A stretch of 64,000 nucleotides of DNA. Origin: an uncultured Bacteroidota bacterium. Lineage in GTDB: Bacteria; Bacteroidota; Bacteroidia; NS11-12g; UBA9320. The first letter of the stretch is position 1. Every line of letters starts with the position of its first letter. Of the stretch, positions 1 to 64,000 are shown in pieces. Location: NCBI GenBank assembly GCA_937124965.1, contig CAKZLB010000013.1:186001-250000 (forward strand). Reading direction: 5' to 3'. Made by a program: the position numbers and the translations under genes. The notes beneath the pieces are model-generated. The model did no database searches, had not been told where the DNA came from, and saw only the letters and a list, made by a program, of their open reading frames with translations.

Positions 1-71
1 TATTCCGTTTCCTCGAATGTATGGTAGATTAAACCCATAATTGTACTTTAGCCTTACATTAACAAAGTATC

Positions 72-749
72 ATGATAGTTTACATTCTGTTTGCCGTTCT
101 TGCAGTTTTATTGACTTTAATCGCTTTTGGGTTTACCATTTATGGTGGAATTAAAAAGAAGCGAGCGTTGTTTCTAGGGTCATTAGCGTCTTCTGTAGTT
201 TTGTCATTAGTTAGCATTTTTGCAGTGTACACATATGGTAAGGAACAACTTGCCTACATGAATAGTGATGAATTCGGTGAAGAAACCCGTATGATGGGGG
301 AAAATATTGGCAAGAAATTAGGAAACACTATATCTGGTACGGCGGATGGTTTGGAACAAACCCTCGATGAAGATGCAATTGAGAGACTGTCAGAAAAAGG
401 ATCACGAATTATTGGTAAAGGGATTAAAGCTTCTGCGAAAGGTTTCGATGAAACGTTAGGAAAAACAACCGTCTATTTAGATGAAACTGCTGACGCCATT
501 GGTATTAAAATCGGACGAGCAGAAGAAATCTTAGATTCTTCAAAATCCAGCATTGCGTTGTATCTCGAGTTTACTCAAGATATTGACACAAGCATTCAAC
601 TGACAGCATATGATAGCAAAGGTGATAAAATGGACAATGTTAGATTACCAATTAAATCATTTGCAGGTGCTGAAAAAATACACAAATTTCGGTTTGATTA
701 TTTTTCACCAGGCCTAAGCGGATACTGCATTCTCTCCGTAGCTAAATGA
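72..749 (+). CDS. Membrane-anchored protein of unknown function, first gene of P450 operon
   Basis: 225 residues, not recognised as a named family. Two hydrophobic segments (about residues 1-25 and 35-55) flank a short basic loop, so the protein is probably anchored in the inner membrane. Residues about 70-155 form a Gly/Lys/Glu-rich amphipathic stretch with repeated phrases of the type GKGIKASAKGFDETLGK, predicted helical. The last 65 residues look beta-rich. The ATG at 72 is the first available start. The stop overlaps the start of the acyltransferase-like gene by four bases, which suggests translational coupling. The function is unknown; the context suggests a membrane partner of the next two proteins. 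Confidence 0.75.
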   Translation: MIVYILFAVLAVLLTLIAFGFTIYGGIKKKRALFLGSLASSVVLSLVSIFAVYTYGKEQLAYMNSDEFGEETRMMGENIGKKLGNTISGTADGLEQTLDEDAIERLSEKGSRIIGKGIKASAKGFDETLGKTTVYLDETADAIGIKIGRAEEILDSSKSSIALYLEFTQDIDTSIQLTAYDSKGDKMDNVRLPIKSFAGAEKIHKFRFDYFSPGLSGYCILSVAK

Positions 750-1534
750 CGTTAAAAAGTAACTACATCATTCGAAAATTAAACCTTTCTCAAAAGCTTG
801 TAGGTGATGCAGTAAGAATAGGCAAAGACATTCCATATATTCATTCGTTAAGCGTCTTGGATGTCACGGCTGCTCGAAAAATTTTACGACAATATCGACG
901 TAAAACTGGGGAGCCAGTATCCCTAACTTCGTATATTTTGTACTGCTGTGCTCAGGCTATCAAGCAAGATATTTCGATTCAACAAATGTTGGGTTGGAAC
1001 AACAAGTTAGTCGCCCATAACGATATTGATTTCTTTTTCCCTAGTGAAAAGGCAGGAGACGAAAATGAAATTCAAAGCTTTATCCTTCGCGACTTAGGTT
1101 CAAAATCTCTAAGAGAAATAGCACAATTACTTAATAAAAAACTCAGCAGTTCTCCCAAAAAACCAGATTTAGCACAAAGAATGTTTATGAAACTTCCATG
1201 GTTTATTAGAAAACGATTTATTAAACTTTGGATGATGAATCCTCATACGCGTAAAAAGTACTTTGGAACAGTTTACTTTTCTTCTATTTTAAACGTGTCA
1301 GACTCAAGGAAATCATGGGGAATTCCAATCCCAATGCAGAGTTTGGGTATCTTTATCGGAACATTAAATCGGGTATTGGTTCAAACTGATTCTGGGGTTG
1401 AAACAAAAGACAACGTTCAAATTACATTATCTGTAGATCACAGAGTAAATAATGGATTGAATATAGGTACCTTTGGAAAGAATCTTCTTGACATTTTAAA
1501 CAGCCAAACACTTGAAGACATTTTAGAAAAATGA
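746..1534 (+). CDS. 2-oxoacid dehydrogenase E2-like acyltransferase, catalytic domain only
   Basis: 262 residues resembling the catalytic domain of lipoamide acyltransferases (E2; chloramphenicol acetyltransferase fold). The C-terminal SVDHRVNNG (about residues 230-238) matches the E2 active-site signature, with the catalytic His present but Asn where the conserved Asp of HRxxDG normally sits. There is no N-terminal lipoyl or peripheral-subunit-binding domain, and no dehydrogenase E1/E3 genes are nearby, so it is not a normal pyruvate dehydrogenase component. It overlaps both neighbours by four bases and sits directly before a P450. Inferred role: acyl transfer to or from a small molecule or lipid that the P450 also modifies. 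The substrate is unknown. Confidence 0.75.
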   Translation: MTLKSNYIIRKLNLSQKLVGDAVRIGKDIPYIHSLSVLDVTAARKILRQYRRKTGEPVSLTSYILYCCAQAIKQDISIQQMLGWNNKLVAHNDIDFFFPSEKAGDENEIQSFILRDLGSKSLREIAQLLNKKLSSSPKKPDLAQRMFMKLPWFIRKRFIKLWMMNPHTRKKYFGTVYFSSILNVSDSRKSWGIPIPMQSLGIFIGTLNRVLVQTDSGVETKDNVQITLSVDHRVNNGLNIGTFGKNLLDILNSQTLEDILEK

Positions 1535-2850
1535 GTCGAAAAATACCTAAAATTAGTGGAATCAAGTTGGTTCGATATATCTACCCGCTGCTCTCAAAAC
1601 CGTTGGATACATTAGAGTCGATCATACTAAAAAAAGGTGGAGTAGTTGAGTTCAATGCGGGTAAGTACCAACAATTATTTTTAATAGCTGATGAAGAGGT
1701 AATTAAGCAAATGCTTAAAACCAATAAAGAAAACTACAAACGCTCTCCTGTCATTAAAGCGTTAAAACCGCTATTAGGTAACGGTATTTTCATTTCCGAA
1801 ACTGACACTTGGTCGATACAACGTCAATTCTTGAAACCAGCATTTCATGATAAATTAATACGCGAGTACGAAAAAGAAATAATGTCGGAGACCAACGCGT
1901 TAGTGGATAAATGGTCGAACGTAAAATCACCGCACAATATTGAGCCCGATATTGAGAGACTCATGCTGTCGTTGCTCATTAAAACTCAATTTTGCAAGTC
2001 ACTTGAACTTGACATAAAGCGAATCATTAAGGCTCACAATAAAATACTTATTCAAACTAGTATCAAAAATCAGAAGCTAGATTTCTTTAAAAATCAAGTT
2101 CGCAAGGCAGTGACATTAAAACCTAAATACAAGGCCCCAACGAAGCACCAAAAGTACTTACAGACCATTGCTGATTCAATAATTGAGCACGGGAAGGCTC
2201 ATTTAGACGACTGCAGTTATTGGCTAAGAGGAATGATTGAGGGGGAATTTAGCCAGCAAGAAATCAGAGACATGATTCTCAATTTCATTTTTGCAGGTTA
2301 TGACACTACTGCATCGGCTCTTTCATGGACATTATATGCATTAAGTAAAAATCAACGTGAACAGTCTATTGCCAAAACAGAAGCAAAAAAGACGACGATA
2401 AATTTTGCATCATTATCCAAACTAAATTACATCAAAAAAGTCGTGCAAGAATCTATGAGGCTCTACCCACCTGTTTGGTCTATACACCGCAAATCTGAGG
2501 TGGCTGACATAGCTTGTGGATACACGTTTTCTGAAGATTCGTATTTCATGATTTCGCCATACTTAGTACATCGAAATCCTTCTATGTGGCAAAATCCAGA
2601 GGACTTTAATCCAGAACGATTTAGTCTTGAAAACATGCGAGGAAAAGCATTTAGTTATATTCCTTTTGGACAGGGTGAACGTGTTTGTATTGGGCAGTCG
2701 CTCGCCATAATGGAACTTCAATTAATCGTTGGAACATTACTAAAAAAGTTCACATTTAGTTATTCAAAAACCAAAAAGCCAACTATCGTTCCTGGGATCA
2801 TTATGAAATCAAAATCAGGAATTGAATTAGATATTAGGAAAGATTTTTAG
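1531..2850 (+). CDS. Cytochrome P450
   Basis: 439 residues, normal length for a bacterial P450. The diagnostic parts are all present: the I-helix oxygen-activation motif AGYDTT near residue 255, the K-helix ExxR as ESMR near 307, the PERF segment near 365, and the haem-binding loop FGQGERVCIG with the thiolate Cys near 385. It is therefore expected to be an active haem monooxygenase. No transmembrane anchor is obvious at the N terminus. It is the last gene of a three-gene overlapping operon and its 3' end overlaps convergent folA by 17 bases. No reductase is adjacent; the ferredoxin reductase/ferredoxin pair near 24.5-25.8 kb is a possible electron source. The substrate cannot be told from sequence. 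Confidence 0.95.
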   Translation: MSRKIPKISGIKLVRYIYPLLSKPLDTLESIILKKGGVVEFNAGKYQQLFLIADEEVIKQMLKTNKENYKRSPVIKALKPLLGNGIFISETDTWSIQRQFLKPAFHDKLIREYEKEIMSETNALVDKWSNVKSPHNIEPDIERLMLSLLIKTQFCKSLELDIKRIIKAHNKILIQTSIKNQKLDFFKNQVRKAVTLKPKYKAPTKHQKYLQTIADSIIEHGKAHLDDCSYWLRGMIEGEFSQQEIRDMILNFIFAGYDTTASALSWTLYALSKNQREQSIAKTEAKKTTINFASLSKLNYIKKVVQESMRLYPPVWSIHRKSEVADIACGYTFSEDSYFMISPYLVHRNPSMWQNPEDFNPERFSLENMRGKAFSYIPFGQGERVCIGQSLAIMELQLIVGTLLKKFTFSYSKTKKPTIVPGIIMKSKSGIELDIRKDF

Positions 2851-3337
2851 AATACACCTTATAGGTAAATGAAAAATCATTATCCTCCGATTTCGGGTAG
2901 TGTTGCTCGGAATCAACGTTCCATTCATTCCATTTCACTTTCGGGAAATAAGTATCTGCATCCTCTATCGTGGTATGTACATGCGAAATATGTAAAACAT
3001 GTGCATCATCCAACGTTTGTCTGTAAATCTCTCCTCCTCCAATAACAAATATCTCCTCCTCTGTTTTTTCAAAGTGCCGAAAAGCATCATTAAGACTGTT
3101 GAATACAAGGACCCCTTCAGGTTGATAATTTTGCTTTCGAGTGATCACAACGTTGGTACGTTTTGGTAACGGACGCCCAATCGACTCGAAACTTTTCCGC
3201 CCCATAATTATCACATGATTCAAGGTAGTTTTTTTAAATAATTGCAAATCATCTTTAATATGCCATAAAAGCTGATTATCTCTTCCTATGGCATTGTTCT
3301 CAGCAATTGCTACTATAACCGATATTCTCATTGACAA
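2834..3337 (-). CDS. folA: Dihydrofolate reductase
   Basis: 167 residues, typical of bacterial DHFR. It reduces dihydrofolate to tetrahydrofolate with NADPH in the cytoplasm. The N terminus shows the family pattern VIVAIAENNAIGRDNQLLWH (substrate and nicotinamide pocket), followed by the conserved VIMGRKSFESIG segment and VIGGGEIY near residue 100 (NADPH binding). It is transcribed towards the P450 gene and their ends overlap by 17 bases. thyA, often a neighbour, is not adjacent. Confidence 0.96.
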   Translation of the reverse strand: MSMRISVIVAIAENNAIGRDNQLLWHIKDDLQLFKKTTLNHVIIMGRKSFESIGRPLPKRTNVVITRKQNYQPEGVLVFNSLNDAFRHFEKTEEEIFVIGGGEIYRQTLDDAHVLHISHVHTTIEDADTYFPKVKWNEWNVDSEQHYPKSEDNDFSFTYKVYSKNLS

Positions 3338-3442
3338 GCTTTTATTTCTGACCCATTGTTAAAGTGAACAACAAAGAAACAGCAATATTGACGAGATATA
3401 AATGAGATATGCAATTTTTCAAAAGAATTTAGTCATATAATT

Positions 3443-3450
3443 TACCTTTA
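3443..3450 (+). promoter_or_regulatory. Candidate -7 box (TACCTTTA) for the hydrolase gene
   Basis: Matches seven of eight positions of the Bacteroidota -7 element TAnnTTTG and lies just before the ATG at 3456, so a transcript from it would have almost no 5' leader. No convincing -33 TTTG is visible. Confidence 0.3.
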
Positions 3451-3455
3451 CATCC

Positions 3456-4103
3456 ATGGAAAAGCACCATCTTTCCGTAAACAAGACGGCAACATATTAT
3501 ACTATAGGCGATGTAAAACGTGCTTCAAAAGTTTGGATAGTTTTACATGGCTACGCGCAATTGGCTCGTACATTTATCAACAGATTTGAAGAGATACAAT
3601 CGCAAGAATTGGCAATAATCGCACCCGAAGGTCTTCATCGCTTTTATCAAAAAGGGTTTTATGGAGATGTTGTGGCCAGCTGGATGACTAAAGAAGATCG
3701 CGAGGTAGACATTTCAGATTATGTGGAATACTTATCAAAGCTTACAAAAATTCTGTTAACTGAAAATCAAGAAATCACAATCTTTGGTTTTTCTCAAGGA
3801 GTTGCAACGACCTGTAGATGGGTAGTTGAAAGCGATATAAAACCTAAAAACTTAATTTTATGGGCAGGAACTTTTCCAAATGATTTAAATCTCAAGAAAT
3901 CGAAAAATTCTTTCAGAGATATCAACTGCTTTTTGGTATTCGATAAAGATGATCCTTTTAGAAACGAGACATCGTGGAACGAACAGTTAAACTTTATCGA
4001 TTCCATTGGCGTAAAGCCTAAGATATTCAACTTTGATGGTGGACATCGAGTCCCCAAAACTGCACTTAAAGAATTTTACGATTGCTTTATGCGAGTATCT
4101 TGA
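3456..4103 (+). CDS. Alpha/beta hydrolase, phospholipase/carboxylesterase type
   Basis: 215 residues, close to the usual size of the carboxylesterase/acyl-protein-thioesterase-like family. An oxyanion-region motif HGYAQ near residue 31, the nucleophile elbow GFSQG near 110-114, an Asp in the segment FDKDDPF near 168-173 and a GGH near 196 form a plausible Ser-Asp-His triad. No signal peptide is seen, so it is probably cytoplasmic. It probably hydrolyses short-chain esters or thioesters; the substrate is unknown. It stands alone and ends two bases before the convergent end of nadC. Confidence 0.8.
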   Translation: MEKHHLSVNKTATYYTIGDVKRASKVWIVLHGYAQLARTFINRFEEIQSQELAIIAPEGLHRFYQKGFYGDVVASWMTKEDREVDISDYVEYLSKLTKILLTENQEITIFGFSQGVATTCRWVVESDIKPKNLILWAGTFPNDLNLKKSKNSFRDINCFLVFDKDDPFRNETSWNEQLNFIDSIGVKPKIFNFDGGHRVPKTALKEFYDCFMRVS

Positions 4104-4105
4104 AT

Positions 4106-4957
4106 CTAGTCCGTTTCTTTTAAACTGATGTCTAGACTTTTTACAGAATGTGTTAACGCTCCTATACTGATGTAATCTACATTGGTTGCTGCGTAAGCTG
4201 CAAGGTTTGATTCATTAATTCCGCCACTGGCTTCCGTTTCAACTCGATTATTTATCAATTTTAACGCAACCATTATTTCGTCTGGGGTAAAATTATCTAA
4301 CATTATACGATCAACACCTCCAACCACTAATGCTTCTTCCACTTCACTTAGGTTTCGAGTTTCAACTTCCACCTTTAAGTTTAATTTATTCTCTTTCAAA
4401 TAGCTCTTGGTCTTGTTGACAGCATTTGTAATTCCACCTGCATAATCATTATGATTATCTTTCAACATAATCATATCGTACAAACCTATTCGGTGATTGT
4501 ATCCTCCCCCAACTTGAACCGCCCACTTTTCCAAAAATCGCAAGTTTGGTGTGGTCTTACGCGTATCAAGGAGTTTTGATTTAGAGTTTCCCATAAGCTT
4601 TACAAGCTTATTTGTTTGTGTAGCAACTCCGCTTAATCGTTGCATGCAGTTCAACAATAGTCTCTCTCCAGCAAGTATAGCGTGTACGCTTCCTTCAACA
4701 ACGAATCCGATATCTCCAAAATACACTGAATCTCCATCCTTCTTAAAAACATCAAATTTGATATTTGAATCTAGTTCCGTTAAAATGACTTGTGCAAGCT
4801 CAATTCCAGCTACAATACCGTCATCTTTAAACAGGAGTTTTGCTTTACCAATCGTCCCTTGAGGAATCGAAGCAAGTGAGGAATGATCACCATCACGAAT
4901 ATCTTCTTCAAATGCGCGATGTATAAACTCTAAGGTCTCTTGACTATGAAAATCCAT
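4106..4957 (-). CDS. nadC: Nicotinate-nucleotide pyrophosphorylase (quinolinate phosphoribosyltransferase)
   Basis: 283 residues, full length. It converts quinolinate and PRPP to nicotinate mononucleotide, CO2 and pyrophosphate in de novo NAD synthesis. Signature segments are RKTTPNLR and GGGYNHRIGLYDMIMLKDNH (about residues 132-170), the VEVETRN strand near 196-202, and the C-terminal ASGGIN and ISIGALTH phosphate-binding loops. It lies directly downstream of the DUF4783-like gene on the same strand, an arrangement known from other Bacteroidota. nadA and nadB are not in the window. Confidence 0.96.
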   Translation of the reverse strand: MDFHSQETLEFIHRAFEEDIRDGDHSSLASIPQGTIGKAKLLFKDDGIVAGIELAQVILTELDSNIKFDVFKKDGDSVYFGDIGFVVEGSVHAILAGERLLLNCMQRLSGVATQTNKLVKLMGNSKSKLLDTRKTTPNLRFLEKWAVQVGGGYNHRIGLYDMIMLKDNHNDYAGGITNAVNKTKSYLKENKLNLKVEVETRNLSEVEEALVVGGVDRIMLDNFTPDEIMVALKLINNRVETEASGGINESNLAAYAATNVDYISIGALTHSVKSLDISLKETD

Positions 4958-4974
4958 TGTGTGGTTAATCTATT

Positions 4975-5382
4975 TTATTCGAATTCTATTTCCTGAATTA
5001 AATATTGGCTACCCTGTTTTTTAACAAATACAGTTACCCGAAAAGTCTTCTCTTCCCCCGTTGTATAATCACCCACCGCAAATTTACTTCCGGCAGAAGA
5101 ACTACCTGTATGAACAATTTTAAATGCCGATGGAGGGAATTTATCGAAGAATCGGTTAAGAATGACTACAGTTTGCTGTTTGCTATATATTCCTTCAACT
5201 TCACCAGGAAGTTCAAGCTCTACACTACTGCTAAGATAACGTGAGAATTGGTTTGCATTTCCACTTCCTATCGCTGATTCAACATCCGAAAATATGTCTT
5301 GCGTCGGATTAGAAAATCCCATCAACAGCAGTGAAAAAATGAGAGCAATCAACGAATATGTCGAAGTTTTTTTAACGTTCAT
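4975..5382 (-). CDS. DUF4783-like exported protein
   Basis: 135 residues. A hydrophobic N-terminal segment (about residues 8-25) looks like a signal peptide or membrane anchor. The remainder has the NTF2-like pattern of the Bacteroidota family DUF4783: an early helix SDVESAIGSGNANQFSRYL, later KQTVVILNRFF and a C-terminal beta segment ending in YLIQEIEFE. The family assignment is by recollection of this pattern and of its common position beside nadC. Its function is unknown. It is probably cotranscribed with nadC, 17 bases downstream. Confidence 0.7.
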   Translation of the reverse strand: MNVKKTSTYSLIALIFSLLLMGFSNPTQDIFSDVESAIGSGNANQFSRYLSSSVELELPGEVEGIYSKQQTVVILNRFFDKFPPSAFKIVHTGSSSAGSKFAVGDYTTGEEKTFRVTVFVKKQGSQYLIQEIEFE

Positions 5383-5390
5383 TGAAAAAT

Positions 5391-5398
5391 CAAAGTTA
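5391..5398 (-). promoter_or_regulatory. Candidate -7 box (TAACTTTG) for DUF4783-nadC
   Basis: An exact TAnnTTTG match on the minus strand nine bases upstream of the start at 5382. It implies a transcript with little or no leader. Confidence 0.4.
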
Positions 5399-5478
5399 AG
5401 GGATATTTACTATTTTTATGATTTGAGTATGAATTAAGTTCTATAATTTTACAGACAGAAATCGTACCACAATCAATA

Positions 5479-6135
5479 ATGTTTCGATTAAACAATTTAT
5501 CAGCTCAGAATTCAATCGTTCTCCCAATTCTTAAAGAATTGAGAGACAAGAATATACAAAAAGATCGATATCGTTTCAGAAAAAATATCGAACGCATAGG
5601 GATGATTGCAGCCTATGAAATCTCAAAAGTTCTTAAGTACAAAACAACTGAAACGCTCACTCCGCTGGGCAATGCAGATACCGTTGAACTCAAAAACCAG
5701 CCAGTTATCGCTACAATTTTGCGCGCCGGCATCCCTCTACAAAATGGGGTAAACCAATTATTTAATCAAGCTGATCTTGCCTATATTTCTGCCTATAGAC
5801 ACAGTTTGGATTCAGGCGGATTTGAAATTAAAGTGGAATATATTGCAAGTCCAAGTATTGAAAACCGAGTACTAATTTTGACAGACCCAATGCTAGCAAC
5901 TGGACAGTCACTTGTTATGACTTATGAACAGTTTTTGAGCCAAGGCACTCCATCTGAAGTCCATTTAGTTTCGGTAATAGGTAGTAAAGATGGAGTAGAA
6001 TACGTAAAGAAACATATTCCAAATGCGACCTTGTGGATTGGTGGCATTGATGAAACGTTGAGTGCTGATGGATATATTGTTCCAGGTCTTGGTGATGCTG
6101 GGGACTTAAGCTTTGGGAGTAAAACACAACATTAA
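5479..6135 (+). CDS. upp: Uracil phosphoribosyltransferase
   Basis: 218 residues. It makes UMP from uracil and PRPP (pyrimidine salvage, cytoplasm). The PRPP loop is present as LILTDPMLATGQS near residues 134-146, with the uracil-side C-terminal segment GYIVPGLGDAGD near 198-209 and an ILRAGIPLQNG segment near 82. The stop is followed immediately, with no gap, by the ATG of a pyrimidine-nucleotidase-like HAD gene, so the two are probably one operon devoted to pyrimidine nucleotides. Confidence 0.95.
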   Translation: MFRLNNLSAQNSIVLPILKELRDKNIQKDRYRFRKNIERIGMIAAYEISKVLKYKTTETLTPLGNADTVELKNQPVIATILRAGIPLQNGVNQLFNQADLAYISAYRHSLDSGGFEIKVEYIASPSIENRVLILTDPMLATGQSLVMTYEQFLSQGTPSEVHLVSVIGSKDGVEYVKKHIPNATLWIGGIDETLSADGYIVPGLGDAGDLSFGSKTQH

Positions 6136-6834
6136 ATGACTGATCGATACAAACATATTTTCTTTGACTTAGATCATACACTTTGGGACTTTCACACAAA
6201 TAGTAGAAAGACGTTAGGAGTTTTATTTGATGAGTTCTCCCTGACATCATTAGGCGTTCCGGATTTTGAAACCTTTCTGCACACATATGAAACGATCAAT
6301 GAGGAACTCTGGAAAAAATATAGGGTCGGAGATATCGACAAGGTTACGCTGAGAAATGGTCGGTTTCCTGCAGTATTCAAAACGTGGAACATTGATCACC
6401 CAACGTTGAGTATTGATATAAATGAACGCTATTTAATTGACGGTCCTAAACAACCGGGATTACTACCAAATGCTATCGAAACGTTAGACTATTTAAAGTC
6501 CCGATATTCTGTCCATTTGATAACGAACGGGTTTAAGGAAGTGCAAGGAACAAAACTGAACGCATCGGGTTTAAACGGGTATTTCGAGACAATAACGACC
6601 AGTGAAGAAGTTGGAGTCCTAAAGCCAAATCCAAAAGTTTTTCATCATGCTTTGGATTTAGCTTCTGCAAATGCGAAAGAAAGCATTTACGTAGGAGATC
6701 ATTATGACACAGACGTTTTAGGTAGCAAGAATGCAGGACTTGATCAAGTGTTTTTCAACCCAGGCAAAACAAAATACCAAGACAGTCCAACGTACGAAAT
6801 TCAAGATCTAATCGAACTAGTTAGGATTTTTTAA
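6136..6834 (+). CDS. yjjG: YjjG-family pyrimidine 5'-nucleotidase (HAD superfamily)
   Basis: 232 residues. HAD motifs: motif I FFDLDHTLWDF with nucleophile Asp near residue 11, motif II VHLITNGF near 131-138, motif III Lys in GVLKPNPKVF near 160, and motif IV VGDHYDTDV near 181-189. The WDF after motif I and overall layout fit the YjjG group, which dephosphorylates (non-canonical) pyrimidine nucleotides and so limits their incorporation into DNA. Its ATG abuts the upp stop, consistent with a shared role in pyrimidine metabolism. The exact substrate is inferred from the family. Confidence 0.85.
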   Translation: MTDRYKHIFFDLDHTLWDFHTNSRKTLGVLFDEFSLTSLGVPDFETFLHTYETINEELWKKYRVGDIDKVTLRNGRFPAVFKTWNIDHPTLSIDINERYLIDGPKQPGLLPNAIETLDYLKSRYSVHLITNGFKEVQGTKLNASGLNGYFETITTSEEVGVLKPNPKVFHHALDLASANAKESIYVGDHYDTDVLGSKNAGLDQVFFNPGKTKYQDSPTYEIQDLIELVRIF

Positions 6835-6924
6835 AGAATCGGAACATTTAGCTAATTGTCACATTTTAGGTTAAATGACACGATGCAAAACCATTGATTT
6901 CAGTGATTGTTTATCATTGAAAGA

Positions 6925-9900
6925 ATGAAAACACGTTTGCTCATCGTATGGATATGGTTATGCTGCCTTTCATTCAGTGTTGATGCACAAACGCATGCAT
7001 GGGTAAATCAATTACCAACGGGTCAACAAGGAGATGCATTCATTTCAAGCCAAATTGTAGATTCGAAATCAAATATCTATATCACGGGCTCTTTTAAAGA
7101 CACTCTCTATTTACAGACTGATACATTTTATTACAAGAATGGCAATACCAGAAGTTTCTTCGTTGTAAAATATGATGGGTCTGGAAAAGAAATTTGGGCA
7201 AAAGCCTTTAACAAAGCATCTAATGTGCAGGTAGACGATGTGGCTTTAAATCGAAACAACGAATTAGTTCTATTGGGTCGATATACAGGTTCATCACTTA
7301 CATTAGGCAGTTTTACCTTAAATCAAGGTAACGGTATATTCATAGCTTTCTTGGACACCTCAGGTACTTTTACAGGTGCAGAGGTTATTGCCTATAGTAG
7401 TGGTGGGACATATGCTAAATCGCTTGCTTTAGACTCAAGAGACAATATTTACGCAAGTGTTTATTTAAATGGTTTTGGCTCGGGTTGGGTCTTAAATGAT
7501 AGTGCTTCTCCGAGGAGTGGAAGCGGATTTAAGAATTTGGTTGTCAAGTATAATTCGACTGCTGAAGACTTGAGATGGTTTATTCAATACGACTTTAACG
7601 ATGTAGATTACATAAAAGAAGTTGCTGTTGACAAAAATGAAGAAGTATACTACACTGCAGAAGCGGAGCCAAATGTACAGATTCACGGCACTACGGTTGG
7701 ATCAACCGGCGGAAACTTTGTTGTTCGGTTAGACTCAAATGGAAATTATAAAGACAAATTGCTGTATAACAATGGCAATTACTTTACGGAGGTTTCAACA
7801 ATTGTAGCGGTTGATAGCTCCGAAATATATATTGCAGGTCGAATTGGAGGTGACTCTTTAGTTTTGTTGAACGACACGATACGTGCTCTGGACTCAAACA
7901 ACCTGAGCGTTCGTTCTTTTAATTTCGTAGCTCAGCTTAATGGTTTCAAAGATGTTTCGTGGTACAGAAGTACAAACTATATAAACTACAATAGTGGATT
8001 ATCTGGTCGATCTTTCATCACCAAAAAAGGTGATTTTCTTTTCTTTTCGTCGACTCATTTTAAGTCGTTTCAATTTGGATCGCTATCCACAAAACCTGGG
8101 GCTCGCGTCGAAGGTGTCGTAAGTAAATTAGATCGACTTGGAAACGTCCTATGGATTTTACCTGTGCAAACAAGATTAATCCCGTTGGTCTCTCCTATTG
8201 GATCTCAAGACCTAATATATTGTGGCGCTTTTACAGGAACTATGGATGTCCAGCCGTTTAAACTTTCGAATTCATCGAGTACAAAACAATCATTTCTAGG
8301 TAGAACATTTGATTATACCATTACACGTGGGTTTGTTAAATCTGGTCCGTATTGTGCCGGGGATACGTCATTAATACCTTTCACAAAACAAGGAGAATAT
8401 GATACGTCAAACGTTTTTATAGCAGAATTAAGTGATGAAAACGGAGACTTCTTTGGTGGTCAAAGGGAACTAGGCAGAATTAAAACAATATCAGACTCTA
8501 CAATTCAAGGCACCCTACCCCTTGTTCGGGTAGCTTCATCTAATAAGTATCGAATTCGAATCCGAAGTACTAGCCCTGTTGTGCAAAGTTTCTTCAAACT
8601 TGATACATTGAATTTACTCATTTACAGTACAGACAAAGCCGATCCTGGCCCTGACACATCCGTATGTTTTAATGCTTCTTTAAAACTAAATACATTTGGA
8701 GGAACCACATGGAAATGGTCGCCCAATTATCAAATGGACGATAGTTCGCTTCGTACTCCAACCATTCGTCCATTAGTTGACACCACGTACACTATCATAA
8801 TAGGTGACTCCAGCGGTTGCGGTGCTCCTGATACGGCAGACATTAAGGTATCCGTTATTAAACCGCCTCGTTTTACGAAACAGTCACAATCGGATTCGTT
8901 TGTTTGCATTGGAAATAAAGTGACTTTTTACAATTCTTTTGAAGGTGGTGGTAGCATCTTTTTTGTCAATTGGTTTGATGAAAATTGGGATCTTATTACA
9001 ACAAACGACTCACTATCAATAAACGATAGCTTGTCCATTCAAATTGACTCTAAAAGAACTATTTATTCAGTGATTACTGATAGTTGTTCTCCGTTGATGG
9101 ATACATTACGTTATAATGTCACCCTATTTGCGAAAGACTCCATAACCTCTGTACCTATAGATACAACAGTCTGTTATGGCCAACAAGTATCGTTAAGGCC
9201 TTCACTAATTTCGGCTAATTACGACTCACTCTCGTATCAGTGGTCCAGGGTTTCTAACAAAGTCGTCCTCGGTACCGATTCAATTTTAACACAGGCCTAT
9301 GCCAACTCTAATCGTTTCGAGTTAAAAATTACAAACTCATGTTCGCACGATACGTTTAAAACGACGTTTAAGGTTAATGTTTTAGAAAAACTCCAAGGCG
9401 ACATTGTATCTTCCGATGTTGACAGTTTTTGTTATGGTCAGCTGGATACCCTCTATGCTTCTTCAACAGGCGGATTATCTAGAAGCATTGTAACCTATCA
9501 ATGGCTACTTAATAGTGACACCTTTAATCAAGATAGCTTTGTTTTAGACACCAAATTTTTAAGTCAGAAGTTTCCAAATCAACAAGATTTTAACATTCAA
9601 CTTGTCACTAAGGATGGCTGCTCAGAACCAAATGACACCACTCAAAAACAGGTTTTTCTATTTTCTCCATTAAAAATTAAGCAAATCGCTAATTGGGATA
9701 CATTCGTTTGCGTAGGAAGTAGTTTTAAACCGACCATTGAAGCGGTAGGTGGTAAATATCCTATAAATTACACATGGTCATCTGACACCAAAATACTAGG
9801 TGATGATTCCACAATCACTATTTCGGCTGATAGCTTGGAATCAGGAATCACCATCTTAATAAAAACAATGATTTCAGATGGATGTAGTGAGCCGGACTCA

Positions 9901-11742
9901 CTCGTTGTCCCATTGATAATTAGAGATTCTTTACAAACTGTATTGTCTACTTTTCCATTGGATAACCATCTATGCAGTGGCGAATCATTCACATTTGAGA
10001 CTCAGACACGTGGCGGAGATATTGATCAGTATGAATATTCATGGGTAATTAATTCGGATACTTTTAAAACATCAACGAATACCTTCGACTACACTGGGTT
10101 AATTAACAATACGTTTAAAGATTCTGTTGTGCCAATAACCCTCGTCCTAACGGATGGTTGCACCAACTATTCAGTGAAGGTTGATAGTTCATTTATTGTC
10201 TCACCAAGCCCAGTTGTCTCCATTTTAAACGATTCAACCAACCGAAAACAAACTGGCGACACGCTGCTCTGTCAAGGGGTTGATTTGCTTTTCGACGCAA
10301 AAACTTTCTATTCAGAAACAAATGAAATTAATTGGTTTGTAGATGACGTATTCGTTGAGAAGGGAACTTCTTTCAACTTTCAGCCTTCCGTTTTTTCTCT
10401 ACCCAAACTATCCTATGTTATTACCGGAATAACAGCAGACCAATGCGCTAATCAGAATGATACGTTCAGCTATACCATAAATTTTAGAGACTCATTAAAG
10501 ATTGATAATATTAGAGACACGCTGATTTGTTATGGCTCAGACATTCAGGTCACTGGAAACTATTTTGGCGGATATAAACCCAATCGAACGTTGACGTGGA
10601 CTGATTTACTAACAAACACTTTACTTGGAAATGATTCTATTCTGTCTTTAACAAATGTTCAAACCGAAAGAAAAATACAAGCAATTCTATCAGACAATTG
10701 TTCAGTAAACTCTGACACTTCTCAAGTTGTAATAAACGTTTTAGACACTATCAAGGCTAGGATTGTCTCAAGCGAAAAATGTATTCAAGACAGTGCATCT
10801 TTAAGTGTAATTGTTTCCGGAGGTAAAGGAACATATTCCTTTAAATGGACAGAAGGTGGCAATAACCTATCCGATACAAATTCCACTATTCGTATTTCAC
10901 CAAAAAACATTACAACGTATAGCGTTGATATTACTGATGGATGTACCGTCCCTGATGGAAAAGCCCAATTAACCATTGGACCTATTCCAACATTTACGTC
11001 AGAAATAAGTGACACAAGTGTATGTGAAACTTGGTCACCCATTTGGAATGTAAATAGCTTAAACAATGACTACTATACATACCAATTATTCAATCAAAAT
11101 TCAGGTTCATCAAATCCAATTACAGCTGCATTAAGTTACACTGAAGGCAACTATAGTTTCGCTTTAATCAGCAACGATGGTATCGGTTGTAGTGATACGA
11201 TTCGTATAAATGTAACTGTAAAACCTATTCCAAATTCACGTTTCACATGGACTCCAGATAAATTAAACTTTATCACACCATTGGTCACAAAAACGGCGGT
11301 TAACACAACTGCAGATTCATATCGTTGGTTTTTTGAAGATACCGAAATAGGCTCTGAGAAAATCAATCAGTATGAGTTGTCAACGGTTGGCGACTATCTT
11401 TTCAAACTCATTACAACAAAAGATGGATGTACAGATAGCACAAGTGAGATTATTTCGTACATCGACCGCTATCGTTATTTAGAAGTTACTGGGTTTTCGC
11501 CAAATGGAGACGGAGTCAACGATTATTTCAAACCTTACATTGACGGAGCGAATTCCTATACCTATCAAATATTTAATCGATGGGGAGAAAGACTTTACAA
11601 TGGAAGTAATAACACAGCACCTTGGAATGGAAATTATATGAACAAACCGGCTCCTCGAGGGGTATACATTGTAATAATTGATGCTATTGATGTAGACGGT
11701 AATGCCTACCAATATGGAGTGAATCTACATCTTGTACGTTAA
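6925..11742 (+). CDS. Large secreted adhesin-like protein with type IX (gliding-motility) C-terminal sorting domain
   Basis: About 1605 residues. I choose the ATG at 6925 over the upstream in-frame TTG at 6907 because it begins directly with a signal peptide (basic start, hydrophobic core, cleavage near VDAQ). The first 450 residues contain repeated beta-propeller-like strands of the SBBP type (phrases such as FVVKYDGSGKEIWAK and LDRLGNVLWILP). About ten Ig/PKD-like modules follow, each opening with a pattern like DTSVCxG and rich in Asp, Ser and Thr. The final 80 residues carry VTGFSPNGDGVNDYF and FNRWGERLY, the CHU_C/type B sorting signal of type IX secretion. Expected at the cell surface or released, probably in adhesion or gliding. 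It is a single monocistronic gene, convergent with murQ. Confidence 0.9.
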   Translation: MKTRLLIVWIWLCCLSFSVDAQTHAWVNQLPTGQQGDAFISSQIVDSKSNIYITGSFKDTLYLQTDTFYYKNGNTRSFFVVKYDGSGKEIWAKAFNKASNVQVDDVALNRNNELVLLGRYTGSSLTLGSFTLNQGNGIFIAFLDTSGTFTGAEVIAYSSGGTYAKSLALDSRDNIYASVYLNGFGSGWVLNDSASPRSGSGFKNLVVKYNSTAEDLRWFIQYDFNDVDYIKEVAVDKNEEVYYTAEAEPNVQIHGTTVGSTGGNFVVRLDSNGNYKDKLLYNNGNYFTEVSTIVAVDSSEIYIAGRIGGDSLVLLNDTIRALDSNNLSVRSFNFVAQLNGFKDVSWYRSTNYINYNSGLSGRSFITKKGDFLFFSSTHFKSFQFGSLSTKPGARVEGVVSKLDRLGNVLWILPVQTRLIPLVSPIGSQDLIYCGAFTGTMDVQPFKLSNSSSTKQSFLGRTFDYTITRGFVKSGPYCAGDTSLIPFTKQGEYDTSNVFIAELSDENGDFFGGQRELGRIKTISDSTIQGTLPLVRVASSNKYRIRIRSTSPVVQSFFKLDTLNLLIYSTDKADPGPDTSVCFNASLKLNTFGGTTWKWSPNYQMDDSSLRTPTIRPLVDTTYTIIIGDSSGCGAPDTADIKVSVIKPPRFTKQSQSDSFVCIGNKVTFYNSFEGGGSIFFVNWFDENWDLITTNDSLSINDSLSIQIDSKRTIYSVITDSCSPLMDTLRYNVTLFAKDSITSVPIDTTVCYGQQVSLRPSLISANYDSLSYQWSRVSNKVVLGTDSILTQAYANSNRFELKITNSCSHDTFKTTFKVNVLEKLQGDIVSSDVDSFCYGQLDTLYASSTGGLSRSIVTYQWLLNSDTFNQDSFVLDTKFLSQKFPNQQDFNIQLVTKDGCSEPNDTTQKQVFLFSPLKIKQIANWDTFVCVGSSFKPTIEAVGGKYPINYTWSSDTKILGDDSTITISADSLESGITILIKTMISDGCSEPDSLVVPLIIRDSLQTVLSTFPLDNHLCSGESFTFETQTRGGDIDQYEYSWVINSDTFKTSTNTFDYTGLINNTFKDSVVPITLVLTDGCTNYSVKVDSSFIVSPSPVVSILNDSTNRKQTGDTLLCQGVDLLFDAKTFYSETNEINWFVDDVFVEKGTSFNFQPSVFSLPKLSYVITGITADQCANQNDTFSYTINFRDSLKIDNIRDTLICYGSDIQVTGNYFGGYKPNRTLTWTDLLTNTLLGNDSILSLTNVQTERKIQAILSDNCSVNSDTSQVVINVLDTIKARIVSSEKCIQDSASLSVIVSGGKGTYSFKWTEGGNNLSDTNSTIRISPKNITTYSVDITDGCTVPDGKAQLTIGPIPTFTSEISDTSVCETWSPIWNVNSLNNDYYTYQLFNQNSGSSNPITAALSYTEGNYSFALISNDGIGCSDTIRINVTVKPIPNSRFTWTPDKLNFITPLVTKTAVNTTADSYRWFFEDTEIGSEKINQYELSTVGDYLFKLITTKDGCTDSTSEIISYIDRYRYLEVTGFSPNGDGVNDYFKPYIDGANSYTYQIFNRWGERLYNGSNNTAPWNGNYMNKPAPRGVYIVIIDAIDVDGNAYQYGVNLHLVR

Positions 11743-11746
11743 TAGG

Positions 11747-12547
11747 TTACAAATTATCTAACGCATTTCGAACACTTCCAAACTCTAACAAGCGTTGTTT
11801 CGCTTGTTCATACGTCAACGTCGAATTAGCCATAATCATTTTGGTGCCACGGTCTACTAGTTTATCATTAGACAATTGCATGTCAATCATTTTATTGCCT
11901 TTTACATGACCTAACTTAATCATCACCGAAGTGGTTATCATATTCAAAATGAGTTTCTGTGCAGTTCCAGATTTCATTCGAGTACTGCCGGTCACGAACT
12001 CTGGTCCAACGGGACAATCAACAGAAAGGGTTGCAACTTTTCCAACTGCGCTGTCAGAATTACAAGCAATAGACCCGCAGGTAACATCGTTTTCAACACA
12101 CATCTTTAACCCACCAAGGACATAAGGAGTTGTTCCACTTGCACTAATCCCAACTACAAAATCATTGGAGTTAATGTTGTGTTCTTTCAGATCAAACCAC
12201 GCTTGATTGGTATCGTCCTCCGCCTTCTCAACTGCTTTACGAATAGCTGGATCTCCACCCGCAATAATACCTACGACTCTGCCGTGCTCAACACCAAACG
12301 TTGGTGGACACTCTGAAGCGTCGACTACTCCTAAGCGACCGCTTGTTCCTGAACCAATATAAAACAAACGACCACCAGATTTCATCTTATCTGTAATGGC
12401 ATCAATCATTTTACTAATTGATTGAAGCTGTTTTTGAACACTTAGCGCAACGGTTTGATCGAGTTGATTGATCGAAGTAACCAGTTGCTCAGTTGACATT
12501 TCGTCAAGGCCGTCGTATAAAGAATCTGCTTCAGTTGTTCTAGTCAT
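11747..12547 (-). CDS. murQ: N-acetylmuramic acid 6-phosphate etherase
   Basis: About 266 residues from the ATG at 12547. Longer reading (to 12574) would run through the terminator hairpin and adds residues not expected in the family. MurQ cleaves the lactyl ether of MurNAc-6-phosphate to give GlcNAc-6-phosphate and D-lactate in peptidoglycan recycling. SIS-domain motifs are visible: IGSGTSGRLGVVDASECPPTFG near residues 63-84 and VGISASGTTPYVLGGL near 132-147, followed by GPEFVTGSTRMKSGTAQK near 182-199. It lies downstream of pnp, separated by a terminator-like hairpin. No MurP or AnmK gene is nearby. Confidence 0.93.
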   Translation of the reverse strand: MTRTTEADSLYDGLDEMSTEQLVTSINQLDQTVALSVQKQLQSISKMIDAITDKMKSGGRLFYIGSGTSGRLGVVDASECPPTFGVEHGRVVGIIAGGDPAIRKAVEKAEDDTNQAWFDLKEHNINSNDFVVGISASGTTPYVLGGLKMCVENDVTCGSIACNSDSAVGKVATLSVDCPVGPEFVTGSTRMKSGTAQKLILNMITTSVMIKLGHVKGNKMIDMQLSNDKLVDRGTKMIMANSTLTYEQAKQRLLEFGSVRNALDNL

Positions 12548-12552
12548 GGCAC

Positions 12553-12580
12553 AAAAAAAGTGGCTCGAGGCCACTTTTTT
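12553..12580 (-). terminator. Rho-independent terminator after pnp
   Basis: A perfect stem GTGGC/GCCAC, extended by A/T pairs, with a five-base loop and a T-run on the minus-strand side. It lies 17 bases past the pnp stop and only about five bases before the murQ ATG, so any read-through transcript would carry the hairpin over the murQ ribosome-binding region. Confidence 0.8.
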
Positions 12581-12596
12581 AAATTATTTTATAAAA

Positions 12597-14891
12597 TCAG
12601 TTTTCCGAAGGAGTACTTCTTTGGTCGTTTCGTGGTCCACGATTATCACGTCCTCGGTTATCTCTTCCTCTGTTATCACGTCCTCGATTGTCGCGACCGC
12701 CGTCTCTTCTTCTGTCGTTTCCACCTCGTCTATCGTTGTCTCTACGTTCTCTTCGTTGTGGCTCAACATATCCTTCAGGCTTTTCTAATAACACTTTTCT
12801 AGAAAGTTTGAATTTACCTGTTTTCTGGTCTACATCAAGTAACTTAACTTCGATTTCTTCTCCTTCTTTAAATATACCGTCCATTGTATCAAGACGCTCC
12901 CATTTAATTTCAGAAATATGAAGTAATCCTTGCTTTCCTGGCAAGAACTCTACGAAAGCTCCGAAGTCCATGATGCCTTTGATCACACCTTCGTATACTT
13001 TTCCAACTTCAGGATCTTCACAGATTCCATCGATAATTCGTCTAGCTTCTTCTAGCCCATCTTTATCTGCAGACAAGATTTCAACCATACCGAATCCTTC
13101 AACTTCCTCGATTGTGATGGTTGTATTCGTTTGTAATTGTAATTCTTGAATAACCTTACCGCCAGAACCAATAATTGCTCCGATTTTGTCTTTTTCAACT
13201 TGGAAACGAACCAACCGAGGAGTATGTGGTTTTAGGTCTTCATTTGCTTTAGAAATAGTTTTTTCCATCTCTCCTAGCACATGCATTCGGCCTTCTTTAG
13301 CTTGCATTAAAGCTTCTTCAAGTACCTCATATGACAAGCCATCAACTTTCATATCCATCTGACATGCGTAAATACCAGTTTCGTTACCGACTACTTTAAA
13401 ATCCATATCACCCAAGTGATCTTCATCTCCAAGTATATCCGTTAAGATAGCATACTTACCAGTTTCTGGATCCGAAATCATTCCCATCGCGATTCCACTC
13501 AACCCAGCTTTTACCTGAATACCAGCATCCATTAACGCCATTGAACCAGCGCATACAGTTGCCATTGAACTAGAACCGTTTGATTCTAAAATATCAGAAA
13601 CAATTCTAACTGTGTACCCAACATCTTCTGGAAGCATTTTTCGCAAACCTCTGAGTGCTAAGTTACCGTGACCAATTTCTCTTCTTCCGGGTCCTCTATT
13701 TGGCCTTGCTTCTCCAACAGAAAAAGCAGGGAAATTATAGTGCAACATAAACTTGCTTTTGCCCGACATATTTGGGCTATCAAGTAGCTGTTCATCTAGT
13801 TTTGATCCAAGAGTAACAGTTGTAATTGCTTGAGTTTCTCCACGTGTAAATAATGCAGAACCGTGTGGTACAGGTAGTGGGTTTACTTCTGTCCAAATTT
13901 GACGAACCTCATTTAATTTACGTCCGTCAAGTCGATTCTTTGTTTCAAGAACCATATTACGGATGGCTGTTTTTTTAACTTTGCCGAAATACTTCTTAAC
14001 CAATGCACCTTTTTCTTCCATTAGTTCTTCGCCTAATGATTCAGTGTATTCGGTATATGCGTTAGAAAACGCTTCTGATCTTTCGTTTTTGTCTGCAGGA
14101 ATTTGACCTATTTCATATAGCTTTTGATAGCAATCTGCATGAACTTTAGCAGCTAACTCTTCATCACTATCTTCATGGCTATACTCCCTTGCTTCTGGCC
14201 TACCACCAAGCATTTCGCATAACTCCAATTGAGCTGCACATTGTTTCTTGATGTACTCATGAGCTACTTTTAAAGCCTCAATCATATCTTGCTCAGAAAC
14301 GCCATCCATTTCACCTTCCACCATATTGATGTCTGCAGCGGTGCCTGCAACGATCAGGTCGATATCACTGTTTTCTAATTCATCTCTGTATGGATTTACA
14401 ATGAACTTGCCGTCAACTCTACCAACTCTAACAGTTGATATTGGGCCTTCAAATGGAATATCTGTTATTGTAATTGCTGCTGAAGCAGCTAAGCCTACTA
14501 AACTGTCAGGGATGATATTGTCATCAGACGACATCAACTGAATCATTACTTGCGTTTCAGCGTGATAATCTGATGGGAATAATGGTCTCAACGTTCTATC
14601 TACAATCCGACAAACTAATATTTCGTAGTCAGATAGTCTTCCTTCTCTCCTTAAGAAACTACCAGGAACTCGTCCTACTGCGGCAAATTTCTCTTGGTAA
14701 TCAACTGATAAAGGTAGAAAGTCTACACCTTCTCTAGCTGTTTTTGAAGAAACAACAGTAGCTAACAACATCGTGTTTCCTTGTTTTAAGAGGATAGAAC
14801 CGTTTGCTTGTCGCGCTAATCTACCTGTTTCCAGTGTTATTGCTCGGCCATCGCCGAAATCTAATGTTTTACTAATTGCTTGAAATTTCAT
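12597..14891 (-). CDS. pnp: Polyribonucleotide nucleotidyltransferase (PNPase)
   Basis: 764 residues, longer than the roughly 710 of E. coli. It degrades RNA 3' to 5' by phosphorolysis. Two RNase PH domains (residues about 1-225 and 310-540) carry FAAVGRVPGSFLRREGR and the second-core FALRGLRKMLPE-type and SMALMDAG segments. The KH domain follows with IGAIIGSGGKVIQELQ near 560, then an S1 domain with GVIKGIMDFGAFVEFLPGKQGLLH near 628. The last 50 residues are an arginine/glycine tail with five tandem RGRDN-type units and a preceding NDRRGGN segment. It is transcribed after rpsO from its own likely promoter. Confidence 0.97.
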   Translation of the reverse strand: MKFQAISKTLDFGDGRAITLETGRLARQANGSILLKQGNTMLLATVVSSKTAREGVDFLPLSVDYQEKFAAVGRVPGSFLRREGRLSDYEILVCRIVDRTLRPLFPSDYHAETQVMIQLMSSDDNIIPDSLVGLAASAAITITDIPFEGPISTVRVGRVDGKFIVNPYRDELENSDIDLIVAGTAADINMVEGEMDGVSEQDMIEALKVAHEYIKKQCAAQLELCEMLGGRPEAREYSHEDSDEELAAKVHADCYQKLYEIGQIPADKNERSEAFSNAYTEYTESLGEELMEEKGALVKKYFGKVKKTAIRNMVLETKNRLDGRKLNEVRQIWTEVNPLPVPHGSALFTRGETQAITTVTLGSKLDEQLLDSPNMSGKSKFMLHYNFPAFSVGEARPNRGPGRREIGHGNLALRGLRKMLPEDVGYTVRIVSDILESNGSSSMATVCAGSMALMDAGIQVKAGLSGIAMGMISDPETGKYAILTDILGDEDHLGDMDFKVVGNETGIYACQMDMKVDGLSYEVLEEALMQAKEGRMHVLGEMEKTISKANEDLKPHTPRLVRFQVEKDKIGAIIGSGGKVIQELQLQTNTTITIEEVEGFGMVEILSADKDGLEEARRIIDGICEDPEVGKVYEGVIKGIMDFGAFVEFLPGKQGLLHISEIKWERLDTMDGIFKEGEEIEVKLLDVDQKTGKFKLSRKVLLEKPEGYVEPQRRERRDNDRRGGNDRRRDGGRDNRGRDNRGRDNRGRDNRGPRNDQRSTPSEN

Positions 14892-14926
14892 AATCTTCTT
14901 CTGTTAATTGGGGCCGAATGCCCATG

Positions 14927-14934
14927 CAAAAATA
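14927..14934 (-). promoter_or_regulatory. Candidate -7 box (TATTTTTG) for pnp
   Basis: An exact TAnnTTTG match on the minus strand, 36 bases before the pnp start. A short inverted repeat, GGGC/GCCC at about 14911-14923, would lie in the resulting 5' leader. Confidence 0.45.
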
Positions 14935-14941
14935 AATGCAG

Positions 14942-14979
14942 AAAAAAAGGCCTTGAGCGAACATACTAAAGGCCTTTTC
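14942..14979 (-). terminator. Rho-independent terminator after rpsO
   Basis: Inverted repeat of AAAAGGCCTT and AAAGGCCTTTT with a 13-15 base loop, ending in a run of T on the minus strand. It lies 22 bases past the rpsO stop and upstream of the pnp promoter box. Confidence 0.75.
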
Positions 14980-15000
14980 CTATATTACATGATGTAATAA

Positions 15001-15270
15001 TTATTTTCTTAAACCAAGTTTTTGGATAATATCTCTATATCTAAAGATGTCTTTCTTGGCTATATAATTCAACAATGCTCTTCTTTTACCAACTAAGGCA
15101 ATTAAGCTTTTCTCTGCTGAATAGTCTTTTTTGTTAATTTTTAAATGCTCTGTAAGGTGCTTAATTCTATGCGAAAACATAGCAATTTGTGCTTCACTGT
15201 TGCCTGTGTTCGTTTCAGATCCACCGTGTTCTGTGAACATTTCTTTTTTTAAGTCTGATGTTAATCTCAT
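15001..15270 (-). CDS. rpsO: 30S ribosomal protein S15
   Basis: 89 residues, exactly the usual size. It binds 16S rRNA early in 30S assembly and forms an intersubunit bridge. Conserved phrases GSPETQIA-like (here NTGNSEAQIAMFSHRIKHLTEHL), SLIALVGKRRALLNYI and the final YRDIIQKLGLRK are clear. It is followed on the same strand by pnp, the order common in bacteria, with a terminator between them. The 46-base gap from the promoter box leaves a short leader where S15 autoregulation could act, though no pseudoknot is evident by eye. Confidence 0.97.
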   Translation of the reverse strand: MRLTSDLKKEMFTEHGGSETNTGNSEAQIAMFSHRIKHLTEHLKINKKDYSAEKSLIALVGKRRALLNYIAKKDIFRYRDIIQKLGLRK

Positions 15271-15316
15271 GTTAACCTTTAAATAAATCGTTTCGTCTGT
15301 CTTTTTTAATAGTGCG

Positions 15317-15324
15317 CAAAGATA
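15317..15324 (-). promoter_or_regulatory. Candidate -7 box (TATCTTTG) for rpsO
   Basis: An exact TAnnTTTG match on the minus strand, about 47 bases before the rpsO start. A -33 element at the expected distance is not obvious. Confidence 0.45.
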
Positions 15325-15389
15325 GCCTTATTCTCAAAAAAACCACATTATCGATTAAGAATTATTTTGTGCTTAAAATCGGTTGCCAT

Positions 15390-16736
15390 TTAGTTACATC
15401 CTCGCTGAATTCGCGACAATGAGTCGTTATTCGGAAAACAAAATCCTGATGGCAATTCTGTTGGCTCATAACGCTCTAAATCTGGGTCATATAGCCCATT
15501 TTCAACAAAATCGACCAAAGCACTTATTTCCTCATCTGACATCTGAAGCGGATAAAACTCATCAGCTAATTGATCTGGTGGAACATTTGCGTTTTCACTA
15601 GCTGCTTTGTTTTTATATTCAATAATTTCCCTAACACTTCCCATAGAAGCACCATGGCCGAAAAACTGAACGTCCTTCAAATTATATAACTGCGGAACTT
15701 TAAACTTATACTGATCTTCCACTTTTCCCGTAAATCCTCCTCTTCCAAGTTTTACATCAAAAGGAACAGACCCCATTACTTCAGCTCCATTTAAATCGTT
15801 AAGTCCTAAGGCATAAAACGCCATAGAATTCAAAGCAGGACCTTTGTGACACGAATAGCATTGGCCTTTTCCAAAAAAGACCAAAGCTCCTTGTATTTGG
15901 CGATCAGTAAGGGCTGCATAGTCTCCTTTCAACCATTTCTGAAATGGTGCTTTATTGCTTAATAAAGTTCTTTCGTATGCGGCTATCGCTAAACCAATAA
16001 ACTGGACCGAATATCTTTGTTGTTCTGGTACATCTGGAAATGCGGCAGCAAACATCGATTTGTACGGTTCGCTCTGCAATGTAGCTGTATCGATACCAAG
16101 GCGATGAACACTAAACCCTGCAATAGCTTGTGTTTCTAGCCCTTCATACCCTAAGTTATTGTTGGAAACCGGATCTCCTTTTAGCCACCGATTTTCAGTA
16201 CCACGGTTTTCTCCTGTCGCACCAAACTGTCCATTCCAAAGTGTTATTTCTTGGTAAGCACCGTTCATTGCTGAAGGTGAACGAATTGGTTGTACGTCTA
16301 ACTGTTGAACTTTGCAACTTGTGTTTATATGTCTTCCTTCTCCTTTTGAACCATATCCTTCTCCCCCCTCCCCGATTCCTTGCTTCATCCCAGACTGAAA
16401 TCCGGCAGACGCAGAGTGGCATGATGCACATGAATAAGTTTGATAATTAATCATGTTCTTTGGTTGAATTCCCAATGATGTTTCATGAAAAAGCAATTGT
16501 CCAAGCGCAACTTTGGCTTTACTAATAGGATTTTTGGGATCTGCAGGAATTGCAAACAGCTTATTACTTTCAGGCATAATTAAGCCATTTACACCTTGAC
16601 TTTCGGCTTTATTTATCGCTAAAATCAAGTCATTTGACAACGTTGTCTTTGTGATTGAGTTATCCGTGCACGATAGAGCAACAGTTGAAACTAGGAATAT
16701 TCCTAAAATGCGGTTACGTAATTTAGTCTTCATCAT
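15390..16736 (-). CDS. Di-haem cytochrome c peroxidase-like lipoprotein (MauG/CcpA family)
   Basis: About 448 residues. I place the start at the ATG pair at 16731-16736, because the longer reading frame begins upstream inside a promoter box. A signal peptide ends in VALSC, a good lipobox, so the mature protein is a periplasm-facing lipoprotein. Two haem c sites CxxCH are visible: CASCH near residue 106 and CYSCH near 294. Both fit the two-domain bacterial cytochrome c peroxidase family, which reduces H2O2 with electrons from small c-type carriers. The N-terminal 80 residues are additional. A role in peroxide defence is inferred from the family. It is probably monocistronic. Confidence 0.88.
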   Translation of the reverse strand: MMKTKLRNRILGIFLVSTVALSCTDNSITKTTLSNDLILAINKAESQGVNGLIMPESNKLFAIPADPKNPISKAKVALGQLLFHETSLGIQPKNMINYQTYSCASCHSASAGFQSGMKQGIGEGGEGYGSKGEGRHINTSCKVQQLDVQPIRSPSAMNGAYQEITLWNGQFGATGENRGTENRWLKGDPVSNNNLGYEGLETQAIAGFSVHRLGIDTATLQSEPYKSMFAAAFPDVPEQQRYSVQFIGLAIAAYERTLLSNKAPFQKWLKGDYAALTDRQIQGALVFFGKGQCYSCHKGPALNSMAFYALGLNDLNGAEVMGSVPFDVKLGRGGFTGKVEDQYKFKVPQLYNLKDVQFFGHGASMGSVREIIEYKNKAASENANVPPDQLADEFYPLQMSDEEISALVDFVENGLYDPDLERYEPTELPSGFCFPNNDSLSRIQRGCN

Positions 16737-16757
16737 ATAAATATCACAGTAGTATGA

Positions 16758-16765
16758 CAAATATA
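16758..16765 (-). promoter_or_regulatory. Candidate -7 box (TATATTTG) for the di-haem peroxidase
   Basis: An exact TAnnTTTG match on the minus strand about 20 bases before the ATG at 16736. It supports that start over the upstream one at 16760. Confidence 0.45.
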
Positions 16766-16807
16766 CGATTTAATAAAAAAAATACCTAAATGAGATTTAT
16801 CAGCGAC

Positions 16808-18886
16808 CTAATATCCTCCAGACCAGCGCCTTAAGAACCATTCGATTCCAAAAAGTGTAAAGATTATAAAAAATAGCCAGCGTAGACTTATTAAGTCTTT
16901 AAATCTGCCACTCTCTTTGACGACACTAACAGCATTGGGTTTTTCCAACAAACGTTTAGCAAGTTGCGACCATTCTTCTTTATAGAAACGTTGACCACCA
17001 GTTTCTTCAGCAAGTTGGTTTAATAGTCTGTAGTCAGCGGTTAAATTTTGGCTTTCTAGTTGAAGCTCACGAACAACGAAACTTCCATTTTCCTTAAAAC
17101 TTTTACCATTGTATTGAGCCGTAGCATTAAACGAATACTGTCCTGATGGTAACGAACCCACAGAATACCTATAAGATCCAGCTTGTGGAACTAACGTGTA
17201 ATCAAAGGTGGTTCCATCATCGTTTGTTAATTGAACAGTTACAGTGGCATCACCCGTAAATTCGTAACTATCGTTGTACACCTCTCCAATAAATGAAATC
17301 CTTTCATTCTCATCAAAAGTGCGGGATGACGTATAAAGCTTAAACTTCCGTTTATCATCTTTCAAGGCTAAGTACTGAATACTTTTCCTCAAAAGCCCGT
17401 CCACTAAATCGGTATTGTCATTTTCCTCAAAGTCGTTAAACCGCCATCTCCAAATACCTTCTCCGGTGCAAACCCCAGTTCGGTAGCCTTCTTGATTATT
17501 AAAAAACCAAAGTGGCATTTTTGTCTCAACGCTTCCAATTTTCTGATAGGCCAGAACCGTATTTTCTGCAGGTGCAGAATACTCTCCAAACGGAGTCGTT
17601 AATGGAGCGGCATTTTCTAGAAAATCTTTTAGGTCACTTTTCAAATCAAATAAGCTAAACCCTTTATTACCAGAAGCAAGCGCTTGATTAAAGTTTCTCC
17701 TATTACCGTTTATTTGGATACCAATTCCTAATCGATTTAATAGGCCGACATTCGTTTGTGTCCCTAAAATAGTTAGCAATGGTAGTTTTAGTTCTTTTGC
17801 TGATTGTAAATAATTGAACTCATAGGAATTTACCGGCAATTGGTGACTTATAATTAAATCAAAGTTATTTTTATCGAGCTTGTCAAACATCCCAATCTGC
17901 ACCGTCAACTCGTACTGATCATTTTTACTAATTGCATTTCTCAATACAGCCACATCTGGATGTGGAGAATGTGCAATTAATAGAATTTTTTGCTTCACAT
18001 CTAAAACGTCTGTATAGACTGTTCGGTAATTGTTTAAAGTATTCTGCTCTCCATTGATTGTATTAAGTTTAACGGTTAACTGCTTATTGCCCACCTTATT
18101 GGCTTTTACCATAAACTTGTGGGTTGCCGTAAATCGCTCATTTGACACCTTAAGTAACTTGCTATCTAATTTTCGCTTATTGTCCCAAATACTAAGCTCA
18201 ACATTCTCTCCCGAGCATTTACTAGCATTCATAACGACTTCGACAGGAAACTCATTTCCAAGAAAAGTTACAGAATTCGTCTTTGCACTGTAAATAGAAA
18301 TATCCTTTTGAATAGTAGTATCTCCTAAAGATACGGTGTATGTCTCCAAACCAGATTGTTGGGCACTAAACATTGGATTTGCTCCACGATTGTAGATACC
18401 ATCCGAAACGACAACTACTGCAGAAGCATTTCGTCCTCCATATAACTTTTTAATATCGCTATACGGTTTTGATAAATCGGTAATGACGTCATTAAACCTC
18501 ATAGAACTTAATGGCCCGTTTAATTCCACAACATCATACTTTTCCGAAACTGCGTCATTAAACTGAATTAAATCCTTTGATAATTGGCTAGCAACATACG
18601 CACTATCACCACCATTTAACATTGACTCAGAATTGTCGACGTACAAATAAACAACAGGTTTCTCGATCGTTTTATCTAAGTATTTTAATAATGGATTAAG
18701 TATTAGGAGCGCTAAAAAAGTTACGCTCAAAAAACGGAGGACTACTTGTGTCCATATCAACACCTTACTTTTAGCATCCTGTTGACCAATATTTCGTTGA
18801 TATAAAATATAACTAAAAAGCAGTCCACAAAGGATGCACAAGGCTAAAAACCAACTGGGTTGCTCTATTATTAAATCTATACTCAA
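16808..18886 (-). CDS. Membrane-anchored VWA-domain protein
   Basis: 692 residues, without an assigned role. Two N-terminal transmembrane segments (about residues 12-28 and 45-65) are followed by a von Willebrand A domain with the MIDAS motif DNSES near residue 83 and VVVSDG near 158. The middle and C-terminal parts look like Ig-like and glutamine-amidotransferase-like domains; one transmembrane helix follows near 670 and the C terminus ends in RRWSGGY. The layout (TM-VWA-periplasmic domains-TM) is known for Bacteroidota proteins of unknown function related to aerotolerance-type (Bat) proteins. Not linked to bat genes here. Probably monocistronic. Confidence 0.75.
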   Translation of the reverse strand: MSIDLIIEQPSWFLALCILCGLLFSYILYQRNIGQQDAKSKVLIWTQVVLRFLSVTFLALLILNPLLKYLDKTIEKPVVYLYVDNSESMLNGGDSAYVASQLSKDLIQFNDAVSEKYDVVELNGPLSSMRFNDVITDLSKPYSDIKKLYGGRNASAVVVVSDGIYNRGANPMFSAQQSGLETYTVSLGDTTIQKDISIYSAKTNSVTFLGNEFPVEVVMNASKCSGENVELSIWDNKRKLDSKLLKVSNERFTATHKFMVKANKVGNKQLTVKLNTINGEQNTLNNYRTVYTDVLDVKQKILLIAHSPHPDVAVLRNAISKNDQYELTVQIGMFDKLDKNNFDLIISHQLPVNSYEFNYLQSAKELKLPLLTILGTQTNVGLLNRLGIGIQINGNRRNFNQALASGNKGFSLFDLKSDLKDFLENAAPLTTPFGEYSAPAENTVLAYQKIGSVETKMPLWFFNNQEGYRTGVCTGEGIWRWRFNDFEENDNTDLVDGLLRKSIQYLALKDDKRKFKLYTSSRTFDENERISFIGEVYNDSYEFTGDATVTVQLTNDDGTTFDYTLVPQAGSYRYSVGSLPSGQYSFNATAQYNGKSFKENGSFVVRELQLESQNLTADYRLLNQLAEETGGQRFYKEEWSQLAKRLLEKPNAVSVVKESGRFKDLISLRWLFFIIFTLFGIEWFLRRWSGGY

Positions 18887-18891
18887 GGCGG

Positions 18892-18899
18892 CAAATATA
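18892..18899 (-). promoter_or_regulatory. Candidate -7 box (TATATTTG) for the VWA protein
   Basis: An exact match on the minus strand ending five bases before the predicted ATG at 18886, implying a leaderless or nearly leaderless message, or a start further downstream. Confidence 0.4.
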
Positions 18900-19045
18900 A
18901 TGGGCTAATTAATACCTACCCAACGGAATAATTTTCTCAAAATTGTCTGATGAGATGTTTATATCCTAGCATAGTCCGAAACCATAATATTCTTAATTTC
19001 GTGCATTCATTGCATATCACAGAATAAGCACAAAGAAGGTAAAGA

Positions 19046-21382
19046 ATGATCGTTTCTTATAATTGGCTAAAATCTTTAATAAATATTAATCACAGTCCAG
19101 AGGACTTGTGTAAAATCTTAACTGATACAGGTTTAGAAGTTGAGAAATTACACAAGATAGAATCTATCAAGGGCGGTTTGCATGGATTGGTTGTAGGCGA
19201 GGTCATGACCTGTGTTGCAGCTGAGAATTCAGACAAACTTAAAAAAACAACTGTCGACATTGGCGAGGTAGAGTTACTTCCAATTGTTTGCGGTGCACCG
19301 AATGTAACAGCAGGTCAAAAAGTTGTTGTCGCAACTGTAGGCACCACCTTGTACCCTTTAGGTGGAGAGCCGTTTACGATTAAAAAGGCTAAAATTCGAG
19401 GTAACGTATCAATTGGGATGATATGCGCTGAAGACGAAATAGGCTTGGGATCTAGTCATGATGGAATTATGGTTTTGGAGACTGAAGCGAAAGCTGGCAC
19501 TCCTTATCGCGACTTAATTAACCTAGAAGAAGATTACCAAATAGAAATTGGGTTAACCCCAAATCGAGGTGATGCGGCTTCTCACTTGGGAACAGCTCGC
19601 GACATCCAAGCGATGACGAATGAAAAAATTCAGTTACCAGAAACGAGTAATATTACAGAAACATCAACTTGCGCGATTCAGGTTGACGTGAAGGAGTCTG
19701 AACTTTGTCCACGATACACTAGCATTCTTCTAAACAATATTACTGTAAAAGAAAGTTCTGATTGGCTGAAAGGTAGATTAGCATCTATAAATATTAACCC
19801 AATAAATAATGTAGTGGATGTTACAAACTATGTTTTACACGAATTGGGACAACCTATTCACGCATTTGATGCCGATGAAATTGATACAGGAATAATTGTT
19901 CGTAAGGCTACAGTTGGTGAAAAAATAACTACGCTCGATGATATTGAAAGAGAACTCTCAGGTGTAGAATTATTAATCTGTGATCACAATAAACCACTGG
20001 CTATTGCTGGAGTTTTTGGGGGAAAGGATAGTGGTGTGAGCCAAACAACAACTAGTGTATTTATTGAAAGTGCATATTTTGACCCATCAGTTATCCGAAA
20101 ATCGGCTAAAACTCATGGTTTAAACACAGACGCTTCCTTTCGTTATGAACGAGGTTGCGATCCATTAATTACAGAACTAGCACTGAAGCGCGTTGTCAAA
20201 TTACTTAGCGAAGAAGCTGGAGCAACTATCGCATCTAAAGTAGAAGACTTTTATCCAAAAGCGTTTGAAAATCATACGATAGAATTTGATGTTAAATGGT
20301 TGAACGCATTTTGTGGCACCTCACTAACCACTGATGAAGTTGTTGATATTATAAAACGTTTGGACATTGATGTTATTAATGTTAACGGTTCTGAGTTGAC
20401 GGTGAGCGTTCCTCCCTATCGGAGCGAAGTACTTCGTCCAGTGGATATGGCCGAAGAAATATTACGAATTTATGGTTTCAATCAAGTTGAAATACCTACT
20501 CGTATTTCAATGACCCCAAGTGTTCAACCTCGATTCGACACAATCGCATTTAAGAACAAGGTTGCTAACTATCTCGTTTCAAAAGGTTTTTATGAAACAA
20601 TGAGTAACTCGCAAACCAAGAAAACCATCAGAACTCCAGAGAATCCAGTGGAATTGTTGAATCCCTTGAGTATCGACCAAAGCATACTTCGAACAGATAT
20701 GTATGATGGAATTTTAAGTTCTATTGTACACAATATCAATAGAAAAAATAAGGATTTACTGTTTTTCGAATTTGGTAGAACCTACCTCAAAGAAGAAAAT
20801 GGATACAAGGAACATCAACAACTAATTCTTGCAACAACTGGCTTATCGACGTCGACTAATTGGACTACTCCTGAAAAAAAGACGGACTATTACTTTATAA
20901 AAGGCGTATTAGAGGGCCTCGCAGAAATCATTGGACTTCCCATAAAAAAGTTCTTTAAATGTTTGGAGATAAAGTCAATCGATTCTCAAATGAAAAAGGA
21001 ATTTGATTTAAAGCAAGATGTTACCTGTGCCATTGTGAATTGGGATTTGGTACTTGAACGTTCTAAATCTGTTAAATTCAAACTAAATGACGTCCCTGTA
21101 TTTCCTATAGTTTCTAGGGATCTAAGTATAGTATTAAATAGCGATGTTGAGTTTCAGTCGGTAGAGCGTATTGTAAAAGAAGTTGCCGGAGCCTTTTTCA
21201 TGGAACTTTCATTGTTTAATGTGTACGAAGGAAAAAACCTTGGTGATAATAAAAAGTCATATGCCATCAATATTAAATTGTACGACTCTAAGCAAACGAT
21301 GACTGACATTCGAATTGATAAAATCATGGAAAAGATGATTGTTCGTTTAGAAAAAGAAATCCAAGCTGTAATACGTAGATAG
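19046..21382 (+). CDS. pheT: Phenylalanyl-tRNA synthetase beta subunit
   Basis: 778 residues, slightly under the usual 790-810. It pairs with PheS (not in the window) to charge tRNA-Phe and edit mischarged Tyr. Visible domains: an N-terminal EMAP/tRNA-binding-like domain with VVGEVMTCVAAENSDKL (about residues 48-64) and VVCGAPN, the B3/B4 editing region with SHLGTARDI and ELGQPIHAFDADEI near 260-280, the B5 domain around 400-480, a catalytic-like core, and the C-terminal ferredoxin-fold anticodon domain with FPIVSRDLSIVL near 688. The stop TAG directly abuts the next ATG. Standalone pheT followed by zapA and rny is usual in Bacteroidota. Confidence 0.97.
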   Translation: MIVSYNWLKSLININHSPEDLCKILTDTGLEVEKLHKIESIKGGLHGLVVGEVMTCVAAENSDKLKKTTVDIGEVELLPIVCGAPNVTAGQKVVVATVGTTLYPLGGEPFTIKKAKIRGNVSIGMICAEDEIGLGSSHDGIMVLETEAKAGTPYRDLINLEEDYQIEIGLTPNRGDAASHLGTARDIQAMTNEKIQLPETSNITETSTCAIQVDVKESELCPRYTSILLNNITVKESSDWLKGRLASININPINNVVDVTNYVLHELGQPIHAFDADEIDTGIIVRKATVGEKITTLDDIERELSGVELLICDHNKPLAIAGVFGGKDSGVSQTTTSVFIESAYFDPSVIRKSAKTHGLNTDASFRYERGCDPLITELALKRVVKLLSEEAGATIASKVEDFYPKAFENHTIEFDVKWLNAFCGTSLTTDEVVDIIKRLDIDVINVNGSELTVSVPPYRSEVLRPVDMAEEILRIYGFNQVEIPTRISMTPSVQPRFDTIAFKNKVANYLVSKGFYETMSNSQTKKTIRTPENPVELLNPLSIDQSILRTDMYDGILSSIVHNINRKNKDLLFFEFGRTYLKEENGYKEHQQLILATTGLSTSTNWTTPEKKTDYYFIKGVLEGLAEIIGLPIKKFFKCLEIKSIDSQMKKEFDLKQDVTCAIVNWDLVLERSKSVKFKLNDVPVFPIVSRDLSIVLNSDVEFQSVERIVKEVAGAFFMELSLFNVYEGKNLGDNKKSYAINIKLYDSKQTMTDIRIDKIMEKMIVRLEKEIQAVIRR

Positions 21383-21673
21383 ATGGCAGAATTTGAAGAT
21401 AGGTTGTTGAAATTTGAGGTAAGTTTAAAAAAAACCTTAGAAACACTTAAAAGCTTACAAGCTGAAAATCAAACATTAAAGGAGAAAAACCACGAATTGA
21501 CTTTGTTAATAGAAAGTCAAAAAAACCTGACAAAAGATATAGAGGAGAACGAGAAAAACCTTAAACTTGCGGAGACAATGTCTCAATCTGGAGTCGGTTA
21601 TAGTGAATTACGAACAGAGCTAGACGACTACGTGAAAGAGATAGATCGATGCATTGCGCTGTTAAATGAGTAA
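21383..21673 (+). CDS. Small coiled-coil protein upstream of zapA
   Basis: 96 residues, not a named family that I recognise. Residues about 5-65 show heptad-like hydrophobic spacing with many Glu, Lys, Leu and Asn residues, predicting a long coiled coil; the C-terminal third (SELRTELDDYVKEIDRCIALLNE) is also helical. No signal peptide. Its ATG follows the pheT stop without a gap and its stop is two bases before zapA. By position and shape it could be a ZapB-like or ZapA-partner division factor, which is inference only. Confidence 0.7.
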   Translation: MAEFEDRLLKFEVSLKKTLETLKSLQAENQTLKEKNHELTLLIESQKNLTKDIEENEKNLKLAETMSQSGVGYSELRTELDDYVKEIDRCIALLNE

Positions 21674-21675
21674 AA

Positions 21676-21975
21676 ATGGAAAATGCGGAAAAAGTCATAT
21701 CGATAAAAGTTACCATTGGAGATAGGCAGTATCCGTTAAAAATAGAGGCGTCTGAGGAAGAATTTATTCGACAAGCCGCCAAGCTAATAAACGAAAAGGC
21801 AAAGTTTTATGAAGATATTGTTTCGGTAAAGGACAAACAAGATTCTCAAGCATTGGCCGCTTTGTTTTTTACTTCTGAACTTGCTGAGTTACGCAAAAGT
21901 AAAGAAGGAGAAAAGCAACTATTGGATCGGAAGATCACTGAATTTCAAACACTCATCGACCAGACACTGCATTGA
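21676..21975 (+). CDS. zapA: Cell division protein ZapA
   Basis: 99 residues. The N-terminal segment KVISIKVTIGDRQYPLKIEASEEE followed by LINEKAKFYED matches ZapA, which bundles FtsZ filaments at the division ring. The C-terminal half is a coiled coil used for tetramer formation. It lies between the coiled-coil gene and rny, within the pheT-zapA-rny order. Confidence 0.88.
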   Translation: MENAEKVISIKVTIGDRQYPLKIEASEEEFIRQAAKLINEKAKFYEDIVSVKDKQDSQALAALFFTSELAELRKSKEGEKQLLDRKITEFQTLIDQTLH

Positions 21976-22003
21976 TTTACTTAATTAATAATTAGTAAAC
22001 AAC

Positions 22004-23575
22004 ATGAACGCATCAATATTAATAGGTCTACTTGCTGGTATAATCGTCGGCGGTGGAGCCATCTACTTTTTCTTAAGTAGTAAATCGAATACCAAAGCAG
22101 AAGAAATGCTGAAAGAGGCTAAAGAGAAAGCTGATCAGTATAAAAAAACACGAGAACTAGAGGGAAAAGAAAAGTTCCTTAAACTAAAGCAGCAACACCA
22201 AAAAGAAATTCAAGAACGAGAAGCTGAAGTTAATCGATCAATAAAGCAGCGTGAATCTGAAATTTCAAGAAAGGAAGATGTTTTAAGAAAGAAAGATCAG
22301 AGTTTGACAGATCGCATTCAAAACCAAGAGCATAAGTTCAAGGAGGTTGAAGCAATTAAAAAATCCCTTTCACAGCAACTTGAAATTGTAAATATTAAAA
22401 AAGCTGAAATCGAGAAGGCTCACGGCAATCAGGTAAAGCAGTTGGAGAAAATAGCAGGTTTAACTGCTGAAGAAGCAAAGAAAGACTTGGTTGAAGCATT
22501 AGTTGATGAAGCAAAAACGGATGCTATTTCTAAAATTAAGTTAATCGTTGAAGAGGCGAAACTTAAGGCAAATAAAGAAGCCAAGAGAATGATTCTTCAA
22601 ACGATTCAGCGTACAGCGGCAGAACAAGCAATAGAGAATACTGTAACGGTGTTTAACATCGACAATGATGACATTAAGGGGCGAATCATTGGACGTGAAG
22701 GACGTAATATTCGAGCTTTAGAAGCAGCGACTGGTATTGAAATTATTGTAGACGACACCCCTGAGGCTATTATTCTTTCTGGTTTTGATCCAGTTAGACG
22801 AGAAATTGCTCGTTTGTCATTGCATAGGTTAATTACGGATGGTAGAATCCACCCAGCAAGAATTGAGGAAGTTGTAAGCAAAACTAGAAAGGATGTTGAC
22901 AATGAAATCATTGAGCACGGAGAGCGTGCTGTCATTGACTTAGGAATTAATGGTTTACACCCTGAGTTGATTCGCATTGTTGGTAGAATGCGTTATAGAT
23001 CAAGTTATGGCCAAAATCTTCTGCAGCACAGTAGAGAAGTTGCAAATATGTGTGCGATTATGGCTTCTGAATTTGGTTTAGACCCTAAACTTGCGAAAAG
23101 AGCTGGACTGCTGCACGATATAGGAAAGGTGCCTGATGAAGACGCAGAAACTCCACACGCATTGTTAGGTATGAAATGGGCTGAAAAATACGGCGAGCAC
23201 CCTGAAGTGTGTAACGCAATTGGAGCCCACCACGATGAAATCGAAATGACCAATTTGATATCTCCTATTGTACAAGCATGTGATGCGATTTCTGGTTCTA
23301 GACCTGGTGCTCGACGAGAAGACGGAGAAGCATATATCAAACGATTACAAGATTTAGAAAAGCTTGCCCTTGGTTTTGATGGTGTAGAAAAAGCATTTGC
23401 GATTCAAGCAGGAAGAGAGCTACGTGTAATAGTCGATAGTGATGTATTGCAAGACAAACAAGCAGACTTGTTATCATTCGACATTAGCCAGAAAATCATG
23501 AAAGAAATGATTTATCCTGGGCAAATAAAGATTACGGTAATTCGTGAAAGAAGAGCTGTAAACTTCGCTAAATAA
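22004..23575 (+). CDS. rny: Ribonuclease Y
   Basis: 523 residues, usual size. It is a membrane-anchored endoribonuclease that initiates mRNA decay. The N-terminal transmembrane helix (about residues 4-25) leads into a long coiled coil to about 200. The KH domain follows with [19 protein letters not shown] near 225-243, then the HD domain with the HD pair in [13 protein letters not shown] near 365-378 and HHDEIE near 407. The ATG follows an A-rich spacer 28 bases after zapA. RNase Y rather than RNase E fits Bacteroidota. Confidence 0.97.
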
Positions 23576-23581
23576 GGTTTT

Positions 23582-24373
23582 TTGACTTCCTTGAAGGCGA
23601 CTGTTTGTCTCCTATGCGTTGTGACGTATTTGGGGTGCAAGAATTCGAATAGTGTTGGTAATGAAACTAACAAACGATTTATATCTTCGGAGTCCAATGT
23701 TGATACCTTAAGAGCAGTTTCTGCACCTCTTAAAATTAAAGATTTTCCGAGACAAGAAAACATTGACACGTTAGAGAAGCGTATGATTGAAGCAAATTTG
23801 ATCGATGTGTCACTGCTTAACCCAGACATAAAAGTCAACCTTAGATATGCAAGCGATTCCAACTTTTTAAACCAGGCAATATACAAAAGTTTAAAGCGAG
23901 CTTATCTTGAGGAGAGTGCAGCGAAAAAACTTGCAATTGCTCAAATTCTATTGACCACAGAGCATCCTGGAACTCATATTCTTGTTTGGGATGCAGCTCG
24001 ACCAATAAGTTGCCAAAGAATCATGTGGAATGCCTTAGACATGCCATCGATTGAAAAAGGGAGATTTGTCAGTAATCCAAGAAACCATTCGCTACACAAT
24101 TATGGTTGTGCAGTTGATGTAACCTTGTGTGATAGCTCAGGAGCACCCAAAGAAATGGGTACTGATTTCGACCAATTTGATTCCATAGCACAGCCTCGTT
24201 ATGAGTGGCGTATGAATTATACAGGCAAACTATCTGACGAAGCTATTCGAAATCGCAAGATTCTTCGAAAAGTTATGATTGCTGCAGGTTTTTCCACTAT
24301 TAGCTCAGAATGGTGGCATTTCAACAGCTGCTCACGGGAATACGCAAAAGCAAATTACGCGGTAATTGAATAA
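23582..24373 (+). CDS. D-Ala-D-Ala dipeptidase-like exported peptidase (VanX/DdpX family, M15D)
   Basis: About 260 residues. No ATG is available near the start; TTG at 23582 (or 23591) is the likely initiator and gives a hydrophobic signal segment ending in TYLGC, a possible lipoprotein site. The Zn-peptidase signature is present: SLHNYGCAVDVTL (SxHxxGxAxD type, near residues 167-178) and EWWHF near 246. VanX-type enzymes cleave D-Ala-D-Ala; in a periplasmic context the probable role is cell-wall turnover or dipeptide recycling rather than vancomycin resistance, since no vanHA genes are near. It starts six bases after the rny stop. Confidence 0.85.
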   Translation: MTSLKATVCLLCVVTYLGCKNSNSVGNETNKRFISSESNVDTLRAVSAPLKIKDFPRQENIDTLEKRMIEANLIDVSLLNPDIKVNLRYASDSNFLNQAIYKSLKRAYLEESAAKKLAIAQILLTTEHPGTHILVWDAARPISCQRIMWNALDMPSIEKGRFVSNPRNHSLHNYGCAVDVTLCDSSGAPKEMGTDFDQFDSIAQPRYEWRMNYTGKLSDEAIRNRKILRKVMIAAGFSTISSEWWHFNSCSREYAKANYAVIE

Positions 24374-24441
24374 GCAACATATGTGACAAACATCATTTGA
24401 ACAATTGCCAACCATCAAAAACTATCACAACTGCGAAATGT

Positions 24442-24449
24442 TATTTTTG
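24442..24449 (+). promoter_or_regulatory. Candidate -7 box (TATTTTTG) for the reductase/ferredoxin operon
   Basis: An exact TAnnTTTG match 20 bases before the ATG at 24469. Confidence 0.45.
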
Positions 24450-24468
24450 CACACGATTTAAGTAATTC

Positions 24469-25479
24469 ATGATTGAAACTGATATCCTTATAATTGGAGC
24501 TGGTCCATGTGGACTTTTTACCGTATTTGAAGCGGGACTAATAAAACTGCGTTGTCATTTAATTGATTCGTTACCTCAACCTGGAGGACAATTAGCAGAG
24601 ATTTACCCTAAAAAACCCATTTACGATGTGCCTGGGTTTCCGTCAATTTTGGCTGGGGAACTAATAGACAATTTAGTGGAGCAAGGTGCTCCGTTCAAAC
24701 CAGGCTTCACTTTAGGCGAGAGAGCTGAAAGCATAGAGAAAACCGATGACGAACAGTTTATCGTTACAACAAATCGTGGAACAAAACATAAAGCACCCGT
24801 AGTTGCAATTGCAGGTGGGTTGGGATGTTTCGAGCCTCGTAAACCTGAATTAGAAAATTTAATAAAATTTGAAGATCAAGGTGTCGATTATATAATTAAA
24901 GACCCGGAGAAGTACAGAGGTAAAAAAGTTGTAATCGCTGGTGGCGGTGATTCGGCGTTAGATTGGTCAATCTTTTTAGCCGATGTTGCAGATGAAGTAA
25001 CTTTAGTTCACCGAAGAGGTAAATTTAGAGGAGCATTAGACAGCGTCGAAAAAGTTGAGAATCTTGCTAAATCAGGTAAAATTAATCTTTTCACAAATTC
25101 AGAAATTACAGAACTGGCTGGGGACGAGTGGTTAAACTCTGTTACCATTCAGAATAAGATTGATAAAAGTATCGAGACGAAAGTTGTTGATCATTTCATT
25201 CCGTTGTTCGGATTGTCTCCTAAACTCGGCCCATTGAAAGAATGGGGATTGGATTTAAACAAAGAATCAATTCCAGTAAATACGGTTGATTATAGCACGA
25301 ACGTTCCAGGAATTTATGCAATTGGTGATATCAATGATTACGTTGGCAAACTACGTTTAATCTTATGTGGTTTCCACGAAGCAACTATTATGGTTCAGTC
25401 TGCATATAAGAGGATTCATCCGGACAAAAACCTAGTATTAAAATACACAACTGTGAGTGGTGTTAATTCTTTTGATTAA
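24469..25479 (+). CDS. Ferredoxin-NADP+ reductase, thioredoxin-reductase-like type
   Basis: 336 residues. FAD-binding motif IIGAGPCGLFTVFEAG near residues 7-22, an NADPH-binding VVIAGGGDSALDW near 155-167, and a C-terminal AIGDINDYVGKL FAD segment near 283. The CxxC redox centre of true thioredoxin reductase is absent, which fits the YumC/Chlorobium-type ferredoxin-NADP+ reductases. Its stop codon overlaps by one base the ATG of a ferredoxin gene, a strong indication of its electron partner. It probably supplies electrons from NADPH to that ferredoxin in the cytoplasm. Confidence 0.88.
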   Translation: MIETDILIIGAGPCGLFTVFEAGLIKLRCHLIDSLPQPGGQLAEIYPKKPIYDVPGFPSILAGELIDNLVEQGAPFKPGFTLGERAESIEKTDDEQFIVTTNRGTKHKAPVVAIAGGLGCFEPRKPELENLIKFEDQGVDYIIKDPEKYRGKKVVIAGGGDSALDWSIFLADVADEVTLVHRRGKFRGALDSVEKVENLAKSGKINLFTNSEITELAGDEWLNSVTIQNKIDKSIETKVVDHFIPLFGLSPKLGPLKEWGLDLNKESIPVNTVDYSTNVPGIYAIGDINDYVGKLRLILCGFHEATIMVQSAYKRIHPDKNLVLKYTTVSGVNSFD

Positions 25480-25817
25480 TGGATGATTTAGTTACAATTT
25501 TTGTCACAGATCTCAATGGTGATCGCCATGAAATTTTGGCTCCAACGGATATGGGGTTAAATTTAATGGAAGCAATGAAGGCTAATGAAATGCCTGTAAA
25601 AGCAACGTGTGGAGGAATGGCAATGTGTGCAACATGCAATGTCATTATTAAAAGCGACCATGAACTTCCTGAGATGGGAGAAAGTGAGGAAGAAATGTTA
25701 GATGAAGCATTCGTTCTTGACGTTGAAGGAAGCAGACTAAGCTGTCAAATACCTGTTACACAAGAAATTGATGGTTTAGAAGTACAGCTTGGATCATTAA
25801 CCGATCCTGAAGAATAA
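25479..25817 (+). CDS. [2Fe-2S] ferredoxin, adrenodoxin/ISC-type
   Basis: 112 residues. The Cys pattern CGGMAMCATC followed by a Cys in the SCQIPV segment (C-x5-C-x2-C-xn-C) is that of adrenodoxin/Isc-type [2Fe-2S] ferredoxins, near residues 44, 50, 53 and 88. The rest is acidic, as usual. It is translationally coupled to the reductase gene. Members of this family donate electrons to P450s or to Fe-S assembly; no isc genes are nearby. Confidence 0.9.
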   Translation: MDDLVTIFVTDLNGDRHEILAPTDMGLNLMEAMKANEMPVKATCGGMAMCATCNVIIKSDHELPEMGESEEEMLDEAFVLDVEGSRLSCQIPVTQEIDGLEVQLGSLTDPEE

Positions 25818-25820
25818 GAC

Positions 25821-26813
25821 CTAATCGTTAAGGAGTTTCCAGAGCATGTCTTTCAGCTCCATGATATTATACCCTGAAACTGACGATATGAAAATCGTTT
25901 TAACATCCTTTGGTAAGTCAGACGAAATTTCGGTCATTAACTCTTGATCGAGCATATCACTTTTACTAATTGCTAAAATTCGATCTTTAAAAAGCATTTC
26001 TGGGTTATACTTTTCCAACTCATTTAAAAGCACTTTATACTCAGAGTTGATATCATCACTATCTGCAGATATCAAGAACAACAGAACCGCATTTCGCTCA
26101 ATGTGTCGCAAGAATCGGTGACCAATTCCCTTACCCTCACTTGCACCTTCTATTATACCCGGAATGTCAGCCATCACAAAAGACTGAAAATTCCTGTATT
26201 CTACAATTCCTAAATTAGGCACTAATGTAGTAAATGGATAATCAGCTATTTCTGGTTTGGCAGCAGACACAACAGACAACAGTGTTGATTTACCAGCGTT
26301 TGGTAAACCAACAAGACCAACATCAGCAAGAACTTTTAATTCTAAAATTCTCCAAACATCTAAACCGTCTTCCCCAGGTTGCGCATATCGTGGTGTTTGG
26401 TTCGTCGAACTTTTAAAGTTCCAATTTCCAAGACCGCCACGTCCTCCAGGAGTTAATACTTCCGTTTGTCCGTCTTGAGTAATTTCAAAAAGAGCTTCTC
26501 CAGTTTCTGGATCTTTGGCTACAGTTCCAAGTGGGACTTCAATAATTTGATCTTCGCCATTCTTACCCGTTTTCCGTCCCTTTGCTCCGTTAGCTCCATT
26601 TCCACAGATAACGTGTTTCTTATACTTTAAATGAAGAAGCGTCCACAGTTGAGCGTTGCCTCTAAGTATTACTGAACCTCCAGCACCACCGTCTCCCCCA
26701 TCTGGTCCACCTTTACTATTCAGTTTATCCCGAAATAAAGACCAGCTGCCTGATCCTCCTTTTCCCGAACGACAATTAATTTTAACGTAATCTATGAAAT
26801 TCGGGTTAGCCAT
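25821..26813 (-). CDS. obgE: GTPase Obg
   Basis: 330 residues, the usual bacterial length without a C-terminal OCT extension. Obg GTPases act in 50S ribosome assembly and the stringent response. The glycine-rich Obg fold comes first ([35 protein letters not shown]), then the G domain with [12 protein letters not shown] near residues 167-178, [16 protein letters not shown] near 213-228 and the SKSD specificity motif near 283. Nine bases downstream of adk, probably one operon. Confidence 0.97.
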
Positions 26814-26822
26814 ATAGCTTGT

Positions 26823-27410
26823 TTACTTAGATGGATGGTTTAATGAATCGACAGCTTGGCATAGGTTGCCAAATATTTCATCAATGTTTCCAATACCGTT
26901 TATTCTTCTTAAGATGTTTTTATCGTTATAAAACGACAACAAGGGCTCAGTTTTTCCGTTATATTCAGCAAATCTATTTCTGATTTTATCCTCGCTTTGG
27001 TCGTCAGATCTTCCAGATACTTTACCACGCTCTAATAATCGAGTAACCAATTCATTTTCCTCAACTTCTAGCGCTAGAACAACATCAATTTGTGTCCCCA
27101 TTTTTGTAAGAATCTTATCTAACGCCTCACCTTGAGATATCGTTCTTGGGAAACCATCAAAAATGAAACCTTTAGCGTCTTTACGAGTTGCTAAAAAATC
27201 TTCCACCATTGCTATGGTTACCTCATCTGGTACCAACTCCCCTTTGTCAATGTAGGACTTAGCAAGTAACCCTAGCTCAGTTTCTCCTTTAATATTTGAC
27301 CGAAAAACATCACCAGTACTTAGATGAACTAATTCGTATCTTTCTAATAGTTTTGAACTTTGAGTCCCTTTCCCTGCACCTGGAGGCCCGAAAATTATAA
27401 TATTAAACAT
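26823..27410 (-). CDS. adk: Adenylate kinase
   Basis: 195 residues. It catalyses ATP + AMP to 2 ADP. The P-loop GPPGAGKGTQSS near residues 8-19, the AMP-site segments STGDVFRSNI and GFIFDGFPRT, and a LID with LLERGKVSGRSDD near 123-136 are all there. The protein is of the short-LID type without the zinc-finger insert. A promoter box precedes it and obgE follows at nine bases. Confidence 0.97.
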   Translation of the reverse strand: MFNIIIFGPPGAGKGTQSSKLLERYELVHLSTGDVFRSNIKGETELGLLAKSYIDKGELVPDEVTIAMVEDFLATRKDAKGFIFDGFPRTISQGEALDKILTKMGTQIDVVLALEVEENELVTRLLERGKVSGRSDDQSEDKIRNRFAEYNGKTEPLLSFYNDKNILRRINGIGNIDEIFGNLCQAVDSLNHPSK

Positions 27411-27431
27411 AGCTATGCATTGTTAAGTCGA

Positions 27432-27439
27432 CAAATTTA
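27432..27439 (-). promoter_or_regulatory. Candidate -7 box (TAAATTTG) for adk-obgE
   Basis: An exact TAnnTTTG match on the minus strand about 22 bases before the adk ATG. Confidence 0.42.
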
Positions 27440-27518
27440 GGCCAAACTATGATAGTTGAAGATTTAATAGCTACAAAATCGTCAATAATTGATTAACAAT
27501 TTGGCTAATGAGTAGGCA

Positions 27519-29687
27519 ATGTTTTCTTTTGAAGAAAATATCATCATTGTGCTTCAAGCTGTCGTAAAGAAAGGAAAAGTATTAGCCGAAAGAGTTCCAA
27601 CACCAAACGTTTCACCTGGCAATGTTCTAATTAAGGTCGTTAATAGCTGTATTAGTGCTGGTACTGAAATGAGCAACGTTTCTGAAACGGGAAAATCATT
27701 AATAAAAAGAGCATTGGAGCAACCTGAAGAGGTTCGAAACGCTTTAAACTTTGCCCGTGAAAATGGCATTTTAAAAACTATTGCACGTATTAGAGGCACA
27801 GTTGAAGGTGGAAAACCGACTGGTTATTCCATCTCAGGAATTGTTATCGCAGTAGGAAATGGGGTAAGAGATTTCAGTGTTGGTGACCATGTTACTGCTG
27901 CTGGTGCAGGAATAGCAAACCATGCCGAATACGTCGATGTTCCTGTAAACTTGGTAATGCCCATGCCTAATGGAATGGACTTCAAACTCGCATCAACTGT
28001 GACTTTAGGAGGTATTGCAATGCAAGGTGTACGTCGGGCAGAACTATCACTTGGTGAAATTTGTGTTGTTCAGGGTGCTGGTATTCTAGGGTTGCTTGCG
28101 CAACAAATGCTTCAAGCAGCTGGAGTGCGTACAATTGTTATTGACATAGACGATCATCGATTAGGTATTGCAAAAGAACTTGGTGCAGAATTAATTCTAA
28201 ACCCAAACAACGAGGACGTCATAAAGAGTGTTGAAGCACTGAGCAATGGACATGGTGCTGATGCTGTTTTGTTTACAGCAGCAACATATAGTAGTGACCC
28301 TTTATCTGTTGCATTCAAGATGTGTAAGCGCAAAGGGCGCGTCGTTCTTGTTGGAGTTTCAGGAATGGAAATCAAACGAGCGGATATTTACAACAAGGAA
28401 TTAGACTTTTTAATATCAACCAGTTATGGTCCTGGTAGGTATGACGATACATATGAAAAAAAGGGATTAGATTATCCATATGCATATGTTCGGTGGACGG
28501 AAAATCGAAACATGACAGAGTATTTAAGGCTGGTTCATGTTGGCCAAATTAATCTAGTTCCTTTGATGGACGCTGTTTATCCAATCGAGCAAGTTGAAGA
28601 AGCATTTAACATTTTAAAACATGGTGAAGACCCAAAACCAATAATTTCAATTCTTGACTATGGAGTATCAGTTCCGAATTTCAATGAAAAAGTTAAGGAA
28701 CATAAGATTGAATTCAAACAAACCTCGTCAAGTAATTCAATCATCAATGTAGCAATGGTAGGTGCTGGTAGTTTTGCTACAGGAATGCATTTACCGAATT
28801 TACAGCGTTTAAATCAGAAGTATAAAATAAAGGCAATCGTAAATCGAACAGGCCAAAAGGCAAAAGCTGTTGGGGAGCAGTATAACGTTGATTATGTAAC
28901 TTCGAATATCGATGACGTGCTGAATGATGAATCAGTTGACTTAATAATGATCACCACTCAACATGGGAATCATGGAGAATTGGTGCTCAAAAGTCTTAAA
29001 GCAGGAAAGAATGTTTTTGTTGAAAAACCTCTTTGTACTCGAAAGGAGGAATTAGAAGAAATAAAAAACTTTTATGCAAATGCAAGTAAACCACCAATGT
29101 TAATGGTTGGGTTTAATAGGCGTTTCAGTCCTTGTATTGTGGAAGCCAAAAAGCATATTAAAGGTCGAGTTAACCCGATGATTATAAATTATCGCATGAA
29201 TGCTGGTTATATCCCCCTCGATCATTGGACTCACGAGCATGGTGGACGAATTGTTGGTGAGGCATGTCATATTATTGATTTAATGAGTGCGTTAACAAAC
29301 AGTAAATTGGTAAGCTATAGTTCAGATCATATTAGTCCAACGACAGGAAAAATTAGTAAACATGACAATCGCAGTATTACGTTGAAATACGAAGATGGTT
29401 CAGTTTGTACACTTCAGTATTTTGCCGTTGGAAGTAAAAAGTTACCGAAGGAATACTTAGAGGTTCACTTTGATGAAAAGAGTATTGTGATGGAAGATTA
29501 CAAAACACTTAAGGGCTATGGAGTGAATTTAAAATCCTTTAATAGTGCGATGAGTAACAAAGGTCAGTATGAAGAATTGATAGCTCTTCATGAAGCTCTG
29601 GTAAACACGAAAGAATGGCCAATTCCGTTATGGGACATGATTCAAACAACTGCTGTAACTTTTGAAATAGAAGATTCGATTGTCTAA
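27519..29687 (+). CDS. Two-domain oxidoreductase (alcohol dehydrogenase-like + Gfo/Idh/MocA)
   Basis: 722 residues. The N-terminal half (to about 375) is a medium-chain dehydrogenase with VVQGAGILGLLAQQM near 180 binding NAD(P). The C-terminal half starts at about 405 with VAMVGAGSFATGMHLPNL, a Gfo/Idh/MocA Rossmann motif, and continues with FVEKPLCTRKEEL and WTHEHGGRIVGEACHIIDLM. This fused architecture is characteristic of extracellular-polysaccharide clusters, where it probably converts a nucleotide-sugar or its alcohol. The ATG at 27519 is the first start, but a downstream GTG near 27549 (giving LQAVVKKG) could also serve. It opens the polysaccharide locus and overlaps the next gene by eight bases. 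Confidence 0.88.
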   Translation: MFSFEENIIIVLQAVVKKGKVLAERVPTPNVSPGNVLIKVVNSCISAGTEMSNVSETGKSLIKRALEQPEEVRNALNFARENGILKTIARIRGTVEGGKPTGYSISGIVIAVGNGVRDFSVGDHVTAAGAGIANHAEYVDVPVNLVMPMPNGMDFKLASTVTLGGIAMQGVRRAELSLGEICVVQGAGILGLLAQQMLQAAGVRTIVIDIDDHRLGIAKELGAELILNPNNEDVIKSVEALSNGHGADAVLFTAATYSSDPLSVAFKMCKRKGRVVLVGVSGMEIKRADIYNKELDFLISTSYGPGRYDDTYEKKGLDYPYAYVRWTENRNMTEYLRLVHVGQINLVPLMDAVYPIEQVEEAFNILKHGEDPKPIISILDYGVSVPNFNEKVKEHKIEFKQTSSSNSIINVAMVGAGSFATGMHLPNLQRLNQKYKIKAIVNRTGQKAKAVGEQYNVDYVTSNIDDVLNDESVDLIMITTQHGNHGELVLKSLKAGKNVFVEKPLCTRKEELEEIKNFYANASKPPMLMVGFNRRFSPCIVEAKKHIKGRVNPMIINYRMNAGYIPLDHWTHEHGGRIVGEACHIIDLMSALTNSKLVSYSSDHISPTTGKISKHDNRSITLKYEDGSVCTLQYFAVGSKKLPKEYLEVHFDEKSIVMEDYKTLKGYGVNLKSFNSAMSNKGQYEELIALHEALVNTKEWPIPLWDMIQTTAVTFEIEDSIV

Positions 29688-30690
29688 AAACAACTATCCA
29701 ATAATACTAATAGGCCCATATCCGCCGAATATAGGTGGTGTGTCAACACATATTAGTCGTGCTGTAACTTTATTAAAACAAAAAGGAAAAGACATTTCGG
29801 TAATATCAACAAACAAAATTCCAAGTAAAGTTGACAATGTTCAATACATTCAGCCTATGCTATTGTGGATTTTGGTTTTCAAAAAAAAGTCTATTGTACA
29901 CTTCCATGTTGACAGCCTACCACATCTCATTTTAGCATATATACTCAGTCCATTCCACAAAACGTATTTAACTGTTCATAATAATCGATACCCTTCTGAT
30001 TTTTCCAAAAGCACATTTAGAATAAAGTTAAAAAGAATACTTCTAAAATCATTTCATAAAATAATATCTGTTAACTCAGAATCTACTGCGTTTCTGCAAT
30101 TACACTTTCAGAACATTCACCCCGAGACCATTCCTGCATTTTTACCTCCACAGACTATAGACCGTAATAGTCTGCTTGAAATAAAGCAATTTACTAAAGA
30201 CTTTAAGCATGTTTTAAGCGGCTATGTGTATCGGTTATCATTTTTCAATGGTCAAGACCTTTATGGATTAGACATGATGGTTGACTTAACTGAGCGGCTA
30301 GTAAAAAAGGAATTAGACATTTGTTTAGTGTTGTTAATTAATTTAGATGAGTCTGAATATTTAGATGAAATTAGAAAAAGGGTAAAAGAAAAAAATATTT
30401 TTGATAGAATTCTATTTGTTGACACTAAAAATGGAGTGGATGCGGTTGCGTTATGGGAGCATTCGGACGTATATTTGAGACCGACAAATACAGACGGAAA
30501 TAGTATTTCAATTTTAGAAGCATTATACGTGAAAACAAAAGTTGTAGCAAGTGACTGTGTGGAAAGGCCAGAGGGCTGTTATACTTTTCATTCGCGGGAT
30601 GTTTCTGATTTTGAACGAGCAACAATTCAGTCTTTGGAAGATACATCTACTTCGGAAACAATAACGTTTAAGCTTATAGAATATGAATAA
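29680..30690 (+). CDS. Glycosyltransferase (group 1 / GT4-like)
   Basis: 336 residues starting from TTG at 29680, which is the only start that keeps the typical N-terminal motif ILIGPYPPNIGGVSTH. GT-B fold indicators: this N-terminal Gly-rich loop, a central SGYVYRLSFFNGQDLYG turn and the C-terminal nucleotide-sugar segment RPTNTDGNSISILEALYVKTKVVASDC (about residues 268-295), equivalent to the EX7E region. It overlaps the dehydrogenase by eight bases and the truncated glycosyltransferase at 30683 by eight bases, so the three formed an operon. Donor and acceptor sugars are unknown. Confidence 0.85.
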   Translation: MSKNNYPIILIGPYPPNIGGVSTHISRAVTLLKQKGKDISVISTNKIPSKVDNVQYIQPMLLWILVFKKKSIVHFHVDSLPHLILAYILSPFHKTYLTVHNNRYPSDFSKSTFRIKLKRILLKSFHKIISVNSESTAFLQLHFQNIHPETIPAFLPPQTIDRNSLLEIKQFTKDFKHVLSGYVYRLSFFNGQDLYGLDMMVDLTERLVKKELDICLVLLINLDESEYLDEIRKRVKEKNIFDRILFVDTKNGVDAVALWEHSDVYLRPTNTDGNSISILEALYVKTKVVASDCVERPEGCYTFHSRDVSDFERATIQSLEDTSTSETITFKLIEYE

Positions 30691-30778
30691 TTCCGAACCC
30701 ATACCTGAGCACCGGCCTTTAACAATCGCATTTGCTACTCCTGAGTATGTAACGGAGGAGCATTATGGGGTTTTCTGA
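30683..30778 (+). pseudogene. Truncated 5' end of a glycosyltransferase gene
   Basis: 31 codons beginning with ATG at 30683 (overlapping the upstream gene by eight bases, as for a normal operon member). The text LTIAFATPEYVTEEHYG is the typical beginning of a GT-B glycosyltransferase, including the TEEHYGG loop, but translation hits TGA at 30776 just after it and the sequence switches into a reversed methyltransferase gene. The rest of the glycosyltransferase is not found in the window. It is therefore a remnant cut by a rearrangement at about 30765-30775. Confidence 0.75.
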
Positions 30779-31361
30779 GAACAAATTTAATCTCAGTACA
30801 AGAAAAGTACTTCGAAAGAAATACTTCATATAATTCTTGAAAAAGTGGAGTGAAGTTAAAAATCTTCTCAAAAAGGTATTTCCCAAGTAAATTTTTAAGT
30901 TTATACCTAGAAGTTCTGAATCCGAGATTTACAGAAATTAATTCAAATTGAAAATCAAAATAAAAACTTGGAATCTTTCTTCTAAACAAATGGTTACTTG
31001 AAAAATAACTCATAGTATATAAACCAAATGTTCTTACATGTGTAGGATCGGAATAGAAATATGGACTAGAAAAATGAGGTACTATCATTTCTTGTATGCC
31101 ACCTGGTTTCAGAGTTCTATATACTTCGCTTTGTAACAATTCAAAGTTTCTAATATGTTCCATCACATGACGTGACTTATAAGAATCAACTGTACTATTT
31201 TGAATTAATTCTAAACCTTGTTCAAAATCCAGCACAATATCAACATTTGTTAGAGGATGTAAATCTATTCCTATATAGGCCGAAGATTTATTAGTGCCGC
31301 ACCCGAGTTCAATATTTACAGGTAGATTCTGCTCTAACTTTTCATTAATGATTTCTAACAT
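30735..31361 (-). CDS. Class I SAM-dependent methyltransferase, polysaccharide locus
   Basis: 208 residues. The SAM-binding motif ELGCGTNKSSAYIGIDLHP near residues 18-36, then SRHVMEHI near 64-71 and the TLKPGG loop near 84 are typical of small methyltransferases found in O-antigen/EPS loci. The last nine residues (after LRKP) lie on the antisense of the truncated glycosyltransferase start, so the natural C terminus has been replaced at the rearrangement junction. It starts inside the end of the upstream glycosyltransferase gene (17-base overlap), so the two minus-strand genes form an operon. Target unknown. Confidence 0.75.
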   Translation of the reverse strand: MLEIINEKLEQNLPVNIELGCGTNKSSAYIGIDLHPLTNVDIVLDFEQGLELIQNSTVDSYKSRHVMEHIRNFELLQSEVYRTLKPGGIQEMIVPHFSSPYFYSDPTHVRTFGLYTMSYFSSNHLFRRKIPSFYFDFQFELISVNLGFRTSRYKLKNLLGKYLFEKIFNFTPLFQELYEVFLSKYFSCTEIKFVLRKPHNAPPLHTQE

Positions 31362-32382
31362 ATTCTATACTTTCAACGAATTTTTCCAAACAAACATCTA
31401 CTGTGTAAAGGCTTTGAAAGCACTCTTGTGAGTTTTTTGCTAGCTCAAGATAATTAACTCTGTTACTTAAAATATCTATTAAGTTTAATTCCCAATCGTC
31501 AGCATTGTGGCAAACAAATCCTGTTACTCGGTGTCTAACCATGTCTTTATTGATTCCAGTGGATGAAGTTAAAACTGGCTTCGAGTGTGACATATATAAA
31601 CTTATCTTATATCCTCCTTTACACATGTTCCATTGGTTTTCATGCAAAGGAGCAACACCGTAGTCAATATGACACAAAACCTCAGTTTCCATTTTATACT
31701 CCCAAACTTTAGCCTTACACCATTGATACGATTTATACTTTTGGGGATTCTCAACCCCCAATAATAATAATTCGAAGTTGTAAAATTTACTCAACTTTTC
31801 AAAAATTGGTAAAACAATGTTCAAATTATCTTCTGTAGACGGAGAGCCAACCCAACCGAACCTAATAGTATTGTCCACTTGTTTTTGAAAATGGTTGACT
31901 TGATCATTAACTAACCTTACTGGTGTCGGAATTATTCTATATGACTTAACAAATTTAATCTCACGATATAAGTATTTCGTAGAAACAATAAGCAAGTCGA
32001 TAGAGCTCAAAAACGACTTAAAGGCTCTGTATTTTTTTTCATTGTACTTTAGAAAAATGGCATCATCTAAATCATAAATAAACAATAATTTTTTTTTCTT
32101 TTTAAAATACTTAACCCAAATCTCTGAAATCCATTCTTTCTGAAAAACAATCATCGTTCCTTTTTGTGCAAGGATGAGTTTAAAAATAACAAAGAAAACA
32201 AAAAGCCTCTTCCTATTGAAGTTTAATACATTAGATAAAAACTTGCTTGCAAGCACACGTTTCTTATATATAACCTCAGATTGAAAACCATTTGATTTAA
32301 GGCCTTTAACGTAGTTAAATGCTCTTGTTCTGCTACTAGCATGATTATAATCCCCGACGGTGAAAAACAATATCTTGTTCAT
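31345..32382 (-). CDS. Glycosyltransferase (GT-B fold), polysaccharide locus
   Basis: 345 residues. The N-terminal phrase FFTVGDYNHASSRTRAFNYV, a central IRFGWVGSPSTEDNLNIVLP and a later YKISLYMSHSKPVLTSSTGINKDMVRH are the pattern of GT-B glycosyltransferases that act on lipid-linked glycans. High in Lys, Phe and Asn, more AT-rich than its housekeeping neighbours. Two-gene minus-strand unit with the methyltransferase. Specificity unknown; probably carried in as a block. Confidence 0.75.
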   Translation of the reverse strand: MNKILFFTVGDYNHASSRTRAFNYVKGLKSNGFQSEVIYKKRVLASKFLSNVLNFNRKRLFVFFVIFKLILAQKGTMIVFQKEWISEIWVKYFKKKKKLLFIYDLDDAIFLKYNEKKYRAFKSFLSSIDLLIVSTKYLYREIKFVKSYRIIPTPVRLVNDQVNHFQKQVDNTIRFGWVGSPSTEDNLNIVLPIFEKLSKFYNFELLLLGVENPQKYKSYQWCKAKVWEYKMETEVLCHIDYGVAPLHENQWNMCKGGYKISLYMSHSKPVLTSSTGINKDMVRHRVTGFVCHNADDWELNLIDILSNRVNYLELAKNSQECFQSLYTVDVCLEKFVESIEYVRNH

Positions 32383-32396
32383 TACTGTAGTATTTG

Positions 32397-32404
32397 CAAA
32401 TCTA
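32397..32404 (-). promoter_or_regulatory. Candidate -7 box (TAGATTTG) for the inverted glycosyltransferase/methyltransferase pair
   Basis: An exact TAnnTTTG match on the minus strand 15 bases before the ATG at 32382, suggesting the inserted block brought its own promoter. Confidence 0.35.
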
Positions 32405-32448
32405 CATCACTTGTAGTTTCTTTGTCTAACCTTTAACCAAACATTTTA

Positions 32449-34960
32449 ATGAAAATATTTCTATTGCTTTTGTCTTTCGTCTTTTGGCAAAACACTTTTG
32501 GACAATCATTTTTTCAAAAATTATCTTTACCAAATGATATCGTTGAATTTAGAAGCGTCAAGGTTCAAGGTCAGAAACTCTTCACAGTCGGCTCTAAAGG
32601 TGATAGCCTTTTATTTTGTCGATTTGATCTTAATGGTAATATAGAATGGGTCAAAGCATACAATCCTTCTAAAAAGAAAATTGCCGTCTCTGCTGTTTTG
32701 GAAACCCTGTCAGAAAATAGATTGATTTTTTGCGGCACCTGGAAAAACTCAAATAATTGGAGCGACACTAATACTTTTTTATGAATCTGTGACACTAGTG
32801 GTCAGATTATAAGTGAGGTTCAGTTCAATCCCGGAGTAGTATTTTATAAAAGCACCATAAAACAAATTGACCAAAATAATATTTTTTTGGCTATGAATTT
32901 TTGGAGTGATGCAACTAGCTCTAATAATGATTTAATCGTTGCTGTTCTAAACATTCAGGATTTACAATTAAGAAATGTCTCTAAGCAGTTTCACTCAAGT
33001 AATGCGGACGATTTTCTATCGATTTGTTTTGACAATGACGCTTTCATATACACAACTCCTAGATGTCAGATTGGAGGGGCTGGAGTTCTTAATAACAAAC
33101 CAATGATTTCAAAATTTGACACTTCAAGAAATCTAATATGATCGATGTATTACGTAGCATCTAGCACCCAGCAGTCACAACTTTATGTTCAAGATATTTT
33201 AATCAAAGATGAATATATTTATTTTGATTGGAATGGAAATCCGACTGAAAAAACACCAAGTAATGTATTTGGATTTATTATGTCGGATTCTGTAGGAACG
33301 CCTAAATGGGGCTATCAATACTCAAGTTCATTAACATATCCAATACCCATAAAAAGTCTTTTAATTAAAGACTCAAGTTATACGTTTGGATTTAATCAAA
33401 TCTCTTTAAACAAACGGTTGTTTTATGCAAAACTTTCAAAAGACGGCGGTCTAGATTCTATAACTTTGTTTGGGTCTAAAGATGTCAATTATTTAGTTTA
33501 TAATGGTATCGAGTTTAAGAATTCCATGTATTTATGCGGAAAGGCAGATCAGAAGGCCTTTGTAATGAGGGTTTCAAATAAAAAATTACCACCATGCATG
33601 CCTCAAGAAGGGATAAGAATTCAGCAAAAAACAAACATTATTACCTCTAATAAAAAGTTTGTTGAATACAACGCAAATATCAATATCAACAACACTAAAT
33701 CATCATACTCTAGTAGCGCTTTAACTAGTGCGTGTCAAGACGTGAAAATTATCCTCGACACGTTAAATTGCAAAAATGTTTTAGAAATTTCAGGGTGATA
33801 TGATAAAGTTCTTTGGAGCACGGGAGACACCTCAAATTCGATAAATGTTAAAAAATCAGGAAAATACTGGGTTAGGCTGCATAAGGACTGCTGCTATGCT
33901 TATGACACTATTGACGTCACCGTTCATTCAATATCCAAGCCTGTTGCTCGCTGCAAAAAAGTTTCTGCATCTATTGGAGCTGATTCCAAAGTAATTGTCG
34001 AACCCGTCATATTCGACAATGGAAGTTTTGACAGCTGCGGTCAATTATCATTCTTGATTTCAAAAGATACTTTTACATGCGACGATTTAGGGACAAACCA
34101 AATTACCTTTATTGTGACAAATTCGTCTGGGTTGTCAGATACATACTACACAACAATAGAAATAATAGATACAAACTCGATAAATCTAAAATGCAAGGAC
34201 ATAACTGTCAAGTTGGACGATTTCGGGAAAGCCCACATAAATTATGACGCAATCGATTCTTTGTCAGTTTTGCCATGTCGGTCACTTACATACTCCTTTT
34301 CTCAAGACAGTTTTCTTTGTGATGACATTGGACTTAATAAAATCACTCTTACAGTTAAAGACACCACAGGGAATACCGCACAATGTTTATCAAATATTAC
34401 AGTTGTGGATAGTCTCCCCCAATGCTTTGTGCAAAGATTTAATTGTTTACCTTGACTCAAATGGTGAAGCGTCAATTACAGTTGATGAGATTGACGACGG
34501 TAGTTACGATAATTGTACAGTCAGTAAACTAGCTGCATCTAACCTTAAGTTCACATGCGATGATGTTACGAAACCTGTTGACGTAACTTTATACGTTACT
34601 GACAATTCTAATAACATAGATAGTTGTGTTTCAAAAATCACCGTTATTGACCCTGCAAAAGAAAACTGTGTATTCAGCAAACTAGTATTCACTTTCCCAA
34701 ACGCATTTTCTCCTAACAAGGATGACCTTAATGACGTTTTATGGCATAAAAACTCGAACATTGAAGTCGATGAACTAAAAGTATACAACCGATGGGGTGA
34801 GCAAATCTACTCTTACCAGCGAAAAGGCAAACCTTGGGATGGAACTTACATGGACGAGTTTGTTCAAAATGGTCTTTATCTTTGGGTTGCAACATTCCAC
34901 TCTATTAAAAACTCCAGATTAAAAGATAAAAATAGTGGCCATGTTCTAGTTATACGATAA
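32449..34960 (+). pseudogene. Decayed type IX-secreted protein gene (three in-frame TGA, one frameshift)
   Basis: The same reading frame runs from ATG 32449 (signal peptide ending TFGQ) to about 34415, interrupted by TGA at 32782, 33139 and 33796. After a C5 run (34416-34420) the frame shifts by one and continues to TAA at 34960. The parts are coherent: a signal peptide, SBBP/propeller-like strands, an STG-D turn (LWSTGDTSNS), then three modules of roughly 75 residues (C-K-D-ITVKLDDFGKA type, each ending in TVxDxxGN) and the C-terminal sorting domain FPNAFSPNKDDLNDV and YNRWGEQIYSY. At the second TGA the expected residue is Trp (family pattern DTxGNLIWS). Most simply a pseudogene. It precedes the heparinase-like gene. 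Confidence 0.8.
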
Positions 34961-34978
34961 CATACATTTAACGTAGCT

Positions 34979-37186
34979 TTGCGGAAATTCAAGGATTTGT
35001 CAACCTACAGCAAATTAACATACCTTTCGAAATTTCCCGTTCAGGTTATCATCAAAAAACTTCTGAACCACCTTCGCAATAAAATCAAACTGTCACGCTA
35101 CAAGAAACTCGTATATTCTAATGATTTGAGAAGACAACTCTCAAATAAGTCTATCAATCCTGTTCTTCCAATTATTGACACCAAACCATTTGATTCTAAC
35201 TTAATCACTTCATTCTTAAAAAAGGAGTTTAATATTTTAGGTAGTGGGCCTGTATCTGTAGGTTACACACATACTAAACCTAAAGTAAGTGACACCCACT
35301 ATTTTGATAGCGCTGGTTTGTGGCTAAATCAATTTATACTACCTCAACATCTTGATTTTTCGTTAAAAATTTGGGAAAAAATACTCGAATTAAACGAGCT
35401 TTACACTCCTATAGATTGGCAAAAAGATCACAAATCCTCTTATCATTGGTCTAGCAAAAAATGGTTTAAAGAGCAATCGGTAGCAAATAGTAACTCACAA
35501 GGAGTTGATATTAAAGTTCCCTGGGAGCTTTCACGTTTACAGCATCTTCCAGTTTTAGCATTAGCAGCAAATCAGGAGAAAAATGTTTTGTTTGCCAACG
35601 AGACTATTTGTCAAATTCTAGATTTTATTATGGCAAACCCCATTGCAATGGGTGTCAATTTCAATTGTCCTATGGACATCGGAATTCGGAATGCAAACAT
35701 ACTACTTGCAATTAACTGGCTAAAGAATGGACACTTTAACACACTGTTTACCAATGAAATTGAAGAAATTGTAGCAAACTATATTGAACAATCTACTCAG
35801 CATATTCTCATTGATATTGAATATCGTGAAGGGCTCACATCAAACCATTATCTTGGAAATGTTCTTGGAGTCTTGTATGCTGGAGCATATTTGAAAGATT
35901 CTACGTATTCTGAAAAATGGCTTGCATTCGGTATCCAAGAACTCGAACGTTCGATGGAACGACAGTTTTTTAAGGACGGTACTAACTTTGAAGGAAGCAC
36001 CAGCTACCACCGATTGAGCGCCGAAATGATGGCTTGGGGCGCAATTCTTGTTTTAGCACTACCAAAGGAAAGAATCTCTAATTTAAATAAAATCGACTCC
36101 AGTGATTGGCCACATCATGCTCCACTGATTCTCTCAAAAATAAAGCTAGCCGCGAAAAATAAATATGTTTTGTCCGATGCTTTTTGGAAAAAACTTATCA
36201 AAGCCGCCATGTTTTCTAAACGTATTTCAAAGTCAAATGGAGAAATCCCTCAGTTTGGTGATAACGACAGCGGACGTTTTGTGAGAATCACAACTTTCGG
36301 TAAATGGAAAAGCTCTAATGACGCTGTATCCTTTTATAAAAACCTAGCAAACAACACGATTTTAAAAGACACGAACTATCTGTATTATGACGAATCTCAC
36401 TTGAATCATGGTGCGTTTATAAGTTCTATCCATGGATTACTAAATAACCAGCTTCCAATATCAAAAGTACATTTTGCTCGCTTTGAATACGATCTTTTCA
36501 ATCAGGTAAGTTCTCAAGTTGAAGGATTGCAGTCATACCTCTCTCAACTTTATGAAAACTTGGAGTCAAGTTGTTTATTAGTAAACTCAAACCCAAAAAT
36601 TGACCTAGAATTTAAGTCGTCTAAGACATTTGATTTCTCCAACAAGGATTTAGATTTAAACAAGGATATGGAAATACAATATTATCCAGATTTTCAACTT
36701 GCTCTTTTTCAAAATAAAAATCTACATTTAGCTATTGCTGGAATTTCTAACCCTAATTTTCACCACTCACTTGGTCATACCCATAATGATAAACTTTCTG
36801 TTGAGTTAACGATCAATGGTAAGAATATCTTATTTAACCCTGGAACATACGTCTACTCAGCAAACCCTGAAATGAGATACGCATTTCGCTCCGTTTGTGC
36901 GCACAATACAATTTCTGTCAACAACCAAGAGCAGAACAGGCCACTTGGCGGCAGTTTTGGGCTTTTTAATTTAAGAGCTGAAACAACCTTTGAACTACTT
37001 CACTTAACGAACTCAAGGTTTGTAGGTAAAATTTCTTATAGAGACATTGTCCATATTCGTGAAATAATTATTCAAAAAAAGTCAATTACAATAAATGACT
37101 TTTGCAACAAGGAGTTCAAAAACCATTGGAATACAGGTGAAATATATTCAAATGGTTATGGGCAGTTAATTTGTTATGAAAAATAA
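34979..37186 (+). CDS. Heparinase II/III / alginate-lyase-like protein of a polysaccharide locus
   Basis: 735 residues, starting with TTG at 34979; no good ATG lies nearby. The N-terminal two-thirds has an (alpha/alpha)-barrel-like helical pattern with the conserved GSTSYHRLSAEMMAWG segment near residue 340. The C-terminal beta domain has HTHNDKLSVELTINGKNILFNPGTY near 597-621 and RSVCAHNTISVNNQEQNRP, the catalytic-domain signature of heparinase II/III lyases. No signal peptide is seen. Such proteins are common within EPS biosynthesis loci and probably trim or epimerise/cleave the nascent uronate-containing polymer. Its stop directly abuts the next ATG. Confidence 0.82.
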   Translation: MRKFKDLSTYSKLTYLSKFPVQVIIKKLLNHLRNKIKLSRYKKLVYSNDLRRQLSNKSINPVLPIIDTKPFDSNLITSFLKKEFNILGSGPVSVGYTHTKPKVSDTHYFDSAGLWLNQFILPQHLDFSLKIWEKILELNELYTPIDWQKDHKSSYHWSSKKWFKEQSVANSNSQGVDIKVPWELSRLQHLPVLALAANQEKNVLFANETICQILDFIMANPIAMGVNFNCPMDIGIRNANILLAINWLKNGHFNTLFTNEIEEIVANYIEQSTQHILIDIEYREGLTSNHYLGNVLGVLYAGAYLKDSTYSEKWLAFGIQELERSMERQFFKDGTNFEGSTSYHRLSAEMMAWGAILVLALPKERISNLNKIDSSDWPHHAPLILSKIKLAAKNKYVLSDAFWKKLIKAAMFSKRISKSNGEIPQFGDNDSGRFVRITTFGKWKSSNDAVSFYKNLANNTILKDTNYLYYDESHLNHGAFISSIHGLLNNQLPISKVHFARFEYDLFNQVSSQVEGLQSYLSQLYENLESSCLLVNSNPKIDLEFKSSKTFDFSNKDLDLNKDMEIQYYPDFQLALFQNKNLHLAIAGISNPNFHHSLGHTHNDKLSVELTINGKNILFNPGTYVYSANPEMRYAFRSVCAHNTISVNNQEQNRPLGGSFGLFNLRAETTFELLHLTNSRFVGKISYRDIVHIREIIIQKKSITINDFCNKEFKNHWNTGEIYSNGYGQLICYEK

Positions 37187-38476
37187 ATGAAGAGAGTATT
37201 AATCATATCATATTATTGGCCCCCGTCAGGAGGTGGCGGTGTTCATCGTTGGTTGAAAATGACCAAATATATTCCTGACCTTAATTGGCAACCAGTAATC
37301 TTCACTCCAGCAAACGGGGAAGCTCCGGTAATTGATGAATCTCTTCTTAATCAAGTGCACCCATCGGTTGAAGTCGTAACGTCTCCTATTTGGGAACCCT
37401 ATAGTTTTTATAAAAAATTTACTGGAAAGAAATCTGATGAAAAGGTTTATTCTGGGTTTATTAATGATAAAAAAGAAAGTTTCACACAAAAGTTATCTGT
37501 TTTTATTCGTGGAAATTTTTTCATTCCAGACGCACGAAAATTTTGGATAAACTCAGGAGCTAAAGTTCTTTCGAAATATCTTAAAAATAATCCAGTGGAT
37601 GCAATAATTTCTACTGGCCCGCCTCATTCAACTCACTTGATTGCTTCGAAAGTTGTAAAGGATCATAACATTCCTTGGATTGCTGATTTTCGTGACCCAT
37701 GGACTAACATTGATTTTTATGACCAACTTAAGTTAACTCCTTGGGCTGATAAAAAACATAGAAGACTAGAACAGTTGGTGTTGAAATCCGCTTCAAAAAT
37801 TGTCACGGTAAGCTCTCATTGGGCAGATGACTTTAAACAGTTGTCTGATAGAGACGTGACTGTTATTAGAAATGGATTTGACCATGCAGACTTCGAAAAT
37901 TCGGGAATAACGTTGGACGCAACCTTTAGCATTTGTCATGTTGGGTCAATGAATAAAGACAGAAACCCAAACGCACTATGGGAAGTTCTCGCCTCAAAAG
38001 TGAAAGACCCAGATTTTGCAAAAAACTTGTCTATTAAACTAATTGGGCAAGTTGACCATTTCATTTTTGAGCAAATCAAAAAATTCGAACTTGAACCGTG
38101 GCTGACCCATATACCCTTTTTACCGCACTCTGAGGTGATTTCTCACTTGCAGCAATCACAGGTTTTATTACTCCCCATTAACGACACTCCTAATAGTTTG
38201 GGTGTTGTTCCTGGTAAACTATATGAATATATGGGAGCCCAAAGACCAATTCTGGGTATTGGACCACTTAATGGAGATTCTGCTGAAATATTGAGAGATT
38301 CTGCAGCAGGAGAAATGATTGGATATGAGGATATTTCTGGAGTGAACGACCTAATATCTAAATACTTTAAAAGTTATAAAGAAAACAACTTGCATGTTTC
38401 AGCTAATGATATTCAGAAATATAGCAGAAAGTCAATGGCAGAGTTGTATGTCAAAACAATCGAATCTCTTCTTTAA
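37187..38476 (+). CDS. Glycosyltransferase family 4 protein
   Basis: 429 residues. The start MKRVLIISYYWPPSGGGGVHR is diagnostic of a GT4-like enzyme in Bacteroidota EPS loci. GT-B features: the first Rossmann glycine loop (residues 7-20), a linker region with VTVSSHWADDF, the second domain with ICHVGSMNKDRNP near 248 and PGKLYEYMGAQRPILGIGP near 343-361. It follows the lyase-like gene with no gap, so both are one transcript. Donor and acceptor are unknown. Confidence 0.88.
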   Translation: MKRVLIISYYWPPSGGGGVHRWLKMTKYIPDLNWQPVIFTPANGEAPVIDESLLNQVHPSVEVVTSPIWEPYSFYKKFTGKKSDEKVYSGFINDKKESFTQKLSVFIRGNFFIPDARKFWINSGAKVLSKYLKNNPVDAIISTGPPHSTHLIASKVVKDHNIPWIADFRDPWTNIDFYDQLKLTPWADKKHRRLEQLVLKSASKIVTVSSHWADDFKQLSDRDVTVIRNGFDHADFENSGITLDATFSICHVGSMNKDRNPNALWEVLASKVKDPDFAKNLSIKLIGQVDHFIFEQIKKFELEPWLTHIPFLPHSEVISHLQQSQVLLLPINDTPNSLGVVPGKLYEYMGAQRPILGIGPLNGDSAEILRDSAAGEMIGYEDISGVNDLISKYFKSYKENNLHVSANDIQKYSRKSMAELYVKTIESLL

Positions 38477-38486
38477 ATAAAATTAG

Positions 38487-39584
38487 TTATAAAATATCTT
38501 TAAGGATAGCTACTATCCGTTCGGTTGCTTTACCATCCCACAACGGTGGAACCTCTCCCTTTTTGTAGCTTCCCTCTGTAATTTGGTCTATATAACCTTC
38601 AACCGCTTCTGGTTCAAAAGGCACCAATGTATTTGTTCCAAGCGTAATTGAACTCGGTCGCTCCGTATTAGGTCGGAGCGTTAAACAAGGTACCTGACGG
38701 TATGTTGTCTCTTCTTGAATACCACCACTGTCCGTTAAGACAAATTTACAATGTGCCGTGAGTTTCTGAAAGGCAAAATAGTCAAGGGGTGCAGTCAAGA
38801 TAACGTTAGAATTATTCTCAATCTCATGAAACAAATTATGCTTCTGCAAACTGTTTTTGGTTCTTGGATGAATAGGAAAGACCAACTTGTAATTAGCCGT
38901 AGCATGCTTAACAATCTTCAACAACTTGAGTAGATTATCTTCATTGTCAACGTTTGCAGGGCGATGCATCGTCATCAAAACAAAGGCCCCACTTTCTAAA
39001 GAATACTTGTCTAACACGTCGCTTTGTTCAATTTGTTCATTAAACGCTACTAACGTATCAATCATCGTATTACCAACAAAATGAACGTGTCCATTTGCAT
39101 TTTCGTTTGCTAAATGGTCGAGACCACTTTGTTCTGTAACAAAGTATTCATCGGTTATTTCATCGGTAAGCAGTCTATTAATCTCTTCAGGCATTGAACG
39201 ATCAAAACTTCTTAGTCCACTCTCTAAATGTGCTAATCTCGTTCCAGTCTTATTAGCTGCAATCGCGGCAGCCAGTGTTGAGTTAACATCTCCTGGAGTA
39301 ATGAGGATATCAGGCTTCCATTCTTCTAAAAATGCTCCAAGTTGCACAATAATTTCACCAACTTGGGCAACAGGCGTCAGTCCTTTTATTTGCAGAAAAA
39401 CATCTGGTTTCTTTAAGTCAAACTGCTCAAAAAATATGTCAGACATATTTTTATCATAGTGCTGCCCCGTATGAATTAATTTGAAATCAAAATAATCACC
39501 ATAGGTTTTAAACACCTTTTCAAACTGTGTTACTTTGATGAAGTTTGGCCGTGTACCGACAACAATACCTACTTTTTTAGCCAT
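38487..39584 (-). CDS. wecB: UDP-N-acetylglucosamine 2-epimerase (non-hydrolysing)
   Basis: 365 residues, usual length. It interconverts UDP-GlcNAc and UDP-ManNAc. GTRPNFIKV near residues 10-18, TPGDVNSTLA near 96-105, HLESGLRSFDRSMPEEINR near 119-137 and TDSGGIQEE near 283 are the family motifs, including the Glu and Asp/His residues that bind UDP. It gives ManNAc-type donors for surface polysaccharide, consistent with the preceding locus. It directly follows the YfhO-like gene with no gap on the minus strand. Confidence 0.95.
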   Translation of the reverse strand: MAKKVGIVVGTRPNFIKVTQFEKVFKTYGDYFDFKLIHTGQHYDKNMSDIFFEQFDLKKPDVFLQIKGLTPVAQVGEIIVQLGAFLEEWKPDILITPGDVNSTLAAAIAANKTGTRLAHLESGLRSFDRSMPEEINRLLTDEITDEYFVTEQSGLDHLANENANGHVHFVGNTMIDTLVAFNEQIEQSDVLDKYSLESGAFVLMTMHRPANVDNEDNLLKLLKIVKHATANYKLVFPIHPRTKNSLQKHNLFHEIENNSNVILTAPLDYFAFQKLTAHCKFVLTDSGGIQEETTYRQVPCLTLRPNTERPSSITLGTNTLVPFEPEAVEGYIDQITEGSYKKGEVPPLWDGKATERIVAILKDIL

Positions 39585-42098
39585 TTAAGCTTCTTTCAGT
39601 TCCTTAGCCTCTTTAACTAACCATCCACCGATTAGTAGCAAAATTAAAATAGAACTAGCAAGCGACACTCGTTCACCTGTCTCAAATGTTTCTGGGTGAA
39701 ACTCAAATTTTATTTCATATTGTCCAGCAGGAACACGCATTGCTCTTAGTAAATAGTTAGCTCTAATATGATTAAAACCATCAAGGTCTACAACTTTACC
39801 ATCAATAGTTGCTGTCCACCCTTTATTAGGGCCATACCAAATTTCAGAGAAAACCACAAACTCTTCCTGATCACAATTTACTGAATACACCAATCGATTT
39901 GGATCGTATTGCGTCAATGCAATGGAGCGATTCGTGTTACTATCTACTGCGTGATCTTTTAAGTCTGCGGTATAGGCGCCAAAGTCTTTATCGTTTACAA
40001 CTGCTTTACTAACAGAGCGAAAATTTTCTCGAATAGCATTTAGCTCTTCAGTAGCTGAATTTACATGTATGAAACTATCAATAAACCATGCGTTGCCAAG
40101 AGCACCTTGGTTTGGATACAACCTCATATCTTTATCGATCAGATACTTTGTATTAAACATGTCTAATACGTCATAAGAGATTCCTCGCGATGAAGCAAAA
40201 ACACTGTCGATAACATCTTGAATACGACTCATCTTAACAGCACTATAACCTCCTACCGTGTTATGGAAATAACTTGTATTACTTGAACTAAATGTGTTAA
40301 TCGACAAGTCAAAGACTCTATAGTATCCTCTTCCATTAGGTTCCATTTGATAAATCTGTTGATCAACAGGTCTCATAGTAAATGGTTTTTCTTGTTTTTT
40401 CTTAGAAACAAAGTTGTCTTCATTAAGATACTTTTTGTCAACCGAAACTAGATCAGCAACTATAAATATTCCTATTAAAGCAACTACATATTCTGTCTTC
40501 AGTTTCTTAGTTATCGCAAGCCATAAAGCACCAGCTCCTGCCAAAATGAACAACAAACTTCGCAAAGCACTTTCTTTTAGATATTGTTCTCTGCTTTCTT
40601 TTAGTGCATCCATAAACTGGTCATACTGCATTTGGTTTCCGTTAAAATACTGGGATAAGAAGTTTCCGTCGCTAATATGATCAAAGGAGAACAATGTACC
40701 GCCAAACATCCAAATAATAGCTGCTACTCCTCCAACAATACCAGTAGCTATGTAAACTACTTTAAGTTTTTCTTCTTTGGTCTTTTTTGATGTCAGTAAT
40801 ACAGACAGACCAGCTATTCCCAATATTGGGTAGAAAATAGACGCCACGCCCATGGCCGAATTGTGTGCTCGAAAGATGTTGTATTTTGGAAAATGTTCGA
40901 AAAATATTTCATTAAACCACGTTAAATATTTACCCATAGAGAGAAAGGCAATAACTACCGCTGCCGCAACTATGCCCCATTTCCAGCCAGTGTTCGGAAG
41001 TAAAATCAGACCAATTACTAGAAGTAATGTTACGATTGCTCCAAAATAAACTGGTCCGCTCGTTGACTCCCCACCGCCCCAATACAATGGAACTCGTACA
41101 GGCTTTTTCCCTTGGCCAAAAAACTTTGCAATTTCATAATCAGAGTTAACTTCTTCGCCGCTACTTCCTCCAACTATCCCAGGTATAAAGGTTGCGAGCA
41201 TATCGTTTCGATTGTTGCTCCATAGCATTGCGTAATCCCAATCTAGCCCCTCACCTGCTTCAGCGGTATCATCACCAGCGTTTGCCTTTCGCTCAGCGGC
41301 TTCTCGTTTCAAATCAGAGTTGCCACGCATCGTATCTTTTGAGTACTCTAATGTAGTATAAATCTTAGAAAAAGACGGTCCGACAGCAAGAATTCCACAG
41401 ATTAGCAATACTGAAGCACCTTTGAGGTATCCAACAATTTCACCATTTTTTGCAGCGAAAAACAAATAGACAATCATAAAAAACAACATCCCAATACCAA
41501 AGTAATAGGTCATTTGATAATGATTTGCAGCAATGTTTAAGCTCATTGCCAACAAGAATAGGGCTGCTCCTTTGAGGTAATTGTGTTGCTTTAAGATTAA
41601 ATATACTCCGGCTAATGCGAGCGGTAAATATGATAATGCTCTAAACTTGGAAGTGTGCCCCTCGGCATAGAGTATCATATTATTTGTAGAAAGTGAGAAC
41701 GCAAGTCCACCGACTATTGCAATCCAGCGATCGACCCCCATAACTAACATGAGTATATAAAATGAAAAAGCAGCAACAAAGAACCAGCTTATTGGTGCCC
41801 CTAAAAAAAGTTGCATTGCAGGTTCGATAAATCGTCTTATTAAGTTTGAATTTTGAGGAGAACTTATTTGGTACGTTGGCATACCTCCAAACATGGCATT
41901 TGTCCAAAGCGTATAATCACCTGTTTTTTCGTGATAATCAATAGACTCCTTTGTCATTCCCTTACCCTGTAAAATATCCCGTTGTTCAACGACTTTTCCG
42001 TTTAGTTGTGGGTGGAAATACGCAGCAAAAACTGCAAGAAATATCCCCATTGCAATCAGATGAGGTTTAGCGAGTGTCCAAATGTGTTTAAAATTCAT
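39585..42098 (-). CDS. YfhO-family multi-pass membrane protein
   Basis: About 837 residues from the ATG at 42098 (an upstream TTG at 42107 is less likely). About a dozen transmembrane segments fill residues 10-560, with a large periplasmic loop bearing SNNRNDMLATFIPG near 300 and MPTYQIS near 75. The C-terminal 250 residues are soluble and end with one more helix and a Glu/Lys tail. The overall shape matches the YfhO (GT-C-like) family, linked in other bacteria to glycosylation of lipoteichoic acid. Here it precedes wecB, so it may move or transfer lipid-linked sugars; not proven. Confidence 0.85.
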   Translation of the reverse strand: MNFKHIWTLAKPHLIAMGIFLAVFAAYFHPQLNGKVVEQRDILQGKGMTKESIDYHEKTGDYTLWTNAMFGGMPTYQISSPQNSNLIRRFIEPAMQLFLGAPISWFFVAAFSFYILMLVMGVDRWIAIVGGLAFSLSTNNMILYAEGHTSKFRALSYLPLALAGVYLILKQHNYLKGAALFLLAMSLNIAANHYQMTYYFGIGMLFFMIVYLFFAAKNGEIVGYLKGASVLLICGILAVGPSFSKIYTTLEYSKDTMRGNSDLKREAAERKANAGDDTAEAGEGLDWDYAMLWSNNRNDMLATFIPGIVGGSSGEEVNSDYEIAKFFGQGKKPVRVPLYWGGGESTSGPVYFGAIVTLLLVIGLILLPNTGWKWGIVAAAVVIAFLSMGKYLTWFNEIFFEHFPKYNIFRAHNSAMGVASIFYPILGIAGLSVLLTSKKTKEEKLKVVYIATGIVGGVAAIIWMFGGTLFSFDHISDGNFLSQYFNGNQMQYDQFMDALKESREQYLKESALRSLLFILAGAGALWLAITKKLKTEYVVALIGIFIVADLVSVDKKYLNEDNFVSKKKQEKPFTMRPVDQQIYQMEPNGRGYYRVFDLSINTFSSSNTSYFHNTVGGYSAVKMSRIQDVIDSVFASSRGISYDVLDMFNTKYLIDKDMRLYPNQGALGNAWFIDSFIHVNSATEELNAIRENFRSVSKAVVNDKDFGAYTADLKDHAVDSNTNRSIALTQYDPNRLVYSVNCDQEEFVVFSEIWYGPNKGWTATIDGKVVDLDGFNHIRANYLLRAMRVPAGQYEIKFEFHPETFETGERVSLASSILILLLIGGWLVKEAKELKEA

Positions 42099-42229
42099 GG
42101 AATACAATTAACAAATAGTAAAACTCGTGCAAAATACAAGAGTTTCATTCAACATCAATTATCTGCTTATCAAAAATTAATTTTAATGATTTTTTCTCAA
42201 CACATACATGACACCATCAGTCCCTTTTT

Positions 42230-42237
42230 TATATTTG
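42230..42237 (+). promoter_or_regulatory. Candidate -7 box (TATATTTG) for holB-ricT
   Basis: An exact TAnnTTTG match 17 bases before the holB ATG. Confidence 0.45.
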
Positions 42238-42253
42238 AGTCGGTCAAATAATT

Positions 42254-43384
42254 ATGCAGTTTAAAGACATTTTCGGTCAGAAGGAAACGATTCATTTTTT
42301 ACTTGAACGAGTAAAAAAGGGACAGATTCCTCACGCCCAGTTGTTTTCGGGAAATCCAGGTAGCGGAAAACTTGCGATGACTCTTGCTTTTGTGCAATAT
42401 CTGCTGTGCGAGAATAAATCAGACAACGATTCTTGTGGAGAATGTAAATCATGCTCAAAAACGAGTAAGTTGATTCACCCTGACGTTCATTTTTCTTTTC
42501 CTGTCATTTCAAAAAAATCTGGTCATAAGCCTACCAGCAATGATTTTATGGAAACTTGGCGATCAGAAGTTGTCAATAATCCACATATCAGCTACATCGA
42601 TTGGATGAATGCTATTGGCGCTGAAAACAAACAGGGAAACATTACCAAAGAAGAGTGTAAATCTATTATTCAAAAGCTATCGTTAAAACCTTTTGAAAGC
42701 TCAGAAAAAGTATTGATCATGTGGCTTCCGGAACATTTAGGCAAAGAGGGAAACACCCTGTTAAAGCTTATCGAAGAACCTCCGGCGCATACATTCTTCA
42801 TTCTGATTACTGAAAATTCAGACGCAATTTTGCCGACTATCTTATCGCGAACTCAACTAGTCAAGATCAATCCTTACAAACCTACAGACGTAGTTGATCA
42901 TTTGAGGCATCTTGGCATAGAAGGTGATTTAGAATCAATTGCATTTTTGGCAAATGGAAATTTTAGCGAAGCGTTGCATCTTGCGGAGCATACAGACAAT
43001 GACTTAACAGAAAAATTTATAATTTGGATGCGTCATAGTTTTAGACGTGACGTACCAAAGTTGATGAAATGGAGCGACGAAATGGGTACCAAAGGCCGTG
43101 AGAATATAAAAAACTTTTTAACATACTGCCTGAGTGTCTTACGTGAAATTACCGCATACAAAATGATACCAAACTATACAGTGCGACTTGGTAAAGAGGA
43201 ACAAGAATTTGTTTCTAACTTTTCTGGTGTCGTACAATTTGCTAATATTGAAGTGCTTTACAAAGGGATTAACGAATGTATCGGACAAATAGAACGAAAC
43301 GCTAACCCTAAGTTGACGTTGTTTCAATTATCTCTTCAAGTTAGAGATAGCTTTTTGGAAACACATAAAGCACAATTATTTTAA
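42254..43384 (+). CDS. holB: DNA polymerase III delta' subunit
   Basis: 376 residues. Clamp-loader AAA+ fold: AQLFSGNPGSGKLAMTLAF near residues 29-47 (Walker-A-like, GSGKLA), the zinc-binding-type Cys cluster CENKSDNDSCGECKSC near 54-69, and LLKLIEEPPAHTFFILIT near 170-187 (sensor/Walker B region with the EEPP hallmark). An SRTQ arginine-finger region follows. Acts in loading the sliding clamp. Co-transcribed with the RicT-like gene, a neighbour pair common in Bacteroidota; gldH, often downstream there, is absent here. Confidence 0.92.
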   Translation: MQFKDIFGQKETIHFLLERVKKGQIPHAQLFSGNPGSGKLAMTLAFVQYLLCENKSDNDSCGECKSCSKTSKLIHPDVHFSFPVISKKSGHKPTSNDFMETWRSEVVNNPHISYIDWMNAIGAENKQGNITKEECKSIIQKLSLKPFESSEKVLIMWLPEHLGKEGNTLLKLIEEPPAHTFFILITENSDAILPTILSRTQLVKINPYKPTDVVDHLRHLGIEGDLESIAFLANGNFSEALHLAEHTDNDLTEKFIIWMRHSFRRDVPKLMKWSDEMGTKGRENIKNFLTYCLSVLREITAYKMIPNYTVRLGKEEQEFVSNFSGVVQFANIEVLYKGINECIGQIERNANPKLTLFQLSLQVRDSFLETHKAQLF

Positions 43385-43404
43385 CGTGATTACAAAGAAT
43401 ATAT

Positions 43405-44841
43405 ATGGGGTGTGGAAATTGTGGATCAACTCACGCTGAAGGCGGTGGGTGTTCTTCTCCTGGTTGTGGCAGTAATGGTGACTGTTCTACCGGTGCATGT
43501 AATAAATTAAATACATACGATTGGCTTAATCACATGACGTTACCGTCAGACTATAAGCCTTTTAATATTGTTGAAGTTCGTTTTAAAGGTAGCCGTAAGG
43601 AGTTTTACCGAAACGAAGAATATCTTGATCTTTACACAGGAGACACTGTGGTAGTTGAGTCTGACTTTGGCCACGATGTGGGTGAAATCAGCCTAAGTGG
43701 AGAGTTGGTTCGACTACAATTGAAGAAAAACTATATTAAAGAAGACTCTGAACAAATTAGAAAAATCTATCGCAAAGCATCCGATTCAGATAAAGAAAAA
43801 TATACATCATTCAAAGCAAAAGAACCGTCAACATTAGAACGTGCAAGGACTATTGCTATGGAGATGAAACTTGCAATGAAGCTGAGCGACATCGAGTTTC
43901 AAGGAGATGGAAGAAAGGTAATATTTTATTACACCGCCGAAAAACGTGTTGATTTCCGCGCACTTATTAAACAGTACGCAAGCGAGTTTAAAACACGAAT
44001 TGAAATGCGCCAAGTTAGCTATCGAGAAGAGGCGTCTAGACTTGGGGGAATCGGTAGTTGTGGTCGAGAACTGTGTTGCAGTACATGGTTAACCGACTAC
44101 AAAGTTGTGACGATGGGAGCCGCTAAAACACAAAATCTGTCGATTAACATGTTAAAGTTGTCTGGACAATGCGGTCGATTAAAATGTTGCTTGAACTATG
44201 AATTAGAAACGTACTTAGAAGCGTTGAATGAATTTCCGAAAGGAGATGATTTATACTTAGAGACTGGTGCAGGAACCGCCAAGCTTCAAAAAACCGACAT
44301 CCTAAAACGCATGTTGTGGTTTTCGTATCCTAAAAACTCAGACTGGATTCCAATTGATTTACAAAGGGTAAATGAAATTATTCAATTAAATAAAAAAGGA
44401 GAAAAGCCAGATACGTTAATGGATAAGCCAATTGGAGCTGAAATTATTAACAAATACGAGCCCGCCCCTGATTTGATATCTGATCAAGACATAAATAGAT
44501 ACGATGAGATTGATGAAGCGCGAAGAAAAAGCGGTAAAAGCAATCGTCGAAACAAGAAGGGGCAGAAAGGACCACGACCAAACAACCCAAATAACAGATC
44601 TCGAGGCCCTAGAAAAGAAGGAGCCCCTGGCGACAAGCCGAAAGGTCCTAGGCCTAAAAATAGAAAGCCAAATCCAAATAGGAAACCTGGCGACAAACCG
44701 AAAAATCAGGAGAATAAAACTGCAAGAAGTGAAAATAACGGAAGCAAACCAGCTGGGACGACAAAGCCTAAGAGGCCAAATAGAAAACGTCCAAGGCCAA
44801 ATAAGCCTTCGGGACCAAAACCTCCTAAGACTTCAGAATAA
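43405..44841 (+). CDS. PSP1/RicT-family regulator with Cys-rich N terminus and basic tail
   Basis: 478 residues. The core (about 50-330) is the PSP1 domain of RicT/YaaT, with the conserved cysteine segments GIGSCGRELCCSTWLTDYK near 212-230 and LSGQCGRLKCCLNYELETYL near 251-270. Upstream is a run of six Cys residues (positions 3, 6, 16, 21, 27, 32), a possible metal or Fe-S site, and the last 110 residues are Lys, Arg, Pro and Asn rich and probably disordered and RNA-binding. In B. subtilis RicT partners RNase Y; an rny gene lies 20 kb upstream here. It follows holB at 20 bases. Confidence 0.85.
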   Translation: MGCGNCGSTHAEGGGCSSPGCGSNGDCSTGACNKLNTYDWLNHMTLPSDYKPFNIVEVRFKGSRKEFYRNEEYLDLYTGDTVVVESDFGHDVGEISLSGELVRLQLKKNYIKEDSEQIRKIYRKASDSDKEKYTSFKAKEPSTLERARTIAMEMKLAMKLSDIEFQGDGRKVIFYYTAEKRVDFRALIKQYASEFKTRIEMRQVSYREEASRLGGIGSCGRELCCSTWLTDYKVVTMGAAKTQNLSINMLKLSGQCGRLKCCLNYELETYLEALNEFPKGDDLYLETGAGTAKLQKTDILKRMLWFSYPKNSDWIPIDLQRVNEIIQLNKKGEKPDTLMDKPIGAEIINKYEPAPDLISDQDINRYDEIDEARRKSGKSNRRNKKGQKGPRPNNPNNRSRGPRKEGAPGDKPKGPRPKNRKPNPNRKPGDKPKNQENKTARSENNGSKPAGTTKPKRPNRKRPRPNKPSGPKPPKTSE

Positions 44842-44850
44842 CACCAGTGC

Positions 44851-45465
44851 TTATTGCGTATTGAGTGAGTAAGGAACTCGATTTAAAATTGACCGTCCGA
44901 GTGTAATCTCATCGGCATATTCTAATTCTCCACCAACAGCAATTCCTCGAGATATTGCCGACATTTTAACGGAAGAATCTTCTAACTTCCTTGATATATA
45001 AAAAGCCGTTGTATCACCTTCCATATTTGCACTTAGCGCAAATACCAACTCTTCAACACCCTGTTCGCGAACACGCAAAAGCAGTTGGTCAATTGTCAAA
45101 TCATCAGGTCCAATTCCATCCATTGGGGCGATAACTCCACCCAAAACATGATACACACCGCTAAATTGTCCTGTGTTTTCAATGGAAATAATGTCTTGAA
45201 AGTCCTTTACAACACAAATTAATTTCTTGTTCCTGTTAACAGATGAACAAATCGAGCAAATATCAGCATCTGAAACATTTCCACATGTTGAGCAATATCG
45301 AACCTTGGTCTTCAAATCAATCATGGCTTGAGACATCCGATCGACATTTTCCTTTTGTTCTTTTAACAGGAACAAGGTCATTCTTAGTGCAGTTTTTTTA
45401 CCAATACCCGGAAACCGACTAAGTTGCTCTACTGCTTTTTCTATAGTATCAGATGGGAAATTCAC
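44851..45465 (-). CDS. recR: Recombination protein RecR
   Basis: 204 residues from GTG at 45465; the frame extends upstream to ATG 45492 but nine extra residues do not fit the family, which begins NFPS-T-I-E. RecR acts with RecFO in loading RecA at gaps. Helix-hairpin-helix region LSRFPGIGKKTALRM near 14-28, C4 zinc-finger CSTCGNVSDADICSIC near 57-72, then Toprim with ICVVKDFQDIISIENTGQFSG near 81-101 and a C-terminal Walker-B-like EYADEITLGRSI near 186. Convergent with ricT (nine-base gap). Confidence 0.94.
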   Translation of the reverse strand: MNFPSDTIEKAVEQLSRFPGIGKKTALRMTLFLLKEQKENVDRMSQAMIDLKTKVRYCSTCGNVSDADICSICSSVNRNKKLICVVKDFQDIISIENTGQFSGVYHVLGGVIAPMDGIGPDDLTIDQLLLRVREQGVEELVFALSANMEGDTTAFYISRKLEDSSVKMSAISRGIAVGGELEYADEITLGRSILNRVPYSLNTQ

Positions 45466-45554
45466 GCTGCAAATCAACAGATTTTTTAACAATTTTCGAC
45501 GAAAAAGAGAACTCTGGAGAAAATCTATTGTTTTTATAAAAAAAAAGTTTCAAT

Positions 45555-45956
45555 TTGGACACAAGTTTGAATTACACAGCAATATCATACAACGTAAAGA
45601 TTTCCGTTAAGGCGGATTACGAACACTCCATGTCGGAACCAGATTATGACATACATGTTTTTAGCTATAACGTTTTAATCGAGAATTTTGGAGAAGAACC
45701 TCTTCATTTGCTATCAAGACATTGGTTAATTTTTGATGCATTAGGCAGTAATCATGAAGTAAAAGGAGAAGGTGTTGTAGGTGAAAAACCTGTTATCCTT
45801 CCAGGTGAATCATACACTTATTCATCGATGTGTAAGCTTTCTTCTGAAGCTGGAAAAATGGTTGGGAATTACACCATGCGCGGTCTATCAACAGACAAGT
45901 TAATTCAGGTTCAAATTCCTGAGTTTTTGTTGATTCCTAAATTTCGCATGAATTAA
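45555..45956 (+). CDS. apaG: ApaG domain protein (Co2+/Mg2+ efflux-associated)
   Basis: 133 residues, with initiation probably at TTG 45555 (another TTG at 45567). The fibronectin-like ApaG fold shows VFSYNVLIENFGEEPLHLLSRHWLIFDALG near residues 35-64 and GEGVVGEKPVILPGESYTYSS near 71-91, the family's GxGVVGxxPxLxPG motif. Its role in metal tolerance is known from enteric ApaG, but the mechanism is unclear. Divergent from recR, 89 bases away. Confidence 0.9.
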   Translation: MDTSLNYTAISYNVKISVKADYEHSMSEPDYDIHVFSYNVLIENFGEEPLHLLSRHWLIFDALGSNHEVKGEGVVGEKPVILPGESYTYSSMCKLSSEAGKMVGNYTMRGLSTDKLIQVQIPEFLLIPKFRMN

Positions 45957-45983
45957 TAGTGGCTTTTCGATACATTTTCTAGA

Positions 45984-46018
45984 AACGAGAAATAAATAAG
46001 TGATGAGGGATTCTCGTT
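45984..46018. terminator. Possible bidirectional terminator between apaG and the minus-strand gene
   Basis: Inverted repeat AACGAGAA (45984-45991) and TTCTCGTT (46011-46018) with a 19-base loop between convergent genes. No long T-run follows, so it is a weak candidate. Confidence 0.3.
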
Positions 46019-46032
46019 GACTTCAAAAAACG

Positions 46033-46404
46033 TTAACCACAACCACACCCTTTAAACGTCTTTACCCTACCTTTTTTATTGATGCTTTTAATAACCTCTC
46101 CATCACGGTAGAAAAATGTCCATATTCGAACGCCTTTTTTATAGTAATTCTTCTCGATTAGTTCACCGTTGTAATTGAAACGTTCCCAACTTCCTGACTT
46201 GAGACCATCTTTAAATCTATGAATCTCCAAAACATATCCCGTACTATCCGTAACCGTGCACAACACCTTATTCTTTGTTGTGTCACAATCAGAGTATTGA
46301 GTCTCCTGAGCATGTACATTGGATGAAAAGCAAACTATTAACCCTGTAAAAAGGAGTAAGATACGGCAACTACGCCTACTATAAAACAGTAATATGCGAA
46401 CCAT
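46033..46404 (-). CDS. Small exported MORN-like protein of unknown function
   Basis: 123 residues. A basic N terminus and hydrophobic core ending in NVHAQ predict a signal peptide. The mature part has MORN/toxin-antitoxin-like repeats (KDGLKSGSWERFNYNGELIEKNYYKKGVRIWTFFYRDG type) and a C-terminal CGCG. The only plausible start is ATG 46404, so 67 bases overlap the end of uppP. Function unknown; probably surface or periplasmic. Confidence 0.6.
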   Translation of the reverse strand: MVRILLFYSRRSCRILLLFTGLIVCFSSNVHAQETQYSDCDTTKNKVLCTVTDSTGYVLEIHRFKDGLKSGSWERFNYNGELIEKNYYKKGVRIWTFFYRDGEVIKSINKKGRVKTFKGCGCG

Positions 46405-47144
46405 GATAATCGACTGTTTTCAACAAGTTTTATCATCCATTTAATAGCAAATAAACCGCTTATAAATGCAGCAATAAAACCCATTGACATTTCAAAAATT
46501 GGAGACGATGCCTGTGCGCCTTCAGACAGATCCAGAAAATCTTTAAAGGATTTTGCACCTGCTCCTAAAATTAACGGTAGTACCATTATAAACGAAAACC
46601 GGGCTGCTTTATTTCTTGGCAAACCTAACAATACACCAGCAACTATGGTTGAACCTGATCTACTTATACCAGGCAAAATAGCAATCGCTTGAACGATACC
46701 CATGATGGCGGATTTTTTAGTGTCTAGCTCTTTTGTCTGATTATTTTTGACTCGATCTGAAATAAATAAAAGTGCTCCGGTTAGAAGCAACATGAAACCT
46801 ACAAGTAGAATGTTTCTATCGAAAAATTCTTCGATCTGATCCTTTAAAAATAATCCAACTAACGCGGCAGGAATCATTGAGATAACAACGTACCATGCGA
46901 ACTTAGTTTCTTCATTCCACTTAAAGCTTAATATGCCTTTAATTATTTGAACCAAGTCTTTTCGAAAAACTACAATTGTACTAAACGCAGTTGCCAAGTG
47001 AAGGAATACAGTAAAAAGTAAGTTTTCTTCAATCTCAGTATTTTGGATTGCTTTGACCAATTCTATATGGCCACTACTACTTACCGGAAGAAACTCTGTA
47101 AAACCTTGAACGATGCCAAGGATGATTGCCTCAATTAGGCTCAT
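46338..47144 (-). CDS. uppP: Undecaprenyl-diphosphatase
   Basis: 268 residues, integral membrane with about eight helices. It dephosphorylates undecaprenyl diphosphate, recycling the lipid carrier for peptidoglycan and O-antigen synthesis. Signatures QGFTEFLPVSSSGHIEL near residues 14-30 (catalytic E/H) and the second motif AIAILPGISRSGSTIVAGVLLG near 152-173 are clear. Third of an ftsX-DUF3098-uppP row; it overlaps DUF3098 by 14 bases. Confidence 0.96.
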   Translation of the reverse strand: MSLIEAIILGIVQGFTEFLPVSSSGHIELVKAIQNTEIEENLLFTVFLHLATAFSTIVVFRKDLVQIIKGILSFKWNEETKFAWYVVISMIPAALVGLFLKDQIEEFFDRNILLVGFMLLLTGALLFISDRVKNNQTKELDTKKSAIMGIVQAIAILPGISRSGSTIVAGVLLGLPRNKAARFSFIMVLPLILGAGAKSFKDFLDLSEGAQASSPIFEMSMGFIAAFISGLFAIKWMIKLVENSRLSWFAYYCFIVGVVAVSYSFLQG

Positions 47145-47439
47145 CGGTAGACTTTGATGAGTTCTTAAATATTGCGTAGATTTCTACGGCGAAGCCTAAT
47201 AAAACCACAATTGGAGCGATAGTAACCTTTACCGTTGTACTAAAACTCTTTTCACCTGTGCGAAATATCTCTCCATTATTAAAGATGTCGTCAGTTTTCC
47301 CAGCCATAAGAATAAACCCGAGAACTATAATTGCAAAACCAATAATCATCCACGTATAATTCTCTTTTTCAAAAGTCATTTCGTGTTTTGTATTCGACAC
47401 CGTTTCGGTGGTATTGTTTTTCTTATTCTTCGCTGCCAT
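47131..47439 (-). CDS. DUF3098-family membrane protein
   Basis: 102 residues with two predicted transmembrane helices (about 29-47 and 76-95), and the family signature WMIIGFAIIVLGFILMAG followed by DIFNNGEIFRTGEKSFSTTVKVTIAPIVVLLGF. DUF3098 is typically Bacteroidota-specific and lies between ftsX and uppP, as here. Its function is unknown but its place suggests a link to division or cell-wall synthesis. Confidence 0.85.
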   Translation of the reverse strand: MAAKNKKNNTTETVSNTKHEMTFEKENYTWMIIGFAIIVLGFILMAGKTDDIFNNGEIFRTGEKSFSTTVKVTIAPIVVLLGFAVEIYAIFKNSSKSTDEPN

Positions 47440-47453
47440 GTCTATATTTATGT

Positions 47454-48320
47454 TTAATACAATTCGTTTATTCTAAGTCTGAGGTACTTTTTTGTGGCGA
47501 AGTACGTACTTGGCAACACAATGCAGAGACCCAAAACCGTTATGATTGCAAATAAAATAGAATAAATTGTAATATCCGATTTAAATATGCTGCTCACTTC
47601 AAATCCGTAAGTCTCAACCCAGTTTGTTAAGAGCACATTACATACAATTACCAACCCAAAAGCCAAGCACGTAGAGATTAGTGTTAGAACCAAGGATTTA
47701 ACCATAAATGGCCTAATAATAAACCATTCTGTGGCTCCAACAAGTTGCATACTTTTTACCACAAATCGACGAGCATACACATCTAATCGAATCGTATTAT
47801 TTATTAAAACTAATGATATGATTAGTAATAAGAGTGCAACAGCAATCATTACGATTCCGACAACCTTTTTATTTTTGTTGATTTGAAGCACAATATCTTC
47901 TTGGTAATCGACCACAGAAACGCCTTCAATCTTTCCAAACACCTCCAAGATATCCTCCAAATTTTCAGGAATTTTCGTTGCATCAAGTTTTACCTCAATA
48001 GAAGCAGGAAGTGGATTACTACCTAACACCTCAATAAAGTCCTTGCCAAGAATCTCTTTATAGTCAAATGCCGCCTGCTCTGCAGTTATATATTTCGCAG
48101 ACTTCACATAGTCAAATTCTATAATCTCAGCGTTTCTTTCTGATAATATCTCATCAGAAATTTGGGTATCGAAGTAAACAATTACCAACACATTTTCCCG
48201 TAGATAATTCGTAAGTTTTTCGGAATTAATAATAAGCATTCCAAAAAGCCCTAGAACAAATAGCACCATGCAAACGCTAATCATGACCGACCATCCTGAA
48301 AACCGTTTCTTTTGCTTCAT
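47454..48320 (-). CDS. ftsX: Cell division protein FtsX
   Basis: 288 residues, ABC permease-like with four transmembrane segments (about 13-33, 157-182, 206-232 and 250-272) and a periplasmic domain after the first. The last three helices with LVGATEWFIIRPFMVKS near 191-207 match FtsX, which with FtsE couples the divisome to peptidoglycan hydrolases. ftsE is not adjacent. Upstream a -7 box abuts the ATG. Confidence 0.9.
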   Translation of the reverse strand: MKQKKRFSGWSVMISVCMVLFVLGLFGMLIINSEKLTNYLRENVLVIVYFDTQISDEILSERNAEIIEFDYVKSAKYITAEQAAFDYKEILGKDFIEVLGSNPLPASIEVKLDATKIPENLEDILEVFGKIEGVSVVDYQEDIVLQINKNKKVVGIVMIAVALLLLIISLVLINNTIRLDVYARRFVVKSMQLVGATEWFIIRPFMVKSLVLTLISTCLAFGLVIVCNVLLTNWVETYGFEVSSIFKSDITIYSILFAIITVLGLCIVLPSTYFATKKYLRLRINELY

Positions 48321-48324
48321 CCAA

Positions 48325-48332
48325 CAAATTTA
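48325..48332 (-). promoter_or_regulatory. Candidate -7 box (TAAATTTG) for the ftsX operon
   Basis: An exact TAnnTTTG match on the minus strand ending five bases before the ftsX ATG. Confidence 0.4.
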
Positions 48333-48432
48333 ATACAACGACAGGTGTCTGATACGTGATTTTGTGCACACCTTTTCTCTATTTAGAACTGTTCTATTAT
48401 TATCAAAATGATTTCTGAAAACATACATCGAT

Positions 48433-48440
48433 TACCTTTG
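48433..48440 (+). promoter_or_regulatory. Candidate -7 box (TACCTTTG) for sdhCAB
   Basis: An exact TAnnTTTG match 29 bases before the sdhC ATG; a weak -33-like TTTCTG is present at about 48412. Confidence 0.45.
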
Positions 48441-48468
48441 TTTCAATTAAAGAAATAATCAAAAAAAT

Positions 48469-49155
48469 ATGTCAACGGGTAAAGGAATGACTTCGGTTGG
48501 TCGAAAAGTATTAATGGCATTATCAGGATTTTTCCTCTTAATCTTTTTACTTCAACACAGTGCAATTAATTTTCTTTCGGTGATCTCTCCGGATATGTTC
48601 AATGAGGTGTCGCATTTTATGGGAACAAATCCAGTTGTGCAATTTGCGCTTCAACCTGTTTTAGCATTTGGAGTGTTTTTTCACCTAATCATGGGTATTG
48701 TTTTAGAGATGCAAAACCGAAATGCTCGTCCAATTAAATACGTCGACAATCGTCCAGGTGCAAACGCTTCTTGGATGTCAAGAAACATGATTATTACAGG
48801 AATAATGGTTATGTTGTTTTTGGCTATTCACTTTTACGATTTCTGGTTACCTGAGTTAAATGTCAAGTTTATTAAAGGTGATATGACTGGATTAAATACG
48901 GAAGGTCAATACCGATACTATGAAGAATTAAGACACAAATTTGTAGACCCGATTAGAGTAGTCCTTTATGTATTGTCATTTGTATTCCTGAGCTTACACT
49001 TGTTACATGGGTTTCAATCGGCGTTTCAATCGGTTGGATTCAACCACAACAAGTACACCCCAACGATAAAAAAACTAGGTAATATTTATGCGATATTGAT
49101 TCCATTTGTGTTCATCTTTATTGCTGTGTATCATTTTATTACTAAAACCGCATAA
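48469..49155 (+). CDS. sdhC: Succinate dehydrogenase cytochrome b subunit
   Basis: 228 residues with five predicted transmembrane segments, the Bacteroidota/Firmicutes b558 type (single large subunit, no sdhD). Haem-ligand histidines are in HSAINFL near residue 26, FHLIMGIVLE near 67, AIHFYDFW near 120 and LHLLHGFQSAFQS near 175. It anchors SdhA and SdhB and passes electrons to menaquinone. First gene of sdhCAB. Confidence 0.93.
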   Translation: MSTGKGMTSVGRKVLMALSGFFLLIFLLQHSAINFLSVISPDMFNEVSHFMGTNPVVQFALQPVLAFGVFFHLIMGIVLEMQNRNARPIKYVDNRPGANASWMSRNMIITGIMVMLFLAIHFYDFWLPELNVKFIKGDMTGLNTEGQYRYYEELRHKFVDPIRVVLYVLSFVFLSLHLLHGFQSAFQSVGFNHNKYTPTIKKLGNIYAILIPFVFIFIAVYHFITKTA

Positions 49156-49179
49156 CGTATAAATCTGTAGAGTTCGATT

Positions 49180-51195
49180 ATGAGTAAATTAGATTCAAAA
49201 ATTCCTGGCGGTCCTATTAAAGACAAATGGACAACCTATAAAGACAAAATTAATTTAGTCAATCCTGCTAACAAACGACACATTGATGTGATCGTGGTAG
49301 GTACTGGTCTGGCAGGTGGTTCTGCTTCTGCAACTTTAGCGGAGTTGGGCTATAACGTAAAAGCGTTTTGTTACCAAGATTCCCCAAGGCGTGCACATTC
49401 AATTGCAGCTCAAGGTGGTATCAATGCAGCTAAAAACTACCAAGGTGATGGTGACTCAAATTATCGATTGTTTTATGACACAGTAAAAGGTGGGGATTAT
49501 CGTTCGCGAGAAGCTAATGTTCATAGACTTGCTGAAGTTTCTGGAAATATCATAGATCAATGTGTTGCTCAAGGTGTACCTTTTGCAAGAGAATACGGTG
49601 GTCTTCTGGACAATAGATCGTTTGGAGGTGTTTTGGTGTCTCGTACGTTTTATGCAAAAGGACAAACTGGACAGCAGTTATTGTTAGGTGCATATTCAGC
49701 AATGAACCGTCAAATTGCTCGTGGTAAAATTGAAATGTTCAATCGTCATGAAATGCTGGATGTGGTAATCGTTGACGGTAAAGCAAGAGGTATTATTGCT
49801 CGAAATCTGGTAACAGGAGAAATAGAAAGACATTCTGCACACGCCGTGGTTATCGCTTCTGGAGGATATGGAAACGTTTATTTCCTTTCTACGAACGCAA
49901 TGGGCTCGAACGTAACTGCAGCATGGAAAGCGCATAAAAGGGGAGCCTTTTTTGCAAACCCATGTTATACTCAGATACACCCAACGTGCATTCCTCGCTC
50001 TGGTGACTATCAATCAAAATTGACTCTTATGTCTGAGTCGTTAAGAAATGATGGACGAATTTGGGTGCCCAAGAAAAAAGAAGATGTTGAAGCGATACGA
50101 TCAGGAAAACTTAAACCTACAGATTTAAAAGAGGAAGATCGTGATTATTATTTGGAAAGACGTTATCCTGCATTTGGAAACTTAGTTCCACGTGATGTTG
50201 CTTCTAGAGCTGCTAAAGAAAGATGCGATGCTGGGTTTGGTGTTAATAAAACTGGTGAGGCAGTTTACCTTGACTTCCAATCAGCCATCGAACGATATGG
50301 TGCTGAACAAGCAAAAATTCAAAACATTGAAAACGCTAGTCATGCCAAAATAGTTGAACTAGGAGAGAAAGTTGTTGAAGCGAAATATGGTAACTTGTTT
50401 CAGATGTATGAGAAAATTGTTGACGAAAATCCATACAAAACTCCAATGATGATTTACCCTGCGACTCACTACACAATGGGTGGAGTTTGGGTTGACTACA
50501 ACTTAATGACCACAATTCCAGGTTGTTATGCAATTGGCGAAGCTAATTTTTCAGATCATGGTGCGAATAGGCTTGGTGCTTCAGCGTTGATGCAGGGCTT
50601 GGCGGATGGTTACTTCGTTTTACCATATACCATTGGACATTATCTTGCAGATGATATTCGAACAGGTAAAATTTCGACAGACTCTCCAGAGTTTGAAGAA
50701 GCTGAGAAGAATGTTACGGACAGAATTAATCAATTGGTTAACAATAACGGAACAAAATCAGTCGATTATTTTCATAAGCGTTTAGGTAAAGTAATGTGGG
50801 ATAAAGTTGGTATGTCACGAAACGAAACAGGCCTAAAAGAAGCTATTGAAGAAATTAGGTCCATACGAGATGAATTTTGGAAAGATGTGAGAGTTCCAGG
50901 TGCTGCTGATGGTATGAATACCGAATTAGAAAAAGCTGGTCGAGTTGCTGACTTTTTGGAACTAGGTGAATTATTTGCCAAAGATGCGTTGAACAGAAAT
51001 GAATCGTGTGGTGGTCATTTCCGTGAAGAGTCTGTTGAACTAGATGGTGAGCAAAAAGGGGAAGCGAAACGAGACGATGTCAATTATGCATACGTTGCCG
51101 CTTGGGAATATACGGGTGATCCAAAAGACGCTGTACTTCACAAGGAGCAATTAGAGTTCAATGACATTGAATTAAAACAACGTTCGTACAAATAA
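49180..51195 (+). CDS. sdhA: Succinate dehydrogenase flavoprotein subunit
   Basis: 671 residues, of the longer b558 type. Dinucleotide-binding [21 protein letters not shown] near residues 38-58, the covalent-FAD His in [17 protein letters not shown] near 71-87, and the catalytic-site segments [15 protein letters not shown] and [11 protein letters not shown]. It oxidises succinate to fumarate in the TCA cycle. The sdhC-sdhA gap is 24 bases; 91 bases separate it from sdhB without an evident terminator. Confidence 0.97.
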
Positions 51196-51286
51196 TAAAT
51201 TAACAAGTAGAAGATTAAACTGAGTTACTTAAAAGCATAAATTATTTATGTAAACAAAAGGGCCAGTTAAATAAAATAAAGACAAT

Positions 51287-52036
51287 ATGAATTTAACACT
51301 GAAAATCTGGAGACAAAAGGATTCGAACGACACAGGAAAAATGGTGTCTTATAATGTGACGGACATTTCTGATCACATGTCTTTTCTGGAGATGCTTGAT
51401 GTTTTAAATGAGCAATTAGTTAATTCAGGGGATGCTCCAGTAGCGTTCGACCATGATTGTCGCGAAGGTATTTGTGGTATGTGTTCTCTTCAAATTAATG
51501 GAGAGGCTCACGGCCCAGACCGAGGCGTAACTACATGCCAGTTACATATGCGAATGTTTAAGGATGGTGATACAATTACGATTGAGCCTTTCCGTGCAAA
51601 AGCATTCCCAGTTATTAAAGATTTAGTTGTTGATCGATCTGCATTTGATAGAATCCAACAAGCTGGAGGTTATATTTCAGTAAACACTTCTGGAAATACA
51701 CAAGACGCAAACTCTATCCCTATTCCAAAGGCAGACGCGGACGAAGCGATGGATGCAGCGACGTGTATTGGGTGTGGTGCATGCGTCGCAACCTGTAAAA
51801 ATGCCTCTGCAATGTTGTTTGTTGGAGCAAAGGTTTCTCAATATGCATTGCTCCCTCAAGGTCGTGTTGAAGCTAAAGAGCGCGTTATGAATATGGTAAA
51901 TCAAATGGACAAGGAAGGTTTTGGAAATTGTACCAATACTGGAGCCTGCGAAGTTGAGTGCCCTAAAGGTATTTCGTTAACAACGATTGCTCGAATGAAT
52001 CGCGAGTATTTGTCTGCTTCTGTAACTAAAGACTAA
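51287..52036 (+). CDS. sdhB: Succinate dehydrogenase iron-sulfur subunit
   Basis: 249 residues. [2Fe-2S] site [15 protein letters not shown] near residues 59-73 with a fourth Cys in TCQLH near 84; [4Fe-4S] site [15 protein letters not shown] near 157-171 and the [3Fe-4S] motif [15 protein letters not shown] near 209-223. It carries electrons from the flavoprotein to SdhC. The stop is one base before ribE. Confidence 0.97.
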
Positions 52037-52037
52037 T

Positions 52038-52625
52038 ATGTTCACAGGCATCATTGAAGCCATTGGGATTGTACAGTCTATTGCGCAAGATAACGCGAAC
52101 ATGGATATTACGATTGCTTCCCCTATTTCAAATGAGTTAAAAATAGATCAAAGCATTGCGCATAATGGTGTTTGTCTGACTGTAACTCAATGCGACGATA
52201 AATCACATACAGTAACTGCAATTCAAGAAACCCTCAACAAAAGCAATCTTGGAGATTGGACAGAAGGCTCTGTAATTAACCTTGAGAGATGCCTTAAAAT
52301 AGGCGACAGACTTGATGGTCATATGGTACAAGGTCATGTTGACACAACAGCCAAGTGCATCAAAAAAGAAGATCAAAACGGGAGTTGGATATTTACGTTT
52401 AAATACGACGTTAAACCAGGTTTTGTCACTGTAGAAAAAGGATCTATTACCATAAACGGGACGAGTTTGACAGTCTTTAACTCGAAAGAAGATGAATTTT
52501 CAGTTGCTATAATTCCGTATACCTACGAACACACCAATTTCAAGCAAATCGAAACTGGAACGAAGGTTAATTTAGAATTTGATATTCTCGGTAAGTACAT
52601 TGCAAAGTTGATTACAAACAACTAA
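52038..52625 (+). CDS. ribE: Riboflavin synthase alpha chain
   Basis: 195 residues. It converts two molecules of 6,7-dimethyl-8-ribityllumazine to riboflavin. Two-fold internal repeat visible: MFTGIIEAIGIVQSI with HNGVCLTVTQ near residues 42-51, and LDGHMVQGHVDTTAKC near 93-108 with ITINGTSLTVFN near 137-148. Adjacent to sdhB by one base, so it is transcribed with sdhCAB, which links flavin supply to the flavoprotein. No FMN riboswitch was seen. Confidence 0.94.
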   Translation: MFTGIIEAIGIVQSIAQDNANMDITIASPISNELKIDQSIAHNGVCLTVTQCDDKSHTVTAIQETLNKSNLGDWTEGSVINLERCLKIGDRLDGHMVQGHVDTTAKCIKKEDQNGSWIFTFKYDVKPGFVTVEKGSITINGTSLTVFNSKEDEFSVAIIPYTYEHTNFKQIETGTKVNLEFDILGKYIAKLITNN

Positions 52626-52635
52626 ATCGCAAGGA

Positions 52636-52668
52636 TAAAAAAAGCCTCAATCAATAAAGTCGAGGCTT
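52636..52668 (-). terminator. Terminator after the NTF2-like gene
   Basis: Inverted repeat AAGCCTC (52642-52648) and GAGGCTT (52662-52668) with an A-run that gives a T-run on the minus strand. Between convergent genes and may also serve ribE. Confidence 0.7.
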
Positions 52669-52689
52669 GATAAAAATGTTTTACGTATT

Positions 52690-53073
52690 CTAAGCTGAGG
52701 CCTCACCAGACTGAACTTCATAAAAAAATTGTTCCTTCACAATTTTTCCATTTTTTACTTCATAAACACAAAGTTCATCTAGTTTTTCTCGTCCGTACTC
52801 CTTGAATGTCACGTCATTTGTCATTCTGCAGGTAAAATAATTTCCAGCAATAATTGGGTCTGAAACTGATGATCCATGTATTTCTTGGACCATTTCTCCC
52901 CACTTTTTCCCTTTCTCTTCAAGTTCCTTCATACCCGTTGCCAACTCCCACATTGCACCAGCAGGTTCTTGACTTACGATTGATTCATGATCATACAACT
53001 CCTCATAGCATTGACTAAAGTTACCAGTTCTGCAATACTCAACTAGCTTGTTTGCGATTTCATTAATTTCCAT
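52690..53073 (-). CDS. NTF2-like/SnoaL-type protein
   Basis: 127 residues from ATG 53073, since upstream residues up to 53151 are not family-like. MEINEIANKLVEYCRTGNFSQCYEELYD followed by SIVSQEPAG and a C-terminal VYEVKNGKIVKEQFFYE match SnoaL-like NTF2 folds. No signal peptide. The function cannot be assigned, as the fold is used for many isomerases and cyclases and as a binding protein. Confidence 0.75.
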   Translation of the reverse strand: MEINEIANKLVEYCRTGNFSQCYEELYDHESIVSQEPAGAMWELATGMKELEEKGKKWGEMVQEIHGSSVSDPIIAGNYFTCRMTNDVTFKEYGREKLDELCVYEVKNGKIVKEQFFYEVQSGEASA

Positions 53074-53186
53074 TTTCAATAATTTTATTGGTAAATATAT
53101 AGTGCAATAACGATGGCAATCGCTTTTAAACCACCATGTGAATAATTTCACATAACGTTAACAATCTTTACACAAAAACCTAACTC

Positions 53187-53603
53187 TTAAATAGTCGCGA
53201 TAACTTTCAACTCAATACCAATTGGCGTTGGGAGACAGTTAATCTCTAACGTTGTTCTGCATGGTTGGTTATCTTTAAAGTACTCTGCATATAATCGATT
53301 ATAGGTTTTAAAATCATCCTTCATGTTTGTTAGAAAAACTGTGACATCTACAATATTATCCCAGCTACTTCCAGAGTCTTCAAGAATATAACGAATGTTT
53401 TTAAACACTGAGTGACACTGAGCTTCTATGTCATAGCTCAAGATATTTCCATCCGCATCCAGTTCAACACCTGGAATTTTCTTGGTACCACGCTCACGAG
53501 GCCCCACCCCACTTAAAAACAGCAAATTACCAACCTTACGGGCATGAGGATACGCTCCTACTGGTTCAGGAGCTTTCCCTGAATCAAATTTTTGACTACT
53601 CAT
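53187..53603 (-). CDS. RidA-family imine deaminase
   Basis: 138 residues. GAYPHARKVGNLLFLSGVGPRE near residues 17-38, KNIRYILEDSGSSWDNIVDVTVFLTNM near 69-95 and the C-terminal PCRTTLEINCLPTPIGIELKV with the conserved Arg near 118. RidA proteins hydrolyse reactive enamines/imines; the subgroup with these features includes 2-aminomuconate deaminases. It overlaps the WD40 gene by eight bases. Confidence 0.88.
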   Translation of the reverse strand: MSSQKFDSGKAPEPVGAYPHARKVGNLLFLSGVGPRERGTKKIPGVELDADGNILSYDIEAQCHSVFKNIRYILEDSGSSWDNIVDVTVFLTNMKDDFKTYNRLYAEYFKDNQPCRTTLEINCLPTPIGIELKVIATI

Positions 53604-54783
53604 CTTCTATTGTTATTTGAATTTCTTCTGTATCGATAATCACCTCACCTTTTAATTCAGGTTTTGGTGTTTCTGTTATTTCAGGTTTTGCGTTGTTTGG
53701 GGTCTTCTCTTTTGTGTCTGATGTGTTTTCCGCAATCGTTTTAGCAATGATTCGCTGCTTGTTTATTCGACTTAGCTGCTTCGCTAACAATGAATTATCA
53801 TAATCATAAACCAACCCAGTTTGCCATACCGATAAACCATAGGTTGGTACTTTCCCGATGGAATCGACCTGATACGCTGAAAACACATACCGCATATCAT
53901 GGGAGATTTGTACTTGTCTAACCTTCCCATTTGCTTCATTGTACGTTTTATACTCTTCGCCAGTCTCGATATCCCAGACCTTTGTAGAACCATCGCTACT
54001 GCCTGAAATGACGTATTTCCCATCATTACTTATGGTCACAGAATTGATTTTCCAACTATGCCCTTTTAGAATATGCTTTTGTTTTCCACTAATGACATCC
54101 CAAATAATTACAGTTTTATCACTACTACCAGTAACCAAATACTGCCCATTACTGGCTACTGCATTAACCGCATCTTGATGGCCTTTATATTGTTTAATAA
54201 CACGCCCATTGATGTCATACAGCTTTACGACAGGAGATTCATCTGCACAAAAAATATAGGTTCTACCCTTTAGGGAAATACTGTTTACAGGAAGCTTGTT
54301 GTCAATTACCCATTTAGAGTTACTTCGTTGGTTATGAATTACAATTCTACCATCATCTCCTGCCGAATAAATCATGTTACCTTCTGGACTTACAGCTATA
54401 GAATTAATCCCAGCAGAATGTACTCCAGTGTACTCTTTATCTAATTCAAATCGATCTTTGTCTAACTTATTCCAAACCATTAATTTGAAATCATTCCCAC
54501 CAGTTATTAGGACTTCTCCATCACCGCTAAAGCACAATGCAGACACAGCAGCACGATGACCTGTTAATAATTGAAAAAATGGAAACGTAGTATCACCTTT
54601 GAATACTTGAACGGTGTTATCCCAAGAACCAGTTGCAATGAATTTTCCATTACCAGAAACCGCTACTGATTCAACGTCATCAGAATGATTACCAAGTGTC
54701 GAAGACTCTTGCGCTCGACAAACGTCTGTGAATAATAAGATTGATAGAAAAAAAGTAAAAATAAATGCAACGCCTTTCTGCAT
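53596..54783 (-). CDS. Exported WD40-repeat protein
   Basis: 395 residues. A strong signal peptide ends at CRAQ. About six WD40 repeats cover residues 30-310 (VAVSGNGKFIATGSWDNTVQVFKG, VAVSPEGNMIYSAGDDGRIV, KVIRNAVASNGQYLVTGSSDKTVIIWD types), forming a beta-propeller. The C-terminal 60 residues are Lys/Thr/Pro/Glu-rich and probably disordered. Expected to be periplasmic or on the surface. Partner unknown; overlaps ridA by eight bases, so the two share a transcript. Confidence 0.85.
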   Translation of the reverse strand: MQKGVAFIFTFFLSILLFTDVCRAQESSTLGNHSDDVESVAVSGNGKFIATGSWDNTVQVFKGDTTFPFFQLLTGHRAAVSALCFSGDGEVLITGGNDFKLMVWNKLDKDRFELDKEYTGVHSAGINSIAVSPEGNMIYSAGDDGRIVIHNQRSNSKWVIDNKLPVNSISLKGRTYIFCADESPVVKLYDINGRVIKQYKGHQDAVNAVASNGQYLVTGSSDKTVIIWDVISGKQKHILKGHSWKINSVTISNDGKYVISGSSDGSTKVWDIETGEEYKTYNEANGKVRQVQISHDMRYVFSAYQVDSIGKVPTYGLSVWQTGLVYDYDNSLLAKQLSRINKQRIIAKTIAENTSDTKEKTPNNAKPEITETPKPELKGEVIIDTEEIQITIEDE

Positions 54784-54788
54784 AACTT

Positions 54789-54796
54789 CAAATATA
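54789..54796 (-). promoter_or_regulatory. Candidate -7 box (TATATTTG) for the WD40-ridA pair
   Basis: An exact TAnnTTTG match on the minus strand ending about six bases before the ATG at 54783. The start is unambiguous because of the signal peptide, so this predicts a nearly leaderless message. Confidence 0.42.
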
Positions 54797-54932
54797 CCTA
54801 AGTGAAAATCAATACTCTAATATCCGCCTAGGTAAACACAACGTATTATAAACACGAATTTGTATACAAGCATTCTATATTGGGCATTTAACACAAACTT
54901 CTAGAGAAGTTTCTCTCAACCAAGAGACATTT

Positions 54933-56273
54933 TTACCCTTTGTAAAACAACCACTTAAACAACTCTTTATACGTTGCCTTTTTGCCATACATTAATATTC
55001 CAGTTCGATATATTTTACCTGCCATCCAAATGGTAAAACAGAAACTTCCAATTAATAACCCGACGGACAATAACACTTCCCACCACTGCGTTTCTAAATT
55101 TAAAAATGGTGCTCTTACCATCATTACGATTGGGCTTGTGAGAGGAATAATACTTAACCAAAAACTAAGCGTACCATTCGGATCTCGAAGCACTACACTG
55201 GTAGACAAGGCTATTGAAAAAACTAATGGTAGAGTAATCGGAAGCATAAACTGCTGTGTATCTGTTTCAGCATCAACAGCTGCACCAACGGCCGCAAATA
55301 ATGCCGAGTACATTAAATATCCTCCCAAAAAGTACACAATAAAAGACGTCATGATAAATGGAATGTTAAGAGACATAAAGCCCGAAATGATGTTTCCAAT
55401 CATATCGTTCATTCCAAACTGAGCCATTTGTTCGGCTGATAGTGATCCAACTTGAGCTGCATCAGCAATATCTCCAACTTGACTACCAAAAACTGCAAAC
55501 GAAATTACAGACATAAGTATCCCTGAAAATATAATCCATATGAGAATTTGTGTTAATCCAACCATAGCCAAACCAAACACCTTTCCCATCATTAACTCAA
55601 AGGGTTTAACACTTGAAACGATAACTTCTACAATTCGATTCGTTTTCTCCTCAATTACCCCTTTCATGACTTGAACTCCATACAAAAAGATAAAGAAGTA
55701 AATCACAAACGAAGCTCCCATACCAATAACCGTGTTGAGCTCAGTGCTGCTAGACTTTGCTTCTCCTTCTTCCGATAAAGTTAACGCCTTCAACGAAACA
55801 TGTGTTTTTAAGCTGTCCATTGCAGATTCTGAAACTCCCAACTGAACCATCTTTTGATCTTCTACCGCTTTTTCAATACGGTTATTAATCCGCTCCTTTG
55901 TTTCTACCGAAAGTGAGTTTTCTGATTCGTATACAACACCTCGAGTATTGTACAGTCCAAATGTATCGGGAATATATATTCTTCCGGAATACACACTTTC
56001 AGACAATGAATCGTTTGAACGGTGTTCCCAGTCTGTGGTGTAGCTAAATTCAAGTCTGTCATCGCTAAACAACTTACCCTCAACTAAATGAGACTCATCG
56101 TACACCAAGATTTTATCCGTCTCTTGGCCAATGCTGTCATTCACTGCTAGAAATATGATAATTCCATAAAATAGGGCAATAAGCAACGGTGCTAAAATTG
56201 TCATTATTAAAAACGACTTCTTACGAACACGAGTGATGTACTCTCTCCAGGTGATTAATCCAATTTTACCCAT
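54933..56273 (-). CDS. ABC-2-type exporter permease (NatB-like)
   Basis: 446 residues. One N-terminal transmembrane helix (about 22-43), a large periplasmic domain (50-180), then about five further helices from 185 to 430. GLITWREYITRVRKKSFL at the start and EEKTNRIVEVIVSSVKPFELMMGK near 210-233 are the NatB/YhaP-type signature. Its start overlaps the ATPase gene by eight bases. Substrate unknown; family members export Na+ or drugs. Confidence 0.88.
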   Translation of the reverse strand: MGKIGLITWREYITRVRKKSFLIMTILAPLLIALFYGIIIFLAVNDSIGQETDKILVYDESHLVEGKLFSDDRLEFSYTTDWEHRSNDSLSESVYSGRIYIPDTFGLYNTRGVVYESENSLSVETKERINNRIEKAVEDQKMVQLGVSESAMDSLKTHVSLKALTLSEEGEAKSSSTELNTVIGMGASFVIYFFIFLYGVQVMKGVIEEKTNRIVEVIVSSVKPFELMMGKVFGLAMVGLTQILIWIIFSGILMSVISFAVFGSQVGDIADAAQVGSLSAEQMAQFGMNDMIGNIISGFMSLNIPFIMTSFIVYFLGGYLMYSALFAAVGAAVDAETDTQQFMLPITLPLVFSIALSTSVVLRDPNGTLSFWLSIIPLTSPIVMMVRAPFLNLETQWWEVLLSVGLLIGSFCFTIWMAGKIYRTGILMYGKKATYKELFKWLFYKG

Positions 56274-57183
56274 TTTTTCCCTCCTCTACTTTTTGAATAA
56301 ATATTTCTTTAATACTTGGCAGTTCCTCACTGAACGAAACAATTTCTACTTGTTTGTTTAATTCAGATATTAACGCTCGAGATTCCGTCGGATCTATAAT
56401 AAATACCGACTTGTTTAAGCTTAGACGCTGTTCAAAGTTTGTTGATTTTGGGCTATATGTTAAATCCCCTAAGTCGCCTCGATATAAAACCTCGTATTCA
56501 TTTTTCTTGAATGAGTTACGAACATCAACGATACTTCCTTCCAACACTTTTTGTGATAGGTTAATCATGCCAACATAATCGCAAATTTCTTCAACCGATT
56601 CCATACGGTGCGTTGAAAAAATAACGGTCGCTCCATTTTTACGAAGTAACTGAATTTCCTTTTTAATTAACTCTGTGTTAACCGGATCGAAACCACTAAA
56701 CGGCTCGTCTAGAATGATTAATTCTGGCTCGTGCAATACTGTCAAGATAAACTGGACTTTTTGAGCCATCCCTTTACTCAGTTCCTCAACTTTTTTATAC
56801 TTCCAGTCATTTAGCCCAAATTTATCAATCCAAAAAAGTGCTCTTTTTTCAGACTCCTTTTTGCTTAAATCTTTCAGACGACCGAAGTAAATAATTTGCT
56901 CAAGAACTTTCATTTTCTTATACAAACCGCGCTCTTCAGGCAAATACCCAATACGCGAAATATGCGATGGATTCAATCTCTCACCATCAAAAATCACCTC
57001 ACCTGAATCTGCTGCTGTAATTTGATTAATGATTCGAATGAGTGTGGTTTTGCCTGCGCCATTTGGACCAAGTAAACCATAAATACTGCCTTTGGGAATT
57101 GCAAAATTCAAATTCTTGATTGCCAAATGTCCTTCATAACCTTTGGTTACGTTGTTTACTTCTAAAAAAGTATGTTCATTCAT
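56266..57183 (-). CDS. ABC transporter ATP-binding protein (NatA-like)
   Basis: 305 residues. Walker A GPNGAGKTTL near residues 39-48, signature LSKGMAQKVQF near 134-144, Walker B LIILDEPFSGFDP near 155-167 and the H-loop STHR near 190. The C-terminal region has the DUF4162-like tail of ABC-2 ATPases. It energises the permease encoded directly downstream. Confidence 0.92.
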   Translation of the reverse strand: MNEHTFLEVNNVTKGYEGHLAIKNLNFAIPKGSIYGLLGPNGAGKTTLIRIINQITAADSGEVIFDGERLNPSHISRIGYLPEERGLYKKMKVLEQIIYFGRLKDLSKKESEKRALFWIDKFGLNDWKYKKVEELSKGMAQKVQFILTVLHEPELIILDEPFSGFDPVNTELIKKEIQLLRKNGATVIFSTHRMESVEEICDYVGMINLSQKVLEGSIVDVRNSFKKNEYEVLYRGDLGDLTYSPKSTNFEQRLSLNKSVFIIDPTESRALISELNKQVEIVSFSEELPSIKEIFIQKVEEGKNG

Positions 57184-57279
57184 CGAGGGAAAATTACACT
57201 CAATTATACTCCTTTAATTCATCAATCGATAAAACAGTGTTCAAATTTGTTTACTTCCATTAAATCGTTCTGCTTTGTT

Positions 57280-57287
57280 TAATTTTG
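57280..57287 (+). promoter_or_regulatory. Candidate -7 box (TAATTTTG) for the GT87-like gene
   Basis: An exact TAnnTTTG match 18 bases before ATG 57305. It sits downstream of the alternative TTG at 57275, arguing for the ATG. Confidence 0.42.
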
Positions 57288-57304
57288 GGGGTTATCACAA
57301 GGTC

Positions 57305-58567
57305 ATGTCACGAAGTATAGTAATACGATATATCTGTTTATGCATAATGCTTTTTCTACTGTTTTTGGTTGGTTTACCACGAACGGGTCTAATGTCAGAT
57401 TTGTGGTTTTGGATGGATTGGTCGGCTTATAGTTTTGAAAACGGATTAGGGAATGTATATAATGGTAGCACAGACTATCTACCTCTGTACCATTACGCCC
57501 TGTGGTGTTACGGGCATATTCAAGGCAGCAAAGAATCAATCATTGCCAACATACACTACCTTAAACTCGTCACAATTATATTTCACTTTGTCAGTGGGTT
57601 CTTTCTTTTGAAATGGATAAAAAAAGAATCAGAATCATGGGATAACACCCTTTACACTGTCCTTTTCTATTTGTTGAACTTCGCCATTTTATACAATGGT
57701 TTTATTTGGGGGCAAGTGGATGCAATTTTAACCTGTCTTGCATTTTTAAGTATATATTTAGCGTATTCAAAAAGAGTTACTTGGTCGTTGGTGTTGTTGA
57801 TTTTAGCAATTAATTTAAAACTGCAGGCAATCATTTTTGTACCATTAGTTGGGTTAATTCTGCTCCCACAAATGGTAGAACAATTTTCGACAAAAAGGCT
57901 TTTCCGGTGGCTAGTCGTTTCATTGCTAATTCAAGTATTGATTTTAGTGCCATTTATTGCGGCAGGGACAGTAGATCAAATGTGGAAGGTTGTAATTCGT
58001 TCAATGGGGAAATACCCCGTAGTGTCGATGAATGCTTACAATATGTGGGACTTTCTATTACCTGGCGACTTAAGGGACGTTCAAGACAGCACAACTTTTC
58101 TTTTCATGAGCTTCAAACATTGGGGTATGTTGTTGTTCTTTAGTTTGAGTTTTGTGGCACTACTCCCATTAGTTAAAAGTGTTTTTCTATCAATTTATAG
58201 TAAAGCTAAAATCCATATAAGCAAAGAAGGAGTCTTTTTGCTTGCTGCACTAATTCCGTTACTTTTTTTCTTTTTCAATACCCAAATGCACGAACGTTAT
58301 TCCCATCCGGCTTATTTGTTTTTGGTTGGATATAGCATCATGACGCGTCGCCCGGGTGTTGCGATACTGGGCTGTTTGGCGTATTTCTTAAACATGGAAG
58401 GAGTATTGAAATTTATGCAATTACCGAATTACAAAACCCTGCTTTTTAACCGCGACTTTGTGGCGAGTTTACATCTGGCAACAATAGGTTGGTTATTTTA
58501 TTTATTGTTTAAAGAAAGAGATCGGTTGTTTGGAGTAATAAAAGAGGAAAAAGATTATCCGATGTAA
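57305..58567 (+). CDS. Multi-pass membrane protein, GT87/mannosyltransferase-like
   Basis: About 420 residues from ATG 57305. Around ten transmembrane helices fill the chain. An early periplasmic loop holds DLWFWMDWSAYSFENG near 30-45 and YLPLYHYALW, recalling the Asp-containing first loop of GT-C (DUF2029/GT87) glycosyltransferases that use polyprenyl-phosphate sugars; a later NTQMHERYSHPAY near 345 is also GT-C-like. Specific substrate unknown. Stands alone, with repeats following its 3' end. Confidence 0.7.
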   Translation: MSRSIVIRYICLCIMLFLLFLVGLPRTGLMSDLWFWMDWSAYSFENGLGNVYNGSTDYLPLYHYALWCYGHIQGSKESIIANIHYLKLVTIIFHFVSGFFLLKWIKKESESWDNTLYTVLFYLLNFAILYNGFIWGQVDAILTCLAFLSIYLAYSKRVTWSLVLLILAINLKLQAIIFVPLVGLILLPQMVEQFSTKRLFRWLVVSLLIQVLILVPFIAAGTVDQMWKVVIRSMGKYPVVSMNAYNMWDFLLPGDLRDVQDSTTFLFMSFKHWGMLLFFSLSFVALLPLVKSVFLSIYSKAKIHISKEGVFLLAALIPLLFFFFNTQMHERYSHPAYLFLVGYSIMTRRPGVAILGCLAYFLNMEGVLKFMQLPNYKTLLFNRDFVASLHLATIGWLFYLLFKERDRLFGVIKEEKDYPM

Positions 58568-58605
58568 TGAAATAGGTATTGCTATTCGTATTTCTTCGGC
58601 CCAGA

Positions 58606-58663
58606 TTCGTTAAGAACGCAGTGTAATCTCTTTGCGAACTTTGCGACTTTGCGGTTTTCTTTT
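58606..58663. repeat. Imperfect repeat copy C of the GxxExxY island
   Basis: Contains the core TTTGCGAACTTTGCG then CTTTGCGGTTTTC shared with the other copies; its first half is degenerate. It lies 39 bases after the GT87-like gene. Confidence 0.65.
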
Positions 58664-58675
58664 ATGTTCGTTCAT

Positions 58676-58723
58676 TTTTCTACCGCGAGGCCCCAATGAC
58701 GTAGAGCACTCTCTTTGCCAAAG
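58676..58723. repeat. Imperfect repeat copy D of the GxxExxY island
   Basis: Keeps the TTCTACCGCG first half followed by a degraded GACGTAGAGCACTCTCTTTGC; the second half is truncated seven bases before the GxxExxY stop. Confidence 0.6.
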
Positions 58724-58729
58724 TTTTGA

Positions 58730-59107
58730 TTACAAGTTATTGACTATTCTTTTTACTCCTTCCACCACTCTCACACTATTAAAATTTATTAGCAACCCAA
58801 GTTTTAAATGTTTTAGTCTTAAGTAGGTTAAAAGTTGCGCTGTGTGAATATTCGCAAGAACCTCAACTGCCTTAAGTTCTATAATTACTTTATTTTCCAC
58901 AAGTATATCAATTCTATAACCTGCCTCTAGCTTTACTTCTTTATACACTACAGGAAGAATAACTTGGGTGCGAATATTCAGTCCCAGTTGCCTTAGTTCA
59001 TATGCCAGACAAATTTCATAGCTACTTTCCAATAACCCTGGACCTAGTTGCTTGTGAACTTCAATAGCAGCTCCAATAATCATTTTTGAAATTTCGTTTT
59101 CTGTCAT
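58730..59107 (-). CDS. GxxExxY protein, PD-(D/E)XK nuclease-like
   Basis: 125 residues from ATG 59107 (the upstream frame to 59149 lies in repeat sequence). The family signature GxxExxY is GLLESSY at residues 24-30. A PD-(D/E)XK core is visible: D67 in YRIDIL, then E77 and K79 in IIELK, followed by QLLTY (91-95), the QxxxY motif of RecB/Cas4-like nucleases. Nuclease activity is therefore inferred but not known for this family. It is surrounded by six imperfect repeats and has no other gene partner. Confidence 0.85.
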   Translation of the reverse strand: MTENEISKMIIGAAIEVHKQLGPGLLESSYEICLAYELRQLGLNIRTQVILPVVYKEVKLEAGYRIDILVENKVIIELKAVEVLANIHTAQLLTYLRLKHLKLGLLINFNSVRVVEGVKRIVNNL

Positions 59108-59120
59108 TTTTCCATTTTGC

Positions 59121-59169
59121 ACAGTAGAGACGATTAGGATGCAGAGCACGTTCTTTATGACTTTGAGGC
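59121..59169. repeat. Imperfect repeat copy E of the GxxExxY island
   Basis: A strongly degenerate copy immediately upstream of the GxxExxY start: AGAGACGATTAGGATGCAGAG aligns to GGAGACGCTAAGGACGCTGA of copy A, followed by TTCTTTATGACTTTG. Confidence 0.45.
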
Positions 59170-59293
59170 CAATCGCCCATTAGGTTTATTACAAATTACT
59201 TCTTTTTTCAGCGCATGGAAGCACTATTTCCTGAACATCCTCCGAACGAGATCTGTGATCAATCGCTCTTCTTACTTTATGAAAACAACACCC
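59170..59293. other. Spacer between repeats, nothing recognised
   Basis: 124 bases with no ORF of note, tRNA, hairpin or promoter box that I can support. It separates degenerate copy E from the well-kept copies B and A. Confidence 0.5.
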
Positions 59294-59363
59294 TTCTTAA
59301 CCAAAGACGCTGAGAACACGAAGCACTCTTCGCGAACTTTGCGCCTTTACGGTTTTCTATCCT
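59294..59363. repeat. Imperfect repeat copy B of the GxxExxY island
   Basis: Aligns over its full length to copy A; the core CGCGAACTTTGCGCCTTT is identical, with AAAGACGCTGAGAACACG in the first half. Confidence 0.75.
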
Positions 59364-59374
59364 GCCAGTTCTTT

Positions 59375-59448
59375 ATTCTACCGCGGAGACGCTAAGGACG
59401 CTGAGAACTTTCTTCGCGAACTTTGCGCCTTTGCGGTTTCCTTTTCTG
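59375..59448. repeat. Best-kept repeat copy A of the GxxExxY island
   Basis: About 74 bases. First half ACCGCGGAGACGCTAAGGAC then GCTGAGAA; second half TTCGCGAACTTTGCGCC then TTTGCGG. On the minus strand it has an inner near-periodic pattern of GCAAAG and GCGTC words. Confidence 0.75.
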
Positions 59449-59454
59449 ACATCT

Positions 59455-59497
59455 CATTTTTTAACGAAGAGACCCTAAGATCGTGGAGCATAATTCG
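59455..59497. repeat. Half repeat copy F overlapping the end of hflX
   Basis: ACGAAGAGACCCTAAGATCG aligns to the first half of copy A. On the minus strand it encodes the last residues and the stop codon of hflX. Confidence 0.55.
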
Positions 59498-60671
59498 CAG
59501 CCAACTCAAACAGTTGCTCACGAAGCTTTGTAATGTCATCTTTATTCATCGCAGAAATAAACGTAGCTGGAAGGTTTTCTTTTTCGAACCATGTATTTTT
59601 AAATTCTTCCAAATCGTGCAATGTTTCATCCTCAAAAATATCCTCCGAAGTTGGGCGAGGATCATACGCGTCAATTTTATTGAAAACAGTTAGAACCGTT
59701 TTTTCTCCGATTCCTATTTCTGATAAAGTTTCAAGCACAATTTCCATTTGACTTTCGAATGTTGGACTTGAAATATCAACGACATGTAGTAAAATATCAG
59801 CCTCCTTAATTTCATCCAATGTGGATTTAAAACTTTCAATAAGTTGATGAGGCAACTTTCTAATAAACCCAACAGTGTCAGAGATCAACGTGATAATTGG
59901 TGGCACATATACCTCTGACTCTTTGGTCAATACGAGCTTACGTACTGTAGAATCCAATGTCGCAAATAATTTATTTTCTGCTAAAATGTTTGCGTTTGTG
60001 AGTGCGTTCATAATAGTTGATTTCCCAACATTTGTATACCCTACAAGAGCTAATCGCAACTCTCCTGTCCTGTTTTTACGTTGTGTAACACCTTGCTTAT
60101 CAATCTGATCTAGTTTCTTTTTTAGCAGTGTAATTTTGTCTCGAATAATCCTTCTATCTGTTTCAATCTCTTTCTCCCCCGGCCCTTTCATTCCAATTCC
60201 TCCTCGTTGTTTCTCTAAGTGAGTCCACATACGAGTTAGTCGAGGCAGCAGGTATTCACTTTGAGCTAATTCAACCTGAGTTTTAGCACGATTGGTTTTA
60301 GCATTTTTGGCAAAAATGTCTAGAATCAACGTACTTCGATCAATAATCTTACACTTAAGCTCCTTCTCAAGGTTTCGAATTTGAGAAGGAGAGAGTTCGT
60401 CGTCAAAAATTGCTGTTTGAATTTCTTTCTTCTCTATGTATTCTGCAATTTCGGCTAGCTTCCCAACACCAACGTACGTTTTAGGATTTGGATATTGCAA
60501 TCGTTGAACAAACCGTTTAGCAACTTCAGCGCCTGCAGTAGTTGTTAGAAAAGTCAATTCCTCTAAGTAATCGTCCGTTTGAATTCTAGATTGTGTTTGA
60601 ACTTCAACCGCAATTAATACAGCTAGTTCAACTTTATTTCCATTTTTTACGTCGTATGAGTCTTTCTTCAA
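59475..60671 (-). CDS. hflX: GTPase HflX
   Basis: 398 residues with initiation at TTG 60671. HflX is a ribosome-associated GTPase that splits stalled ribosomes. N-terminal domain with TYVGVGKLAEIAEYI near residues 65-79 and FDDELSPSQIRNLEKEL near 90-106; the central MKGPGEKEIETDRR near 165-178; G domain with LVGYTNVGKSTIMNAL near 214-229, DTVGFIRKLPHQLIESF near 270-286 and NKID near 337. The last residues APRS lie inside repeat copy F, so the C terminus has probably been altered. It is divergent from the gene at 60714. Confidence 0.94.
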   Translation of the reverse strand: MKKDSYDVKNGNKVELAVLIAVEVQTQSRIQTDDYLEELTFLTTTAGAEVAKRFVQRLQYPNPKTYVGVGKLAEIAEYIEKKEIQTAIFDDELSPSQIRNLEKELKCKIIDRSTLILDIFAKNAKTNRAKTQVELAQSEYLLPRLTRMWTHLEKQRGGIGMKGPGEKEIETDRRIIRDKITLLKKKLDQIDKQGVTQRKNRTGELRLALVGYTNVGKSTIMNALTNANILAENKLFATLDSTVRKLVLTKESEVYVPPIITLISDTVGFIRKLPHQLIESFKSTLDEIKEADILLHVVDISSPTFESQMEIVLETLSEIGIGEKTVLTVFNKIDAYDPRPTSEDIFEDETLHDLEEFKNTWFEKENLPATFISAMNKDDITKLREQLFELAANYAPRS

Positions 60672-60713
60672 TGCTAAGAATGTTATTTATTGCGTTCTTT
60701 GTTACAGATGACA

Positions 60714-62201
60714 ATGAGTGGTACAAAGTTGGGCAAATTATCGATTCAATGGGTGTCTGTTTTCATTTTCATTTTCAGTGGCTCAGTTGTTGGGCAGGAT
60801 ATGGAATGGTCAAATCCGCGAAAACTGAAAGGCAGTAATGCATATACAAGTGTAATTGGGGAAGATGCTACAGGTTTATATCTACTGCGGTTTCGGAATC
60901 AGTTTTTGACAAAAAACGTAATCATAGAGCGATATCGGAATCACTTAGGTTTCGCATTATCAAAAAATATTACACTTAAGAAATCACGATTGCTTTATGC
61001 TGAACTTCAAGAAAAAGGATTGTTATTGTTAACAGCTCATTACGATAGGAAGCGAATGCAGAATGAAGTACGATGTCAATGGTACGATCACAACATTAAC
61101 CCCGTTGGGAAAGAAAAAGTCCTAGTAACCTCCACCTTGTCAGACTTTTACGATAAAGGTGATTTTAGAGTTCGTTTTTCCAATGATCGTCAGTCAATAA
61201 TGATTGTTCACACAGAGAAAACAGAAGACAATAAACGTATTCTTGACATAAACATTTTTGATGTAAATCTTGATTTGGTGCAAGAACACAGGTATAAATT
61301 GGATATTATTTACAACAATTTCTATCTAAATAATTTGATGTTAGATGATAATGCAAATGCGTACTTTTTGATTTCACAACATCGAGTTGAGCATAGAAAA
61401 GAACAACTTTCTTCAGCGAAAGCGAACGTCTATTGGTATAATTCAAGGTTAGATAGTCTAACTGATTTTCAAGTGCTTGACTCTGGAAAGTCGTTACGAA
61501 AAGCTCAGTTTTCATGGGATCGAACCAACAACTACATTAATTTAACAGCTTTTTATTCGTCCATAAAATCCAGCAACACAGATGGGATTTTTCATTTCCG
61601 GATGACACCTGGTCAACGCCCGAAAACAACATACCAAGAATTTACGGATGAGTTTAAATCTCAATTATTTGGAGACCAAGAGGCTTCAGTATTTGAAGAT
61701 GTAAAAAACTTTGAACTATTACGTGCTATTCCAAATTCCGATGGTGGCTTAACAATTGTCGCCGAACGATCTTCCATATCTAACGAGACGGATGTAACAT
61801 ATATTAATGGCATGCCGACCACCATGGCTCGAAACATCTATAATTTTGACGACGTTTTAGTAATTTCACTAGACTCTCTATATTCAATTAAGTGGAAATA
61901 CCTGATCAATAAAAGCCAAAGTTCCCTTAATGATAACGGATATTACAGCTCTATTGTCGTCGCAAACACGCGATCTCATTTATATATCATGTACAACGAT
62001 AGACTGAGAAGCAATGGAGATGTTATGCAATATACGTTTGAGGCAAATGGCCAAGTCACTTACAAGATATTAGTTCGCTCTGACAATCATTTTGTATCAA
62101 TTATTCCGTCTGAAGCGAAACAAATTAGCTACAATCGGGTAATATTGCCAGTAACAAAAGATCGAAAGTTTTCACTTTTGAAATTGGATTACACAAATTG
62201 A
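60714..62201 (+). CDS. Exported protein of unknown function
   Basis: About 495 residues. I choose ATG 60714 (60708 is an equal alternative; the longer TTG at 60690 is less likely) because it gives a clean signal peptide ending in VVGQ. The mature protein is beta-rich with repeating strands such as YLLRFRNQFLTKNVII and DINIFDVNLDLVQEHRYKL, like a propeller or TolB-like fold, but I do not recognise the family. Probably periplasmic or surface exposed. It overlaps the next membrane-protein gene by four bases, so the two are coupled. Confidence 0.75.
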   Translation: MSGTKLGKLSIQWVSVFIFIFSGSVVGQDMEWSNPRKLKGSNAYTSVIGEDATGLYLLRFRNQFLTKNVIIERYRNHLGFALSKNITLKKSRLLYAELQEKGLLLLTAHYDRKRMQNEVRCQWYDHNINPVGKEKVLVTSTLSDFYDKGDFRVRFSNDRQSIMIVHTEKTEDNKRILDINIFDVNLDLVQEHRYKLDIIYNNFYLNNLMLDDNANAYFLISQHRVEHRKEQLSSAKANVYWYNSRLDSLTDFQVLDSGKSLRKAQFSWDRTNNYINLTAFYSSIKSSNTDGIFHFRMTPGQRPKTTYQEFTDEFKSQLFGDQEASVFEDVKNFELLRAIPNSDGGLTIVAERSSISNETDVTYINGMPTTMARNIYNFDDVLVISLDSLYSIKWKYLINKSQSSLNDNGYYSSIVVANTRSHLYIMYNDRLRSNGDVMQYTFEANGQVTYKILVRSDNHFVSIIPSEAKQISYNRVILPVTKDRKFSLLKLDYTN

Positions 62202-63160
62202 TAAAAACTATTAAAAAAGGCGGTGTCTTTGCAATCTCACTTTCCGTGGTATTGGTCGCTGTAGTAATCTTTGTTCCCATAACTGCCTACTTTCACGTTG
62301 GATTAGAGAAACTCCCAATTCAATCACAATGGGCAAAATATCTCATTCCATTTCTATGTATTATCATCCAGAGTGTTTGGTTCTATCGAGTAATACACAA
62401 TTCACGATTTTTCGAGCAATCTAGTTTGCTCCCATGGATAATTGTGCTCGCGTTATTGGTTTCAAGTCCAGAGCAGTTGATGAATTGGAACACCATTATG
62501 GTTAACTTTATCTGGCTGATATTCTACCAAAAACTCTTTTACCTGCAAGATCAGATGTTGAGTCATGCTCAAATATTTATGGAAACGGGTATTCTAATTT
62601 GTGTTGCATTTATATTTTACCCAAAGGCAATTTACCTTCTTCCTCTTTTATTTGTAATGCTTAACCAGTTTGCGGCTAGTGACCTGAATAGGTTCTTTTT
62701 GGTAATCGTATCATTTTTAATGGTTGCCATATCCGTTTTATCCATTGGGTATTTCTATTTTTCATCTGATTGGATAGTTGCGATTCCTGAGAATCTAAAG
62801 CTATCTGTCGATATAAATTCTCTAACTCAACCAAGATTTTTATATCCTGTTATCGTTTGGCTTAGCACATTGGTCCTCTTAATTCCAGTCGTCTACAATC
62901 AGCTCTCGTTTATGCAAACGAAGAATCGAACCATTATAAACATGCTGTATTTGCAGATTCTTTGTGTTTTAGGCATAACCATTTTCTCTGGCAAATCGGT
63001 TTCCGCTTCAATGGCAATGGCCGCTTTACCGCTCGCATTTATTATTAGTTGGGGAGTGTATCATATCAAAAATAGATGGCTAGCTAACGTTTTAGTCTTA
63101 TTGACGGTTTTTGCATTGGTTTTGATTCAGTGGACATACATGCGTGGAATGTCGGTGTAA
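62198..63160 (+). CDS. Multi-pass membrane protein, DUF6427-like
   Basis: 320 residues starting from TTG 62198. Eight to nine transmembrane helices spread over the whole chain, with SPEQLMNWNTIMVNFIWLIF near 91-110 and YPKAIYLLPLLFVMLNQFAASDLNRF near 145-170. Resembles the Bacteroidota family DUF6427, of unknown function; this family call is from memory of the pattern and is tentative. Coupled to the preceding exported protein. Confidence 0.6.
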   Translation: MIKTIKKGGVFAISLSVVLVAVVIFVPITAYFHVGLEKLPIQSQWAKYLIPFLCIIIQSVWFYRVIHNSRFFEQSSLLPWIIVLALLVSSPEQLMNWNTIMVNFIWLIFYQKLFYLQDQMLSHAQIFMETGILICVAFIFYPKAIYLLPLLFVMLNQFAASDLNRFFLVIVSFLMVAISVLSIGYFYFSSDWIVAIPENLKLSVDINSLTQPRFLYPVIVWLSTLVLLIPVVYNQLSFMQTKNRTIINMLYLQILCVLGITIFSGKSVSASMAMAALPLAFIISWGVYHIKNRWLANVLVLLTVFALVLIQWTYMRGMSV

Positions 63161-63202
63161 AACAATCGAATGTACTTCGTTTTATCATGTAGGTAAATCA
63201 CT

Positions 63203-63210
63203 TAATTTTG
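63203..63210 (+). promoter_or_regulatory. Candidate -7 box (TAATTTTG) for frr
   Basis: An exact TAnnTTTG match 17 bases before the frr ATG. Confidence 0.45.
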
Positions 63211-63226
63211 CAGAAATATCAGAACA

Positions 63227-63790
63227 ATGGACGAATCATTAAAACCTGTATTTGAGTTTGCCAAAGATGGCATGGACAAAGCAATTGAGCATCTTAACAA
63301 AGAATTACTTAAGCTAAGAGCTGGGAAAGCTTCCCCTGGAATGCTTGATGGTATCATGGTTGAATATTATGGTTCACCTACACCTTTAAATCAAGTTGCG
63401 AACGTAAATACTCCTGATGCACGTACCTTGGTAATTCAACCTTGGGAAAAGTCTATTGTGCATGATGTAGAACGCGCAATTATCAACAGTAATTTAGGTT
63501 ACAACCCACAAAATGATGGAGAGGTAATTATTATTAATATTCCGCCTTTAACTGAAGAGCGTCGAAAGGACCTTGTAAAAGCTGCTAAAAAAGAAGCTGA
63601 AAACGGAAAAGTAAGTATTCGTAATGTTCGTCGTGATGCAAACGAACAAATCAAAAAGTTACAGAAAGACGGATTGTCTGAAGACATGGCTAAAGACGCT
63701 GAAGCTGAGGTACAAAAATCCACAGACGGATATTCTTCTAAAATTGATGCCATTTTGGTAGATAAAGAAAAGGAAATAATGACTGTCTAA
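63227..63790 (+). CDS. frr: Ribosome recycling factor
   Basis: 187 residues, full length. It splits post-termination ribosomes with EF-G. The family motifs KELLKLRAGKASPGMLDGIMVEYYG near residues 25-49 and PPLTEERRKDLVKAAKKEAENGKVSIRNVRRDANEQIKK near 107-145 are clear. pyrH, often upstream, is not here. Confidence 0.97.
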   Translation: MDESLKPVFEFAKDGMDKAIEHLNKELLKLRAGKASPGMLDGIMVEYYGSPTPLNQVANVNTPDARTLVIQPWEKSIVHDVERAIINSNLGYNPQNDGEVIIINIPPLTEERRKDLVKAAKKEAENGKVSIRNVRRDANEQIKKLQKDGLSEDMAKDAEAEVQKSTDGYSSKIDAILVDKEKEIMTV

Positions 63791-63811
63791 CAGTCGACGC
63801 TGCTTTCTTTT

Positions 63812-64000
63812 TCAGAACAAATCGATATTTTCAAAATGACGTGTGTCATTTTTTAAATGTAGTATTGAGCTACCTGCGTTAACTTCAACCTGATACACTC
63901 CTAAATTGGTATGTGGATATTGATCCATTTCTTGTAAAGGGGTGTCAAGCACCAAAGACAAAAAACTTCTCATTGCACGACCATGCATGCAAATAAGAAT
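63812..64000 (-). CDS. Histidine phosphatase family protein (3' part only)
   Basis: 62 codons and a stop are visible; the 5' part is beyond the window. MHGRAMRSFLSLVLDTPL matches the second conserved motif of the phosphoglycerate-mutase/histidine-phosphatase family (the xHGxxxR segment with the second catalytic His), and TNLGVYQVEV fits the strand that follows. The substrate cannot be told from this part. Confidence 0.75.
   Translation of the reverse strand: MLICMHGRAMRSFLSLVLDTPLQEMDQYPHTNLGVYQVEVNAGSSILHLKNDTRHFENIDLF

Follow-up and report, generated by a model that had tools for sequence, protein, structure and literature searches.

In an environmental bacterium of the Bacteroidota type, the gene at 32449–34960 is best read as a young pseudogene, formerly an accessory gene for a protein secreted by the type IX secretion system (T9SS); we give this reading a probability of about 0.9. 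Positions refer to the window, the whole stretch of 64,000 nucleotides that was analysed. On this reading, a gene for a type IX-secreted protein would have fallen out of use and gathered four lesions, three of them nonsense changes and the fourth a change of frame. Translation from 32449 should end after 111 codons, and a product of that length would be without the sorting domain required for type IX export; the gene would have lost its function.

The broken gene and its probable former product

The features of the gene, all on the forward strand, are as follows.

32449–34960, forward strand: the whole broken gene, with a signal-peptide-like start, a probable beta-propeller region, Ig-like and HYR-like repeats and a type B sorting domain
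32449–32508, forward strand: start codon and signal-peptide-like N terminus, the signal peptide being judged by eye
32509–33723, forward strand: N-terminal region with propeller-like repeats, its start modelled as beta strands, with distant relatives in the class
32782–32784, forward strand: first in-frame TGA, codon 112, next base A
33139–33141, forward strand: second in-frame TGA, codon 231, next base T
33727–34413, forward strand: Ig-like segment, then HYR-like repeats, the source of most matches in relatives
33796–33798, forward strand: third in-frame TGA, codon 450, next base T, within the Ig-like segment
34416–34420, forward strand: C5 run, site of the reading-frame change
34691–34939, forward strand: type IX secretion type B sorting domain (CHU_C / TIGR04131), in the second frame

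The first point to establish is that there is a frame to be broken. From the ATG at 32449, frame +1 is coherent to ∼34413, a distance of 655 codons. Over these 1965 bases it contains three stops, each of them TGA (32782, 33139 and 33796), compared with 41, 67, 50, 31 and 54 stops in the five other frames, and an open frame with 3 stops where the others have 31–67 is beyond chance. The second frame, entered near the C5 run, terminates at the TAA at 34958–34960. The start, the three TGA codons, the C5 run and the sorting domain that follows in another frame had all been located in the original prediction, and every one of these coordinates was confirmed, together with the absence of any TAA or TAG before the frame change.

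The coding signal was measured with a codon model built from 33 genes of the window, which themselves score 0.01–0.31. All four segments delimited by the lesions have a positive codon-usage score in the gene frame, at 0.06–0.15 bits per codon, and a negative one in the two other frames; for the segment 3′ of the frame change, the score in the frame that it belongs to is 0.24. First-position G+C in the four segments is 0.33–0.38, against 0.46 in the other ORFs of the window, a difference which may reflect composition or decay.

The sorting domain is clearly recognised, both by the Pfam family CHU_C (PF13585; E 4.8e-15, 55.9 bits, cut-off 27) and by the NCBIfam family TIGR04131 (E 3.1e-11, 43.3 bits, cut-off 35). 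The HYR match, at 15.1 bits, lies under the Pfam cut-off of 21.7. The propeller-like repeats span the first ∼400 residues. A single-sequence structure model of the N-terminal region gave a mean pLDDT of 43.8; values of ∼50–81 were reached only by the first ∼130 residues, which are modelled as beta strands with low to moderate confidence, and the remainder of the region was not resolved. The N-terminal region is probably a beta-propeller. The domain content suggests that the former product was secreted, exported by the type IX route and either kept at the cell surface or released, and points to a surface role.

Relatives of the gene are few and distant. The N-terminal region has distant relatives, at 19–26% identity, in 9 of the 394 other genomes of the class set (395 genomes, an even sample of a larger group), and all ten matched stretches, which cover the N-terminal region only, are free of internal stops. 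Within the order, 9 of the 107 other genomes searched had matches, all of them weak (E 5e-4 to 8e-3). A further search had matches in 37 of 38 other genomes, and most of the matches listed fell in the Ig-like/HYR-like part. No close intact copy was found in a scan of genome contigs, in the 107 other order genomes or in the 394 other class genomes, and the read-through protein had no match in the 80 loci compared. A literature search found no paper linking type IX secretion with a pseudogene, a frameshift and the C-terminal domain.

Decay or assembly error

Decay had been put forward as the simplest reading in the original prediction, and it is supported by the presence of four lesions in one otherwise coherent frame and by the normal UGA termination machinery. 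In the gene frame, 3.8–5.2% of random substitutions create a stop, so that three stops correspond to 57–79 substitutions, or 2.9–4.0% divergence; the Poisson range of 0.62–8.77 stops extends this to 0.6–11.7%. These figures assume that no lesion is under selection. Inactivation would then be recent, at ∼3–4% neutral divergence, and a divergence as low as this fits a frame which is still easily readable. Two points were counted against a pseudogene. All three stops are TGA, for which the chance is 2–3%, and the coding signal persists in every segment, as expected of a young pseudogene and also of a gene in use.

It is improbable that the lesions are errors of assembly or consensus and that the living cell carries an unbroken gene. 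The genome (4.09 Mb) is in 79 contigs and one of the lesions lies at a homopolymer, two points in favour of such errors, but three of the four lesions look like substitutions, whereas error-prone assemblies typically show indels. No internal stop was found in 15 of 15 TonB barrels, 41 of 41 CHU_C domains or 150 of 150 scored Por_Secre_tail domains (211 candidates), counts which cover the matched domain only; the CHU_C and Por_Secre_tail domains are short and tell little about the remainder of each gene. Within the window, 17 of the 19 large ORFs tested have a Pfam match, a weak control as these were chosen as long ORFs, and the window genes align with their relatives over most of their length. 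Since the other domains are without internal stops and most of the large window ORFs match Pfam, four errors clustered in one gene are unlikely. It also counts against assembly error that the homologous locus in a related genome (G004) has several split genes, the counterparts of which are whole in the window.

The split genes of G004 (loci L080, L082 and L086) comprise obg, the heparinase-like gene, PSP1 and the homolog of the gene at 39585–42107. The match to each of them is broken into at least two pieces, a pattern like that of indel errors in an assembly.

The genome was also searched for other broken genes. Frames shorter than 400 aa account for 2 of the 41 CHU_C matches, namely the broken gene and one other, which was considered as a second broken gene and rejected, being an intact small gene. 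Six Por_Secre_tail matches have frames of at most 170 aa. The five inspected are three small genes with their own start and two that run off contig ends; the remaining match is 605 bases away from the start of its contig. None of the short CHU_C and Por_Secre_tail frames inspected pointed to a further broken secreted gene, which might have hinted at TGA recoding across the genome. The transposase family PF01609, sought as a sample of decaying genes, had no match in the genome.

Decoding of UGA and the C5 run

A second alternative is that low-level readthrough of UGA at all three sites, together with frame switching at the C5 run, yields full-length surface protein in a few cells or molecules, in a regulated or phase-variable manner. 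We regard this as very improbable. The bases following the stops are A, T and T, whereas known readthrough contexts have C after the stop. Runs of C or G of 5–6 bases are common, with 16 in the window, and C5 runs number nine, the run at 34416–34420 being included in both counts. A phase-variable gene was therefore rejected: the C5 run is ordinary, and a frame switch there cannot restore the gene because the three stops lie upstream of any opening by slippage. In PMC7918605, UGA is described as a leaky terminator and many genes with in-frame stops are argued to remain under selection, which would favour the idea. However, the readthrough of 6% per site given there for a B. subtilis reporter becomes 0.02% over three sites, with the frame change still to come.

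That UGA is read as Trp, through reassignment or efficient suppression, so that the frame is open up to the frame change, is hardly credible, and would leave the frame change itself without explanation. The release factor RF2 is intact (480 bits, cut-off 370), with its SPF and GGQ motifs. The tRNA search, in which 150 of 340 candidates were scored, gave 32 matches, all read by ARAGORN; none of these has a UCA anticodon, and the sole tRNA-Trp has the anticodon CCA. In this tRNA-Trp, position 9 is A, position 24 is G and the anticodon stem is of 5 bp; it has none of the three features (A9C, G24A and a 4-bp anticodon stem) given in PMC13092985 as changes enabling tRNA-Trp(CCA) to read UGA. Selenoprotein machinery was not found either, there being no SelB above the cut-off in the genome (best match 186 bits, cut-off 242) and no UCA-anticodon tRNA among the 32 matches. 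Furthermore, TGA terminates 5 of 50 other ORFs in the window, including the PNPase gene and an ATGA overlap at 746–749, in a count taken from a mechanical list of ORFs of at least 120 aa from which both ORFs inside the broken gene were excluded.

The use of TGA as a terminator in the window is rare, the 50 ORFs ending in 36 TAA, 9 TAG and 5 TGA, and this rarity is one of three points in favour of reading UGA as Trp. Another is the residue found in relatives at codon 231. The original prediction had expected a Trp at this codon (33139), and this proved partly correct: Trp is present in three of the seven relatives whose match covers the site, but the rest have E, D, F and A. There are gaps here in two loci (L064 and L071), and a single weak alignment row has R. 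The two other sites argue against Trp. At codon 112 it is found in none of the nine relatives whose match covers the site and in none of 12 alignment rows; six of the nine have Phe, so that Trp would be a mild change. At codon 450 it is found in none of 16 rows. The alignment rows counted at the three codons are not all independent, as several share a source protein or belong to overlapping loci. The count of relatives is drawn from ten loci, seven from the class search and three of the ten from the order search, all other than the gene's own, and omits L071 at codon 112 and L066 at codon 231, where the sites lie outside the reported matches.

The third point is that all of the stops are TGA. 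The codons of the gene itself give a probability of 0.27–0.30 that a newly arisen stop is TGA, and hence 1.9–2.8% for three of three; the calculation counts the three stops as TGG, which slightly favours TGA. The chance that three stops are all of any one kind is 12–13%, and this is the fairer figure because the all-TGA pattern was chosen after the fact. With three stops only, the pattern is weak evidence for recoding. Recoding of UGA was rejected on the combined grounds of RF2, the tRNAs, SelB, the shape of tRNA-Trp, the TGA terminators and the residues at the sites. The suggestion of UGA recoding coupled to phase variation, also made in the original prediction, therefore does not stand.

The locus and comparison with known systems

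The broken gene lies among genes for glycosyltransferases, a methyltransferase, a heparinase-like protein and a UDP-GlcNAc 2-epimerase, in a cluster with the Obg gene on one side and, on the other, the DNA polymerase III delta-subunit-like gene and the PSP1 gene. Its two neighbours, the glycosyltransferase and heparinase-like genes, are retained in UBA6063 (L087) in a divergent order. The gap between their matched parts is 186 bases there, compared with ∼2.6 kb here, so that the UBA6063 locus has both neighbours but no room for the broken gene. Another locus (L088) retains the heparinase-like gene without that glycosyltransferase, and in G004 and G009 other genes occupy the wider interval from the dehydrogenase to the heparinase-like gene. 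Because the related loci either have no room for the gene or have other genes, it is an optional extra at this locus. The polysaccharide-synthesis cluster around it is variable and the gene itself apparently accessory; it may have been gained here or lost elsewhere.

Three other genes of the window may be recorded here. At 27519–29687 (forward strand) a zinc-binding-dehydrogenase-like half is fused to a GFO/IDH/MocA oxidoreductase half in one gene; in G002, G004 and G009, too, this gene adjoins the Obg side. The gene at 39585–42107 (reverse strand) encodes an 840-aa protein with no Pfam match at E 0.001, which is conserved at 72% in G004 and at 34–63% in L087–L089. A 692-aa ORF at 16808–18886 (reverse strand), likewise with no Pfam match at E 0.001, adjoins a di-haem cytochrome c peroxidase-like (CCP_MauG) gene.

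Read as a young pseudogene, the gene offers a clean case of the loss of an accessory type IX-secreted gene within a variable polysaccharide cluster. It has little significance as a mechanism, and serves as a caution against taking a run of TGA stops as a sign of recoding when there are just three of them. Were recoding real, it would be a case of unusual decoding in a genome with RF2 still in place, but the evidence speaks against this.

The former product resembles other T9SS type B sorting-domain proteins in its C-terminal domain and signal-peptide-like start, with Ig-like and HYR-like repeats here lying upstream of the domain; it differs from them in that its reading frame is interrupted four times ahead of the sorting domain. 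With bacteria that have reassigned UGA to Trp, as they are described in PMC13092985, the gene has in common its in-frame TGA codons, one of them at a position that is often Trp in relatives. In contrast to those bacteria, the genome has RF2, a normal tRNA-Trp(CCA) and TGA stops, and no tRNA with a UCA anticodon. The gene also resembles young bacterial pseudogenes. Although the three stops here are all of one kind, which is a departure from typical cases, the gene shares with them both the occurrence of several stops and one frame change in a coherent frame and its absence from the related UBA6063 locus, where both neighbours are retained.
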